Source of the DNA: Chloroflexota bacterium
Lineage (GTDB): Bacteria > Chloroflexota > Limnocylindria > Limnocylindrales > CSP1-4
Assembly (NCBI GenBank): GCA_021802585.1
Contig: JAJZRQ010000006.1
Location: 1-49,189 of the forward strand
Reading direction: 5' to 3'
DNA: 49,189 bases
The position numbers and the translations under genes were made by a program. Under the pieces are notes generated by a model, which worked only from the letters and a program-made list of their open reading frames with translations, did not search any database and was not told the DNA's origin. Position 1 is the stretch's first letter, and every line of letters starts with the position of its first letter. This document shows positions 1 through 49,189 of this stretch, piece by piece.

Positions 1-1
1 C

Positions 2-1501
2 GACGGCCGCGCGGCGGCCCGCGAGCGGCCGCTCGCGGAGCGGGTGGTGTCGCTTGCCGTCGTCCTCGTCCTCGCGTTCGGCGGGCTCGCCGCCGGGGCG
101 ACGTACTGGCAGGTGGTCCGAGCCGACGAGCTCGCCTCCTCGCCGACGGACGCCGCAGTCCTCGCCGCGGCCCGGACTGTCGTCCGCGGCCGGATCCTCG
201 ACCGCGACGGGCGCACGCTCGCGAGCAGCCGCCGCACCGCGGACGGCACGCCATACCGCATCTACGCGGACCCGGCGATCAGCAATCCCGTCGGCTACGC
301 GTCGGCCGCGTATGGCGCCGCCGGGCTCGAGCGGGCGTACGCGGCGGAGCTCAGCGGGACGGGGGGCGGCGACCCGCTGGCGCGAGCCCTCGCGAAGTTC
401 CTGCCGCCCGCCGACCGCCGGAGCGACCTCCGGACCGCGCTCTCGCTGCCCCTCCAGCGGCTCGCCGTCCAGCTCCTCGGGACCGACCGGGGCGCGGTCG
501 TCATGCTCGACCCGCGGACCGGCGAGGTCCTCGTCCTGGCCTCGACCCCGACGTTCGACGCCTCCGGGATCGCGAACCCGGCGACGGCGAGGCGGACGTT
601 CGAGGCCGTCCGCGACGACCCGGCAGCGCCCCTCCTGGACCGCGCCACCCTCGGCCGCTACGTGCCGGGGTCGGTGTTCAAGATCGTCACCGCGATCGCC
701 GGGCTCGGGAGCGGGGCGGTGACGCCGGCGACGACGTACCCGGAGCAGCCGGCGGCGGAGGCGGACGGCCTCGTGGTCGACGGCTTCACGATCCGCGATG
801 GCCACCACCCGTTCACGGGCTCGCAGGAGCTCGACCTCGCAACGGCGACCGAGGTCTCGTGCAACATCTGGTACGCCCTCACCGGCCTCCGGACGGGGGG
901 CGCCAGCCTCGACGCGTACGCCCGCCGGCTTGGCTTCGGCGCCCCGCTGCCGTTCGACCTGCCGACGGCCGCCTCGCAGCTGACGAACGGGGGCGGCCCG
1001 CTCCCGGGCGGCTTCCTCGACGACGTCGAGCTGGCGAACGCCGCATACGGCCAGGGAGAGGTCCTCGCCACGCCCCTCCAGATGGCGCTCGTGGCGGCGG
1101 CGATCGCGAACCGGGGGGAGCTCATGGCGCCGCGCCTCGCGACCGCGCTCATCGACCGTCAGGGGCGCGAGACGGCGCTCGGGCCGCGGTCGATGGGCCG
1201 GGTCCTCGATGCCGGATCGGCCGCCGCGATCGGCGCCGCGATGACCCTCGCCGTAGAGGGGGACTGGGGACGGCTCTTCACGGCCGGCGCCGCGGTGCCG
1301 GGCGTCCCGACCGCCGGCAAGTCGGGGACCGCGCAGCTCGGTGGGACCGGCGAGCCGCACTCGTGGTTCATCGGCTACGCCCCGGCCGACGCGCCGACGG
1401 TCGCGATCGCCGTCCTCGTCGAGGAGGGCGGGCGCGGCGGCCAGCGGGCCTCGCCCCTCGCCGGGCGGATGCTCCGGGCGTACTTCGCGGCCCAGCCGTG
1501 A
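2..1501 (+). CDS. Class B penicillin-binding protein (transpeptidase), 5' end probably outside the window
   Basis: This is a peptidoglycan D,D-transpeptidase of the PbpA/FtsI type, anchored in the membrane and acting outside the cell. Counting from the GTG at 44, one hydrophobic helix covers residues 3-19, followed by TYWQVVRA, the usual post-anchor sequence of PbpA proteins. All three active-site motifs are present: SVFK with nucleophile Ser210 and Lys213, the SCN triad, and KSGT near the C-terminus. The frame stays open to the left edge and encodes a charged stretch ending RERPLAER just before the helix, as expected for the cytoplasmic tail, so the true start is probably upstream. GTG44 would leave almost no tail. 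Length (about 485 aa) suits actinobacterial-type PbpA. The next gene overlaps its stop. Whether it serves elongation or septation cannot be told here; an FtsW/RodA gene just upstream would be expected. Confidence 0.9.
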   Translation, partial: DGRAAARERPLAERVVSLAVVLVLAFGGLAAGATYWQVVRADELASSPTDAAVLAAARTVVRGRILDRDGRTLASSRRTADGTPYRIYADPAISNPVGYASAAYGAAGLERAYAAELSGTGGGDPLARALAKFLPPADRRSDLRTALSLPLQRLAVQLLGTDRGAVVMLDPRTGEVLVLASTPTFDASGIANPATARRTFEAVRDDPAAPLLDRATLGRYVPGSVFKIVTAIAGLGSGAVTPATTYPEQPAAEADGLVVDGFTIRDGHHPFTGSQELDLATATEVSCNIWYALTGLRTGGASLDAYARRLGFGAPLPFDLPTAASQLTNGGGPLPGGFLDDVELANAAYGQGEVLATPLQMALVAAAIANRGELMAPRLATALIDRQGRETALGPRSMGRVLDAGSAAAIGAAMTLAVEGDWGRLFTAGAAVPGVPTAGKSGTAQLGGTGEPHSWFIGYAPADAPTVAIAVLVEEGGRGGQRASPLAGRMLRAYFAAQP

Positions 1502-1689
1502 CCGGCCGGCGCGGACGACCCTTCGTCGAGCGGATCGGGATGGCGGCGATCGCGGCCGTCCTCGCCCTCGCCTTCGGCGGCATCGCCGCCGCCTCGTTCG
1601 CCTCCGGCGAGCCGTTCCTCGGCGTGATGGCCGTCCTCGGGACCGTCATGACCGCGTGGGTCGGCCTCCTCACGCTCGTGCGGGGCTGA
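1498..1689 (+). CDS. 63-aa membrane protein coupled to the PBP gene
   Basis: This small protein starts at a GTG overlapping the PBP stop (GTGA), so it is probably translationally coupled. It has a basic N-terminus ([11 protein letters not shown]) and two hydrophobic stretches, about residues 15-34 and 40-60, so it likely spans the inner membrane twice. No known family is recognised. Its first 35 residues resemble the N-terminal anchor of the PBP just upstream: both have R-x-RP, ER and then LAFGG inside the helix. The frame is open with biased third positions and a plausible coupled start, but small size limits certainty. A role as an accessory membrane peptide of the PBP is inference from position only. 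Confidence 0.6.
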
Positions 1690-1728
1690 TGGCCGGACGG
1701 CGCCGGAACCGTTCGGGGCCCTCCGGCG

Positions 1729-1734
1729 TACTAT
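1729..1734 (+). promoter_or_regulatory. Possible -10 box for the moxR operon
   Basis: TACTAT stands in the 133-base gap before moxR, in otherwise very GC-rich DNA. No convincing -35 is seen 16-18 bases upstream. A transcript from here would carry a leader of about 80 bases. The assignment rests on one hexamer. Confidence 0.3.
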
Positions 1735-1822
1735 CTCCGGACCCCGGGTCCGACAACCCGACATCCGGACCGCGCCCCGGCACGGGAGCCCGGCCGCCGT
1801 CGCCGCACCGCGAGGGAGCCCG

Positions 1823-2812
1823 ATGACGAAGATCCAGGAGTCCGGCGACCGGGTCGTCGCGAACGTCGAGCGCGTGATCGTCGGCAAGCACCACGAGGTC
1901 CAGCTCGCCCTCGTGGCCCTCCTGTGCCGCGGCCACCTCCTCATCGAGGACGTCCCCGGCACGGGCAAGACCGTCCTCGCCAAGTCGATCGCCCGGAGCC
2001 TCGGATGCTCGTTCCGGCGGATCCAGTTCACCCCGGACCTGCTCCCGTCGGACGTCACCGGCCTGTCGATCTACAACCAGAAGACCCAGGAGTTCGAGTT
2101 CCGGCCGGGCCCGATCATGAGCCAGGTCGTCCTCGCCGACGAGATCAACCGGGCGACGCCGAAGACCCAGTCGTCCCTCCTCGAGTGCATGGAGGAGCGG
2201 CAGGCGACGATCGACGGGATCAGCCACCCCATGCCCGACCCGTTCCTCGTCATCGCGACGCAGAACCCGATCGAGTACGAGGGGACGTTCGCCCTCCCGG
2301 AGGCGCAGCTCGACCGGTTCATGCTCCGCCTGCGGATGGGCTACCCGACGCCGACCGAGGAGATCGTCATCCTCGACGAGCAGAAGCGGACGCACCCGAT
2401 CGACGACCTCGTCGAGGTGTGCCCCGTGGCGGAGCTCCGCGAGATGCAGGCGGCAGTCCGCGAGATCTACGTCGACGCGAGCGTCTCCGAGTACATCGTC
2501 CGCCTCGTGAACGCGACGCGAACCCACCCCGACGTCTACCTCGGGGCGTCGCCGCGGGGGAGCATTGCCCTCTACCGGGCCGGCCAGGCCCGGGCCGCGC
2601 TCCTCGGCCGGGACTACGTCATCCCCGACGACGTGAAGGCGCTCGCGGTGCCCGCCCTCGCCCACCGGCTCATCATCAAGACGAGCTCGACGATCCGCGA
2701 GGTCGACGCCGAGACGGTCGTCCGCGAGCTCCTCGAGACGATCTCCGTCGACGCGCCGGGCCGGCCGGGCGGCGTCCGCCGGCTCGAGGCCGAGGAGGCG
2801 CGGGCCCGGTAG
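1823..2812 (+). CDS. MoxR-family AAA+ ATPase
   Basis: This cytosolic AAA+ chaperone-like ATPase of the MoxR/RavA group is 329 aa, normal for the family. Visible motifs are Walker A PGTGKT near residue 49, Walker [11 protein letters not shown] and sensor-1 [12 protein letters not shown]. MoxR proteins are thought to help assemble or activate partner proteins, often metal-binding or cell-envelope ones, encoded next to them. The ATG is preceded by GAGGGAG at a suitable distance. The DUF58 gene follows after 27 bases, then a transglutaminase gene, an order widespread in actinobacteria and chloroflexi. Joint function in envelope or secreted-protein maturation is inferred from that conserved neighbourhood; the substrate is unknown. 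Confidence 0.93.
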
Positions 2813-2839
2813 GGCCAGGGCGCCTCCCGGGGACCGACC

Positions 2840-4093
2840 GTGGGATTCCTCCGCCGCCTCCCGTTCCTCGTCGTCGCGACCGCCCTCGTGGTGGCGGCCT
2901 TCAGCACGGGCGCCCCGTTCCTCTTCTTCCTCGTCTACCTCGGCCTCGCCGTCCTCGGCGGGAGCTACCTCGCGACGCGCCTCGGCCTCAGCGACCTCGA
3001 GGCGGGGTACGCCGTGAACCAGCTCCAGGCACACGTCGGCGAGGTGCTCCGGGCGACGTACACGCTGCGGAGCACGAGCCGCGTGCCGAAGCTGTGGCTC
3101 GAGGTCCACAACCCGACGACGCTCCCCGTGCCGCTCCCGGGCCGCGCGATCTCGCTCGGACCGCGGTCGGAACGCTCGTGGATCGCGAAGGTGCCGCTGG
3201 GGCGCCGGGGGCACTTCCGGGTCGACCCGCTCCAGATCCGGACCGGCGACCCGTTCGGGTTCTTCGAGGCGAGCGCGAGCGTCGGGCACGGCCTGACCCT
3301 CGTCGTCTACCCCCGGGTCGAGCCGATCCCGCGCTGGCGCCTCCAGGCGGCGAGCCTCGAGGGGAACCGCTCCACGCCCGTCCGCACCCAGCAGACGACG
3401 CCCCTCGCGACGACCGTCCGGCCGTACGAGCCCGGGGACAGCTTCAACCGGATCCACTGGCCCTCCACGGCACGGACCGGCGACATCTGGGTGAAGGAGT
3501 TCGACCTCGAGCAGACCGCCGACGTGTGGATCGTCCTCGACCTCCACCGCCCGCCGCAGGTGGGGAGCGGCGACGACGGGACGGTGGAGGTGGCCGTCCG
3601 GGTCGCAGCGGCCGTCGCGGAGCGGGCGATCGAGGAGAACCGCTCGGTCGCGATGACCGCCACCGCGAGCCGGGTCACCGTCCTCCCGCCGGACCGCGGA
3701 CCGCGCCAGCGGCAGAAGATCCTCCAGCTCCTCGCGGCGGTCGACGGCGACGGGGTGACGCCCCTCCAGGAGGCGCTCGTGGGTGTGCTGCCACTCCTCC
3801 GCCGGGGGATGTCGGCGATCGTCATCACCGCCTCCACCGAGCCGGGCTGGGTCCGGCCCCTGGCGACGCTCCGGCCCCGCGGGATCGGCTGCCAGGTCGT
3901 CTGGCTCGACCCCGCCGCGTTCGCCCGGCGGGCCGCGGAGGCGGCCGGCTCGGCCGGTGACCCGGCCGTCGCCGCTGCGCTCGCCGACGTCGCGACGGCG
4001 GCCCGGAGCACGCGCCACGCGATCGCCGAGTTCGACATCCGGACCCATCCGGTCCCACCCGGCGTCCCGCTCGCCGAGGTCCTCGTCGGATGA
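2840..4093 (+). CDS. DUF58 domain protein with N-terminal membrane hairpin
   Basis: The 417-aa protein begins with two hydrophobic segments (about residues 9-26 and 30-48). It then has a beta-rich region typical of DUF58 N-termini (LRSTSRVPKLWLEV) and the DUF58 signature RPYEPGD followed by RIHWPSTARTG near residues 195-215. DUF58 proteins have a von Willebrand factor A-like fold and almost always sit beside MoxR ATPases, which are believed to act on them. The start is GTG, 27 bases after moxR. The stop overlaps the next gene's ATG (ATGA), so expression is probably coupled. No enzymatic activity is known for the family. Confidence 0.9.
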   Translation: MGFLRRLPFLVVATALVVAAFSTGAPFLFFLVYLGLAVLGGSYLATRLGLSDLEAGYAVNQLQAHVGEVLRATYTLRSTSRVPKLWLEVHNPTTLPVPLPGRAISLGPRSERSWIAKVPLGRRGHFRVDPLQIRTGDPFGFFEASASVGHGLTLVVYPRVEPIPRWRLQAASLEGNRSTPVRTQQTTPLATTVRPYEPGDSFNRIHWPSTARTGDIWVKEFDLEQTADVWIVLDLHRPPQVGSGDDGTVEVAVRVAAAVAERAIEENRSVAMTATASRVTVLPPDRGPRQRQKILQLLAAVDGDGVTPLQEALVGVLPLLRRGMSAIVITASTEPGWVRPLATLRPRGIGCQVVWLDPAAFARRAAEAAGSAGDPAVAAALADVATAARSTRHAIAEFDIRTHPVPPGVPLAEVLVG

Positions 4094-6414
4094 CGGTTGC
4101 GCAGACGCCCTTCGACCTCGGCGCGAGCTACACGGCGTCGCAGGCGCCCGCGCGCCGGCTCGCGCTCGCGCCCGAGGAGGGCTGGTCGAGCGTCGTCCTG
4201 CTTGCCCTCCTCTGCGCCCTCCTCGGCTGGGCGATCGACGACGCGCACTGGGTCCTCGGCGACCAGTCGAACACCAACTTCCTGCCCTGGGCGGGGGCGC
4301 TCGGCCTCCTCTGGGGCTTCGCGGCCGCGAAGCTCGGCCGAGGTCGGCTCGTCGCGCACGGCGGCGGGGCGATCCTTGCGACGGCCTTCCTCGTCTTCGC
4401 CGTCGGGAGCCAGCTCGCGCCGGGGCAGGACCCGGGGGCGATGATCCGGGTCACCGCCGACGGCGTGTGGGGCGCGTTCGACGACCTCGTCATCCGGGGC
4501 CGCGCCACGACGACGGAGATCGCCCACTACCTCCTCGTCCTCGGCGGGCTCGTGTGGGCGACGGGCCAGTTCGCGGGCTACGCGGCGTACGCCCACCGGC
4601 GGCCCCTCGCGGCGGTCGTCGTGCCGGGGACGATCCTCCTCGTGAACGTCTCGATCACGGCGCTCGACCAGTACCCGGTCCTCGTCCTGGCCTCGCTCGC
4701 GGCCCTCCTCTTCCTCGTCCGGTTCCGCGTCGCGGACGAGCAGCGGACGTGGGCCCGGCACCGGATCGCCGACGTCGGCAACGCCGTCGGGCTCTCGCTC
4801 CGGGCCGGCCTGTCGTTCGTCGCCATCGCGATGGCGACGAGCCTCGTCCTCGCCGCGGCCGCCTCGTCGGCCCCGCTCGCCGGGTGGTGGCACGGCATCG
4901 ACCAGCGCCTCGTCGACCTCGGCACCCAGCTCGCGCGGTTCTTCCCCTCGGGCGGGCCCGGGACGAGCTTCGGGACGGCCGGCTTCGGGCCGTCGGTGAC
5001 GATCGAGGGCGAGTGGACGTCAGACGACACCCCCGTCCTCACGATCCGCGTCGATCCCGCCGCGCCCCGCCTGAAGTGGCGGGCCGTCGCCTACGACCAG
5101 CTCGTGGGGAACCGCTGGACCCGGAGCGACTCGGTGGACGTCGACGTTGCCGCCGGCCGGCCGGTCCTCGCCGGGACGGGCGAGCTGCCGACCGCGCCCG
5201 TCGCCATGGAGGAGGTGCGGTACACGGTCCAGGGCGTCTCCGGGGATCCCGGGATCCTCGTCGAGCCGGGCATCCCGACGTCGGTCGACCGGGCGTCCCG
5301 GGTGACGCTCGTCGGGGAGTCGTGGTTCGGCGCGGCCCGCGTCGACGGGGCGCGCTCCTACGAGGCGACGGCCGACGTCCCGGTCGTCGCGGAGGGCGTG
5401 GCCGACGCGCTCAGCGCGAACCGCCTGCGGGCCGCCGGCCAGGACTACCCGGAGGCCGTCCGGTCGCTCTATCTCGACCTCCAGCCGGGGACCGCCGGGG
5501 AGGACGTCCGGGCTCTCCTCGCGACGATCCTCGGGCTGGCGCGGCCGACGAACCCGTACGACACCGCCCGGGCGATCGAGAGCTACCTCAGCGACCCCAC
5601 GAAGTTCACGTACCGGACGAACGTCCTCGACGTGGACTGCGGCGGGCGGGGCGTCGCCGACTGCTTCGCCGTCACGCGCCAGGGCTACTGCGAGCACTTC
5701 GCCACGACGATGGTCGTCATGCTCCGGATCGCCGGGATTCCCGCCCGGCTCGTCGAGGGCTACCTGCCCGGCGAGCGCAACGCGGCCGGCGTCGAGCTCA
5801 TCCGCAAGTCCCGCGCCCACGCGTGGGTCGAGGCCTACTTCCCCGGCTTCGGGTGGGTCGACTTCGACCCGACCGCCGCGGTCGGGGAGCCGCAGGCGAT
5901 CCCGGCCGGGCCGCCCGTCGCGACCGCGACCCCGGCGGCGAGCGGCGCCGCGGGCGGCTCGCCCCTGCCGAGCGGGCGCAACGGCATCGACGAGCCGGCC
6001 GGGCCGGGGGAAGGCGGGAGCACCCCCGTCCGGACCCCGGGCATCGGGCCGATCATCGTCGTCGTCCTCCCGCTCGGCGGCGTCCTCCTCGTCCTGGGCG
6101 TGCTCTGGCTCCGGCGCCGTCTGTCGCGCCCGGTCCAGCCGGAGGTCGTCTACCGGACCGTCACCGACATTGCCGGGCGCCTCGGCCACCCGCGCCGTCC
6201 GACGCAGACGGTCTACGAGTACCTCGGCAGCCTGTCGGATGCCCTCCCGTCGGCGCGGCCGGAGCTCCAGCTCGTCGCCCGCGCGACGGTCGAGTCGACG
6301 TACGGCCGGCGCCGGCCCTCGCCGGACCGCCTCGTTGCGCTCGGCGAGGCCCAGCGGCGGCTCCGCCTCGCGCTCCTTCGCCTCGTGTTCCGGCGCAGGA
6401 GCCGACCGCGGTAG
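4090..6414 (+). CDS. Membrane protein with periplasmic transglutaminase-like domain
   Basis: This 774-aa protein has several N-terminal transmembrane helices (within about residues 30-260), a large extracytoplasmic region and a transglutaminase/protease-like domain. The cysteine-protease-type triad is visible: Cys534 in GYCEHFATT, His577 in RAHAWVEAYF and Asp593 in VDFDPT. One further helix lies near residues 655-680, followed by a cytoplasmic tail that looks like the DUF4129-type C-terminus common in these proteins. It is the third gene of the moxR-DUF58-transglutaminase operon and overlaps the DUF58 stop by four bases. Family members may cleave or cross-link peptides at the cell surface; the substrate is unknown. 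The stop codon lies in a 26-bp tandem duplication. Confidence 0.9.
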   Translation: MTVAQTPFDLGASYTASQAPARRLALAPEEGWSSVVLLALLCALLGWAIDDAHWVLGDQSNTNFLPWAGALGLLWGFAAAKLGRGRLVAHGGGAILATAFLVFAVGSQLAPGQDPGAMIRVTADGVWGAFDDLVIRGRATTTEIAHYLLVLGGLVWATGQFAGYAAYAHRRPLAAVVVPGTILLVNVSITALDQYPVLVLASLAALLFLVRFRVADEQRTWARHRIADVGNAVGLSLRAGLSFVAIAMATSLVLAAAASSAPLAGWWHGIDQRLVDLGTQLARFFPSGGPGTSFGTAGFGPSVTIEGEWTSDDTPVLTIRVDPAAPRLKWRAVAYDQLVGNRWTRSDSVDVDVAAGRPVLAGTGELPTAPVAMEEVRYTVQGVSGDPGILVEPGIPTSVDRASRVTLVGESWFGAARVDGARSYEATADVPVVAEGVADALSANRLRAAGQDYPEAVRSLYLDLQPGTAGEDVRALLATILGLARPTNPYDTARAIESYLSDPTKFTYRTNVLDVDCGGRGVADCFAVTRQGYCEHFATTMVVMLRIAGIPARLVEGYLPGERNAAGVELIRKSRAHAWVEAYFPGFGWVDFDPTAAVGEPQAIPAGPPVATATPAASGAAGGSPLPSGRNGIDEPAGPGEGGSTPVRTPGIGPIIVVVLPLGGVLLVLGVLWLRRRLSRPVQPEVVYRTVTDIAGRLGHPRRPTQTVYEYLGSLSDALPSARPELQLVARATVESTYGRRRPSPDRLVALGEAQRRLRLALLRLVFRRRSRPR

Positions 6415-6449
6415 GACGACGCGGGAGCCGACCGCGGCAGGACGACGCG
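6398..6449. repeat. 26-bp tandem duplication spanning a stop codon
   Basis: Two adjacent 26-bp units (6398-6423 and 6424-6449) differ at one base. The unit begins GGAGCCGACCGCGG. The first unit carries the TAG stop of the transglutaminase gene; the second has CAG at that place. It lies in the 87-base gap between converging genes. Confidence 0.85.
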
Positions 6450-6501
6450 GGAAGGGCGCCACTCCGGCACGACCGGCCCGCCGGGCCCGCCGGCGCGGTT
6501 C

Positions 6502-7338
6502 CTAGAGCGCCCCGGAGCGGGCCCGCTCGGCGGCCGCGTCCTCCTCGGCCCGCGTCGCCTCGGCGGCTTCGAGCTCGAGGGCGGCGAGGTGCTCCGTCCG
6601 GTTCCACGCGCGGAGGATCGGCCGTCCGTTCCGGACGTCGAGGACGGCGATCCCGGTCGTCGCCTGGGTGAACGTCCAGAAGCGCTCGAGGGGGAGGCCG
6701 AGGAGGGCGAGGAGGGCGACCTTGAACGTGCCGTCATGGCCGACGAGGAGCGTCCAGGGTCCCGCGTGGGGGTCGTAGTAGGACGGCGTGCCCGCGACGC
6801 CGGGCCCGGCCGCGGCCGCGAGCTCGGCAAGGGCGCGCCCGAGCGCCGCGCGGACCCGCGCGTCGACGGCCGCGAGCGACTCACCGCCGGGAGCGTGGAC
6901 TCCCACCGGGTCGCGGCGCCAGCCCGCGATCTCGGCCGGGTAGCGCTCCTCGACCTCGCGCTGGAGGAGCCCTTCCCACGCCCCCTGGGCGATCTCCGCC
7001 AGCCCGGGCTCGGGCCGGAGCGGGGGCGCCGGGCGGCCGGCGGCCGCGATCGCCGCCGCGACGGCCTCGGCCGTCTCGCGCGTCCGGGCGAGCGGGGAGT
7101 GGATGATCGCCACGGGATCGCCGGCCGGCACGGGGAGGCGCGGTGGGCTGTCGGGAGCCGCGAGGCGGGCCCCCGCGAGGGCGGCCTGGCGCGAACCAAG
7201 GGGCGAGAGGGGCGTGTCGCCCTGGCCCTGGAAGCGACCCTCGGCGAGCCAGGCGGACTGACCGTGGCGGAGGAGGACGAGCGTCGCCGCGAGGCCCTCG
7301 GGGACCGCGAGCGGCGGGGGGGTGCCGGCCGCCGTCAC
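6502..7338 (-). CDS. Histidine phosphatase superfamily enzyme, probable phosphoserine phosphatase
   Basis: This 278-aa enzyme has the dPGM-like phosphatase fold. The phosphohistidine motif LLRHGQS places catalytic His25 after Arg24, and further motifs are HSPLARTRETAEAV, a WEG acidic segment and the second active-site histidine in VGHDGTFKV. The GTG start lies seven bases after the serA stop, and the class V aminotransferase gene precedes serA. Metal-independent phosphoserine phosphatases of this fold are known from Hydrogenobacter and related bacteria, and phosphoserine phosphatase is the one step of the serine pathway otherwise missing from this operon. The assignment is therefore inference from context. 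A cobalamin-type phosphatase (CobC-like) or a generic phosphomutase is the alternative. The C-terminal 40 residues are Ala/Glu-rich and look non-catalytic. Confidence 0.85.
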   Translation of the reverse strand: MTAAGTPPPLAVPEGLAATLVLLRHGQSAWLAEGRFQGQGDTPLSPLGSRQAALAGARLAAPDSPPRLPVPAGDPVAIIHSPLARTRETAEAVAAAIAAAGRPAPPLRPEPGLAEIAQGAWEGLLQREVEERYPAEIAGWRRDPVGVHAPGGESLAAVDARVRAALGRALAELAAAAGPGVAGTPSYYDPHAGPWTLLVGHDGTFKVALLALLGLPLERFWTFTQATTGIAVLDVRNGRPILRAWNRTEHLAALELEAAEATRAEEDAAAERARSGAL

Positions 7339-7345
7339 GCCCCGG

Positions 7346-8935
7346 TCACCCGGCCGGCTCGAGATCGATGACCCACTGGTCGATGACGCCGTCGATCGCC
7401 CGGATCGCCGCCTCCGTGGCGGCCGGGACCGGGTCGTCGAGGGCGAGGAACATGACGGCGTCGCTCCGGGGCGCCGATCGCCCGAGGTGCATCGCGCTGA
7501 TGTTCACGTCGGCCGCGCCGAGGAGGCTCCCGACGCGCCCGATCATCCCTGGCCGGTCCATGTGGCTCGAGATGAGCATCCACGGCGCCGGCGCGACGTC
7601 GAGCCAGTAGTCGTCGAGGCGGACGAACCGCGGCTCGCCGTTCGCCAGCGTCCCGGCGACCGTCCGGACGACCCCGTCGGCCGCGGTCCCCGCGAGCGTG
7701 ACGAGCGTCGCGAAGGCGCCCGCGTCGGGCGTCCGGCGCTCGACGATCGTCAGCCCCCGGGTCTTCGCCAGCATCCCCGCGTTCACGAGGTTCACCCGCT
7801 CGTTCGACGCGTCCTGGAGGAGCCCCCGCAGGACGGCGGCGTGGAGCGGCGTGACGTCGTGCTCGGCGAGCTCGCCCGCCACCTCGAGGGTCACGGAGCG
7901 AACGCCGCCGCGGGAGTACTGGGCGAGGAAGCGCCCGAGGAGCTCCGCGAGGGGGAGGTACGGAGCGATCGCGCGAGCCGTCTCGGGCGTGAGGAGCGGG
8001 GCGTTCACCGCATACCGCGCCGGCCGCCCGTCGAGGACCTCGAGGACCTGCTGGGAGGCCTCCTCGGCGACCGCGACCTGCGCCTCCGCCGTGGAGGCGC
8101 CGAGGTGTGGCGTGAGGACCGTGTTCGGCGCGTCGAGGAGCGGGTTGTCGGCCGCGGGCGGCTCGCTCGAGAAGACGTCGATCGCCGCGCCCCCGAGCGC
8201 GCCCCCCTTCAGCGCCGCGGCGAGGGCCATCTCGTCGACGACCCCGCCGCGGGAGACGTTGAGGAGGAAGGCCGTGGGCTTCATCCGGGCGAGCTGCGAC
8301 GCCCCGATCATCCCGGCCGTCGCCTTCGTCTTCGGCACGTGGAGGGTCACGACATCGCTCCGCTCGAGGAGCTCGTCGAGGCCGACGAGCTCGATCCCGT
8401 GGTTCGCGGCCGCGTCGGCGGTGACGTACGGGTCGGCGCCGAGGACCGTCATCTCCAGGGCCCGGGCCCGGTCGGCGATCGCGCCGCCGATCTTGCCGAG
8501 CCCGACGATCCCGAGGACCTTGCCGCGGAGCTCGACCCCGGTGAAGGCACTCCGCCGCCACTCCCCGCGACGGAGCGAGGCGTCGGCGGCCGGGACCCGC
8601 CGGGCGAGGGCGAAGAGGAGGGCGAGCGTGTGCTCGGCGGCGGCGATCGTATTGCCGGTCGGGGCGTTGACGACGGTGATCCCGGCGCGGGTCGCCGCGT
8701 CGAGGTCGACGTTGTCGACGCCGACCCCCGCCCGTCCGATGACGGAGAGGCGGGTCCCGGCGGCGATCATCGCCGCGTCCACCTTCACCTGGCTGCGGAC
8801 GAGGAGGGCGTCGTACTCCGGGAGGATCGCCCGGTACTCCTCGGGGGAGAGGCCGACCCGCTCGTCGACCTCGTGGTGCTGACGGAGGAGCTCGACGCCC
8901 GACGGGGCGAGGGGCTCGGCGACGAGGATCCTCAC
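7346..8935 (-). CDS. serA: D-3-phosphoglycerate dehydrogenase
   Basis: This cytosolic enzyme oxidises 3-phosphoglycerate to 3-phosphohydroxypyruvate with NAD, the first step of serine synthesis. The 529-aa length marks the long SerA type. The domains are a substrate/NAD-binding core with Rossmann motif [10 protein letters not shown]; catalytic Arg, Glu and His in NVSRGG, VFSSEPP and LTPHLGAST; an intervening domain; and a C-terminal ACT domain (from about residue 455, [17 protein letters not shown]) that usually binds serine for feedback control. The GTG start overlaps the stop of the aminotransferase gene (GTGA), and the phosphatase-fold gene follows after seven bases. The three genes make a plausible complete pathway from 3-phosphoglycerate to serine. 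Confidence 0.96.
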
Positions 8936-10125
8936 GCGGGCGTTCCCCCGGCGACGGCCGCCACGGGAGCCCCGAGCTCGGCGAGGGCCGCGCGCTGGGC
9001 GGCCGCGACGGCCGCGCCGGGCGTCACCGCGCGGCCGGTCCGCAGGGCCGCCTCCTCGAGGACGGCGATCGCCCCGAGGATCTCCTCGACCTCGACCGAG
9101 CCGAGGTGGCCGACGCGGAAGATCCGGCCCTTGAGCTCCCCCTGGCCGCCGGCGAGGACGAGGCCCCGGCGCTTCGCCTCGCCGTTGAACGCCTTCCAGT
9201 CGACATCGTCGGGCACCCAGGCGGCGGTCACCGTCTGCGAGGCGTGCGCGGGATCGGCGAGGAGCTCGAAGCCGAGGGCCCGGAGGCCGGCGCGGGTCGC
9301 CGCCGCGCACGCGGCGTGGCGGGCGAAGACCCCGGCCGGCGTCTCCTCCTCCATGAGCCGGAGGCCCTCGTCGGCCTGGTACATGACGGCGACGGCGGGC
9401 GTCCACGGCGTCTGGCCCGTCGCCGCGCTCTCGCGGGCGCGGCGGAGGTCGAAGTAGAAGCGCGGCATCCGGGCGCTCTCCATCGCGGCCCAGGCGCGCT
9501 CGGCGACGGCCGCGAACGCCATCCCCGGGGCGCTCATCCACGCCTTCTGGGAGCCGGTCACGACGAGGTCGAGGCCCCAGGCGTCCATCTCGAAGGGAAC
9601 GGCCCCGAGGGCGCTGATCGCGTCGACCAGGATGAGCGCGTCCGGGGCGATCTCCCGGACCGTTGCCGCAAGCTCCGCGACCGGGTTCGTCACCCCCGTC
9701 GACGTCTCGTTGTGGGTCAGGAGGACGGCGCGGACTGCTGATTCCTCGAGGAGCGCGGCCCGGACGGCATCCGGCGTCGCTGCCGTTCCCCAGGCGAACG
9801 CGAGCCGGCGGACGTCTGCCCCGTAGACCTCGGCCACCTTCGCGAACCGCTCGCCGAACGCCCCGACGGTGACGGCGAGGACGCGGTCGCCCGGCGAGAG
9901 GACGTTGACGACGGCGGCCTCGAGCGCGCCCGTGCCGGCGGCGGTGAGGAGGACGATGTCGCCGGTCGTGCCGAAGAACGGCCGCATCCGGCGGACGATC
10001 CGCTCCAGGAGGGCGGCGAACTCCGGGCCGCGGTGGTTGATCATCTGGCGGCCGCCGGCGGCCATCACCGAGGGCGGCAGGGCGGTCGGGCCGGGGATCC
10101 GGAGGTTCTGCTCGAAGCGGGGCAC
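8932..10125 (-). CDS. Class V aminotransferase (serine-pyruvate / phosphoserine aminotransferase type)
   Basis: This 397-aa PLP-dependent enzyme is of fold type I, class V. The N-terminal [11 protein letters not shown] is typical of the serine-pyruvate/alanine-glyoxylate group. The PLP-binding lysine is Lys194 in VTGSQKAWM, and the aspartate of [12 protein letters not shown] contacts the pyridine ring. The start is GTG with a strong GAGGAGG eight bases upstream. It is first in an operon with serA and the phosphatase-fold gene, so it most likely makes phosphoserine from phosphohydroxypyruvate, standing in for SerC. Serine-glyoxylate or alanine-glyoxylate transfer is the alternative. The family is certain; the substrate is inferred from the operon. 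Confidence 0.92.
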
Positions 10126-10243
10126 GGGTGGGACCTCCTCGCAGGGTCGCGTGGGCGGGGTGTCTCGTTCGGCCGTCCGCGCCCGGCTGCCGGGCACGTC
10201 GTGGCGGGAGGGTAGGGGAGGGCGCGCCGCCCGTCCACCGTGG

Positions 10244-10251
10244 TATATATG
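10244..10251 (+). promoter_or_regulatory. AT-rich -10 region of the RHH/PIN operon
   Basis: TATATATG interrupts strongly GC-rich DNA in the 133-base divergent gap. Either TATATA (nine bases before ATG) or TATATG (seven bases before it) could be the -10, so the mRNA is probably leaderless or nearly so. Confidence 0.5.
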
Positions 10252-10258
10252 AGGGCAT

Positions 10259-10522
10259 ATGTCAGCACTCCGCCGGACGACGATCCTCGCCGACGCCGAC
10301 CTCCTCGACCGCCTCGAGCGGCACGCCCGCCGGACGCGGACGACGAAGACCGCGCTCATCGCGGCGGCCCTCGAGGCGTACCTCGAGGCCCACGCGGCGC
10401 GGCCGGAGCTGCCGTTCGTCGGCGTCGGCCGGAGCACCAACGGACGCCTGTCGCTCGACGCGCGGCGGATCGCCGGGCGCGAGCTCGGGTCCCGGCGCCG
10501 GGCGGACGCGGCCGAGGGCTGA
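10259..10522 (+). CDS. Ribbon-helix-helix antitoxin (CopG/VapB-like)
   Basis: This 87-aa basic protein begins [19 protein letters not shown], a ribbon-helix-helix DNA-binding fold in which the strand is followed by helices ([17 protein letters not shown]). The C-terminal tail (about 45-87) probably binds and blocks the PIN toxin encoded five bases downstream. RHH antitoxins normally repress their own operon. AT-rich TATATAT at 10244-10250, just before the ATG, is the likely -10 and operator region; no Shine-Dalgarno sequence is evident. An ATG at 10249 is in another frame. The gene diverges from the serine operon. Confidence 0.82.
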
Positions 10523-10527
10523 CCCCG

Positions 10528-10950
10528 GTGGCCATCTTCCTCGACGTGTCGGCGATCCTCGCTGCCGCGGACACCGCCGACCTCAACCACGACGCCGCGC
10601 GGGCCTGGTTCGAGCGCGTCGACGAGCCGCTCCTCGTCGGGGCCCTGACGCTCGGGGAGGCGGACCACGTCCTCCGGCGCGAGCTCGGGCCCGCCGCAGC
10701 GGCGGCCCTCGTCGCGGCGGTCACCTCGGGGGCCATCCGGGTCGTGGCCCCGACGGAGGCCGACCTCGGTCGCGCCGTCGCGATCCTCGAGGGCGCGGCG
10801 GAGCACCGCCCGCGCCTGTCCGACGCCCTCCTCGTCGCCGCCGCGGAGCGCCTTGGCGTGCAGCGCGTGGCGACGTTCGACCGGCGGCCGCTCGCCGTCC
10901 TCGCCCCGCGCGGCCCTCGCGGCGAGCGAACCTTCGACCTCGAGCCGTAG
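10528..10950 (+). CDS. PIN-domain ribonuclease toxin (VapC-like)
   Basis: This 140-aa PIN-domain protein carries the four acidic residues expected to hold Mg2+: Asp6 (FLDVSAIL), Glu44 (LGEADHVL), Asp99 (RLSDALL) and Asp118 (ATFDRR). VapC-type toxins cleave specific RNAs, often tRNA or rRNA, when freed from antitoxin. The GTG start lies five bases after the antitoxin stop, the usual toxin-antitoxin layout. The RNA target cannot be predicted. All catalytic positions are intact, so the toxin is probably functional. Confidence 0.87.
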
Positions 10951-11002
10951 GGCCCGCTCCCGGCGACTCCGGGGGAGCCACCGCCGGCGCCGCTGGCCCG
11001 CG

Positions 11003-11008
11003 TACCAT
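11003..11008 (+). promoter_or_regulatory. -10 box of rarA, leaderless arrangement
   Basis: TACCAT ends six bases before the GTG of rarA, so transcription should begin at or next to the start codon. No Shine-Dalgarno sequence or clear -35 is seen. The same spacing occurs before four other genes here. Confidence 0.55.
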
Positions 11009-11014
11009 GGCCCC

Positions 11015-12265
11015 GTGCCCGCGCGACGCCCGGCCGGCCGGGCTCCCGATCCCCTCTTCGCGCCGCCGCCCGAGCTGACCCCCCTCGCGGCGCGGATGCG
11101 CCCGCGCACGCTCGACGAGGTCGTCGGCCAGAGCCACCTCCTCGGCCCGGGAGCGCCCCTTCGCCGCCTCGTCGAGGGCGGCCGCCTTCCTTCGATGCTC
11201 CTCTGGGGCCCGCCCGGCTCCGGCAAGACGACGATCGGGCGCCTCCTGGCGGAGGCGGTCGGCGCGCGCTTCGAGGCCCTGAACACGACGATGGACGGCG
11301 TCGCCGCCCTCCGGGACGTCGTCGCGGAGGCGCGGAGCGAGGCGGCGTTCCGGGGTACGACGACCGTCGTCCTCCTCGACGAGATGCACCGCTACAGCAA
11401 GGCCCAGCAGGACGCGCTCCTCCCCCACGTCGAGGCGGGGACGATCGTCCTCGTGGGAGCGACGACGGAGCCGCCGTTCGGCGGCGGGATCACGCGGCCG
11501 CTGCTCTCGCGTCTGCGGGTCTTGCGCCTCGAGCCGCTCGGCGACGCGGAGCTGCGGGCGATCGTCGCCCGAACGCTCGACGACTCGGAGCGGGGCCTCG
11601 GCGGGCGGGTCGCCGTCGACGAGATCGCGCTCCGCCAGCTCGTGGGGTACGCGTCCGGCGACGCCCGGCGGCTCCTCGGGATCCTCGAGACGGCGACGTC
11701 GCTCGCGGCCGCCGAAGGGCGGACCGCGCTCGACCCGGCCGACGTCACCCGCGCCGCCCAGTCGGCGACGCTCGACTACGACCGGTCCGGCGTCGTGAGC
11801 GCGTTCATCAAGAGCATCCGGGGGAGCGACCCCGACGCGGCGCTCTACTGGCTCGCGACGGCGCTCGAGGCCGGGGAGGATCCGCGGTACCTCGCCCGCC
11901 GGCTCGTCGTGAGCGCGTCCGAGGACGTCGGGGTGGCGGAGCCGCGCGGCCTGCCGCTCGCGATCGCCGCCGTCGAGGCGGTCGAGCGGATCGGCGCGGA
12001 GACGAATGACGAGGGCCTCTACGCGCTCGCCCAGGCGACGGTCTTCCTCGCCGAGGCGCCGAAGGACCCGTCCGCCGGACGGGCGTTCTTCGCGGCGCGG
12101 GACGCCGTGCGCGGGGACGGGACGCGCCCGGTCCCGCCCCACCTGCGGCCGGCCGCGAAGACGTACCGCAACCCGCACGACGACCCGGCGGGCGCGGCGG
12201 GCCAGCGGTATCTGCCGCGCGGGCTCGAGGGGCGGCGGTTCCTCGACCGGCGCGGCGACCCGTAG
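11015..12265 (+). CDS. rarA: Replication-associated recombination protein A (RarA/MgsA), AAA+ ATPase
   Basis: This 416-aa AAA+ ATPase of the RarA/WRNIP1 family acts at stalled replication forks. Walker A GPPGSGKT spans residues 65-72, Walker B reads LLDEMHR (usually DEIHR), and [12 protein letters not shown] with the Arg-finger segment LLSRLRV follow. The C-terminal half has the family tetramerisation region with [15 protein letters not shown] and ends with [10 protein letters not shown] and [11 protein letters not shown], both diagnostic. The segment normally ATTENPSF is altered to TTEPPFGGG. The GTG start follows a -10 box by six bases and lacks an RBS, suggesting leaderless translation. 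Confidence 0.95.
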
Positions 12266-12300
12266 GTGGGAGCGCGCCGGGGCGGCCCGCGGGCGCGGGC

Positions 12301-12314
12301 GGAGCGGCCGCTCC
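12301..12314. terminator. Palindrome between converging genes, possible bidirectional terminator
   Basis: GGAGCGGCCGCTCC is a perfect 14-bp palindrome in the 70-base gap between rarA and the converging 134-aa gene. There is no T-tract on either side, so an intrinsic terminator is only possible, not shown. Confidence 0.3.
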
Positions 12315-12335
12315 CCGGGGCCGCCGACGCGGCGG

Positions 12336-12740
12336 TCAGATCGTGACGAGGCCGCCGACGACGATGACGAGCCAGCTCACGATGAGGATGCCGAAGATGA
12401 GGGCGAAGACGGCGGCGATCCGGCGGAGGTCGCGCGCGACGTAGCGGTACTCCTCCTCGGCGACGACGGCGAGCGTCCCGGCGCTCCTCCCGCGGCCGGC
12501 CGGGAAGCCCTCCACGCGCCGGCGATCGCGGCCGCGGGCCATGGACGAGGCGGCCGCCCGCTCCTCCGCGACGATCCGGGCCTCGAGCTCCTCGGCGCGG
12601 GCGAGGTCGTCGCTGCTGAGGGACCCGGCGGGACGCGGGGCGGCCGCGGGCTTCGCCGGCGGTCGGACGGCGGGGGTGCCGCCACGCTGGAGGGGGGCGC
12701 GCTGGCCCGGTCGAGAGCCGCCGCGCTGCCGCTTCGCCAT
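12336..12740 (-). CDS. 134-aa basic protein with C-terminal membrane anchor
   Basis: The family is not recognised. The first 45 residues are rich in Arg, Pro, Ala and Gly and look disordered. Residues about 45-65 form a charged helix (DDLARAEELEARIVAEE). The last about 28 residues are a single hydrophobic helix (IAAVFALIFGILIVSWLVIV), so this resembles a tail-anchored protein with a cytosolic basic arm. YRYVARDLRRI just before the helix suggests a conserved juxtamembrane motif. The ATG has AGGAG upstream, but about 12 bases away. It converges with rarA. Function is unknown; a nucleic-acid-binding tail is possible from composition only. Confidence 0.68.
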   Translation of the reverse strand: MAKRQRGGSRPGQRAPLQRGGTPAVRPPAKPAAAPRPAGSLSSDDLARAEELEARIVAEERAAASSMARGRDRRRVEGFPAGRGRSAGTLAVVAEEEYRYVARDLRRIAAVFALIFGILIVSWLVIVVGGLVTI

Positions 12741-12892
12741 CGGTCGGGTGATCTCCTGGGTTCGGGTGGGGGCGGACCGTCCCGGGGCCGGCGTCCGCGC
12801 CGCCGCGCGGAAGGATACGCCATCGGAGCGCCCCCGGCAGCGACGACGGGCGGGCGAGTGGTCCGGCTCCTGTCCCGGGTGAGCGGCCCTGC

Positions 12893-12898
12893 TAGACT
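12893..12898 (+). promoter_or_regulatory. -10 box for the DUF4446/helicase operon
   Basis: TAGACT lies 24 bases before the GTG of the DUF4446 gene. The implied leader is short and contains GGAGG at 12914-12918, so this gene, unlike several others here, appears leadered. Confidence 0.45.
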
Positions 12899-12922
12899 CG
12901 GAGGGCCCCCACCGGAGGACCC

Positions 12923-13429
12923 GTGAGCGACCTGGACACGCTCGCCCGCGTCGCGGCCGTCGTCGTCGGCCTCCTCATCCTCGCCGTCGTCGCGCTCGCC
13001 GTCGCCCTCGCCGCCGTGGCCCGCCGCGCCCGCGCCCTCGAGCGCCGGATCGCGGCGCTGACCCGGGGAGCGGACGGCCGCGACCTCGCCGGGGTCCTCG
13101 ACGCGCACCTCGAGACCGTGCTCGCGGTCGGCCGTCGCCAGGACGAGCTCGAGGCCCATGCCGGCCGGCTCGAGGCCCAGGCCGGACGCTCCGTCCAGGG
13201 CGTCGCGCTCGTCCGCTTCAACACGTTCGAGGACACCGGCGGCAACCAGAGCTTCGCCCTCGCGCTCGTCGACCCGGCGGGGGACGGCGTCGTCCTCGAC
13301 AGTCTCCACGCCCGCAACCAGACGCGGCTCTACGCGAAGGCGATCCGGGCCGGGGCCGCAGAGGGCGCGCTCTCCGAGGAGGAGGCCGAGGCGCTCCGCC
13401 TGGCCGCGTCGCGCGCCCGCGGGCGCTGA
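12923..13429 (+). CDS. DUF4446 family protein
   Basis: This 168-aa protein has one N-terminal transmembrane helix (about residues 8-34), a coiled-coil-like segment rich in Arg, Ala and Glu, and then the DUF4446 core. In the core, VALVRFNTFEDTGGNQSFA is followed by LALVDPAGDGVVL and YAKAIRAG. The family is common in Firmicutes, Actinobacteria and Chloroflexi and has no established function. The GTG is preceded by GGAGG. Sixteen bases separate it from the helicase-nuclease gene, so the two probably share a transcript. The C-terminal tail (ALSEEEAEALRLA) is an ordinary feature of the family. Confidence 0.87.
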   Translation: MSDLDTLARVAAVVVGLLILAVVALAVALAAVARRARALERRIAALTRGADGRDLAGVLDAHLETVLAVGRRQDELEAHAGRLEAQAGRSVQGVALVRFNTFEDTGGNQSFALALVDPAGDGVVLDSLHARNQTRLYAKAIRAGAAEGALSEEEAEALRLAASRARGR

Positions 13430-13445
13430 CGGGGAGGCGGGCGCG

Positions 13446-16400
13446 ATGGCGCGCGCCAGGCGCGGGCGGCCGGCAGGTGGGGGCGGCCGGCGCCGCGGGG
13501 AGCCGGGATCGCTCGAGCAGATCCCCGTCTGGCGCGAGCACGTCGCTGTCCACGGCGAGCAGGAGGGGGTCGCCGCGCCGGTCGGCGTCGAGGCGCTCCT
13601 CGCCGGCCTCAACCCGGAGCAGCGGCGCGCCGTCACCCACGACGAGGAGCCGCTCCTCGTTGTCGCGGGGGCGGGGACCGGGAAGACGCAGGTCGTCACC
13701 CGCCGCGTCGCGTGGCTCATCGCGACGAAGCGGGCGAGGCCCGCGGAGATCCTCGCCCTCACCTTCACCGACAAGGCGGCCGAGGAGATGCAGGTCCGCG
13801 TCGACCAGCTCGTCCCGTACGGCTACACCGATACGGTGATCTCGACGTTCCACGCGTTCGGCGACCGGGTGATCCGGGAGCACGCCCTCGAGCTCGGGTT
13901 GCCGTCGGACCCGCGCGTCCTCTCGCGCCCGGAGACGGTGATCTTCCTCCGCGAGCGGCTCTTCCGGCTCGACCTCGACGAGTACCGCCCGCTCGGGAAC
14001 CCGACCCGCTTCCTCGACGCCCTGGCGACGCTCTTCTCGCGGCTGAAGGACGAGGACATCTCGCCGGCGGCGTACGCCGCGCACGCGGCCCGCCTCGCGG
14101 TCGAGGCGGAGGCGCTCGCGGACGGCGGCGCACGAGACGCCGCCCGGGAGGCGGCACGCCGCCAGGCCGAGCTCGCCGGCGCGTACGCCCGCTACCAGGA
14201 GCTGCTCGGGGAGGCCGGGGCGATCGACTTCGGCGACCAGGTCGCTCTCGCCCTCCGCCTCCTCCGCGAGCATCCCGCCGCGCGCGCCGAGCTCCAGGCG
14301 CGGTTCCGCTACGTCCTCGTCGACGAGTTCCAGGACGTGAACCGCGCCCAGTCCGAGCTCGTGGCGCTCCTTGCCGAGCCCCATCGCCGGATCGCGGTCG
14401 TGGGTGACGACGACCAGTCGATCTACCGCTTCCGGGGCGCGGCAACGGGGGCGATCGTCGACTTCCTGGAGCGGTTCCGCGGCGCCCGGACGATCGTCCT
14501 CCGGCGCAACTACCGCTCGCTCGCGCCGATCCTCGACGCGTCGCGGCGCCTCGTCCGCTTCAACGACCCGGATCGCCTCGAGGTCCAGCAGGGGATCTCC
14601 AAGCGTCTCGTGCCGCAGCGGCGGGCCCCGGGCCGCGGGCGCGGCGGGGCGGCCGCCACGAGGGGCGGGGCGGGGGCGTCCGGGCCGCCGGCCGTCGTCC
14701 GCCACGTCGCCTTCGCCACGGGATCGGAGGAGGCCGACTGGGTGGCCGCCGAGATCGCGGCCAGGGTGGCGGGCGGGGCGGCGCCGCGCGATCACGCGGT
14801 CCTCGTCCGGGCGAATGCGGACGCCGATCCCGTGCTCCGCAGCCTGAACATCGCGGGCGTCCCGTGGCGCTTCTCCGGCGCGTCGGGGCTGTACGCCCGG
14901 CCCGAGATCCGGCTCCTCCTCGCCTTCCTCCGCGCCGTCGGTGATCCCGCGAGCTCGGTCGACGTCTATGCCCTCGCGGCCTCCGACCTCTACGGGCTCG
15001 GCGGGGAGGACCTGGCCGCGCTCGCGAACCGGGCCCGCCGCACGAACCGGTCGCTGTGGGAGACGCTCGTCGACGTCGACGGCCAGCCGGGCCTCCTCCG
15101 CCTGCTTCCCGAGTCCCGGGCGTCGCTGGCGCGGCTCGTCGCCGACCTGCGTCGCTACTGCGAGCTGGGCCATCGGCGCCCGGCTGGCGAAGTCTTATAC
15201 GGCTTCCTGCGGTCATCGGGTTCACTCGCCGGGCTCATGAGCGCCGGCACCGCGGCCGCCGACGAGGCCCTGTCGAACATCGCCCGCTTCTTCGACATCG
15301 TGCGGGCCCAGTCGGACCTCCTCGCCGACGACCGGGCGGTCTTCCTGGCCCCCCACCTCCAGACGCTCATCGAGGCCGGCGACGACCCGGCGACGGCCGA
15401 CCTCGACCCGGACGCCGACGCGGTCGCCGTCGTCACCGTCCACAAGGCGAAGGGCCTCGAATGGCCGGTCGTGTACCTCGTGGGCCTCGTCGACGGCCGG
15501 TTCCCGGCGCGCGGCCGGCGGGAGCAGCTCGCCGTGCCCGACGCCCTCCTGCGGGGCGTCCTCCCGGGCGGTGATGCGCACGTCCAGGAGGAGCGGCGCC
15601 TCTTCTACGTCGGGATGACCCGGGCGCGCGACGAGCTCGTCCTCACCCACGCCCTCGACTACGGCGGACGGCGCACGCGGCGCGTCTCGCCGTTCGTCCT
15701 CGAGGCCCTCGACCTCCCCGCAGGGACGGTGGCGCCGACCCGCGCGGCGAGCCCCCTCGAGCGGATCGCGGCGGCCGAGGGGCCCGCGGCCGGCGCCCCG
15801 GCGGCCGTCCCGGTCCCCGGCCCGTCGTCGGAGCCGCTCGTCCTGTCCTTCTACCAGGTGGACGACTACCTGACGTGCCCCCTCAAGTACAAGTACGTCC
15901 ACGTCATGCGGGTGCCGATCGCGCCCCATCACGCGATCGTCTACGGGGCCGCCCTCCACGCCGCCGTCCAGGAGTTCCACCGGCGGCATGCCCGCGGCGA
16001 GGTCATGGGCGAGGAGGCCCTCGTCGCGGCGTTCGAGGCAGCCTGGTCGAACGAGGGCTTCGTGTCGCGCGAGCACGAGGAGGCCCGCCTCGAGGCCGGG
16101 CGCCAGGCCCTCCGGCGCTTCCGCGCGGAGCAGCTCGCCCCCGGGGCCGTGATCCCCGCGTACGTCGAGCGCGAGTTCGTCTTCACCCTCGACGGCGACC
16201 GGGTGCGGGGCCGGATGGATCGGATCGACGTCATCCCGCTCGGCGGGGAGGCGGGACCGGACGGCCCCTCGCGACCCGCCGGGGATCCGGCGGTGGGCGC
16301 GGAGATCCGCGGCGCCGACGTCGTCGAGCCCGCCCTCCCGCTCCTCCGCGAGCGAGTCGTCATCACCGACTACAAGAGCTCCGACGTCCGCGACCCGGCC

Positions 16401-16682
16401 CGCGCCCGAGAGCGAGCCCGGGACTCGCTCCAGCTGACGATCTACGCGATGGCGTGGCAAGCCCAGACGGGCCGCCTCCCCGACGCGGTCGCCCTCCAGT
16501 TCCTCGAATCGGGGCTCGTCGGGACGGCCGAGGTCGACGCAGCGCGCGTCGCGAAGGGCGTCGCCGACATCCGGGCGGCGGCGGCGGGGATCCGGGCTCG
16601 CAGGTTCGACCCCACGCCGGCGTACCTCGCCTGCTCGTGGTGCGCCTTCCGCGAGGTCTGCCCGGCGAGTGCCGCCCGGTGA
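13446..16682 (+). CDS. UvrD/Rep-type helicase fused to a RecB-family nuclease domain with Fe-S cysteines
   Basis: This 1078-aa single-chain DNA repair enzyme starts with superfamily 1A helicase motifs: GAGTGKT (Lys80), DEFQDVN, GDDDQSIYRFRGA, VVTVHKAKGLEWPVV and VGMTRARDEL. From about residue 795 a PD-(D/E)XK nuclease domain follows, with the core VITDYKSSD and a QLTIYAMAW segment typical of RecB/AddB/Cas4 nucleases. One cysteine (TCPLKYKY) opens the domain, and CSWC plus EVC close it, the four-cysteine pattern of Fe-S nucleases. Family knowledge suggests ATP-driven unwinding with end resection. The ATG follows GGGGAGG. The HAD gene overlaps the stop. An Arg/Gly/Ala-rich insert near residues 395-415 looks like a flexible linker. 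Confidence 0.9.
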   Translation: MARARRGRPAGGGGRRRGEPGSLEQIPVWREHVAVHGEQEGVAAPVGVEALLAGLNPEQRRAVTHDEEPLLVVAGAGTGKTQVVTRRVAWLIATKRARPAEILALTFTDKAAEEMQVRVDQLVPYGYTDTVISTFHAFGDRVIREHALELGLPSDPRVLSRPETVIFLRERLFRLDLDEYRPLGNPTRFLDALATLFSRLKDEDISPAAYAAHAARLAVEAEALADGGARDAAREAARRQAELAGAYARYQELLGEAGAIDFGDQVALALRLLREHPAARAELQARFRYVLVDEFQDVNRAQSELVALLAEPHRRIAVVGDDDQSIYRFRGAATGAIVDFLERFRGARTIVLRRNYRSLAPILDASRRLVRFNDPDRLEVQQGISKRLVPQRRAPGRGRGGAAATRGGAGASGPPAVVRHVAFATGSEEADWVAAEIAARVAGGAAPRDHAVLVRANADADPVLRSLNIAGVPWRFSGASGLYARPEIRLLLAFLRAVGDPASSVDVYALAASDLYGLGGEDLAALANRARRTNRSLWETLVDVDGQPGLLRLLPESRASLARLVADLRRYCELGHRRPAGEVLYGFLRSSGSLAGLMSAGTAAADEALSNIARFFDIVRAQSDLLADDRAVFLAPHLQTLIEAGDDPATADLDPDADAVAVVTVHKAKGLEWPVVYLVGLVDGRFPARGRREQLAVPDALLRGVLPGGDAHVQEERRLFYVGMTRARDELVLTHALDYGGRRTRRVSPFVLEALDLPAGTVAPTRAASPLERIAAAEGPAAGAPAAVPVPGPSSEPLVLSFYQVDDYLTCPLKYKYVHVMRVPIAPHHAIVYGAALHAAVQEFHRRHARGEVMGEEALVAAFEAAWSNEGFVSREHEEARLEAGRQALRRFRAEQLAPGAVIPAYVEREFVFTLDGDRVRGRMDRIDVIPLGGEAGPDGPSRPAGDPAVGAEIRGADVVEPALPLLRERVVITDYKSSDVRDPARARERARDSLQLTIYAMAWQAQTGRLPDAVALQFLESGLVGTAEVDAARVAKGVADIRAAAAGIRARRFDPTPAYLACSWCAFREVCPASAAR

Positions 16683-17545
16683 GCGCCGGCCGGCCCCCCG
16701 GACGGCGCCCGCCGGCGATGGACGCCGGGCCGCCGGCCGGCGGCGGGCCGCTCGTCGCGATCACCTTCGACTTCGGGAACACGCTCGTCCCCGTGGGCCG
16801 ACCGGCGCTCGAGGCCGTCGTCGGCGCCCTCGCGGACGCCGCCGGCGCGCGGCTCGGGGCGGACCGCGGCGCATTCCTCGCCGCGTGGGCCGCGGAGCGC
16901 GAGCGGCAGCTCCGCGAGGAGATCCCGCGATTCCGCGAGGTCGACCTCGCGGTCCGCCTCCGGCGCGTTCTCGCGCGGCTGCGGGGGATGCCCGTCCCCG
17001 CCCCATCGGACTCCTGGGACGACGCGGCGGCCGCGCGCCGCTCGACCGCGGGCGAAGTCGCGTTCGGGCTCGACGCGTATGCGCGGGCGTTCGTGGCCGC
17101 GATCCCGCCCGATCCGGAGATCGGGGCGCTCCTCGGGCGCCTCGCCGGCGGGCACGCGCTGGCGATCCTCTCCAACTGGCCCCTCGCGGCGACGATCGAC
17201 CGCTACGCCGAGGCGGCGGGGTGGACGCCGCACCTGGCGGCGATCGTCGTGTCGGAGCGCGTCGGCACGATCAAGCCGCACCCGGCGATGTTCCGGGCCG
17301 CGGAGGTGGCGCTCCGGGAGCCCGGGGGACCGCCGCTCGCCCCGGGGTCGATCCTCCACGTCGGCGACGACTGGGCGGCCGACGTCGTCGGCGCCGGCCG
17401 GGCCGGGTGGCGGGCCGCGTGGCTTCGGGCGCGCCCCGCGGATTCGCCGCTTCCCGCGAGCGAGCCGGACGGCGCGGCCGCGCCCGACCTCGTCCTCGAC
17501 CGGCTCGCCGACCTCGAGCCGGCGCTCGCCGCACTCGGCTGCTGA
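16679..17545 (+). CDS. HAD-superfamily hydrolase
   Basis: This probable phosphatase of haloacid dehalogenase subfamily IA reads TFDFGNTL at motif I, so the nucleophile Asp is kept while the usual second Asp is Gly, as in YihX-like FDLGN variants. Motif II is LSNWP, motif III the lysine in GTIKPHPAMF, and motif IV HVGDDWAADV. A helical cap domain lies between motifs I and II. The chosen GTG overlaps the helicase stop (GTGA); the ATG at 16718 is in frame and removes 13 low-complexity residues, and neither has a good RBS. The substrate is unknown. Loss of the acid/base Asp could mean altered catalysis. Confidence 0.85.
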   Translation: MSAGRPPGRRPPAMDAGPPAGGGPLVAITFDFGNTLVPVGRPALEAVVGALADAAGARLGADRGAFLAAWAAERERQLREEIPRFREVDLAVRLRRVLARLRGMPVPAPSDSWDDAAAARRSTAGEVAFGLDAYARAFVAAIPPDPEIGALLGRLAGGHALAILSNWPLAATIDRYAEAAGWTPHLAAIVVSERVGTIKPHPAMFRAAEVALREPGGPPLAPGSILHVGDDWAADVVGAGRAGWRAAWLRARPADSPLPASEPDGAAAPDLVLDRLADLEPALAALGC

Positions 17546-17592
17546 AGAGCCCCGCGCGAAGCGAGTTGCGGCGCCCGCCCCCCGCCGCCCGG

Positions 17593-17598
17593 TATCCT
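17593..17598 (+). promoter_or_regulatory. -10 box six bases before a GTG start
   Basis: TATCCT ends six bases before the GTG of the 124-aa membrane protein, with no Shine-Dalgarno sequence, matching the leaderless pattern seen before rarA and the pyrophosphatase gene. Confidence 0.55.
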
Positions 17599-17604
17599 CC
17601 GTCC

Positions 17605-17979
17605 GTGGAGTCGCGCGACCGCCTGGCCAACCTCGGGATCCTCGCCGCGGCGGCGGCCGCCTGGGCCGTCGTCGCGCTCGTCGTCCTCAACCTCGACCCG
17701 CGGGCCGATCCCGTCGCCGGGCTCCTCGGCGCGTTCGCGATCGGCACGGCGACCGGCCTCACCGTGACGCCGCTCTTCTGGCTCGCGACGTTCGCCCGCC
17801 ACGGCCGGATCGCCTTTCGCGGCGACTGGGTCCGGGCGGGCCGGCGCGGCCTGTGGGCGGGCCTCGTCGCGGGGCTCCTCGTCGAGCTCCGCGTCCTCGG
17901 CGTCCTCTCGCTCCCGATCGCCCTCTTCGTCGTCGTCCTCGTCGTCTTCGCCGAGATCACGCTCACCATCGAGCGCTGA
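17605..17979 (+). CDS. 124-aa integral membrane protein
   Basis: The family is not recognised. Four hydrophobic segments are visible: about residues 8-27, 34-58 (with a TVTPLFWLATF run), 74-92 and 96-117. A basic cytoplasmic loop, RHGRIAFRGDWVRAGRRG, separates the second and third. The start GTG lacks an RBS but has a -10 box six bases upstream. The M20 hydrolase gene follows after 24 bases with its own strong GGAGG, so both may be on one mRNA. The shape resembles small Chloroflexota proteins of unknown role. Confidence 0.7.
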   Translation: MESRDRLANLGILAAAAAAWAVVALVVLNLDPRADPVAGLLGAFAIGTATGLTVTPLFWLATFARHGRIAFRGDWVRAGRRGLWAGLVAGLLVELRVLGVLSLPIALFVVVLVVFAEITLTIER

Positions 17980-18003
17980 GCCCGGCCCCACCGGAGGTCC
18001 ACC

Positions 18004-19185
18004 GTGCCCGCCACCCCCGAGCTGAAGGCCCGCGCCGCCGCCGCCGTCGAGGCCGCCCGCGCCGAGATCGTCGACCTCTCCGCCCGGATCCACGCGAACC
18101 CGGAACCGGCGTTCGAGGAGCAGCGGGCCGCCGCGTGGGTCGCCGAGGCGATCGCCCGCCACGGCTACGCCGTCGAGCTGCCGGCGGGACGCCTCGCCAC
18201 CGCGGTCCGGGGCCGGCTCGCCGGCGGGAAGGGCGTGAAGGGCCCGCGGATCGGGATCCTCGCCGAGTACGACGCCCTCCCCGGCCTCGGGCACGGCTGC
18301 GGCCACAACACGATGGCCGCCAGCGGCGTCGGGGCCGCGATCGCCCTGGCGGCGCTCCGGGACGCGTTCGCGGGCGAGGTCGTCTTCCTCGGAACCCCGG
18401 CGGAGGAACGAGGGAGCGGCAAGCAGTTCATGCTCGACGACGGCCTCTTCGACGGGCTCGACGCGGCGCTCCTCTTCCACCCGGGCGACCGCGACATGGT
18501 CGGCTCGATCCTCCTCGCGAGCGAGGACGTCGACGTCACGTTCACCGGCCGCGCCGCCCACGCGGCGGGCGAGCCGTGGGAGGGGAAGAACGCCCTCGAC
18601 GCCGTCGTCCTCCTCCTCCAGGCGGTCGGGCTGTGGCGCCAGCAGCTGCCGCAGCACGCCCGGGTCCACGGGATCGTCGTCGAGGGCGGGACGGCGGCGA
18701 ACATCATTCCCGACCGGGCGACGGCGCGATTCATGATCCGCAGCACCGACCAGGCGTACTTCGAGGCGATGCGCGAGCGGTTCCGGGCGCTCGTGGCGGG
18801 AGCCGCGATGATGGCCGACGTCGCCGGCGAGGTCGTCTTCTCCGGCGGCTCGACGACGATGAAGGACAATCCGGTCCTCGCCGGCCTCTGGACGGCGAAC
18901 ATGGAGGCGGCCGGCCGCGACGACGAGGGCGTCGACCCCGAGCACATCGGCAGCTCCGACATGGGGAACGTCTCGCTCGTCCTCCCGACGATCCACCCGA
19001 CCCTCGCGATCTGCGACCACGGCGTCCCCTGGCACTCGATCGAATCGCGCGACGCGGCGGCGACACCGCGGGCCGACGAGACGACGCTCCTGGCGGCGAC
19101 GCTCGTCGCCCAGACGGCGCTCGACCTCCTCGTCGACCCGTCGCTCGTCGTGGACGCCTGGCGGGCGTTCCGCGGCGAGGCTTGA
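18004..19185 (+). CDS. M20-family metallopeptidase / amidohydrolase
   Basis: This 393-aa enzyme is of the M20D/PM20D2-AbgB-like group. Family knowledge: di-zinc or di-manganese enzymes that hydrolyse amides of amino acids or small dipeptides. Seen here: GILAEYDALPGLGHGCGHN (metal ligands around His97 and His101, with Cys99 between), the general-base Glu in GTPAEERGSGK, the dimerisation domain starting DVTFTGRAAHAAG, and a late HIGSSDMGNVS metal-ligand region. GTG is preceded by GGAGG six bases away. The ureohydrolase gene downstream has its own promoter, but both could act on nitrogen compounds. The substrate cannot be fixed. Confidence 0.9.
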   Translation: MPATPELKARAAAAVEAARAEIVDLSARIHANPEPAFEEQRAAAWVAEAIARHGYAVELPAGRLATAVRGRLAGGKGVKGPRIGILAEYDALPGLGHGCGHNTMAASGVGAAIALAALRDAFAGEVVFLGTPAEERGSGKQFMLDDGLFDGLDAALLFHPGDRDMVGSILLASEDVDVTFTGRAAHAAGEPWEGKNALDAVVLLLQAVGLWRQQLPQHARVHGIVVEGGTAANIIPDRATARFMIRSTDQAYFEAMRERFRALVAGAAMMADVAGEVVFSGGSTTMKDNPVLAGLWTANMEAAGRDDEGVDPEHIGSSDMGNVSLVLPTIHPTLAICDHGVPWHSIESRDAAATPRADETTLLAATLVAQTALDLLVDPSLVVDAWRAFRGEA

Positions 19186-19310
19186 CCGGGAACGGCGGGG
19201 GGCTGGCGGCAGCGATCGGGCTCGCGTTCATCGAGCGCGGCCGAGGCGCCGCCCCCCGGCATCGCCGTCGCCGGGGCCGCGCGGGGAGGCCCCGCCCGGG
19301 CAGCCCGCGC

Positions 19311-19359
19311 TATCATCCGCGGGCGCCCCGCCGGACGGCGACACGAACCGGCGGCGCCC
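19311..19359 (+). promoter_or_regulatory. Promoter and 5'-terminal hairpin of the ureohydrolase leader
   Basis: TATCAT at 19311-19316 is a good -10. Directly after it, 19321-19325/19355-19359 and 19328-19334/19348-19354 pair perfectly (GGGCG with CGCCC, CCGCCGG with CCGGCGG), leaving a two-base bulge and a 13-base loop. The mRNA would therefore begin in this hairpin, with a leader of about 110 bases before GTG 19434. A separate hairpin at 19273-19293 (GGGGCC/GGCCCC) may end the upstream transcript. Confidence 0.4.
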
Positions 19360-19433
19360 GCACCGGCGGGCCGACGCACGCCGCGACGCCCGGGCCCCGC
19401 CCGCGCCGTCGGCCGGCCGCCAGGAGGTGTCGC

Positions 19434-20543
19434 GTGACCGACCGCCACGGCCACGATCCCGACGACGGGGGATCCGCGGGCTGGCGCGCCCCCGACGCGT
19501 TCCCCGACCCGGAGTACGCCCACCTCCACGGCTGGGACCGCGACTTCGAGGCGTTCTCCGACTTCGACCTTCCGACGTACGTCGGGCCGACGACGTTCAG
19601 CAACCTCCCCTGGGTGACCGACCCCGCCGAACTCCGCCGGCGCGATGTCGACGTGGCGATCGTCGGCGCGCCGTTCGACGACGCCGTCAGCCACCGGCCG
19701 GGGGCCCGCTTCGGACCGCGGGCGATCCGGGAGGCGAACTACTCGAGCGGGTCGATCAACTCGCTCCAGCTCGGCCACGTCGAGCCGTTCGAGGTCCTCA
19801 CCGTCGTCGACGCCGGCGACGCGAACGTCGTCCCCGCGTGGATCGAGCGCGGCCACGCGTTCATCTACCGGAAGGTCCGCGACGTCGCGGCGACGGGCGC
19901 GATCCCGATCGTCCTCGGCGGCGACCACTCGATCACGTGGCCGTCGGCGACGGCGATCGCCGAGGTCCGGCGGCCCCGGACGATGGGGATCGTCCACTTC
20001 GACGCGCACGCCGACACCGCGCCGGAGGACTGGGGCGTGCTCGCCGGGCACGGGACGCCGATGCGGCGGCTCGTCGAGAGCGGTGCCGTGAAGGGCCGGA
20101 ACTTCGTCCAGGTGGGCCTCCGCGGCTACTGGCCGCCGCCCGACGTCTTCGCCTGGATGCGCGCGCAGGGGATGCGCTGGCACCTCATGCGCGAGATCGA
20201 GGAGCGCGGCGCGGAGGCGGTGATCGACGACGCGATCGCCGAGGCGCTCGAGGGGGCCGACGCGATCTACCTCTCGGTCGACATCGACGTCATCGACCCG
20301 GGAATGGCGCCCGGCACGGGGACCCCGGAGCCGGGCGGGATGCTCACCCGCGAGGTCCTCCGGGCGATCCGCCGGATCGTCGGCGCGGCAGAGCTCGCCG
20401 GGATGGACGTCGTCGAGGTCTCGCCGCCGTACGACCACGCCGAGATCACCGCGGCCGCCGCGAACCGCTGCGTCCTCGAGGCGATCTCCGCGCTGGCGGT
20501 GAAGAAGGCGGCCGGCCGGGAGGTCAGGCTGGCCGCGGGGTAG
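19434..20543 (+). CDS. Ureohydrolase (agmatinase/arginase family)
   Basis: This 369-aa dinuclear metal hydrolase has every metal-ligand motif of the family: GGDHS (His165), HFDAHADT (Asp190, His192, Asp194) and SVDIDVIDP (Asp283, Asp285). These enzymes release urea from guanidino compounds. A 55-residue N-terminal extension and the PDVFAWMRAQGMRWH region place it among agmatinase-like proteins rather than arginases. Guanidine hydrolase (GdmH) or another guanidino-acid hydrolase remains possible, because substrate residues cannot be assigned by eye. The start is GTG with AGGAGG seven bases upstream; a leader of about 110 bases is predicted. The neighbouring M20 hydrolase suggests nitrogen salvage, which is inference. 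Confidence 0.9.
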   Translation: MTDRHGHDPDDGGSAGWRAPDAFPDPEYAHLHGWDRDFEAFSDFDLPTYVGPTTFSNLPWVTDPAELRRRDVDVAIVGAPFDDAVSHRPGARFGPRAIREANYSSGSINSLQLGHVEPFEVLTVVDAGDANVVPAWIERGHAFIYRKVRDVAATGAIPIVLGGDHSITWPSATAIAEVRRPRTMGIVHFDAHADTAPEDWGVLAGHGTPMRRLVESGAVKGRNFVQVGLRGYWPPPDVFAWMRAQGMRWHLMREIEERGAEAVIDDAIAEALEGADAIYLSVDIDVIDPGMAPGTGTPEPGGMLTREVLRAIRRIVGAAELAGMDVVEVSPPYDHAEITAAAANRCVLEAISALAVKKAAGREVRLAAG

Positions 20544-20607
20544 TGGAGCGGCCGGTGGCGGGGCCCGGGCCGGGGGTCGCGGCCGATCGCCGCCGCGGGC
20601 GGCGGCG

Positions 20608-20613
20608 TAGCAT
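20608..20613 (+). promoter_or_regulatory. -10 box six bases before an ATG
   Basis: TAGCAT ends six bases before the methyltransferase ATG at 20620; no Shine-Dalgarno sequence lies between. Leaderless pattern. Confidence 0.55.
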
Positions 20614-20619
20614 CAGCGC

Positions 20620-21459
20620 ATGAGCACTGCGGAGGGCCGGGAGACCCCGGCGGAGGCGCTCGCCCGCCTCTACGACCTCGACCTCCAGGACGACCCCGGC
20701 GACCTCGAGATGTGGACGGCGCTCGCCGCCGAGGCCGACGGCCCGGTCCTCGAGCTCATGGCGGGGAGCGGCCGCGTGGCGGTGCCCCTCGCCGCCGAAG
20801 ACCGCCCCGTCACCGCCGTCGACATCGACGCCGCGATGCTCGCCCGCGCGCGGCGCCGCGCCGAGGCTGCCGGGCCGGACGTCGCGGGGCGCCTCGAGCT
20901 CGTCCTCGGCGACGTCGTCGGGCTGGAACTCGGCGGCGCGCCCGGCGCCGGCGGCCGCGGGCCCGCCCGGCGCTTCGGGCTCGGCCTCGTCGCCCTGAAC
21001 TCGATCCTCCTCCTGCCGAGCCGGGCGGCCCAGCGGGCGGCATGGGCCGCCCTCGCCGCACACCTCGTGCCGGGCGGGATCGCGGCCGTCGACACGTGGC
21101 TCCCTGACGCCCACGACCTCGCCCGCTATGACGGCCGTCTCCACCTCGAGTACCACCGCCCCGACCCCGAGACCGGCCGCTGGGTCACGAAGACGGCCGC
21201 CGCCCAGCACGACGCGGCGACCCAGACCGTCGCCCTCACGACGATCTACGAGGAGGGCGACCCGGGCGAGCCGGCGAGCCGGTGGGTCCGCCGCGACGTC
21301 GTCCGGCTCGTGACGGCCGACGAGCTGCGGGCGATGGCGGAGGGCGCCGGGCTCACGGTGGAGCTCGTCGCCGGCGGGTACGACCTCGAGCCCCTCGGCC
21401 CCCATGACGATCGGGCGATCGTCGTGGCCCGGATGCCGGGCTCGGGCCCGGCCGGGTGA
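20620..21459 (+). CDS. Class I SAM-dependent methyltransferase
   Basis: This 279-aa Rossmann-fold methyltransferase has motif I VLELMAGSGRVAVPLA and the acidic post-II loop TAVDIDAAMLARAR, which bind S-adenosylmethionine. LVALNSILLLP occupies the motif IV position, and the C-terminal half has the beta-strand pattern of small-molecule methyltransferases. The substrate is unknown. The predicted mRNA is leaderless. The stop overlaps an in-frame GTG of the following CpaE-like frame, so read-through transcription into that gene is likely. Confidence 0.82.
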   Translation: MSTAEGRETPAEALARLYDLDLQDDPGDLEMWTALAAEADGPVLELMAGSGRVAVPLAAEDRPVTAVDIDAAMLARARRRAEAAGPDVAGRLELVLGDVVGLELGGAPGAGGRGPARRFGLGLVALNSILLLPSRAAQRAAWAALAAHLVPGGIAAVDTWLPDAHDLARYDGRLHLEYHRPDPETGRWVTKTAAAQHDAATQTVALTTIYEEGDPGEPASRWVRRDVVRLVTADELRAMAEGAGLTVELVAGGYDLEPLGPHDDRAIVVARMPGSGPAG

Positions 21460-21479
21460 GCGTGGTATCGTCGGGCGCG

Positions 21480-22628
21480 ATGTCCACCGCCGTCGGCCAG
21501 ATCCGCCTCCTCCTCGTGGAGGACGTCCCGCAGGTCTCCCAGTACATGCGCGGCCTCCTGAACGCCCAGTCGCAGGTCAAGCTCGTCGACATCGTGAGCG
21601 ACGGGGGGCGCGCGGCGACGCAGGCACGCCAGCTGCGGCCGGACGTCGTCATCGTCGACTGGCTCCTCCAGGGCCGGACGAAGGGCGACAAGGTCGTCGC
21701 GCAGCTCCGCGAGGCGGGCCTGGGCATCCCCGTCGTCGTCCTCACCGTCCCCCAGAGCCCCGTCGCGCGCAACCCGGCGGCCGGCATCCACGCGGTCCTG
21801 GGGATGCCGTTCTCCGGCTTCGAGCTCGTGAGCGTCGTCGCCGCGGCCCACCAGGCAGCGCTCGCCGCGACGGAGGCGGCCCAGTCGAGGCTCGTCACGG
21901 TCTACGCCCCGAAGGGCGGCGTCGGGAAGACCACCGTCGCGTTCAACCTCGCGGTCGCCGTCGCCCAGGGGGGCGCCCGGACGGCCCTCGTCGACGGCAG
22001 CCTCCAGTTCGGCGACCTCCGCTCGCTCCTCCGCGTGCCCGCGGACGCCCCGTCGATCCTCGACCTGCCGACGGACCGGATCGGAGAGTCGGACCTCCAG
22101 GACGTCCTCTGGCGCGACCCGTCGGGGATCGACATCCTCCTCGCCCCGCCGCGGGTCGAGATGGCCGACATGGTGAGCGTCCGGGACATGGAGAAGGCCA
22201 TCTCGCTCCTCCGCCGGCTCTACGCCGTCGTGGTCGTCGACATGCCCGCCGCGCTCGGCGACATCCCCCTCGCGCTCCTCGACGCGGCCGACACGATCCT
22301 CGAGATCGTCACGTACGACTCGACGACGATCCGCAACACGCTCGCGGTCGCGGAGGCGTTCCGGGCGATCGGCTACCCGGCCGCCAAGGTCCAGTACGTC
22401 GTGAATCGCGCTGACTCGAGCGGCGGGATCGACGCCGAGGACCTCGCGCGGGCGCTCGGCCGGGTGCCGGAGCACACGATCGTCTCCGACGGGCGGCTCG
22501 TCGTCCAGGCGAACAACGAGGGCCTGCCGTTCGTCCTCGCGAACCCGGACGCGCCGATCAGCCGTGACGTCGCCCGGATCGCCGCCCACCTGGCCGGGGC
22601 GGCCCCGCTCGCCGCCGCGCGGCGCTGA
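21480..22628 (+). CDS. CpaE/TadZ-like protein: receiver-like domain plus ParA/MinD-type ATPase
   Basis: This 382-aa protein has an N-terminal response-regulator-like domain (residues 7-120, RLLLVEDVPQ, putative phospho-Asp60 in VIVDW). A deviant-Walker ATPase follows, with APKGGVGKTT near residue 142, VDGSLQFGDL and VVVVDMPAAL. CpaE/TadZ proteins place type IV/Tad pili or other machines at a cell site. The lysine normally before Pro in the receiver's last loop (KPF) is replaced (GMPF), so phosphorylation switching may be lost. ATG 21480 was chosen; GTG 21456, overlapping the methyltransferase stop, is the in-frame alternative. TATCGT lies eight bases before the ATG. No other pilus genes are in the window. 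Confidence 0.87.
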   Translation: MSTAVGQIRLLLVEDVPQVSQYMRGLLNAQSQVKLVDIVSDGGRAATQARQLRPDVVIVDWLLQGRTKGDKVVAQLREAGLGIPVVVLTVPQSPVARNPAAGIHAVLGMPFSGFELVSVVAAAHQAALAATEAAQSRLVTVYAPKGGVGKTTVAFNLAVAVAQGGARTALVDGSLQFGDLRSLLRVPADAPSILDLPTDRIGESDLQDVLWRDPSGIDILLAPPRVEMADMVSVRDMEKAISLLRRLYAVVVVDMPAALGDIPLALLDAADTILEIVTYDSTTIRNTLAVAEAFRAIGYPAAKVQYVVNRADSSGGIDAEDLARALGRVPEHTIVSDGRLVVQANNEGLPFVLANPDAPISRDVARIAAHLAGAAPLAAARR

Positions 22629-22632
22629 CGCG

Positions 22633-23553
22633 GTGGCCGACCGGCGCCCGATCGGCGTCTTCGACTCGGGGGTCGGGGGCCTCACGGTCCTCCGCGAGGT
22701 CCGCCGCCGGCTCCCCGCGGAGCCGACGATCTACCTCGGCGACAACGCGCGGGCGCCGTATGGGACCCGCTCCGACGACGAGGTGCGGCGCTTCAGCACG
22801 GAGGCTCTCGACCGCCTCGTGCGCGAGGACGTGAAGGCGCTCGTCGTCGCCTGCAACACCTCCACTGCCGTCGCGCTCGGCGACTACCGCCGGCGGTACG
22901 ACCTCCCGGTCCTCGGCGTCATCCGGCCCGGCGCCCAGGCGGCGGCCCTCGCGACGCGGACCCGCCGCGTCGGGGTCATCGCCACGCCGGCGACGATCCG
23001 CTCCCATGCGTACTTCGACGCGATCAAGGAGGAGAACCCGGCGGTCGAGGTCTACGAGCACGCCACCCCGGCCCTCGTCCCCCTCGTCGAGGCCGGCGAG
23101 CTCGCAGGGGCCGCCGCGGAGGCCGCCGTCGCCGAGGCGCTCGCGCCGCTCCTCGGCCGGCGCGCCGCGAACGGCGACTTCATCCATCCGCTGCCCTCCT
23201 CCGCGCGGATCGACACGCTCCTCCTCGGCTGCACCCACTACCCGCTCCTGCGACCCGCCCTCCAGGCGGCGGTCGGAGAGGGGGTCGCGGTCGTCGACTC
23301 GGCGACGGCGACGGCCGGCGCGCTCGCCGAGCTCCTCTCGATCAACGGTCTCGAGGTCCCCGGATCGACCCGCGGGACGGCAGCGGACGCCGCCGGCGAG
23401 GGCCACGACCCGACGCCGGCCCGGGCCGGCCTGCCCGCGCACCGGGTGATGACGACCGGCGACCTCGCCGCCTTCGAGCGGATCGCGGCCCGGATGTTCG
23501 GCGGCGCGTTTCCGGTCGTCGAGGCCGTCGAGCTGGAGCCCCTCGCGCGATGA
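22633..23553 (+). CDS. murI: Glutamate racemase
   Basis: This enzyme makes D-glutamate for peptidoglycan without a cofactor. The 306-aa protein has N-terminal GVFDSGVGGLTVL and both catalytic cysteines, Cys74 in VVACNTSTA and Cys200 in LLGCTHYPLL, plus the YLGDNARAPYG segment. It is somewhat longer than the usual 260-290 aa because of extra residues around 175-190 and an Ala/Gly-rich region near 255-275. The GTG start lies four bases after the CpaE-like gene, suggesting co-transcription. RBS support is weak, but coupling would explain this. Confidence 0.95.
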   Translation: MADRRPIGVFDSGVGGLTVLREVRRRLPAEPTIYLGDNARAPYGTRSDDEVRRFSTEALDRLVREDVKALVVACNTSTAVALGDYRRRYDLPVLGVIRPGAQAAALATRTRRVGVIATPATIRSHAYFDAIKEENPAVEVYEHATPALVPLVEAGELAGAAAEAAVAEALAPLLGRRAANGDFIHPLPSSARIDTLLLGCTHYPLLRPALQAAVGEGVAVVDSATATAGALAELLSINGLEVPGSTRGTAADAAGEGHDPTPARAGLPAHRVMTTGDLAAFERIAARMFGGAFPVVEAVELEPLAR

Positions 23554-23563
23554 GGGTGCTCCC

Positions 23564-24793
23564 ATGAGCAGGTCCCGGCACGCGGGGCGGTCGAGCGGCG
23601 CGCCGGCCTGGCAGGCCGGGTTCGTCGTCGGCGCCGCGCTCGGGGCCGCGGTGACGGTCCTCGGCCGGCGCGCCGAGGAGCGGGCCCGCGCGGGGCTCGT
23701 GGACTGGGCGACGGTCCAGCGCATCGCCGAGGCGCGAATGCGGAACGCCCCGGGCCACCTCGACGCGGCGGCGCTCGCGGCGGCGGAGCCCGCGTACGAG
23801 GCCGCGATGCGGCGGGTCGTGCCGGCCCTCGAGGCGGCGCTCGGGACGCCCCTCCCGGGGATCGTCGAGCGGGTCGCCGTCGTCGACCGGGCGGGCTGGG
23901 TCCGGGCGAACCTGGCGACCTTCGCCGCCCTCTTCGGGCGCCTCGAGGGTGAGCTCCTCGACCAGGTCGTGCCGCCCGGCGCCGGGCTCGCGAAGGCCTC
24001 GCTCGCGCTCGCGAACCGGTGGGTCACGACCCGCCAGTTCGGGCTCCTCCTCGGCTTCATGGGCCAGCGGGTCCTCGGCCAGTACGACCTCGCCCTCCTC
24101 TCCGCCGAGGCCGCGCCGGGCCAGCTCCTCTTCGTCGAGGAGAACGTCCGCCATACGGCGGCCGCCCTGGGGGTCCCGGTCGACCCGTTCCGGACGTGGA
24201 TCGCCCTCCACGAGACGACCCACGCGTTCGAGTTCGAGGCCCATCCCTGGCTCCGTCCGTACCTCGCGGAGCGGCTGGAGAAGCAGCTCGGCGGCCTTTC
24301 GCGGAGCGCGTCGGACCTCGGCCGGGACGCGTCGCGGGCCCTCGGGCGCGCGCTCCGAGGGGGCGACGGGCACTGGCTCGAGCGCCTCCTGCCGGACGAG
24401 CAGCGGCGCCTCTTCCGGGAGACGCAGACAGTCATGAGCCTCCTCGAGGGATTCTCGGACCACGTGATGGACGCCGCCGGCCGCGACCTCGTCCCGGGGG
24501 TCGAGACGATCAGCCGGCGCTTCCACGCCCGGCGTGCGACGCGCAGCCCGATGGAGCGGGCGATCCTCCGGATCACCGGCCTCGACCTGAAGATGGAGCA
24601 GTACGCCCGCGGCGAACGGTTCGTCGCCGCCGTCGAGCGGACCGCCGGCCCCGAGGGCCTCCGGCGGCTCTGGGACGGCCCGGAGACGCTGCCGCGGGAC
24701 GGCGAGCTCGAGCACCCCGATCGCTGGGTCCGGCGGGTCGTGGGAGGCGCGGCCCCCTCCGTGCCGTCCGGCACCGCTGGGCGACCCGCGTGA
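23564..24793 (+). CDS. DUF2342 zinc metalloprotease-like protein (coenzyme F420 biosynthesis-associated family)
   Basis: This 409-aa protein has the DUF2342 pattern with LHETTHAFEFEAHPWLR. HExxH (His216, Glu217, His220) is the predicted zinc site, and the following EGFSDHVMD is the likely third-ligand region. An N-terminal hydrophobic stretch (about 18-34, GFVVGAALGAAVTVLG) may be a membrane anchor. The family is largely restricted to Actinobacteria and Chloroflexota and is named for co-occurrence with F420, but its reaction is unknown. It starts 10 bases after murI. The next gene overlaps its stop by one base (TGATG), so the murI-DUF2342-dehydrogenase-ychF run looks like one operon. Confidence 0.88.
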   Translation: MSRSRHAGRSSGAPAWQAGFVVGAALGAAVTVLGRRAEERARAGLVDWATVQRIAEARMRNAPGHLDAAALAAAEPAYEAAMRRVVPALEAALGTPLPGIVERVAVVDRAGWVRANLATFAALFGRLEGELLDQVVPPGAGLAKASLALANRWVTTRQFGLLLGFMGQRVLGQYDLALLSAEAAPGQLLFVEENVRHTAAALGVPVDPFRTWIALHETTHAFEFEAHPWLRPYLAERLEKQLGGLSRSASDLGRDASRALGRALRGGDGHWLERLLPDEQRRLFRETQTVMSLLEGFSDHVMDAAGRDLVPGVETISRRFHARRATRSPMERAILRITGLDLKMEQYARGERFVAAVERTAGPEGLRRLWDGPETLPRDGELEHPDRWVRRVVGGAAPSVPSGTAGRPA

Positions 24794-25848
24794 TGGGCGG
24801 CGGCCCCGGCCCCGGGCTCGACGACCTCTCGGCGGACCTCCCGCCGGCGACGCCCCCCGGTGTTCCGCGCGCGATCGCCCTGTCGCCGATCCTCGCGGCC
24901 CGCCTCCGCCCCCAGGACCTCGCGGCGATCCGCGCGGCCGCCCCCGGGGCGCGGCTCGTCACCCTCTCCCGCGAGGGGCTCGCCGACGGCCCCCTCGACG
25001 ACGTCGAGGTGCTCCTCCACGGCTGGCTCGCGCCCGACGCGTTCGAGCGGCTCCTCGCGCGGGCGCCGGGCCTCCGCTGGATCCACTCGGCGGCGGCCGG
25101 CGTCGAGCGCCTCCTCTCGCCCGCGGGCGTGGCCCGGGGGCTCACGATCACGAACGCGCGGGGCGTCTTCAGCCGCCCGATCGCGGAGTACGTCCTCATG
25201 ATGACCCTCGCCGTGAACCGGCGGCTCCCGCAGCTCCTCGAGCTCGCCGCCGAGCGCACGTGGCAGCCCCTGGAGGGTCGCGAGCTCCGCGACACGACCC
25301 TCGGGATCGTCGGGTTCGGGAGCATCGGCCGGGCGATCGCCGAGCTCGCCGCCCCGTTCGGGCCGCGGATCGTCGCGACCCGGCGCTCGCCCGGCCTCCG
25401 GCCCGCCGAGCCGCCGCTGCCGCCCGGCGTCGAGGTCGGCGGCCCGGAGACGTTCGGCGACGTCGTCGCGGCCGCCGACTTCGTGATCCTCGCCCTGCCC
25501 CTCACGCCGGAGACGGAGGACCTCGTCGACGACCGCGTCCTCGGCCTCATGAAGCGGACGGCCTGGCTCGTCAACGTCGCCCGCGGCCGCCTCGTCGTCG
25601 AGCGGGCCCTCCTCCGCGCCCTCCGCGAGGGGACGATCGGCGGGGCGGTGCTCGACGCGTTCCGCGAGGAGCCCCTGCCGCCGGACTCGCCCTTCTACGC
25701 CCTCCCCAACGTCATCGTCACGCCCCACACCGCGTGGTCGAGCGGCCGCGTCCTCGACCGCACGGTCGACCTCTTCGCCGAGAACCTCCGGCGGTACGCG
25801 GCGGGCGCGCCGCTCCTCAACACGGTGGACCCGGGCGCCGGATACTGA
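24793..25848 (+). CDS. D-2-hydroxyacid dehydrogenase (NAD-dependent)
   Basis: This 351-aa enzyme interconverts a 2-oxoacid and a D-2-hydroxyacid. It has the Rossmann motif GFGSIGRAIAELA, and the catalytic residues appear as Arg in VNVARGRLV, Glu in FREEPLP and His in VTPHTAWSS. The N-terminal half has the flavodoxin-like substrate domain (WIHSAAAGVERLL). It differs from the SerA of this window by lacking the ACT and intervening domains. The ATG overlaps the preceding stop by one base, and ychF begins four bases after its stop. The substrate (glyoxylate, hydroxypyruvate or other) is undetermined. Confidence 0.9.
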   Translation: MGGGPGPGLDDLSADLPPATPPGVPRAIALSPILAARLRPQDLAAIRAAAPGARLVTLSREGLADGPLDDVEVLLHGWLAPDAFERLLARAPGLRWIHSAAAGVERLLSPAGVARGLTITNARGVFSRPIAEYVLMMTLAVNRRLPQLLELAAERTWQPLEGRELRDTTLGIVGFGSIGRAIAELAAPFGPRIVATRRSPGLRPAEPPLPPGVEVGGPETFGDVVAAADFVILALPLTPETEDLVDDRVLGLMKRTAWLVNVARGRLVVERALLRALREGTIGGAVLDAFREEPLPPDSPFYALPNVIVTPHTAWSSGRVLDRTVDLFAENLRRYAAGAPLLNTVDPGAGY

Positions 25849-25852
25849 GGCC

Positions 25853-26956
25853 ATGCAGATCGCGATCGTCGGGCTCGCGGGGGCCGGGAAGACCACCGTC
25901 TTCAACACCCTGACCCGCGGCGACGTCCAGACCGGCGGGTTCGGCGGGATGGAGCTCCACGTCGGGGTCGTCAAGGTCCCCGACCCGCGCCTCGACCGCC
26001 TCGCCGAGATCTTCCACCCCCGGAAGATCGTCCACGCGGACGTCACGTACGTCGACCTGCCTGCGCCGCCACCGTCGTCCGAGGGCCACGTCGGGGCGGA
26101 GGAGCTGCCGGCCGAGCACCTCGCGCGGCTCCGCGACGCCGACGCCCTCCTCCACGTCGTGCGGGCCTGGGACGACCCCCACCACCCGCACCCGGCGGGC
26201 TCCGTCGACGCCTGGCGCGACCTCGAGCAGCTCGACCTCGAGTTCACGCTCGCCGACCTCGCGGTCGTCGACCGCCGCCTGGAGCGGCTCCACGGCACCG
26301 GCCGCCACGGCACGCCGGCCGAGCGCGAGGCGAACGAGCGGGAGGCGGCGATCCTCGAGCGACTGCGGGGCGGGCTCGCCGACGGCCGCCCGATCCGTGA
26401 CGCGGGCCTCGACCCCGACGAGGAGAAGGCGCTCCGCGGGTTCCGCTTCCTCACCCAGAAGCCGGTCCTCGTCCTCCTCAACGTCGGCGAGGGCGAGCTG
26501 CCGCGCGCGGCGGAGCTCGTCGCGGCGGTCGCCGGCCGCTACGACCACCGCCACGCCCTCGTCGACGCGCTCTCGGCCCGGATCGAGATGGAGCTCGGCC
26601 AGCTCGAACCGGAGGAGGCGGCCGTGTTCGCCACGGAGCTGGGGATCACGGAGAGCAGCCTCGACCGGGTCATCGCCCTGTCGTATCGGCTGCTCGGGCT
26701 CGTCAGCTTCCTCACCGCCGGGCCGGACGAGGTGCGGGCCTGGCCGGTCCCCGACGGCGCGACGGCGGTCGACGCCGCGGCCGCGATCCACACGGACCTC
26801 GCAAAGGGCTTCATCCGCGCCGAGACCGTCCCCTACGAGGACCTCGTCGCCCTGGGCTCCACGGCCGAGGCGCGGAAGCACGGGAAGCTCCGCTCCGAGG
26901 GGCGGACGTACCGGGTCCGCGATGGCGACGTCATCGAGGTCCTCTTCTCGCGGTAG
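25853..26956 (+). CDS. ychF: YchF/OLA1-type P-loop NTPase with TGS domain
   Basis: This 367-aa protein of the Obg-related YchF/OLA1 family probably binds ribosomes and tunes translation or stress responses. Walker A GLAGAGKTT spans residues 7-15, and switch region VTYVDLPAPP and a C-terminal TGS domain (KGFIRAETVPYEDL to RVRDGDVIEVLF) are present. The G4 motif is NVGEGE, i.e. NxxE instead of GTPase NKxD, as in other YchF proteins that prefer ATP. The ATG is four bases after the dehydrogenase gene. The stop lies in a 15-bp tandem repeat. Confidence 0.94.
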   Translation: MQIAIVGLAGAGKTTVFNTLTRGDVQTGGFGGMELHVGVVKVPDPRLDRLAEIFHPRKIVHADVTYVDLPAPPPSSEGHVGAEELPAEHLARLRDADALLHVVRAWDDPHHPHPAGSVDAWRDLEQLDLEFTLADLAVVDRRLERLHGTGRHGTPAEREANEREAAILERLRGGLADGRPIRDAGLDPDEEKALRGFRFLTQKPVLVLLNVGEGELPRAAELVAAVAGRYDHRHALVDALSARIEMELGQLEPEEAAVFATELGITESSLDRVIALSYRLLGLVSFLTAGPDEVRAWPVPDGATAVDAAAAIHTDLAKGFIRAETVPYEDLVALGSTAEARKHGKLRSEGRTYRVRDGDVIEVLFSR

Positions 26957-26980
26957 GTCCCCGCGCGGTAGGTCCCCGCG
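26951..26980. repeat. 15-bp tandem repeat spanning the ychF stop
   Basis: Two perfect copies of CGGTAGGTCCCCGCG (26951-26965 and 26966-26980) are followed by a degenerate third (CGGTGGTCC). The TAG stop of ychF is in the first unit and is repeated in the second. Confidence 0.85.
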
Positions 26981-27034
26981 CGGTGGTCCGCGGCCTGGTG
27001 GCCCCGCGGCGGGACCGCCGCCCTGAGGCCGACG

Positions 27035-27397
27035 TCAGTTGGCGCGGACGTCGTCGTCGCCGCCGTACTCGACGAACACCCCCCGGACGTCAGCGTCGGT
27101 GTCGAGCGCCTCCAGCTCGTCCTCGCTCGTCGCGATGAGGTAGTTCTCGTCCTCGTCGGCGGACACGTTCACGGCGGCCGCGAGCCGCTCGTCGGAGACG
27201 TAGACGAACCCGTGGCTGCGCTCGAGCTCGACGGCGATCGCCTCGATGAGGGTATCTTCCTCGAAGTCGTCCGCGATCCGCCGCCGGATCTCCTGGACGA
27301 GGTCGAAGAAGTCCTCCGGCGCGATCTCCTCGTCGCGTGCCAGGAGCACATCGGAGTAGAGCTCGTCATCGCCCTCGTGGAGCTCGTAGAAGTACAC
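27035..27397 (-). CDS. 120-aa strongly acidic protein, function unknown
   Basis: No family is recognised. The sequence is rich in Asp and Glu with very few Lys or Arg (for example YELHEGDDELYSD and NVSADEDENYLIAT) and alternates strands and helices, so it looks like a compact soluble protein with no signal or membrane segment. FFDLVQEIRRRIADDFEEDTL is a likely helix. The GTG has a strong GAGGAGG upstream, and TATACT at 27435-27430 (minus strand) is a good -10, giving a leader of about 26 bases. The start codon directly abuts the start codon of the divergent PfkB gene (palindrome CACGTG). Composition, start and promoter support a real gene. Confidence 0.82.
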   Translation of the reverse strand: MYFYELHEGDDELYSDVLLARDEEIAPEDFFDLVQEIRRRIADDFEEDTLIEAIAVELERSHGFVYVSDERLAAAVNVSADEDENYLIATSEDELEALDTDADVRGVFVEYGGDDDVRAN

Positions 27398-28453
27398 GTG
27401 GCCTCCTCACCTGCGGAGCCGACCCGGCCAGTATACGGAGCCCCCGGGGCCAGCCCGGCGATCCGCCCGCGCCGCACCGCCGGGGAGGGCACCGGGACGG
27501 CCGCGCCCGTCGCCGATCCCACGCCGGCGGAGCGGGAGCGCGACGCGGAGGAGGGGCCCGCCCCCGCGTTCGTCGTCGCCGGCGCCGCTTCGCGCGACCT
27601 CGACCCGGCGGACCCGCGCGGCTGGCGCCTCGGCGGCTCCGCGACGTACGGCGCCCTCGTCCTCGCCCGGCTCGGCCTGCGGGTCGGCGTCGTCCTCGGC
27701 GTCGACGCGGAGGCCGCGAAGGCCGTGGAGCTCGACCTCCTCCGCGAGGCCGGCGCCGACGTCCGCCTCGTGCGCCTCCCCGCGGGACCCGTCTTCCACC
27801 TCGAGGAGACGCCGGCGGGCCGAATCGTCCGCTGCGCCGACCCCGGCGCGCGGCTTCCGGTCGCCGCGCTCCCGCCGGCCTGGCGCGCGGCGCCCGCATG
27901 GTGCCTCGCGCCCGTCGCCGACGAGCTGCCTGACGGGTGGGCGGCGATCCCGCCCGGCGCGGTCGTGGCGCTGGGCTGGCAAGGGCTCCTCCGCGCTCTC
28001 GAGCCCGGCGTCGCCGTCCGTCCGCGTCCGCCCGTCCCGCGAGCCCTCCTCGGACGGGCGAACCTCGTGTCGGTGAGCGCCGAGGATCTCGATCCGGGGA
28101 CCGACGTGCCCGGCCTCCTCCGGCTCCTCCGGACCGGGACCCTCTGCACGCTCACCCGCGGTTCGCGGGGCGGGCTTGCCTTCACGGTCCGGGCCGGCGC
28201 CCCGCGGGTCCACACGTTCCCCGCGGTGCCGGCGAGCGGCCCGGTCGACACGATCGGGGCGGGCGACGCGTTCCTCGCGGCGCTCCTCGCGGCCCGGGTC
28301 GCGCCGGCACTCGCCGGGCGGCGGCCGCACCTGGCCGGCGCGCTCCACTTCGCGGCCGCCGTCGCCGCGGCGCGCGTCGCGGGGCGCGGCCTCGCCGGCG
28401 TCCCTACGCTCGCCGAGGTGCGCGCGACGCTCCGGCAGGTGCAGCGGGGCTGA
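27398..28453 (+). CDS. PfkB-family carbohydrate kinase
   Basis: This 351-aa sugar or nucleoside kinase is of the ribokinase superfamily. Signature 2, DTIGAGDAFLAALLA, contains the catalytic Asp; GWRLGGSATYGALVLARLG is the substrate-binding N-terminal region; and LCTLTRGSRGGLAF precedes the ATP site. The first 57 residues are Pro/Ala/Glu-rich with no fold. GTG 27398 is the only ATG/GTG/TTG in frame between the neighbouring gene's coding DNA and the first beta strand, so it is chosen despite no RBS. It abuts the start of the divergent acidic-protein gene. The 3' end overlaps the converging mrfB-like gene by 50 bases. The substrate is unknown. Confidence 0.83.
   Translation: MASSPAEPTRPVYGAPGASPAIRPRRTAGEGTGTAAPVADPTPAERERDAEEGPAPAFVVAGAASRDLDPADPRGWRLGGSATYGALVLARLGLRVGVVLGVDAEAAKAVELDLLREAGADVRLVRLPAGPVFHLEETPAGRIVRCADPGARLPVAALPPAWRAAPAWCLAPVADELPDGWAAIPPGAVVALGWQGLLRALEPGVAVRPRPPVPRALLGRANLVSVSAEDLDPGTDVPGLLRLLRTGTLCTLTRGSRGGLAFTVRAGAPRVHTFPAVPASGPVDTIGAGDAFLAALLAARVAPALAGRRPHLAGALHFAAAVAAARVAGRGLAGVPTLAEVRATLRQVQRG
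27430..27435 (-). promoter_or_regulatory. -10 box of the acidic-protein gene
   Basis: Read on the minus strand this is TATACT, the most canonical -10 in the neighbourhood, part of the palindrome GTATAC. It lies inside the 5' coding part of the divergent PfkB gene. The GAGGAGG ribosome site (27402-27408) is also inside that gene. Confidence 0.55.
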
Positions 28454-29735
28454 CGTCCCGTGCCGCGCGGCGGCGGAGGCGCCGCAGGCGCGCGGCGAGC
28501 GCGGCGTCGAAGCGCGGGTCACCGCCACCCCGGAGCCGGGTGCGTTCGACAGCCCGGGCCGCCGCCTCCGCCGCCTCCGCCGCAAGGAGCGCCCCGGGGG
28601 CGTCCCGCCGGCAGTGCTCCCGGATCTTCGCGGCCTCCACCCAGGCGCGCGGGGCGCCGACGCCGCCCTCAACGGCAAGCGCCTCCCAGGCAGCGAGTGC
28701 GTCGTCCGCCCGCCCGAGCCGGCGGAGCGTCCGCGCCCGCTCGGCGCGAATCCGCTCGACGCTCACGGGGGCGGCCGCCGGCGCCGGGACGCCGAACGGC
28801 CAGGCGGACGAGCCGTGGATCGGCGGGCGCCAGGCGGAGGCGGCGTCGTCGAGGCACGCGAGGGCCTCCTCGTGGCGCCGCTCGCGGGTGTACGCCCGGG
28901 CGAGCGCCAGGAGGTCGCCGGCCGGCGAGCTCGGCCGCTCGGCGGGGTCGGCATAACGGGCGTCGAGGTGGGCGAGGAGCCGGGCGAGCGACGCGACGTC
29001 CTCGGCGTTGTGGCGAAGGACCGGGGCGAGGGGCGCTGCCGCTCCGCCCCGGACGAAGTCGAGGTAGCGGCCAGGGATCTCCCAGCCGCCGACGTCACCC
29101 TCGCGGCGGACGCCGAGGATCTCGCGCTCGACCGTGGCGAGCCGAGCGTCGCCGAGGCGGTGGCGGAAGAGGCGCCGGACCCCCGGCAGGAGGTCGAGCA
29201 TCCCGGCATGGGCCGGCGCCGCCCGCCGGTGGAGGCGGTACCGGGTCACGAGGAGCGGCCAGTCGAAGCCGCGCCCGTTGTACGTGACGAGCCACGCATC
29301 GGGCGGGAGCGCCCGCTCGAGGGCCGCGAGGAGGGCGGCCTCCTCGCCATGGTCCGGGCAGACGAGCTGGAGGCGGCGGAAGGACGCGCCCTCCCACCAG
29401 CCGAGGCCGACGAGGAAGGCAAGCGTCCCGGCCGCCGTCCCGAGGCCGGTCGTCTCCGTGTCGAGGCAGACGAGGCGGGCCGTCGCGCCAGGCTGGCCCG
29501 GGAGCGTCGCCAACCGCTCCCGGACGAGGGGCACCCCGAGCGGCGGCGGCTCGACGCGGACGACGAGCCCTCCCGGGCCGTCGACGACCTCCCCGCCGAC
29601 GGACCCGGCAAGGCGTTCCGCGAGCGCGGCGCCGCGACCCGGGGATGGCGTCGCGGCCGCGACGCCATCCCCGGCGGCCCGGTGGGACGCCCGGAACCGG
29701 GCGAGCCTCGCCGGCAGGGTGGCGGCGCCGCTCAT
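28404..29735 (-). CDS. MrfB/YprB-like DEDDh exonuclease
   Basis: This 443-aa protein with an RNase H-like 3'-5' exonuclease fold carries the DEDDh residues Asp92 and Glu94 (CLDTETTGLG), Asp158 (YNGRGFDWPLL), and His242 and Asp246 (RHNAEDVASL). The C-terminal third is helical and repeat-like (RHEEALACLDDA, LGRADDALAAWEALA), as in YprB. In Bacillus subtilis the neighbouring pair YprA/YprB, renamed MrfA/MrfB, repairs mitomycin C damage. The same two genes are coupled here (ATGA overlap), supporting that role by analogy. A 36-bp perfect palindrome lies in codons 21-33. The 3' end overlaps the converging kinase gene. Confidence 0.87.
   Translation of the reverse strand: MSGAATLPARLARFRASHRAAGDGVAAATPSPGRGAALAERLAGSVGGEVVDGPGGLVVRVEPPPLGVPLVRERLATLPGQPGATARLVCLDTETTGLGTAAGTLAFLVGLGWWEGASFRRLQLVCPDHGEEAALLAALERALPPDAWLVTYNGRGFDWPLLVTRYRLHRRAAPAHAGMLDLLPGVRRLFRHRLGDARLATVEREILGVRREGDVGGWEIPGRYLDFVRGGAAAPLAPVLRHNAEDVASLARLLAHLDARYADPAERPSSPAGDLLALARAYTRERRHEEALACLDDAASAWRPPIHGSSAWPFGVPAPAAAPVSVERIRAERARTLRRLGRADDALAAWEALAVEGGVGAPRAWVEAAKIREHCRRDAPGALLAAEAAEAAARAVERTRLRGGGDPRFDAALAARLRRLRRRAARDVSPAAPAGASRAPRRA
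29639..29674. repeat. 36-bp perfect palindrome in the mrfB-like coding region
   Basis: The 18-base arms are exactly self-complementary with no loop, centred at 29656/29657. One arm reads CCGGGGATGGCGTCGCGG, and the centre is a NotI site. It encodes residues about 21-33 (AGDGVAAATPSPG), a low-complexity stretch before the nuclease domain. In RNA it would fold into a very stable hairpin soon after the start codon. Confidence 0.95.
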
Positions 29736-32047
29736 CGGGCGGCGACCGCTGCCGGCCGTCGTGCCCCGAGGTCGGCGAGGAGCCGGAGCGCGAGGACCCG
29801 GGCGTCGAGCGCGGCCTCGCCGCCGGCCGGCCGCGGCCCGGTGCAGGACGGGCATCCGCCCTCGCACCCGCACGACGCCACGAGGTCGGCCGCCCCGTCG
29901 ACGAGCTCCCCATGCCGCTGCCAGAGACGCTCGGCGAGGCCGACGCCGCCCGGCACGGCCTCGTAGAGGTAGACGGTGGGGGCGCCGTCGTGCGGCGAGC
30001 GGACCTGGGTCACGAGGCCGAGGTCCCGCGGGTCGACCATGAGGAGGACGCTGGCGACGGCCTGGAGCGCCCGGCCCGCGCCCGCGAGCGCGACGTCGAG
30101 CTCGACGCGCCGCCAGGCGTTTGCAACGCCCTCCGCCGTCACCCAGCAGGCGGTCGTCTGGAGCTCGATCTCGGGCAGGTGGATCGGTCCCCAGCCGAGA
30201 TTCTCGTTCGTCACGAGCTTCAGCTTCTTGAAGATCGTCGCCCGGCTCGCAACCATGACCTCGCCGTGGCGCCGGGTCCCCCCGGGGGCGGCGGCGGCCG
30301 CGAAGACGTCGAGCGGTTTGAGGGTGACCGCCCGATCGGCCTGCGTGTAGTGGTCGACGTCGACGCGCCGGACGTACGCCTTCCGCTCGCCCCAGTCGAG
30401 CCGGTCGACGTGGAACTGGGCCGACTCGTGGAGGTAGATGGCGTCCTCATGGACGAGCGTCTGGGCGGAGAAGAGGTCGAGCTCGCCGATGACCCGCGGC
30501 CGGTCGGGCGTCGTATCGATGATCACGACGTTCTCGTCGGCGGCGGTCCGGAGCGAGATCGCCGAGGCCGGGAAGTTCTCCGACGACCAGTACCAGCGGC
30601 CGTCGTCGCCCTGGTGGACGTGGCCGTCCTCGCCGAGGAACGCGAGGAGGTCGTCGGCCGGCCCGGGCCCGAACGCCTCGCCGGGGACGAACGGCAGCTC
30701 GAACGCCGCGGCCCTGAGGTGCGCGAGGAGGACGTGGAGGTTGTCGGGGTCGATCCGCGCCTCCTCCGGCGGCCGGTCGAGGACGAACTCGGGGTGGTGG
30801 ACGACGTACTGGTCGACCGGCGCCGCCGACGCGACGAGGACCGCGACGCTGGCCCCCCCGCGCCGCCCGGCGCGACCGGCCTGCTGGCGCGTCGCCGCGA
30901 CCGACCCCGGGTACCCGGCGAGGATGGCGGCGTCCATCCGCCCGACGTCGACCCCGAGCTCGAGGGCGTTCGTGGCGACGACCCCCAGGACCTCGCCCGT
31001 GCGCAGCCCGTCCTCGATCGCCCGTCGCTCCGTGGGGAGGTAGCCGCCCCGGTAGCCGCGGACACGGGAGCGCGGCCCGCCGTGCTCCCGGAGCGTCTCC
31101 CGGAGCCCGGTGAGGATGAGCTCCACGGCCGTCCGCGAGCGGCCGAAGACGATCGTCTGGCGCCCGCCGCGGACGAACGGGAGCGCCCACCGCTGGGAGA
31201 GGGCGAGCGCGGACCCCCGGGCGCCCGACGCGGCGTCGACGATCGGCGGGTCGACGAACAGGAGGTGGCGCTCCCCCGACGGGGCCCCGCTCCGGTCGAC
31301 GACGAGGGGCGCGCGGCCGGTGAGGAGGGTCGCCAGCTCGCCGGGGTTGGCGATCGTCGCGGAGCATGTGACGACGACCGGGCTCGACCCGTAGTGGGCG
31401 CAGAGGCGGAGGAGCCGCCGCAGGACGTTCGCGACGTGGCTGCCGAAGAGGCCGCGGTACGTGTGGAGCTCGTCGACGACGATGACGCGGAGCTGCTCGA
31501 AGAGCTGGAACCACTTCGTGTGGTGGGGGAGGATCGCGGCATGGAGCATGTCCGGGTTCGTCACGACGACCTGGCCGGCGGTGCGGATCGTCGAGCGGAT
31601 CGGCGCCGGCGTGTCGCCGTCGTACGTGGAGGTCGAGACGCCGAGGCCCGCCGCGACGGCGAGCGCGCGGAACGAGGCAACCTGGTCCTGCCCGAGGGCC
31701 TTCGTGGGGAACAGCCAGAGGGCCCGCGCCGCCGGGTCCTCGGCGAGTGCCTGGAGGACGGGCAGCTCGTAGCAGAGGCTCTTGCCGGACGCGGTCGGCG
31801 TGACGACGCAGACGTCACGACCCCCGCGGACCGCCTCGAGCGCCTCCGCCTGGTGAGTGTAGAGGGCCTCGATCCCGCGACCCGCGAGCGCCTCCCGGAT
31901 CCGCGGGTCGAGCCAGGCGGGGAACGGCGCCATCATCGCCGCCCGGGCCGGCTCGACCGCGTGGTGGAGGACCCCGCGCGCGAGGGATGGCTCGTCGAGG
32001 AGGCGGGCGAGGATCGTCTCGACCGGGGCGGGAGCATACGTGCGCAT
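29732..32047 (-). CDS. MrfA/YprA-like DEAD/DEAH helicase with DUF1998 cysteine cluster
   Basis: This 771-aa superfamily 2 helicase has motif I TPTASGKS (Lys89), motif II VVDELHTYRG (DELH in place of DEAH), TCSATIANPGE as motif III and QQAGRAGRRG as motif VI. The C-terminal DUF1998 region ends with four clustered cysteines, SCGCEGGCPSCTG, a likely metal site. This is the architecture of YprA/MrfA, a 3'-5' helicase that acts with MrfB in mitomycin C repair in Bacillus. The ATG follows GGAGG. A LexA-like sequence lies 19-32 bases upstream, consistent with damage induction. The stop overlaps the start of the nuclease gene. Confidence 0.92.
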   Translation of the reverse strand: MRTYAPAPVETILARLLDEPSLARGVLHHAVEPARAAMMAPFPAWLDPRIREALAGRGIEALYTHQAEALEAVRGGRDVCVVTPTASGKSLCYELPVLQALAEDPAARALWLFPTKALGQDQVASFRALAVAAGLGVSTSTYDGDTPAPIRSTIRTAGQVVVTNPDMLHAAILPHHTKWFQLFEQLRVIVVDELHTYRGLFGSHVANVLRRLLRLCAHYGSSPVVVTCSATIANPGELATLLTGRAPLVVDRSGAPSGERHLLFVDPPIVDAASGARGSALALSQRWALPFVRGGRQTIVFGRSRTAVELILTGLRETLREHGGPRSRVRGYRGGYLPTERRAIEDGLRTGEVLGVVATNALELGVDVGRMDAAILAGYPGSVAATRQQAGRAGRRGGASVAVLVASAAPVDQYVVHHPEFVLDRPPEEARIDPDNLHVLLAHLRAAAFELPFVPGEAFGPGPADDLLAFLGEDGHVHQGDDGRWYWSSENFPASAISLRTAADENVVIIDTTPDRPRVIGELDLFSAQTLVHEDAIYLHESAQFHVDRLDWGERKAYVRRVDVDHYTQADRAVTLKPLDVFAAAAAPGGTRRHGEVMVASRATIFKKLKLVTNENLGWGPIHLPEIELQTTACWVTAEGVANAWRRVELDVALAGAGRALQAVASVLLMVDPRDLGLVTQVRSPHDGAPTVYLYEAVPGGVGLAERLWQRHGELVDGAADLVASCGCEGGCPSCTGPRPAGGEAALDARVLALRLLADLGARRPAAVAAR

Positions 32048-32065
32048 GGCCGGCGCCTCCGATAT

Positions 32066-32079
32066 CGAACATCTGTGCG
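32066..32079 (-). promoter_or_regulatory. LexA-like (SOS box) sequence upstream of the mrfA-like gene
   Basis: CGAACATCTGTGCG matches 12 of 14 positions of CGAACATATGTTCG, the Gram-positive/actinobacterial LexA palindrome. It sits 19-32 bases before the helicase start, where a repressor would block transcription. Only one site was seen and no lexA or recA gene is in the window for comparison. Confidence 0.4.
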
Positions 32080-32168
32080 GTCTGTCCGTGACGATAGCAT
32101 CCTGGCGAGCGGGTCGGCGAGGCCATCGTGGAGGTCGGCCGTGTCACCTCGTGTGGCACGGCCGCGGT

Positions 32169-32197
32169 TTGACACTCGGTTCGTGCGCAGCTACGCT
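32169..32197 (+). promoter_or_regulatory. Promoter of the FtsB-like gene
   Basis: TTGACA at 32169-32174, a 17-base spacer and TACGCT at 32192-32197 make the best two-part promoter in the window. The ATG is seven bases after the -10, so the transcript should start at or within two bases of the ATG. Confidence 0.65.
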
Positions 32198-32204
32198 GCG
32201 ACGC

Positions 32205-32714
32205 ATGCCGTGGCACCCCGGGCCGGCCCCCAGCGCCGACGCCGCCCCCCCCGCGCGGGAGCCCGCGCCGGCTGGCCCGTCGTCGGACGCGCCGGCCCCG
32301 GCGCCGTCGCTGGCGGACCTCGGCATCGCCGGGATCTCGCGCCGCCAGCTCGCGTGGGTCGGCCTCGCCGTCCTCGCGGCGTGGATCGTCGTCGGGTTCG
32401 CCGGCCAGGCCGCCGAGGCGTCGCGGATGGCCACGCTCGTCGACGCGGCGCGCGCCCGGAATGCGGCCGCCACCGAGGAGGCCGCCGCGCTCCGGAGCGA
32501 GCTTGCCCTAGTGACCCAGGAACGGTGGATCCTTCAGCAGGCCCGCGCCTACCAGCTCGGGTCGCGGAAGGAACGTCCCTTCGCCCTCGCCCCGGGCGCG
32601 GCGCCGCTCCCTGCCGACGCCCCGGGCTCGCCGGCCCGTCGCCTCGGCGCCGAGCCGGCGCGGTCGTCGCCGCTCGAGGGCTGGCTCGAGGTCCTCTTCG
32701 GGCCCGGCAGCTGA
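32205..32714 (+). CDS. FtsB/DivIC-like septum-formation initiator-type protein
   Basis: This 169-aa bitopic protein has a Pro/Ala-rich cytoplasmic arm (1-45), one membrane helix (about 49-68, LAWVGLAVLAAWIVVGFAG) and then a short coiled coil (about 70-110, rich in Ala, Glu and Arg). It continues with QARAYQLGSRKERPFALAPGA, which mirrors the ARxxLGxxxPGE-type motif after the coiled coil of FtsB/DivIC. Such proteins link divisome components. The arm and the Pro/Ala-rich tail are longer than usual. The mRNA is predicted to be leaderless. Assignment rests on topology and the short motif. Confidence 0.68.
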   Translation: MPWHPGPAPSADAAPPAREPAPAGPSSDAPAPAPSLADLGIAGISRRQLAWVGLAVLAAWIVVGFAGQAAEASRMATLVDAARARNAAATEEAAALRSELALVTQERWILQQARAYQLGSRKERPFALAPGAAPLPADAPGSPARRLGAEPARSSPLEGWLEVLFGPGS

Positions 32715-33778
32715 CCGCCCCGTCGCCGGCGCCGGTCGCGCCCGCGCCGCGCACCCCGAGCCCGCGCGCGCCCCACGGCGCCGCCCCGCGGGCGACGGAC
32801 GTCCACCCTCCGGTCGCCGAGGCCCATGGCCGCGGCGCGGCAGCCGTCCTCCTCGCCCTCCTGGCGCTCGTCTGGGGCGTCCACTGGGTGGTGGCGAAGA
32901 GGGGCCTCGACTACATGCCGCCGTTCACGTACGCCGCGCTCCGCGTGAGCAGCGGCCTCGCGGCGGTCGTCGTCCTCGTGGTCCTCCGGCGGCGGCTCAC
33001 CCTGCCGGCGCGGCGCGACCTCCCGGTCGTCCTGAGCGTCGGGCTCGGCCAGGTCGCCGCAGGAACGGCCCTCATGAACGTCGCGCTCCAGGTCGTCCCG
33101 GCGGGGCGCTCGGCGATCCTCGTCTACACCATGCCGCTCTGGGTCGCCGTGATCCAGGTCCTCGTCCTGCGGGCGGCGCCCGCCCGCGCCGAGCTCGCCG
33201 GCCTCGCGATCGGGATGGCGGGGATCGTGGCCCTCGTCGACCCGACGGCGACGGACTGGGGGGCGCCCGGGGAGCTCCGCGGCGCGGCGCTCCTCCTCCT
33301 CAGCGCGGCGATCTGGGCGGCGACCTCGATCCACGTGCGGCGCCACCGCTGGACCTCGCCCCCCCTCGACCTCCAGCCCTGGCAGCTCCTCGCCGCCGCC
33401 GTCCCGCTCGCGGTCCTCGCCCTCCTCCTCGAGCCCGGGGCGCGCGTCCGCTGGGAGCCGGCGACGATCGGGATCCTCCTCTACAGCGGGCCCCTCGCGA
33501 CCGCCTTCGCCTTCTGGGCCAGCCAGTCGGTCACCCGTTCCCTCGGACCGCTCGCCGCCACGGTCGGGTTCCTCGGCGTCCCCGTCGTGGGGCTCGCCGC
33601 CGGTGCCGTCCTCCTCGGCGAGACGCTCTCGCCGATCGACCTCGGCGGCTTCGTCCTCACCGCGGGCGGCATCCTCCTCGTGACCCGGCCCCGCGCTCCG
33701 GCGGCGGGCGCCGGGGCGGGGGAGCCCGGCTCTGGCGCTCCGGAGGGGCTGCGCCCGAATGCGCCGGCGGCGGAGTAG
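32711..33778 (+). CDS. EamA-family (DMT superfamily) transporter, apparent CTG start
   Basis: This is an inner-membrane exporter or importer of about 320 functional residues. It has ten hydrophobic helices in two EamA repeats. The first helix reads LLALLALVWGVHWVVAKRG, the usual first EamA helix, and GETLSPIDLGGFVLTAGGI is the classic end of the second repeat. No ATG, GTG or TTG precedes the first helix in frame. The first GTG (32888) would cut that helix in half. The CTG at 32711 overlaps the upstream stop (CTGA), as many couplings here do, and is chosen. Residues 2-37 would be Pro/Ala-rich. The substrate is unknown. Confidence 0.83.
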   Translation: MTAPSPAPVAPAPRTPSPRAPHGAAPRATDVHPPVAEAHGRGAAAVLLALLALVWGVHWVVAKRGLDYMPPFTYAALRVSSGLAAVVVLVVLRRRLTLPARRDLPVVLSVGLGQVAAGTALMNVALQVVPAGRSAILVYTMPLWVAVIQVLVLRAAPARAELAGLAIGMAGIVALVDPTATDWGAPGELRGAALLLLSAAIWAATSIHVRRHRWTSPPLDLQPWQLLAAAVPLAVLALLLEPGARVRWEPATIGILLYSGPLATAFAFWASQSVTRSLGPLAATVGFLGVPVVGLAAGAVLLGETLSPIDLGGFVLTAGGILLVTRPRAPAAGAGAGEPGSGAPEGLRPNAPAAE

Positions 33779-33835
33779 TGGAACAGGCGGTGTCCCTGGA
33801 ACACCGGCGACGAAGGGTCCAATCGGATGGTTGAC

Positions 33836-33875
33836 ATTGAACAGCGACGCTCGCGGACTGGATTAGGTGTTCAAT
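33836..33875. repeat. Inverted repeat ATTGAACA/TGTTCAAT
   Basis: Perfect 8-base arms at 33836-33843 and 33868-33875 are separated by 24 bases, in AT-richer intergenic DNA after the EamA gene. It could be an operator, a terminator stem or the end of lost mobile DNA. TTGACA at 33831 has no matching -10. Confidence 0.4.
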
Positions 33876-34108
33876 CCCGGCCACCCACGGATCATCGCCG
33901 CGCTACCGGCTCAACCGATCACGTCCGCCGCAACGATCCGCGCCGCCATCGGCGCGTCGCACCAGTGACCCTTGATGGACTCAAGGTCCTCGCTACGTCC
34001 GGCGTCGTGCGCCAGATCACCGAGGGCGGCCACGACCGACAGTTCGCCGCCGCCGAGCTTTTCGCGCTCATCGAGGCCTGTGACCAGCGGGTCGCGACGG
34101 CTGCCTGA
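33867..34108 (+). pseudogene. Remnant of a Fic-family protein C-terminus, frameshifted
   Basis: In one frame 33867-33962 reads NPGHPRIIAALPAQPITS and then AATIRAAIGASHQ, ending in a stop. In the next frame from about 33963, TLDGLKVLATSGVVRQITEG and then HDRQFAAAELFALIE continue to a stop at 34108. Joined, they match the winged-helix tail that ends many Fic (AMP-transferase) proteins: helix, GxS turn, L..L...G, then VTG..R.R.F...EL. The Fic catalytic domain is absent, so this is a broken remnant. The identification is from pattern only. Confidence 0.5.
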
Positions 34109-34180
34109 GCGGGTGGCTGCGGCGATCGCCGGCACCACGGCAGGTATGCGCTCTTGCGTTGTTATGGGCTGAATCCCGGC

Positions 34181-34260
34181 GGTGCCGCCCCAGGCCACGC
34201 TCGGTAGGCTTGATGGCCACGGCGGAGCAGCTCAGTGGTAGAGCAGGGGACTCATGAGCC
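34181..34260 (+). repeat. Decayed copy of tRNA promoter and tRNA 5' half
   Basis: These 80 bases align without gaps to 36841-36920 with about 10 mismatches. They include the -10 (TAGGCT for TAAGCT), the acceptor 5' strand, the D arm and the anticodon loop CTCATGA. Similarity stops at the end of the anticodon stem (about 34261), where the next segment begins. The 3' half of a tRNA is missing, so it cannot give a functional tRNA. Confidence 0.85.
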
Positions 34261-34321
34261 CGCCCATCTATCCGCTGTGGTTTGCCGAGTGGGAACTGAT
34301 CGGGAATGTGCTCACTTATGG

Positions 34322-34365
34322 GCTCTATCGGCAGCCAACTCAAGAGCACATAACTCCGATAGAGC
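34322..34365 (-). terminator. Hairpin downstream of the toxin gene, possible terminator
   Basis: GCTCTATCGG (34322-34331) and CCGATAGAGC (34356-34365) form a perfect 10-bp stem with a 24-base loop, 70 bases past the toxin stop on the minus strand. There is no T-run, so termination is tentative; the rest of 34262-34435 shows no gene. Confidence 0.35.
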
Positions 34366-34435
34366 GCACACGTGATTCGGCGGAACTTCTCGCTCGAACA
34401 CCGGTCCGCCAGACGCAACACCAGCTCTTCATCGT

Positions 34436-34843
34436 CTACTCCCTTGGACGCGATCTCGCCTCGTCGAGCCGTCGACGCGCTTCGTCGGCATCGAGCTCGG
34501 CGATCTGCTCGCGAGTCAGGCCGATCTCGCGCTCGAGGGCCAGCGCGAGCCCCAGCGGCAGCGACGGCGGGGCAGGTTCTGGCGCCGGGCTCGGTCGAGG
34601 CGCCGGCGCCCTGGTCCGGAGGACTTCCCAGAACTCGGACTCACTCAGGCGAAGTTGGTCGGAGAGGATCGCGTTGAACCGCCCCGGGCTCATGGTCTTC
34701 GAGCCTGAGCGGGACGCGTGGGTCCGGAGGATTTCGCCGTCCGAGAGGGTCTTCTCGAAGAAGTCGTGGCCGGTGGCCCGATCCTCCTCCCAGTGGTCGT
34801 GCTTGAGAAACTCGCGGAACTCGTCCCAACTGGGCGTTCTCAC
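34436..34843 (-). CDS. Putative HicA-like toxin with C-terminal extension
   Basis: This 135-aa protein has a core of about 75 residues (WDEFREFLKHDHWEED, ATGHDFFEKTLSDG, LRTHASRSG) following the HicA/YcfA layout: a helix, a basic GH near the catalytic-His position, beta strands and then a helix. HicA toxins are small RNA-cleaving double-stranded-RNA-binding folds of 50-80 aa. Here a Pro-rich linker (about 78-95) and a helical tail (LALEREIGLTREQIAELD) follow. The GTG start overlaps the antitoxin stop (GTGA), typical of a toxin-antitoxin pair. Codon third positions are less GC-biased than in neighbours, a sign of transfer. The family is inferred by eye; another RNA-binding or regulatory protein is possible. 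Confidence 0.68.
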   Translation of the reverse strand: MRTPSWDEFREFLKHDHWEEDRATGHDFFEKTLSDGEILRTHASRSGSKTMSPGRFNAILSDQLRLSESEFWEVLRTRAPAPRPSPAPEPAPPSLPLGLALALEREIGLTREQIAELDADEARRRLDEARSRPRE

Positions 34844-35304
34844 CGAGCGGTGATGGCCGCACGCTCCGGCTCCGGTTCGTCGACCCCGAGCATCCGACGC
34901 TGCTCATCCTCGTCGGCGAGTGCGAACCGAAGGATGGCCGCGGCGTGAACGCCTCGGCTCGTCGCCAGGAACCGCGCCGGCTCACGGAAGAAGCGCGTCG
35001 CGTAGGCGTGGAGCTCAACGAGGAGATCGTCGATCGCTTCGTCGAGGGTCTCGCCGAAGCCGAGGACGCCCATGTCTGGGACACGCAGGGTCACCTCATC
35101 CGCGTCGTAGACGGCCTGGACGTCCAGGCGGTGCTCGCCGAGCATCGCCACGAGATCGTCCGGCCGGACAAGCAGCATCTGCTCCTTGCCATGATGGCGC
35201 GACACGATCCGCGGCTGATGACCGTGGAAGACCTGCGTCATCACGTCTGAGAGCTGGCTCTTGGCCGGCGAGAAATCGATGGTCGGGACGGGAGGAGTCG
35301 CCAT
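34840..35304 (-). CDS. Putative hybrid Phd/HicB-type antitoxin
   Basis: This 154-aa protein has residues 8-55 (FSPAKSQLSDVMTQVFHG, IVSRHHGKEQMLLVRPDDL) following the Phd/YefM antitoxin N-domain that binds operator DNA. Residues about 65-105 (DADEVTLRVPDMGVLGFGET, LDEAIDDLLVELHAYA) follow a HicB partial RNase H-like domain, which blocks HicA toxins. A helical tail ends it. The gene precedes and overlaps the toxin gene. GGAGGAG lies on the opposite strand near the start and is not its RBS. Repeated TGGTC sequences just upstream are a likely autoregulatory operator. The domain mix is seen only at motif level. Confidence 0.7.
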   Translation of the reverse strand: MATPPVPTIDFSPAKSQLSDVMTQVFHGHQPRIVSRHHGKEQMLLVRPDDLVAMLGEHRLDVQAVYDADEVTLRVPDMGVLGFGETLDEAIDDLLVELHAYATRFFREPARFLATSRGVHAAAILRFALADEDEQRRMLGVDEPEPERAAITAR

Positions 35305-35311
35305 GACCGCA

Positions 35312-35340
35312 GCCTAGACCAGATTGGTCAATGTGGTCAA
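35312..35340 (-). promoter_or_regulatory. Operator/promoter of the toxin-antitoxin operon
   Basis: GACCA (35317-35321) and TGGTC (35325-35329) form an inverted repeat. TGGTCAA occurs twice in direct orientation (35325-35331 and 35334-35340). On the minus strand TTGACC followed 18 bases later by TAGGCT gives a plausible promoter inside these repeats, just before the antitoxin ATG, as expected for self-repression. Confidence 0.55.
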
Positions 35341-35396
35341 GTAGCGCAGTTGGCACGAGGCCCTGCCTGCGGCCCCGATCGGCGAACATAGACGAG

Positions 35397-36728
35397 ATGG
35401 CGGCGACGAAGGTTGATGCGGCGGTCGCGGCGATCGAGCGCCAGGATCCGAGCTTCGGCGAGTGGGCGCAGGTCGCCGCCGACGGCCTGACCGCGGGCGA
35501 GGGCGAGGAGATCCTGACGCAGGCGGGCGTCCAGGACTTCCTCTGGTACCGCCTCCCGGCCAAGTACCCCGACGAAACCTGGCTGCCGATCGCGCGCGCC
35601 ACGGTCGCGCTTCTGGAGGAGCTGGGCCTCGATCGCTATGCCGCGATCGCCGGGTCGGCAACGACGAGGACCGTCCTCGAGGCGTGGACCGAGGACGATA
35701 CGCGAGGTGTTGCCCGCTACCGGGTAGCCGCCGAGGCTTCGGGCGTCAAGCCTCCGGATACCGAGCTGCTCGAGTGGGGCTCGGTGATGGGGCTCGATGA
35801 GGCTTCTGCCTACTCCCGGATGGAGTGGGAGCTCGAGCGGGCGATCGTCGCCGGCGCGCTCGTGCCGGGCTCCTCCGGATGGAAGTCACGGGCCGCGTCG
35901 CTGACCGAGCATGCCCTGCGCGGGACGGCGCCACGCGGGCCCGGGCGAAGCTGGCATCAGCTGATCATCGAGGAGCGGATCAGGATGTGGGTCGAAGTTG
36001 CCCATCCCGAAGAACTTCGCCGCTGGCGCGAAGCACGCGCCGGCATGTTCATCGATCCGTCCCGCTCGCCCGAGGATCAGGAGCCGGTCATCGCTCCGAT
36101 CCGGTGGCTGCTCCAGGCGTGCCGCGCCGGTGTCGAATTGACGCAGAGCGGCTATCTGCCCCCGCCGATCGTGCGCGATGGGGTCGAGCGCTTCGGCTGG
36201 TGGGAGTGGCATGGCCAGCCCCGATCGGAGGCGGACGTCCACCAGCTCGGCGCCCTTCGCGAGACCGCCACGCGTCTCCGGTTGGTCACGAAGCGCGGTC
36301 GAAGGCTCGCGACCTCACGACAGGGCCGCGCGCTGGTCGATGATCCGTCCGCGCTGTGGCGGTCCATCGCGACGACCATCGGCGCCACGGATGACTACGC
36401 GGCAATGCTGAGCGAGCTCATCGCCCATCGGCTGCTCGACGGCCCAGCGATCGCCGACGCGCTCGAGCAGGCGATCGTGCCCATCGTGACGGCCCAGGGC
36501 TGGCGGTCTGGCGGCCTACCGGTGGACGAGCGGCAGATCGTCCTGTCCGTGCATCGGCCCCTCTACTGGTGGCGGCTCTTCAGGCTGCTCGACGAGGTCC
36601 GACCGCGGTGGATCGACGGTCACCCGACCGGGCCGAACGTCACGTCGCTCACCGTGGCGGGCCGGGCGGCGGCTGTGGAGTATCTTCGGGCACGGGCCAC
36701 GGCCCCGCGCAAGAGCCTGCACACGTGA
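35397..36728 (+). CDS. 443-aa conserved-looking protein of unknown function, accessory region
   Basis: No family is assigned with confidence. The protein is soluble, with no signal or membrane helix. The N-terminal region is helical (WAQVAADGLTAGEGEEIL, LWYRLPAKYPDETWLPIARA). The C-terminal half contains ELTQSGYLPPPIVRDGVERF, ETATRLRLVTKRGRRLATSR and GRALVDDPSALWRSIA, which resembles the winged-helix tail of actinobacterial proteins annotated as plasmid pRiA4b ORF-3-like. ATG 35397 gives the natural start. It diverges from the toxin-antitoxin operon across about 90 bases. Base composition is less extreme than in core genes. It lies between the two tRNA copies, so it probably arrived with them. 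Confidence 0.75.
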   Translation: MAATKVDAAVAAIERQDPSFGEWAQVAADGLTAGEGEEILTQAGVQDFLWYRLPAKYPDETWLPIARATVALLEELGLDRYAAIAGSATTRTVLEAWTEDDTRGVARYRVAAEASGVKPPDTELLEWGSVMGLDEASAYSRMEWELERAIVAGALVPGSSGWKSRAASLTEHALRGTAPRGPGRSWHQLIIEERIRMWVEVAHPEELRRWREARAGMFIDPSRSPEDQEPVIAPIRWLLQACRAGVELTQSGYLPPPIVRDGVERFGWWEWHGQPRSEADVHQLGALRETATRLRLVTKRGRRLATSRQGRALVDDPSALWRSIATTIGATDDYAAMLSELIAHRLLDGPAIADALEQAIVPIVTAQGWRSGGLPVDERQIVLSVHRPLYWWRLFRLLDEVRPRWIDGHPTGPNVTSLTVAGRAAAVEYLRARATAPRKSLHT

Positions 36729-36840
36729 CGGGATTTCCGACACGGCTCAGGGCTGTCGGGTCGACGGGACCGACGGTGGCGTCCGTGCCCTGTGCTGAGC
36801 GTTATGTGCTGTTCGGTAGTCATGCGCTGCAACTGCGGTA

Positions 36841-36920
36841 GTTGCCGCTCCCAGTCACGCTCGGTAAGCTTGGTCGCCACGGCGGAGTAGCTCAGTGGTA
36901 GAGCAGGGGACTCATAAGCC
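36841..36920 (+). repeat. Right copy of the 80-bp tRNA-associated direct repeat
   Basis: Partner of 34181-34260. It comprises the promoter and 5' half of the intact tRNA gene. Between the two copies lie a toxin-antitoxin operon and the 443-aa gene but no integrase. Confidence 0.85.
36842..36870 (+). promoter_or_regulatory. Promoter of the CAT-anticodon tRNA gene
   Basis: TTGCCG (36842-36847), a 17-base spacer and TAAGCT (36865-36870) place the transcript start about four bases before the tRNA. In the left copy the corresponding hexamers are GTGCCG and TAGGCT, consistent with decay. Confidence 0.55.
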
Positions 36921-36955
36921 CTTGGTCGGTGGTTCGAATCCGCCCTCCGCTACCA
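36881..36955 (+). tRNA. tRNA with CAT anticodon (probably elongator Met) including encoded CCA
   Basis: The 75 bases fold as a cloverleaf. Acceptor GGCGGAG/CTCCGCT pairs with a G1-U72 end, D arm GCTC/GAGC, anticodon loop CTCATAA, T arm GGTGG TTCGAAT CCGCC, discriminator A and encoded CCA. G1-U72 and the D-loop sequence argue against initiator tRNA, which has an unpaired C1. Ile2 (CAT read as lysidine-AT) is the alternative. The anticodon stem GGGGA/GCCCT has an A31-G39 mismatch where Met tRNAs usually pair. A damaged copy of the 5' half lies 2.66 kb upstream. Confidence 0.93.
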
Positions 36956-36998
36956 TCGCCCGATCCCGATGGCCGGCAGGCGCCGGCCATCGTCGCGC

Positions 36999-38147
36999 TC
37001 AGCGCGCGGGCGCGGGTCCCGCAGCGGCGGGCGGGTCGACCTTCTCGAGGACGACCTCGAAGAAGTCCCGGCTCAGCTCCCAGCGCGGGTACCGTCCCAG
37101 GACGTCGCGGAACCGCTCGTAGAACGCCTCATCGAGGGGCGTCTCGCGGAAGCGGAGGGCGAGGACCCGGAAGCCGATCGCCCGGAAGTAGTCCTCGTAC
37201 TGGGCCCACGTCAGGCGGTTCACCCATGCCGCGCCCGAGACCTCGACGCCCTTGCGGGCCAGCGCTTCCGAGATGACGTCGTCGCTGAAGAGGAGGTGCG
37301 GGAACGGGAAGGCGATGTGGCGGTAGAGGTGCGACGCCTGCGGGCCGCGGTGGAGGTTCGCCTTCATCCAGAAGAGCCCCCCGGGACGGAGCGCCCGGTG
37401 CGTCTCGACGAGCATCCGGTAGGGGTGCTCGACGTGCTCCCAGACCGTGAACGACATCGCCCGGTCGAACGTGCCCGGCGGGAACGGGCTGCCGGTCGCG
37501 AGGTCGGCGACCTGGAGATGGACGCGCGGGCCGACGAGCGCCGGCCACGCCCGTCGCTCGGCGACGTCGACGCCCCACGCGTCGGCGCCGAGGGCGTGGG
37601 CGGCGAGCCACACCTCGTAGCCACCGCCGCATCCGACCTCGAGGACCGTGCGGCCGGCGAGGTCGATGGCGCGGTGCACCCCGCGGAGCCGGCCGACGGC
37701 GGACTCGATCATCGCCTCGTGGTCGTAGCGCCGCGGCTCCGGGACGAGCGGGCGGTCGGCGTACTCCGCGTTGAGCCGCTCGAAGAGGGCGACGTCGAAC
37801 GCGCCGCGGGGAGCTTCGGGGAGCAGCGTGCGGACGACGTCCATCGGCCGCTCGACGAGCGGCGGGAGCGGCGGCGCCTCGGGGAAGGCGACGGGAGTCG
37901 GCCGCGGCCGGTGGACGAGGGGGACCGTGCCCCACGAGCTCGGTGGGGGCCCGGACGGCGGCGGCAGGGCCCCGCGGTCGAGCCGGGACCCCGCCCGGAC
38001 GAGCCCCCGCGCGAGGGCCCGCCGCGCCCCGCGCACCGCGCGGACGGCGGGCCGCAGGACGGGCCCCAGGGGCGACGACCGGACGACGCCACGCAGCCCG
38101 GACGCCCGGCCGGCTGCGGGGGTCGGTCGATCGGGCGAGGGCGTCAC
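36999..38147 (-). CDS. Class I SAM-dependent methyltransferase with long N-terminal arm
   Basis: In this 382-aa protein the first about 110 residues are Arg/Pro-rich and basic, possibly a nucleic-acid- or membrane-facing arm. The methyltransferase domain starts near residue 165 with VLEVGCGGGYEVWLAA (motif I), then WGVDVAE (post-I), FDRAMSFTVWEHVEHP (motif IV) and LRPGGLFWMKANLH. The form resembles methyltransferases in glycan or lipid modification clusters, but no such genes are near. The GTG start at 38147 has only weak RBS support, and a shorter start is possible. It diverges from ftsH; no partner gene is evident. Confidence 0.82.
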   Translation of the reverse strand: MTPSPDRPTPAAGRASGLRGVVRSSPLGPVLRPAVRAVRGARRALARGLVRAGSRLDRGALPPPSGPPPSSWGTVPLVHRPRPTPVAFPEAPPLPPLVERPMDVVRTLLPEAPRGAFDVALFERLNAEYADRPLVPEPRRYDHEAMIESAVGRLRGVHRAIDLAGRTVLEVGCGGGYEVWLAAHALGADAWGVDVAERRAWPALVGPRVHLQVADLATGSPFPPGTFDRAMSFTVWEHVEHPYRMLVETHRALRPGGLFWMKANLHRGPQASHLYRHIAFPFPHLLFSDDVISEALARKGVEVSGAAWVNRLTWAQYEDYFRAIGFRVLALRFRETPLDEAFYERFRDVLGRYPRWELSRDFFEVVLEKVDPPAAAGPAPAR

Positions 38148-38191
38148 GCCCTCATCCTACCCGCCGCGGGGGGTGGGCGCGGCCCGCCGGC

Positions 38192-38197
38192 TATACT
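38192..38197 (+). promoter_or_regulatory. -10 box of ftsH
   Basis: TATACT stands 54 bases before the TTG start. The implied leader of about 47 bases holds GGAGG at 38241-38245. No clear -35. Confidence 0.55.
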
Positions 38198-38250
38198 CGT
38201 GGGGACCCGTCGGGCGGCGCGCCGGGCGGCTGTCGGACCCGGAGGCCAGG

Positions 38251-40155
38251 TTGAACGGCAAGTTCATGCGCAACGGCATCGTCATGCTCGTCCTCGTGGT
38301 GGGCACGGTGGCGCTGCTCTACTCGTTCCTCATGTCGTCGCCGAGCGACCAGACGGTGGCGTATTCCACGTTCCTCGACAACGTCCGGAAGGGCGAGGTG
38401 GCGAAGGTCGAGCAGCAGGACCTGCGGCTCACGGTCACCCCCCGGGGCAGCACGGCCACGTACGCCGTCATCGTGCCGGGGGTGGGCTTCACGAACGTCT
38501 TCGGCGACGTCGACAAGGCGGCCGAGGCTGGCGGCATCGACCCCACGACGATCGTGTTCGCAGGGAAGGAGGCCTCCCAGACGGGGCAGTGGATCAGCCT
38601 CCTCATCGGGGCCCTCCTCCCGGTCCTCCTCATCGGCGGCTTCCTCTTCTTCATGATGCGCCAGGCCCAGGGCACGAACAACCAGGCCCTGAGCTTCGGG
38701 AAGAGCCGGGCCCGGATGTTCCTCGGCAACAAGACCGTCGTCACGTTCTCGGACGTCGCCGGGGTGGACGAGGCGAAGACCGAGCTCCAGGAGGTCGTCG
38801 AGTTCCTGAAGTACCCCGAGAAGTTCAACACCCTCGGGGCGCGGATCCCGCGGGGCGTTCTCCTCGTCGGCCCTCCGGGCACGGGCAAGACGCTCATGGC
38901 CCGCGCGGTCGCCGGCGAGGCCGGCGTGCCGTTCTTCAGCATCTCCGGCTCGGAGTTCGTCGAGATGTTCGTCGGCGTCGGCGCCAGCCGCGTCCGCGAC
39001 CTGTTCGACCAGGCGAAGCGGAACTCGCCGTGCATCGTCTTCGTCGACGAGATCGACGCCGTCGGCCGCCAGCGGGGCGCCGGCCTCGGCGGGAGCCACG
39101 ACGAGCGCGAGCAGACCCTCAACCAGATCCTCGTCGAGATGGACGGTTTCGACACGAACACGAACGTCATCGTGATCGCGGCGACGAACCGCCCCGACGT
39201 CCTGGACCCGGCGCTCCTGCGCCCCGGCCGCTTCGACCGCCAGGTGATCCTCGACCGCCCCGACATGAAGGGCCGGGTCGAGATCCTCCGGGTCCACACG
39301 AAGGGCAAGCCCCTCGACCGCGCGATCTCGATCGAGGACATCGCCCGCCAGTCGCCCGGCTTCTCCGGCGCCGACCTGGCGAACCTCGTGAACGAGGCCG
39401 CGATCCTCGCCGCCCGCCGCAACAAGAAGCTCGTCGGGATGTCGGAGTTCCAGGAGGCGCTCGAGCGGATCGTCGCCGGCCCGGAGCGGAAGAGCCGGGT
39501 GATCTCGGACGCGGAGAAGCTCATCATCGCCTACCACGAGGGCGGGCACGCCGTCGTCCAGCGGATCCTCCCGAAGTGCGACCCGGTGGCGAAGGTGACG
39601 ATCATCAGCCGGGGCATGGCCCTCGGCTACACGATGGCCCTCCCCCAGGAGGACCGCTACCTCCAGAGCAAGTCGGAGTTCGAGGACAAGATCGCCGGCA
39701 TGCTCGGCGGGAACGCCTCGGAGCGTCTCGTCTTCGGGGACACGACGACCGGCGCGTCGAACGACATCGAGAAGGCGACCGACCTCGCCCGGCGCATGGT
39801 CACCGAGTTCGGGATGAGCGACCGCCTCGGCCCGCTCGCGTTCGGGAAGCGCGACGAGCTCGTCTTCCTGGGCCGCGAGATCGGCGAGCAGCGGAACTAC
39901 TCGGACGACGTCGCGCGCCAGATCGACGAGGAGGTCCGGAGCATCATGGAGAGCGCCTATGCCCGGGCGACGGAGGTCCTGAGCGCACACCGGGCGAAGC
40001 TCGACACGCTCGCCGAGGCCCTCGTCGAGAAGGAGACGCTCGACGCCGACGAGTTCGAGGCGCTGTTCTCCGACCTCCCGCCGAAGGAGCCGCTCCACGG
40101 CGTCGTCCCGAAGCTCGCCGACGCGGCCCCGGAGCCGACGGCCCAGCCCGCCTGA
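38251..40155 (+). CDS. ftsH: ATP-dependent zinc metalloprotease FtsH
   Basis: This membrane-anchored AAA+ protease degrades misassembled membrane proteins and selected regulators. The 634-aa protein has a first helix near residues 9-26, an extracytoplasmic domain, a second helix (about 112-133), Walker A GPPGTGKT at 207-214, Walker [12 protein letters not shown], second region of homology RPGRFDRQV, and the protease motif HEGGH at 429-433. The usual motif is HEAGH; the second-position change keeps both zinc histidines and the catalytic Glu. TTG 38251 is chosen because GGAGG lies five bases before it and it restores the normal short N-terminus; ATG 38266 is the alternative. Confidence 0.96.
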
Positions 40156-40236
40156 CGTTGGGCGGCGGCCGCCCCGCCGCGCCGAGCCACCCTCATCGCG
40201 CTCCGGCCGAGGTCGGCGGCCGCCTCCCGGGCGTGC

Positions 40237-40242
40237 CAGAAT
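40237..40242 (+). promoter_or_regulatory. -10-like box six bases before an ATG
   Basis: CAGAAT ends six bases before the dipeptidase ATG; there is no Shine-Dalgarno sequence. The first base differs from TANNNT, but the spacing matches the other leaderless candidates. Confidence 0.45.
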
Positions 40243-40248
40243 CGCGGG

Positions 40249-41646
40249 ATGAGCACGACCCCCGCCCCCCTCGCCGGCGAGCTGGAAGCGCAGCTCGCGG
40301 CCACCGCCGATCGCCGCCTCGCGCGGTACCTCGACTTCCTCCGGATCCCGAGCATCAGCGGGATCCCGGGGCACGCCGCCGACTGCCGCCGGGCGGCCGA
40401 ATGGCTCGCCGGCGACCTCGTCGACGCCCGGCTGGAGCACGTCGAGGTCTCCGAGACCGGCGGGCACCCGGTCGTCTACGGGGAGTGGCTTCGCGCCGCC
40501 GGCGCGCCGACGGTCCTCCTCTACGGCCACTACGACGTCCAGCCGGTCGACCCCCTCGACGAGTGGGAGGCGGCCCCGTTCGAGCCGGTCATCCGCGGCG
40601 GGCGGGTCCTCGCCCGCGGCGCGTCCGACGACAAGTCGAACATCGCGATCGCCGTCGCCGCCGTGCGAGCGCTCCTCGAGACCCGGGGGGCGCTCCCCGT
40701 CAACCTCAAGCTCTTGTTCGAGGGCGAGGAAGAGTCGAGCTCGGTCCACCTCGACGCCTGGCTCGCCGCGAACGCCGCGCGCCTCGCCGCCGACGCCGCG
40801 CTCGTTGCCGACGGCGGGTTCTTCGAGGGGAACCTGCCGGCGATCACCGTCGGCCTGCGGGGCATCTGCGCCGCCGAGATCCACGTGCGCGGGCCGTTCC
40901 AGGACGTCCACTCCGGATCCCACGGCGGGGCGATCGACAACCCGATCAACGCTCTCGCCGGGATCATCGCCGCGCTCAAGGGCCCCGACGGCCGGATCCG
41001 GATCGACGGCTTCTACGACGACGTCGTCCCCCTCTCCGAGGCGGAGCGGGCGGCCCTCGCCGCGCTCCCCTTCGACGAGGAGGCGTACCGCGCCGGCCTC
41101 CAGGTTCCGGCGCTCGTCGGCGAGGCGGGCTGGACGACCCTCGAGCGGCGCGGCGCACGCCCGACGCTCGATGTCAACGGGATCTGGGGCGGGTTCTCGG
41201 GCGAGGGGAGCAAGACGATCATCCCCGGGAGCGCCCACGCCAAGGTCACCTGCCGGCTCGTGGCCGACCAGGATCCTGCCCGCGTCTTCGAGCTCCTCCG
41301 CGCGCACGTCCTGCGGATCGCCCCGCCGGGGGTCCGCGTCGAGGTCGTCTCCCTCGGCGGCGGCCGCCCCACGACGACGCCGATCGACCACCCGGCGACC
41401 CGGGCGTTCGCGGCGGCCCTCGAGGCGACGTTCGGCCGCCCGCCGCTCTTCGCCCGCGAGGGCGGGTCGGTGCCGGTCGCGGCGAGCCTCGCCTCGATCG
41501 TCGGCCTGCCGGTGACGGTCATGGGGTTCATGCCCCCGAACGGCAACTTCCACGCCCCGAACGAGTGGATGGACCTCGCCAACTTCGAGGGTGGCATCCG
41601 CGCCCTCGTCCGCTTCTTCGATGGGCTCGCCGCGGGGTCGGCGTAG
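40249..41646 (+). CDS. M20-family dipeptidase
   Basis: This 465-aa di-metal peptidase is of the M20A/carnosinase-like dipeptidase group. The metal-ligand His is in LLYGHYDVQPVDP and the bridging Asp in GASDDKSNIA. The catalytic and metal Glu pair is in LLFEGEEESSS, and the dimerisation domain begins EIHVRGPFQDVHSGSHGG. FHAPNEWM holds the last ligand. Longer than the M20 enzyme at 18 kb and of a different subgroup, it probably cleaves cytosolic dipeptides. It stands alone, with a predicted leaderless promoter and about 90 bases between it and ftsH. Confidence 0.92.
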   Translation: MSTTPAPLAGELEAQLAATADRRLARYLDFLRIPSISGIPGHAADCRRAAEWLAGDLVDARLEHVEVSETGGHPVVYGEWLRAAGAPTVLLYGHYDVQPVDPLDEWEAAPFEPVIRGGRVLARGASDDKSNIAIAVAAVRALLETRGALPVNLKLLFEGEEESSSVHLDAWLAANAARLAADAALVADGGFFEGNLPAITVGLRGICAAEIHVRGPFQDVHSGSHGGAIDNPINALAGIIAALKGPDGRIRIDGFYDDVVPLSEAERAALAALPFDEEAYRAGLQVPALVGEAGWTTLERRGARPTLDVNGIWGGFSGEGSKTIIPGSAHAKVTCRLVADQDPARVFELLRAHVLRIAPPGVRVEVVSLGGGRPTTTPIDHPATRAFAAALEATFGRPPLFAREGGSVPVAASLASIVGLPVTVMGFMPPNGNFHAPNEWMDLANFEGGIRALVRFFDGLAAGSA

Positions 41647-41736
41647 CGGCCCCGCCTCCGGGCGACGCGGGCGCCGGGCCGGCCGGTCGCCCGCCGACTG
41701 GTACTCCGGTAGGGTGTCCGCCCCGGGGACGGGTGC

Positions 41737-41742
41737 TACGAT
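41737..41742 (+). promoter_or_regulatory. Possible -10 box of the DnaB-type ATPase gene
   Basis: TACGAT lies 54 bases before GTG 41797 in the 150-base gap. AGGGGAG at about 41779-41785 could be a distant RBS. Confidence 0.35.
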
Positions 41743-41796
41743 CTGCGGACGGGGGTCCTGCCCCGCCGTCCGCACGCCAGGGGAGCGAGTGCACGC

Positions 41797-42885
41797 GTGA
41801 GCACCGAGACCGAGCAGCCCACCGCCCGCGGGCCGAAGACCCAGTGGCGCCTCGACGCCGACACCGGGAGCCTCGTCCCGCAGTCGGCGCTCGACGTCCT
41901 CGTCGACCTCAACGACCGGATCACGACCGGCGACCTCGCGGAGTACCAGCCGATCCCGCTCGGCTTCACCCCGCTCGACAAGACGATCGGGACGGGGCTC
42001 CGGCCGGGCGAGCTCCTCCTCATCGGCGGCGCGCAGGGCACCGGCAAGACGACGATGGCGCTCCAGATGGCGCGGAACGTCGCGTCCGGCGGGCAGGCCA
42101 ACGTCCTCTACATCTGCTTCGAGCACGAGGAGCACTACCTCCTCAACCGCCTCATCGCGATGGAGTCGGCGCTCGCCCACCTTCCCCACAAGACCGGGGC
42201 GATCAAGATCCAGGACGTGCGCCGCGAGATCCTCGGCTCGTGGGCTGCGGAGAGCCAGGAGGGGAGTGGCCCCCAGCTCGCGGCGAACCCGCGCCTCCGG
42301 CCGAGCCTCGACCGGATCGGGCGCTACGGGCAGAACCTCTTCCTCATGCGGGGGACGCAGACGGCGAGCACGGTCGAGAACGTCCGGGAGCTCGTGCGAA
42401 TGCACAAGGACCTCTCCGGCGGCCGCCAGCTCCTCGTCGTCGTCGACTACCTCCAGAAGGTCCCGATGGTCCCCGAGCCGAACACCGAGGCCGAGAAGGT
42501 GACGGTCGTCGTCAACGGGCTCAAGGACATCGCCCTCGCCGAGCAGGTCGGGATGGTCGCGATCGTCGCCGCCGACAAGGAGGGCCTCAAGGCCTCGCGC
42601 CTGCGGAACCACCACCTCCGCGGCTCCTCGGCGATCAACTACGAGGCCGACATCATCCTCATCCTCAACGAGAAATACCACATCGTCGCGAAGGTGAACA
42701 TCGAGTTCAACCCGTACCAGGCGCAGCGATTCCGCGACTGGATCGTCCTCTCGGTGGAGAAGAACCGCGGCGGCCAGGACAACGTCGACCTCGAGTTCGA
42801 GAAGCACTTCGAGTTCTCCTGCTTCGACCCGAGCGGCCGGACGGTCCAGGAGAAGCTCATCGAGGAGCGCCTCTACAACGAGTGA
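41797..42885 (+). CDS. DnaB-type (RecA-fold) helicase C-terminal domain protein
   Basis: This 362-aa protein is homologous to the ATPase half of replicative helicase DnaB. GFTPLDKTIGTGLRPGELLLI is the linker/entry region, Walker A is GGAQGTGKTT (Lys84), EHEEHYLLNRLIA corresponds to motif H1a, Walker B is LLVVVDYLQKVP, and LRGSSAINYEADIIL is the motif H4 region. The DnaB N-terminal domain (about 100 aa) is absent; only 50 low-complexity residues precede. It is therefore probably not the main replicative helicase but a stand-alone DnaB-like or KaiC/RadA-like ATPase. The C-terminus (SVEKNRGGQDNVDLEFEKHF) is normal for DnaB. Confidence 0.87.
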   Translation: MSTETEQPTARGPKTQWRLDADTGSLVPQSALDVLVDLNDRITTGDLAEYQPIPLGFTPLDKTIGTGLRPGELLLIGGAQGTGKTTMALQMARNVASGGQANVLYICFEHEEHYLLNRLIAMESALAHLPHKTGAIKIQDVRREILGSWAAESQEGSGPQLAANPRLRPSLDRIGRYGQNLFLMRGTQTASTVENVRELVRMHKDLSGGRQLLVVVDYLQKVPMVPEPNTEAEKVTVVVNGLKDIALAEQVGMVAIVAADKEGLKASRLRNHHLRGSSAINYEADIILILNEKYHIVAKVNIEFNPYQAQRFRDWIVLSVEKNRGGQDNVDLEFEKHFEFSCFDPSGRTVQEKLIEERLYNE

Positions 42886-43177
42886 CCGGCGGCTGATGGG
42901 CCGCCATCGCGGCGTTGTCGCCTCCGCTTCTCGCTCACGAACCTCGGGGTGCGCTCGCTCCGGTGCTCGGCTCCGCCGTGCGCTGACGCCACCTGAGCCG
43001 CCTGTCGCGTGCCTCGCGTGCCAACCAAGGTGGCACGGGCAGAGGCATCCTCTTGGGTGCAGGCTGTCTGCTAGGCTCCGCTCGGAACGCCCGCCGGCAC
43101 GTCCGAGGTTCTCTTTGGCTGTTCTGTTCGAATCGTCGCTGTGGTCACAGCCGTCGAATGAGGCCGCTCTGGCCAGG
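42886..43177. other. Intergenic stretch at the left edge of the restriction cassette
   Basis: These 292 bases contain no credible gene. They include the inverted repeat CGTGCCA/TGGCACG (43017-43023 and 43031-43037, seven-base loop), which could terminate the upstream gene or serve as an operator for the methyltransferase. Composition shifts here from extreme GC towards the more mixed composition of the cassette. Confidence 0.5.
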
Positions 43178-44185
43178 GTGGCTCGCTACCCGCGCCTCAG
43201 GTACATGGGCTCGAAGTACCGGGTGGTGCCGCAACTCCTCGACGTGATCTCCGGTCTCGAACCCCGTCGCGTGCTTGACGCGTTCAGTGGGAGCGGTGTC
43301 GTCTCCTACGCGCTCAAGGCAAACGGCGTCGAGGTGGTGGCGAACGACTTCCTCAACTTCGCCGCCACGATCGCGCGCGCGACCACGGAGAACTCGGAGG
43401 CGAGGCTCAGCGAAGACCAGATTGGAGCGATGACGTCCTCCCGCCTCGACGATCGCGACTTCGTCCGGAGCACGTTCGCAGGGCTCTACTTTCCCCCGGA
43501 TGATCTGGCTTTCATTGACGGCGCCTGGTCGCACATCGACGGCATGGTCGGGTACGAGAGGGATATCGCCATCTCCTCCCTGTGTCTCGCGGCATCGCGA
43601 AAGCAGCCACGCGGCGTCTTCACGGTCACCGACGGGCGCTACGACGACGGCCGGAGAGCGATGCATACGCCGTTGGCGGTCCTCTTCGCGGAGGCAGCGC
43701 GGGAGTACAACGCGACTGTCTTTGACAACGGGCGCGCCAGCCGGGTCACATGCGGCGACGTGTTCTCCATCGATCCGGATGGCTGCGACGTCGTCTACCT
43801 GGATCCCCCGTATGCCCCGCCACGTGACGACAACGACTACATCAAGCGCTATCACTTCCTCGAGGGTCTGGCGACCTACTGGCGAGGGCAGGAAATCCTT
43901 CACAACACGATGACGAAGAAGATCCGAAAGCGACCGACCCCGTTCGGGTCCAAGCGCACGATTCGCGATGCGCTGCGCCGTACGTTCGAGCGGTTCAACG
44001 AGCAGGCGCTGGTCCTGTCCTACAGCACCAACTCCGTGCCCGACGAGACCGAGATCGTTGCGCTGCTGAAGGAGGCGCGACGCGACGTCGTCTGCTACGC
44101 AGTTCCGCACCGGTATCACTTCGGAACGCACTCGGCCGCGACTCGTCGACAGGCGAACGAGCTCATCTTCGTTGCCTCGCGATGA
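43178..44185 (+). CDS. D12-class DNA adenine-N6 methyltransferase
   Basis: This 335-aa modification enzyme is of the Dam/DpnIIA alpha class. It has RLRYMGSKYRVV at the N-terminus, SAM motif AFSGSGVVSYAL near residue 35, ANDFLNFA, and the catalytic DPPY at 209-212 in VVYLDPPYAPP. Such enzymes methylate adenine, often in GATC, to protect DNA from the partner nuclease. GTG 43178 puts the family N-terminus at residue 2; longer in-frame starts exist upstream (TTG near 43113) but add no conserved sequence. The stop overlaps the nuclease gene (ATGA). Less GC-biased codon use than in adjacent housekeeping genes suggests horizontal transfer. Confidence 0.92.
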   Translation: MARYPRLRYMGSKYRVVPQLLDVISGLEPRRVLDAFSGSGVVSYALKANGVEVVANDFLNFAATIARATTENSEARLSEDQIGAMTSSRLDDRDFVRSTFAGLYFPPDDLAFIDGAWSHIDGMVGYERDIAISSLCLAASRKQPRGVFTVTDGRYDDGRRAMHTPLAVLFAEAAREYNATVFDNGRASRVTCGDVFSIDPDGCDVVYLDPPYAPPRDDNDYIKRYHFLEGLATYWRGQEILHNTMTKKIRKRPTPFGSKRTIRDALRRTFERFNEQALVLSYSTNSVPDETEIVALLKEARRDVVCYAVPHRYHFGTHSAATRRQANELIFVASR

Positions 44186-45015
44186 CTGGCCCCGCCGATC
44201 TCGATGCTTACCTCCGCTCCCTGCGTCCCATTGCTGGCGTCCTGGACCTCGAGACTCCAGATCGTGGGCTCGTCGACCGGGTGATCGGTGCCCTGGTCGA
44301 GGCGGAGGCGGTGAACGAGGAGGCTGTGTCCCGGCTCATTGCCGGGGAGTCCGGGGCCATTCTCGTCGTGGCCGTCGCGGCTGGAATGGCTCAGGAGCAG
44401 CTACTGAACCAGCTTCGGTATCGCTTCGGCACGTCCTCATTCGCGCGGCTGTCCCGTGAGAAACCCGACGGGGTGGCGGCCATGTTCGCGGAGATGGGTG
44501 CCCTTGAGCGCGTGGCTGCGGGTCGCGAACGTGCATGGACCTACGCCGACGTGGTCCATGACCGGCTGGTCTCGAGGTCTCGAGCCGGACGAGCGATCGC
44601 CCGCGGGCGCGCGCTCGAGGACGCGGTCGAAGAGGTTGTCCGGGCTCAGGGTTTCCGGTATGCGATGCGGACAAGGTTCATCGGACGAGGCCGAGCGGAC
44701 GCGCCGTGCGATCTGGCGGTCCCCGGGGCCGGCGCCGACGCGCGGATCGTCGTGGCGATCAAGGGCTTCGATTCGACGGGCAGCAAGCTGAGCGATGCCG
44801 TCCGCGAGATCGAGCAGATGGCAGAGATCCGCCGTCCTGATCAGTACGTCTACGCCGTAGTCGACGGGATCGGCTGGTTGCGCCGTCGCAGGGACCTCGA
44901 ACGCGCGCACCAGCTCTGGGTGGATCGCAGGATCGACGGCATGTATCGCCAGGACACGCTCGGCGAGATGGCGGCGAGCCTCGGCGACGCAGCGGCGCGC
45001 CTGAGGCTGACGTAA
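44182..45015 (+). CDS. Putative DpnII-like restriction endonuclease
   Basis: This 277-aa protein is coupled to the D12 methyltransferase. Its C-terminal half looks like a PD-(D/E)XK nuclease core: helix GRALEDAVEEVV (Glu146/Glu150), strand CDLAVPG (Asp177) and strand IVVAIKG (Lys194). Next comes FDSTGSKLSDAVREIEQM, recalling the GSK segment of DpnII-type enzymes, then YVYAVVDGIGWLRRRRDL and IDGMY. The residue two before Lys194 is Ala192 rather than Asp/Glu, so the metal acid may come from elsewhere or activity may be reduced. Residues 1-140 are helical and may bind DNA. The function is inferred from the partner and the fold; GATC as target is a guess. Confidence 0.72.
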   Translation: MTGPADLDAYLRSLRPIAGVLDLETPDRGLVDRVIGALVEAEAVNEEAVSRLIAGESGAILVVAVAAGMAQEQLLNQLRYRFGTSSFARLSREKPDGVAAMFAEMGALERVAAGRERAWTYADVVHDRLVSRSRAGRAIARGRALEDAVEEVVRAQGFRYAMRTRFIGRGRADAPCDLAVPGAGADARIVVAIKGFDSTGSKLSDAVREIEQMAEIRRPDQYVYAVVDGIGWLRRRRDLERAHQLWVDRRIDGMYRQDTLGEMAASLGDAAARLRLT

Positions 45016-45038
45016 CCGCCTTCTTAACCTGATTCGCG

Positions 45039-45044
45039 TATCGT
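45039..45044 (+). promoter_or_regulatory. -10 box six bases before the pyrophosphatase ATG
   Basis: TATCGT ends six bases before ATG 45051 in the 35-base gap after the restriction cassette; no Shine-Dalgarno sequence. Leaderless pattern. Confidence 0.55.
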
Positions 45045-45050
45045 GCGCGC

Positions 45051-45575
45051 ATGACCGCCGAGCACCGAGCCGCCTTCCCGGACACCGTCGAGATCGTGGT
45101 CGAGATCCCGCGCGGGAGCCGCAACAAGTACGAGTTCGACGAGGAGACCGGGGTCTTCCGCCTCAACCGCGTCCTCTCCTCGGCCGTCTACTACAACTTC
45201 GACTACGGGTTCATCGAGGGGACGCGCGCCGAGGACGGCGACCACACGGACGCGCTCCTCGTCATCGATGAGCCGACGTTCACCGGCTGCCGGGTCTGGG
45301 GACGTCCGATCGGCGGGCTCGAGATGAGCGACGAGAACGGCTTCGACTTCAAGGTTCTCTGCGTTGCCCTCGGCGACCCGCACCAGGCGCACATCGAGCG
45401 CCTCGACCAGGTCCGGCCGCACCGCCTCGTCGAGATCGAGAACTTCTTCCAGACGTACAAGCTCCTCGAGAACAAGGCAACCCAGGTCGTGGGGTGGCGC
45501 GACCGCGCCGCCGCGCTCGACGTCCTGCGCGCCGACCGGGCGGCGTGGGAGCGGGAGCAGGGCGACGCCCGCTGA
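45051..45575 (+). CDS. ppa: Inorganic pyrophosphatase, family I
   Basis: This cytosolic enzyme hydrolyses pyrophosphate and pulls biosynthetic reactions forward. The 174-aa length is standard. It has the substrate-binding strand EIPRGSRNKYEFDEETG, SSAVYYNFDYGFIEGT, and the metal triad Asp62-x-Asp64-x-x-Asp67. The signature normally reads DGDPLD, whereas here it is DGDHTD, so the Asp residues are kept but Pro-Leu is replaced by His-Thr. The second metal region is GGLEMSDENGFDFKV. The mRNA is predicted to be leaderless. The ThpR frame starts 46 bases after its stop. Confidence 0.94.
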   Translation: MTAEHRAAFPDTVEIVVEIPRGSRNKYEFDEETGVFRLNRVLSSAVYYNFDYGFIEGTRAEDGDHTDALLVIDEPTFTGCRVWGRPIGGLEMSDENGFDFKVLCVALGDPHQAHIERLDQVRPHRLVEIENFFQTYKLLENKATQVVGWRDRAAALDVLRADRAAWEREQGDAR

Positions 45576-45621
45576 GGGGGATCGCGACCGGCGCCGCCCG
45601 CCCGACCTCCGGCCGGGCGAG

Positions 45622-46227
45622 CTGCGGGTCTTCGTCGCGGTGCCGATCGGGGAGGAGGCCCGGGCGGCGGTCGACGACCTCCTCCGGCGGGCCGCGGCGG
45701 ACCCGCGGGCCGGCGCGGCGCGGCGCCTGCGCTGGGTCGTCGGCGAGAACCTCCATCTGACGCTCCGCTTCCTCGGGGCGACCGACGCGGCGCGGGTCCC
45801 GGACGTCGCGGCGGCCGCGGCGGCCGCGGCCGGGCGCCTCGCGCCGTTCGAGGCCCGGCTCGCCGGCGCGGGGGGCTTCCCGGCGGGGGAGCGGCCACGG
45901 GTCGTGTGGCTCGGGATCTCCGACGGCGCGGCGGGCCTCGCCGCGCTCGCCGCGTCCCTCGAGGACGAGCTCGCCGCCCGGGGCTGGGAGCGCGACGGAC
46001 GCCCGTTCCGGGCCCACCTGACGCTCGCCCGTGCGGACGGCGTGCCGGGGGCGGGCCGGGTCGTCGAGGCGCTCGCGGACGCCGCGGTCGGGCTCGACGC
46101 GACGTGGACCGTCGATCGGCTCGTCGTGTTCGAGAGCCGGCTCGGCCGGGGGCCCGCCCGCTACCATCCGCTCGCGGAGGCGCGGCTCGCGGGAGCACGG
46201 TTGCCCGATCCACCTCCGGTGGGGTAG
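45622..46227 (+). CDS. thpR: RNA 2',3'-cyclic phosphodiesterase (ThpR / 2'-5' RNA ligase family), apparent CTG start
   Basis: This is a 2H phosphoesterase of 201 aa. Both HxTx motifs are present: His45/Thr47 in NLHLTLRFLG and His132/Thr134 in RAHLTLARA. Such enzymes open 2',3'-cyclic phosphates and can ligate tRNA halves in vitro. The first strand, RVFVAVPIGEEAR, must follow the start directly, yet no ATG, GTG or TTG occurs in frame between 45367 and the internal GTG at 45640, which would delete that strand. CTG 45622 fits the family start (MRxFVA) exactly. The gene probably shares the pyrophosphatase transcript. Length without upstream residues is normal. Confidence 0.87.
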   Translation: MRVFVAVPIGEEARAAVDDLLRRAAADPRAGAARRLRWVVGENLHLTLRFLGATDAARVPDVAAAAAAAAGRLAPFEARLAGAGGFPAGERPRVVWLGISDGAAGLAALAASLEDELAARGWERDGRPFRAHLTLARADGVPGAGRVVEALADAAVGLDATWTVDRLVVFESRLGRGPARYHPLAEARLAGARLPDPPPVG

Positions 46228-46296
46228 CCTCGCGGTCCCGGCTTCGCACGTCCCGCGTGCCGCGTGGCGATCCAGTCGACGATGGAGGAGGCAGGC

Positions 46297-47661
46297 GTGA
46301 CCAGCGACCGGACGAAGTTCGTCCTCGACGAGGATCGCATCCCGCGGTCCTGGTACAACATCGTGGCCGACCTCCCGGTCCCCCCGGCGCCGGTCCTCCA
46401 CCCCGGCACGGGCCAGCCGATCGGCCCGGCCGACCTCGCGCCGCTCTTCCCGATGGCGCTCATCGGCCAGGAGGTGAGCGCGGAGCGCGAGATCGAGATC
46501 CCCGGTCCCGTCCGCGACGCGTACCGCCTCTACCGGCCGAGCCCGCTCTACCGTGCCCACCGCCTCGAGAAGGCCCTCGACACCCCCGCCCACGTCTACT
46601 ACAAGTACGAGGGCGTGAGCCCTGGCGGGAGCCACAAGCCGAACACCGCGATCGCCCAGGCCTTCTACAACAAGGAGGAGGGCGTCGCCCGCCTCGCGAC
46701 CGAGACCGGCGCCGGGCAGTGGGGCACGAGCCTCGCCCTCGCCGGGGCCCTCTTTGGGCTCGAGGTGAAGGTCTACATGGTCCGCGCGAGCTACGACCAG
46801 AAGCCGTACCGCCGGATGCTCATGGAGACGTACGGCGCCGAGGTCGTCGCCAGCCCGTCGCCGACGACGGGGTCCGGACGCGCCGTGCTCGCCGCCTCGC
46901 CGGACAGCCCCGGGTCGCTCGGGATCGCGATCAGCGAGGCGGTGGAGGACGCGGCCTCCCGGGACGACACCCGGTACTCCCTCGGCTCGGTCCTCAACCA
47001 CGTCCTCCTCCACCAGACGGTCGTCGGGCAGGAGGCGCTCCTCCAGATGGAGATGGCCGGCGAGGAGCCGGACATCCTCGTGGCGTGCACGGGCGGCGGG
47101 TCGAACTTCGCCGGCCTCACGTTCCCCTTCGTCGGCCGGATGCTCCGCGGCGAGGCGGCGTACCGGGTCGTCGCCGCCGAGCCCGAGGCCGCCCCCTCGC
47201 TCACCCGGGGCGTCTACCGCTACGACTTCGGCGACACGGCACGGCTCACGCCGCTCGTGAAGATGCACACGCTCGGCCACGACTTCATCCCGGAGCCGAT
47301 CCACGCGGGCGGCCTCCGGTACCACGGGATGGCGCCCCTCGTCAGCCTCCTCAAGGAAGAGGGGATCATCGAAGCCCGCGCCGTCCATCAGCGGGCGAGC
47401 TTCGCGGCGGGGGTCCAGTTCGCCCGGACGGAGGGGATCCTTCCGGCTCCCGAGGCGAGCCACGCGATCCGGGTCGCGATCGACGAGGCCCTCGTCGCCC
47501 GCGAGGAGGGGGTCCCCCGGGTCATCCTCTTCAACCTCAGCGGCCACGGCCACTACGACCTCTCCGCGTACGAGCGCTATCTCGCCGGGGCCCTCGAGGA
47601 CTACGAGTACCCCGCCGACCGGGTGGCGGCGGCCCTCGCCGCCCTCCCCGAGATCGGCTGA
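46297..47661 (+). CDS. TrpB-like pyridoxal-phosphate enzyme (TrpB2 type tryptophan synthase beta chain)
   Basis: This 454-aa fold-II PLP enzyme is of the TrpB2 group. It has [12 protein letters not shown] with the PLP lysine Lys114, [31 protein letters not shown] (phosphate loop) and [12 protein letters not shown] near the end. TrpB2 proteins convert indole and serine to tryptophan, often without a TrpA partner, and may salvage indole. No trpA is in view. GTG 46297 has GGAGGAGG just upstream, making it better than ATG 46282 or GTG 46264, which lack an RBS. TAGCCT at about 46225 may be the -10. Prephenate dehydrogenase follows after 47 bases, so the group serves aromatic amino-acid synthesis. 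Confidence 0.93.
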
Positions 47662-47708
47662 CGCCCCCCCGCCGGCCGCCGGGACGACGCCGCGGGCCGG
47701 CCCGACCG

Positions 47709-48584
47709 ATGCGCCTCGCCCTCCTCGGCCTGGGTCTCGTCGGCGGGTCGATCGCCCGGGCGGCGCGGGCCGCCGGGGCCGAGGTCGCGGCGTGGACGCC
47801 GGCCGGGTCCGGGCCGCGGGCGGCGCTCGCCGCCGGCGCGCTCGATCGCGCGGCCAGCTCCCCCGGCGAGGCGATCGCCGGGGCGGACCTCGTCGTCCTC
47901 GCCGCGCCGCCGACCGCCTGTCTCGAGCTCCTCGACCTCCTCGCCGGCGCCGCCGCGGCGGCGCTCGCCCCGGGCGCGGTCGTCAGCGACGTCGCGAGCA
48001 CGAAGGTCCGGATCGTCGCCCGGGCCGAGCAGCTCGGGCTCCGCTTCGTCGGCGGCCACCCGATGGCGGGCCGCGAGACGAGCGGCTTCGGCGGCGCCGA
48101 CGGCGACCTCTTCCGCGGCCGCCCGTGGGTCGTCGTCCCGCGGGCCGCGGACGAGGCCGCGAACGCCCGGGTCGAGGAGCTCGCCCGGACCTGCGGCGCG
48201 GTCCCGGTCCGGATGGGGGCGGACGCCCATGACGCGGCGGTCGCCGGGATCAGCCACGCTCCCCTCGTCCTCGCCGCGGCGCTCGTGGAGGCGGTCGCCG
48301 GGGCACCCGGCTCGCCCGCGGACCCGGGATGGCCGGTCGCCGCCGCGCTCGCGGCGGGGGGCTGGGCGAGCGCGACGCGCCTCGCCCGCGGCGACCCGGG
48401 GATGGGTGCCGGGATCGCGGCGACGAACGCCGGGCCCCTCGCCGACCGGCTTCGCATGGTGCGGTCGCGGCTCGACGAGTGGATCGCGCTCCTCGACGCG
48501 CGCGCCGCCGACGGGCTCCCCGACGCGGAGGCCCTCCGGGCGCGCCTGGCCGCCGCACGAACCCGACTCGAGGGGGACGGATGA
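47709..48584 (+). CDS. tyrA: Prephenate dehydrogenase
   Basis: This enzyme converts prephenate to 4-hydroxyphenylpyruvate with NAD(P) in tyrosine synthesis. The 291-aa protein has N-terminal Rossmann motif LGLGLVGGSIARA, SDVASTKVRIV, the active-site GGHPMAGRETSGFGGAD and the late histidine in GISHAPLVLAAAL. Arogenate as substrate cannot be excluded. There is no ACT or chorismate-mutase domain. The ATG is 47 bases after TrpB2, and the stop overlaps the ATG of the NUDIX gene (ATGA), so the three genes form a run. Confidence 0.93.
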   Translation: MRLALLGLGLVGGSIARAARAAGAEVAAWTPAGSGPRAALAAGALDRAASSPGEAIAGADLVVLAAPPTACLELLDLLAGAAAAALAPGAVVSDVASTKVRIVARAEQLGLRFVGGHPMAGRETSGFGGADGDLFRGRPWVVVPRAADEAANARVEELARTCGAVPVRMGADAHDAAVAGISHAPLVLAAALVEAVAGAPGSPADPGWPVAAALAAGGWASATRLARGDPGMGAGIAATNAGPLADRLRMVRSRLDEWIALLDARAADGLPDAEALRARLAAARTRLEGDG

Positions 48585-49189
48585 GCGCCGAGCACGTCCT
48601 CGTCGTGCCCCGGGGCCTCGTCATGGACGAGCGGGGGTGGCACGGCGTCCGCATCGCCGGTGCCGCGGCCGTCCTCGCCGCGGTGGCGCGGCACGGGCGC
48701 TTCGAGCCGCGCGACGCGATGGAGCACGACCCCCGGTTCAAGCAGGTGATCCCGTACCTCGTCCTCCGCGACGGCGACCGGATCTTCCTCATGCGCCGCT
48801 CGCGCGCGGGCGCCGACGAGCGCCTCCACGACCGCTTCTCGATCGGTGTCGGCGGCCACCTCAACCCCGGCGACCAGGACCTCGCCGGCGGCCTCGCCCG
48901 CGAGTGGGCGGAGGAGATCGCAGCGGCGTTCGTGCCCGAGTTCCGGCTCCTCGGCGTCCTCAATGACGACGCGACCGACGTCGGCCGGGTCCACCTCGGC
49001 GTCGTCTACGGCGCGGACGCCGGCGGACGCCCCGTCGCCGTTCGCGAGACCGAGAAGCTCGACGGCCGGTTCGCGACGTTCGCCGAGCTCCGGGCGGTCC
49101 GGGCGCAGATGGAGACGTGGAGCCAGCTCGTCCTCGACTTCCTCGACGCGGGCAAGGCCACCGCCGCGGGCAAGGCCACCGCCGCGGGC
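48581..49189 (+). CDS. NUDIX-type hydrolase of the COG4112-like group, 3' end outside the window
   Basis: The frame is open to the right edge (203 codons seen). QVIPYLVLRDGDRIFLMRR is the first NUDIX strand pair; then FSIGVGGHLNPGDQDLAGG and LAREWAEEIAAAF form a diverged NUDIX box, with Arg-Glu and Glu-Glu retained but the first box Glu replaced by Asp or Gln. ERLHDRFSIGVGGH is characteristic of predicted phosphoesterases related to MutT. The substrate is unknown. It overlaps the tyrA stop (ATGA). The visible C-terminus runs into an 18-bp tandem repeat coding AGKATA, so the protein may end in a Lys/Ala-rich repeat tail. Confidence 0.85.
   Translation, partial: MSAEHVLVVPRGLVMDERGWHGVRIAGAAAVLAAVARHGRFEPRDAMEHDPRFKQVIPYLVLRDGDRIFLMRRSRAGADERLHDRFSIGVGGHLNPGDQDLAGGLAREWAEEIAAAFVPEFRLLGVLNDDATDVGRVHLGVVYGADAGGRPVAVRETEKLDGRFATFAELRAVRAQMETWSQLVLDFLDAGKATAAGKATAAG
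49148..49189 (+). repeat. 18-bp in-frame tandem repeat at the right edge
   Basis: GCGGGCAAGGCCACCGCC occurs twice exactly (49148-49165 and 49166-49183) and a third copy starts at 49184 before the window ends. Each unit encodes AGKATA in the NUDIX frame. The total copy number is unknown. Confidence 0.9.

Follow-up and report, generated by a model that had tools for sequence, protein, structure and literature searches.

Within a 49,189-nucleotide stretch of DNA from a Chloroflexota genome (the whole stretch that was analysed, hereafter the window), we found three tandem minus-strand genes that very probably form an operon for the phosphorylated pathway of serine synthesis, ending in a predicted iPSP-like enzyme. 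The three open reading frames encode a class V aminotransferase, proposed to be a phosphoserine aminotransferase (8932..10125, 397 aa), then SerA, D-3-phosphoglycerate dehydrogenase (7346..8935, 529 aa), and then a histidine phosphatase, proposed to be a metal-independent phosphoserine phosphatase (6502..7338, 278 aa). By standard annotation serine synthesis looks incomplete throughout this class, as no SerB was found; in the window's family, the linkage described here fills both missing steps. A first-pass annotation had read the locus in the same way; it was right in its observations and most likely in its interpretation too.

The aminotransferase gene starts at GTG 10125, with GAGGAGG upstream, and stops at TGA 8932, where a four-base overlap of sequence GTGA (8932..8935, minus strand) joins its stop to the start of SerA. 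SerA extends from GTG 8935 to TGA 7346, and seven bases (7339..7345, minus strand) separate it from the phosphatase, which starts at GTG 7338 and stops at TAG 6502, so that the tight spacing first reported, with gaps of -4 and 7 bases, is confirmed in the sequence. The operon is flanked on one side by a RarA-like ATPase gene and on the other by transglutaminase-like, DUF58-like and MoxR-like genes in a convergent run, all named by resemblance. The transglutaminase-like gene of this run (4090..6414, plus strand) is a conserved landmark found in the same arrangement at other loci. The host assembly comprises 2.65 Mb in 141 contigs and is 95.9% complete; judged by its relatives, it probably belongs to the class Limnocylindria.

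In the proposed pathway, SerA would oxidise 3-phosphoglycerate to 3-phosphohydroxypyruvate, as its family assignment indicates. The aminotransferase would convert 3-phosphohydroxypyruvate to O-phosphoserine, a role suggested by the linkage, the absence of SerC and the precedent of PMC9026213. The histidine phosphatase would then release serine from phosphoserine without a metal, replacing the missing HAD-type SerB. A phosphohistidine intermediate is predicted because of the superfamily and the conserved catalytic residues; phosphoserine as the putative substrate is suggested by the linkage, the lack of alternatives and precedent (PMC9026213 and PMC3590821), and metal independence is likewise putative.

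The SerA protein scores 613.3 bits on the TIGR01327 PGDH model, passing its cut-off of 454 by a wide margin, and carries the Pfam domains 2-Hacid_dh_C, 2-Hacid_dh, PGDH_inter (PF19304) and ACT (PF01842). The aminotransferase matches Aminotran_5 (PF00266, 4.7e-22) and passes no specific NCBIfam model; its best score is on BhcA (300 bits, cut-off 650), and it is below the cut-offs of both SerC models (21.7 against 443.6 bits for TIGR01364, 55.4 against 401.7 for TIGR01366). The nearest solved structures are 2DR1 and 6PK1, and its nearest relatives include a solved serine-glyoxylate aminotransferase. The aminotransferase sequence holds nothing that would tell phosphohydroxypyruvate from glyoxylate as the substrate. 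The genome contains 14 PF00266 matches. Besides the operon protein, six are strong and comprise cysteine-desulfurase-like and PhnW-like proteins along with further class V members, and the remaining seven matches are weak (31.7 bits or less); none of the six run on NCBIfam (L013-L017, L019) is a SerC over cut-off. SerC3, a PF00266 aminotransferase near serA, has been proposed as a SerC substitute (PMC9026213), and the window's aminotransferase is SerC3-like in that it belongs to PF00266 and shares an operon with serA while SerC is absent.

To follow the linkage we used the genomes of the class, of which 107 belong to the window's family (f1) and 22 to a second family (f5), with f3 and f4 being other families. 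A phosphatase match below 1e-20 is present in 96 of the 107 f1 genomes. Among the 44 f1 neighbourhoods inspected, the window's included, SerA adjoins the phosphatase in 43 (the exception being G062), and the aminotransferase lies upstream in 23 of the 24 with enough flank (the exception being G061). The physical linkage on which the first-pass annotation had built its prediction is kept, as SerA beside the phosphatase, in 43 of the 44 f1 genomes inspected, and it was found again in Synergistota. At the same site, G062 has the aminotransferase and the phosphatase, and its genome holds no close SerA (best 40%), and G061 has SerA and the phosphatase, with no close aminotransferase (best 32%). The f5 genomes carry the aminotransferase and phosphatase without SerA at this site in 11 of 11 informative cases (L194, at a contig end, was excluded from this count), with SerA located elsewhere in the genomes checked; two others (G158 and G162) have the aminotransferase alone there. 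That the phosphatase follows either partner supports a shared pathway, and its linkage to serine genes is not due to chance. Of the eleven f1 genomes without such a phosphatase match, four (G030, G088, G026 and G002) have the aminotransferase near a contig end, so that the operon runs off; G105 (91% complete) is without aminotransferase, phosphatase and close SerA; and the remaining six are 54-62% complete. Some f1 genes are irregular: the aminotransferase of L155, counted as present, is broken into three matches, and in G102 and G064 SerA matches over its first 301-313 residues only.

In families f3 and f4 the phosphatase is missing from the aminotransferase-SerA pair in all 8 of the 8 cases, several of them beside the same MoxR-DUF58-transglutaminase run, which shows that the pair can occur on its own. 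They also have no SerB over cut-off, and these relatives leave a gap in the pathway. We considered a strong PF00300 protein of f3 and f4 as a substitute and rejected it; in most of the loci read, with neighbours named by resemblance, it lies near adenine-phosphoribosyltransferase-like and nucleotidase-like genes, not serine genes.

A scan of named genomes, in which more loci matched than the 80 that were kept, recovered the full gene order outside the class. Among the loci kept, three of four Synergistota contigs (L219, L232 and L234) have the order aminotransferase-SerA-phosphatase with overlapping or adjoining genes, as in the window; the fourth, cut by its contig, has SerA-phosphatase at the contig start. 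Unlike the window's enzyme, the Synergistota phosphatases (33-37% identity) keep the residues corresponding to His85 and Asn15 of Hydrogenobacter thermophilus PspA (HtPspA). In Armatimonadota L279, also kept, SerA lies about 1 kb from the phosphatase. Cyanobacterial relatives dominate the loci kept, with neither SerA nor the aminotransferase adjoining, and the actinobacterial and other matches among them have no link to either gene. Two loci of the scan (L213 and L218) are cut by contig ends.

The phosphatase itself belongs to His_Phos_1 (PF00300, 1.2e-44) and scores below cut-off on the more specific models: 97.1 bits on NF045917 PspA (cut-off 350), 97.9 on TIGR03162 CobC (162.9) and 29 on TIGR01258 phosphoglycerate mutase (81.7). 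Its PspA, CobC and RNase H/acid phosphatase scores all fall within about 11 bits, and we discarded naming by family models, since none passed and the scores are too close to decide. HtPspA itself scores 148 on the CobC model (cut-off 163), a warning that enzymes of this type come out as CobC near-misses. Related phosphatases are likewise below the NF045917 cut-off (169.9 bits for L232, 131.0 for L234 and 127.8 for the cyanobacterial L226). Among proteins of solved structure, Hydrogenobacter PspA (4IJ5, E 2.7e-20) is closest in sequence, followed by PhoE (7.6e-11). In structural alignment with VIA-align, the AlphaFold model (pLDDT 92.9) is closest to PspA (4IJ6; Z 27.5, rmsd 1.5 over 203 residues), with PhoE 1.0 Z below (Z 26.5, rmsd 2.0 over 204 residues), and Foldseek places a riboflavin-pathway phosphatase (9MMH) first and 4IJ6 second. 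Fold alone was rejected as a guide to the substrate, because PhoE and further histidine phosphatases match almost equally well and 9MMH tops the Foldseek search.

Like HtPspA (iPSP1; 4IJ5, 4IJ6), whose fold it shares, the window's phosphatase has the catalytic R-H-R-E-H set (R24, H25, R85, E115 and H201), RxQG and a C-terminal His-Leu (H250 L251). A 2013 paper on Hydrogenobacter PspA reportedly found both His85 and the C-terminal region to be important for phosphoserine, and we take His85 and the C-terminal His-Leu to be phosphoserine phosphatase features in judging the window's enzyme. The His-Leu is kept in 21/21 f1, 12/12 f5, 9/9 cyanobacterial and 4/4 Synergistota sequences; it is absent from E. 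coli CobC and present in E. coli GpmB. The window's phosphatase differs from HtPspA in the loop that precedes the second catalytic His, which is longer, in its score far below the PspA cut-off and at two further positions, where it has Gln118 for the signature residue His85 and Leu31 for Asn15. With Gln at the iPSP His85 position, the prediction of a phosphoserine phosphatase rests mainly on context. Most f1 sequences share the first replacement (19 of 21 have Q, one M and one H), as do those of f5 (Q in 11, A in 1; n=12); the cyanobacterial (9/9) and Synergistota (4/4) sequences have H. Asn15 is replaced in every f1 sequence (I in 12, V in 7, L in 2); the f5, cyanobacterial and Synergistota rows all keep N here, as do E. 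coli CobC, GpmA, GpmB and PhoE, and all seven rows of the C86 type, a CobC-like protein encoded elsewhere in the genome, have S. The Asn replaced in f1 is a widely conserved active-site residue shortly after the catalytic RHG.

In a tree of 70 phosphatases, the f1 sequences form one group with support of 100/100; its deeper forks are not settled, and AU tests of alternative groupings reject none of those tested, be it f1 with iPSP (p 0.463), f1 with f5 (p 0.39) or f1 with C86 orthologues and E. coli CobC (p 0.292). The tree therefore does not decide between iPSP, CobC and f5 kinship, and the CobC-clade placement that the first-pass annotation would have counted as refutation is neither shown nor rejected by it.

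The rest of the genome bears on who else could perform the final step. No protein exceeds the TIGR00338 SerB cut-off in any of the 177 genomes of the class, including this 95.9% complete one, where the best match is only 6.0e-5; 7 of 14 control genomes have a match over cut-off. The first-pass claim that a classical HAD-type SerB is missing therefore stands, and the check it had proposed, for serB and cobalamin genes, found no SerB over cut-off and no CobS. Two HAD proteins, C27 (HAD-IB) and C4 (MtnX-like), do exceed the PF12710 cut-off, and f3 and f4 manage without an operonic histidine phosphatase; one of these HAD proteins might then make serine, with the operon phosphatase as an auxiliary. 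We consider this very unlikely given the weakness of the best SerB match, and given that neither protein reaches any NCBIfam cut-off and that the models closest to C27 are TIGR01490 and those for histidinol-phosphatase. Apart from the operon protein, three PF00300 proteins are encoded in the genome: a CobC-like protein on C86, a partial SixA-like protein on C119 and a true dPGM on C82 (403 bits, cut-off 305). Membership of the dPGM superfamily could suggest a glycolytic phosphoglycerate mutase as the product of the third gene; with a full dPGM on C82 and a TIGR01258 score so far below cut-off, this can be virtually dismissed.

A larger, still small, share of doubt attaches to the possibility that the phosphatase is of CobC type, or acts on another small molecule (alpha-ribazole phosphate, glucosyl-3-phosphoglycerate or a riboflavin precursor), and merely rides in a serine operon. 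Such a reading draws on the inseparable family models (98 bits for CobC, 97 for PspA, with HtPspA itself at 148 on CobC), on the leading place of riboflavin-pathway 9MMH in Foldseek and on the CobC grouping that the AU test did not reject (p 0.29). It is nonetheless improbable, as the linkage to SerA or the aminotransferase outlasts the loss of either and recurs in Synergistota, E. coli CobC has no C-terminal His-Leu, and CobS (PF02654) has no match in this genome, its genus or any of the 22 f5 genomes, though the phosphatase is present there. Across the class, CobS occurs in 19 of 177 genomes (10/107 in f1, 9/28 in f4 and 0/22 in f5). Highly improbable, too, is a role of the whole operon in glyoxylate or glycerate metabolism, in which the three proteins would act as serine-glyoxylate aminotransferase, hydroxypyruvate reductase and a phosphatase for phosphoglycolate or 3-phosphoglycerate: the closeness of the first protein to BhcA and a solved serine-glyoxylate aminotransferase would fit, but SerA scores above the PGDH cut-off and contains both the intervening domain and ACT, and no other phosphorylated-pathway serine route is visible in the genome.

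Both histidine-type phosphoserine phosphatases and class V SerC substitutes beside serA have already been described. SerB2, a PF00300 phosphatase near serA in Peptoniphilus, has been proposed as a SerB substitute; unlike the operon found here, a three-gene serC3-serA-serB2 cassette is not given in the accessible part of that source, nor is a Chloroflexota example (PMC9026213). We found no full cassette with a histidine phosphatase in the accessible parts of the nearest literature (PMC9026213, PMC3590821), and one may still have been published. Two findings are worth following, namely the active-site replacements throughout f1 and the reappearance of the complete cassette in Synergistota. We suggest, tentatively, that f1 may hold its own subclass of phosphoserine phosphatase with a rebuilt phosphate/substrate pocket (Asn to Leu, Ile or Val, and His85 mostly to Gln), and that the cassette of f1 and Synergistota may be a recurring alternative to serC and serB. 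With these conserved replacements, the real requirements of the phosphoserine signature residues can be put to a defined test.

A cyanobacterial dPGM-like protein, PGM3 of S. elongatus, has been proposed as a phosphoserine phosphatase (PMC3590821). The cyanobacterial genes of our scan are likened to PGM3 by group only and may not be PGM3 itself. They share the C-terminal His-Leu with f1 (9/9), and after the second His they carry HDA in place of the HDG of f1; unlike f1, they keep His85 and Asn15 and lie beside a second histidine phosphatase, not SerA.

The aminotransferase-SerA pair is also present in genomes of two other families of the class, f3 and f4 (loci L121, L123-L127, L129 and L130), where no histidine phosphatase adjoins it at any of these loci and no serB scoring over the TIGR00338 cut-off was found in the corresponding relatives. 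Near SerA at L121, L123, L124, L125, L126, L129 and L130 lies a conserved protein of about 100 amino acids with the N-terminus MEAxxFER, encoded directly 3' of SerA in several loci.

The relatives with 1 Mb genomes, family f2 (G107, G113, G116, G120 and G125), lacked the aminotransferase in all three genomes searched for it and SerA in four of five, which suggests that they are serine auxotrophs. In two genomes of the window's own family, G102 (L206) and G064 (L147), the SerA match was limited to residues 1-301 and 1-313, respectively, which points to a possible loss or alteration of the regulatory domains. The window also encodes a second, distant 2-hydroxyacid dehydrogenase (25051-25818, plus strand) with 34% identity to SerA.

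Elsewhere in the window's own genome, contig C44 carries a PhnW-like class V aminotransferase (L019) whose N-terminal part looks like a phosphonatase-like hydrolase and matches TIGR03351 weakly. An aminotransferase-phosphatase pair of the type seen in family f5 is carried by L214 (JAICUY010000006.1), a record titled Steroidobacteraceae, a title that looks wrong. Among the loci with phosphatase relatives from the named-genome scan (L220-L290), a second histidine phosphatase gene directly adjoins the relative in 48 of the 52 cyanobacterial loci.

In the window, the aminotransferase gene is separated from the RarA-like gene by two plus-strand frames named by resemblance only: the first (10259-10522) is VapB antitoxin-like and the second (about 10519-10950) PIN-domain-like. 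Frames similar to this pair occupy the same site at L325 and L328.

Follow-up and report, generated by a model that had tools for sequence, protein, structure and literature searches.

A probable Class 6 hicBA toxin–antitoxin operon and its tRNA-Met context in a Chloroflexota genome

The gene pair at 34436..35304 of the window, the whole 49,189-nt stretch of Chloroflexota DNA analysed here, can be read with high confidence as an intact type II toxin–antitoxin operon of the Class 6 hicBA kind. Both genes lie on the minus strand with the antitoxin first: hicB runs from an ATG at 35304 to a TGA at 34840 (154 aa) and hicA from a GTG at 34843 to a stop at 34436 (135 aa), and the hicA start is set within the hicB stop in a GTGA overlap (34840..34843) that couples the translation of the two. 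The antitoxin-first order and the GTGA coupling, both put forward in the original prediction, are direct readings of the DNA, and the same order recurs in relatives. In codon-evolution comparisons with three relatives, dN/dS is 0.08–0.10 for hicB and 0.09–0.14 for hicA, and both are therefore real, selected genes. PADLOC returned no match.

This architecture has been catalogued before. In Gerdes 2024 (mBio; PMC10865869), HicA domains are sorted into 14 contexts, where Class 5 comprises hicBA pairs whose antitoxin is of the Phd/YefM-HicB type, and Class 6 adds to these a C-terminal HicA Shared Domain of 55–60 aa with three helices and conserved prolines before it; in the parts of that account drawn on here, Class 6 genes often overlap, belong mostly to Actinomycetes, with other phyla also represented, and have been modelled as HicA2B2 complexes. 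Because the same architecture is described there, the window pair is a further Class 6 example, and the suggestion of an under-described class does not hold, the antitoxin being also covered by PF12910 and a structure of this type, PDB 3k6q, having been solved. The pair fits every testable point of the class as set out in that source (antitoxin first, overlapping genes, an N-terminal Phd/YefM part on HicB, prolines and a tail on HicA), and nothing essential differs from it, the window pair coming from Chloroflexota; the tail is likened to the Shared Domain by size, position, prolines and helices, and not by direct alignment. Class 5, as defined in the same source, shares the Phd/YefM-HicB antitoxin in first place and HicA in second, but its HicA has no tail. 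RelBE pairs with a Shared Domain, also described there (PMC10865869), are reported to bear a tail of similar kind on the toxin and to have an antitoxin with Phd/YefM, whereas their toxin core is RelE and not HicA; across 301 Chloroflexota genomes, a search with the tail profile turned up no toxin of RelE type, and the matches of that profile outside the HicA family (E about 3e-4 or worse) look like chance. Classical hicAB (Classes 3–4, as in E. coli and B. pseudomallei) shares with the window the dsRBD-like HicA core with its catalytic His and the partial RNase H half of HicB, but differs in having the toxin first, an HTH or RHH domain at the HicB C-terminus and a HicA without a tail, whereas in the window the antitoxin comes first and its DNA-binding Phd part is N-terminal. 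No experimental study of any Class 6 pair was found in the literature searched.

The antitoxin is, from its sequence profiles, a Phd/YefM N-terminal half joined to a HicB-type half, in agreement with the composition originally proposed for it; along the protein (34840..35304, minus strand) a Phd/YefM part at about residues 6–57 is followed by a partial RNase H domain of HicB type at about 63–108 and by C-terminal helices. In Pfam, residues 9–137 match PF12910 (PHD_like) over the full length with E 2e-14, and residues 9–61 match PF02604 (PhdYeFM) weakly, with E 6e-4. A profile of nine relatives aligns over its whole length (residues 6–136) with PDB 3k6q at E 1e-10, this being the Syntrophomonas wolfei protein SWOL_0700, solved in 2009 and described as a putative toxin–antitoxin antitoxin, and the same profile matches E. 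coli YefM (2a6q) at E 2e-7. The HicB half emerges in hhalign, where residues 64–108 align with classical HicB, represented by a reference set of proteins from Chloroflexota genomes, with a probability of 75% and a score of 31.9, against scores of at most 16.7 across 30 column-shuffled profiles; when cross-checked against HicA, the same half reaches a probability of 0.3%. Foldseek with the low-confidence AlphaFold model of HicB ranks 3k6q first (E 0.016) and has the HicB structure 6g1c among its weak matches.

The toxin (34436..34843, minus strand) is supported by profile comparison as a divergent HicA with a proline-rich linker and a helical tail, as had been proposed, with a dsRBD-type core at about residues 6–77, the linker at about 79–96 and a Shared-Domain-like tail at about 97–133. 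Taken alone, the window protein matches the HicA family PF07927 weakly, at E 0.024 and 15 bits against a Pfam cut-off of 27 bits; this weak score, the absence of any HicA match when Foldseek was run with the low-confidence toxin model, and the Pfam text, which describes PF12910 as a RelE/RelB-type antitoxin, would all be in keeping with a Phd-type antitoxin joined to a small toxin of unrelated origin (RelE-like, for instance, or of another fold) whose resemblance to HicA is superficial. Against this, PF07927 is matched by nine of ten homologues (best E 4e-5), and two of them at most match any other family; hhalign aligns core residues 7–62 of the family profile with classical HicA at a probability of 94% and a score of 41.6, where shuffled controls stay at or below 14.5 and 1%, and places H26 of the toxin on the catalytic His of the classical GSH motif; and half of the antitoxin is of HicB type, with which HicA naturally pairs, all of which leave the unrelated toxin quite improbable. 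Searches of Pfam and NCBIfam gave no match of the toxin to Fic/Doc or YoeB families, and a sequence-only search of the PDB gave chance-level or unrelated matches.

In the divergent HicA so identified, the Gly of the GSH motif is absent from the window protein, and H26 is kept in all 22 Chloroflexota loci. In the HicA proteins of B. pseudomallei and the gonococcus, toxicity depends on the His of this motif, with His24, and also Gly22, found to be required (PMC3969222, PMC12297915). The tail, originally put at 55 residues, comprises 57 from about residue 78, with prolines at about 79–96 and three helices predicted by AlphaFold at 97–107, 111–115 and 119–131 with a pLDDT of about 80. The core is modelled poorly (pLDDT about 50–55), and the HicA fold therefore rests on the profile evidence and not on the model; the two AlphaFold models, both of low confidence (mean pLDDT of 59 and 49), drew on five similar sequences, too shallow an alignment to judge the HicA fold.

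The two genes also occur together in relatives. The distribution of the toxin is patchy: profile searches recover it from 19 of 400 genomes of Chloroflexota and from 14 of 397 in a second phylum, the one to which a MAG titled Cellulomonas belongs. The antitoxin stands directly upstream on the same strand at 20 of the 22 Chloroflexota loci and is likewise present at eight of ten in the second phylum, which provides the conserved co-occurrence expected of a true pair. The four-base overlap is present at half of the paired Chloroflexota loci (10 of 20, the window included), and the active-site His is kept in the paired copies of the second phylum. Two toxins of that phylum (L197 and L199), both with no detectable antitoxin, have this His replaced by D or Q, a loss that would be expected if the His is what makes the toxin dangerous. 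No relative of the pair was found on viral contigs or on plasmids at the search sensitivity used.

Various stages of decay are also seen. In G005, a genome of the same genus, hicA (L027 4001–4405, the same as L005 1501–1905) has an in-frame TGA at residue 98, between core and tail, which would leave a Class 5-like toxin lacking the tail beside an intact antitoxin; broken hicBA copies occur in G005 (contig C50) and in G246, and orphan toxins in both phyla. Such decayed relatives, whether stopped before the tail, broken or orphaned, and a window segment that carries no integrase could suggest that the locus itself is a degenerate remnant, a non-working pair carried as passenger DNA of an element, but the window has two unbroken reading frames whose dN/dS lies near 0.1, and it retains the operator, the GTGA overlap and the active-site His, so that a remnant is very improbable and an intact operon is the preferred reading.

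Upstream of hicB, the coding strand reads TTGACCA-CA-TTGACCA-ATC-TGGTCTA-GGCTGCGGTC-ATG, and the predicted operator (35315..35340, minus strand) comprises two direct TTGACCA half-sites (35340–35334 and 35331–35325) and an inverted TGGTCTA (35321–35315), the three half-sites that had been anticipated. These hold their position in relatives despite diverged flanks, and across ten upstream regions of 80 nt TGACCA/TGGTCA occurs 17 times against 0.4 expected. A promoter is predicted beneath the operator (35311..35340, minus strand), in which the first TTGACC could act as the −35 box, with TAGGCT, 18 nt further on, as a −10 box that leaves six bases to the ATG. A consensus promoter scan upstream of hicB found none. 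Read by eye, a −10-like hexamer ends 6–7 nt before the start codon in the window and nine relatives, and this spacing suggests a leaderless transcript, which would be repressed by HicB. In a clade formed by L009, L010, L012 and L034, GTAC-type repeats are found upstream of hicB instead of the TTGACCA half-sites, a replacement which suggests a joint change of operator and Phd half in that clade.

The operon lies in a segment related to tRNA-Met. An att-like direct repeat of 62 bp (34200..34261, plus strand), made up of about 20 bp and the 5′ half of tRNA-Met up to the anticodon stem, is 92% identical (E 1e-18) to 36860–36921, which overlaps the intact tRNA-Met (CAT) identified by ARAGORN at 36881..36955 (plus strand), the inferred integration site. 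The repeats bound a 2.66-kb segment, with a G+C of about 0.65–0.71 against 0.75 for the window, that contains hicBA and a 443-aa ORF (35397..36728, plus strand; 465 aa from a start at 35331). This ORF, divergent from hicB and apparently co-cargo of the segment, has no match in Pfam; G010 has a homologue with 52% identity, and an element of G012 contains a remnant of it. Beside the tRNA fragment, what appears to be the conserved end of the mobile segment (34262..34377, plus strand), with TTATGGGCT / CATAACTCCGATAGAG arms, aligns over about 110 bp among the window, G011, G012 and G014 (two copies). The same tRNA-Met fragment is found in these three genomes and in G009, and in the three it is cut at the same point as in the window or a few bases off. 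The ftsH region downstream of tRNA-Met is conserved in G008, G011, G012 and G014, and the tRNA-Met site is therefore a shared chromosomal locus.

A tyrosine integrase (PF00589; E 9e-31 for the G012 copy) begins about 105 bp away from the 5′ end of the tRNA in G012 and G008; in G011 the contig breaks off within the beginning of this integrase, and in G009 its first ~35 residues are left just upstream of hicB. In G023, 187 bp separate the start of hicB from an intact tRNA-Met. Integrase remnants were looked for within the window and none was found. Together, the simplest reading of this context is that toxin–antitoxin-bearing elements have inserted into tRNA-Met, an integration hotspot, and the hicBA operon is probably cargo of such a tRNA-targeting element. 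A more detailed scheme, to which an even chance is given, is that small Chloroflexota elements dependent on a tyrosine recombinase enter the anticodon stem-loop of tRNA-Met, provide the tRNA with a fresh 5′ half and promoter while the former 5′ half stays behind, and stack toxin–antitoxin cargo at one chromosomal site, members such as the integrase-less 2.66-kb one being moved in trans. The cargo of the G012 element includes an AbiEi protein and an HTH/PIN pair. Other toxin–antitoxin-like or nucleotidyltransferase pairs (DUF6247 with a small protein, AbiEi, HTH/PIN, AbiEi/AbiEii-like and DUF6036) adjoin tRNA-Met fragments or hicBA at L089 (6712–7593), L087 (4503–6208), L090 (771–2808) and L094 (1328–2807).

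By analogy with known HicAB biology, HicA would act through His26 as a translation-independent mRNA interferase, which would be blocked when the partial RNase H half of HicB docks on the dsRBD-like toxin core. HicB would dimerise through its Phd half and bind the TTGACCA half-sites, thereby repressing the operon, and a fall in the labile antitoxin, upon infection, stress or loss of the element, would free HicA to cut mRNA and arrest growth. The tail may extend outward from the complex, where binding to a partner or target is probable, and the position of the operon in a small segment inserted at tRNA-Met points to a likely role as anti-phage cargo, element-retention cargo, or both, to the benefit of host or element.

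The window pair and its relatives firmly extend the range of Class 6 hicBA to Chloroflexota, where it has many copies. To the account of the class, as far as it is represented by the parts of Gerdes 2024 used here, they add features that can be tested: a conserved TTGACCA operator that overlaps what is probably a leaderless promoter, two copies with no detectable antitoxin in which the active-site His is gone, and the link to a tRNA-Met integration site. What the HicA tail does, a question singled out in 2024 as worth experiments (PMC10865869), could be probed on the compact window pair.
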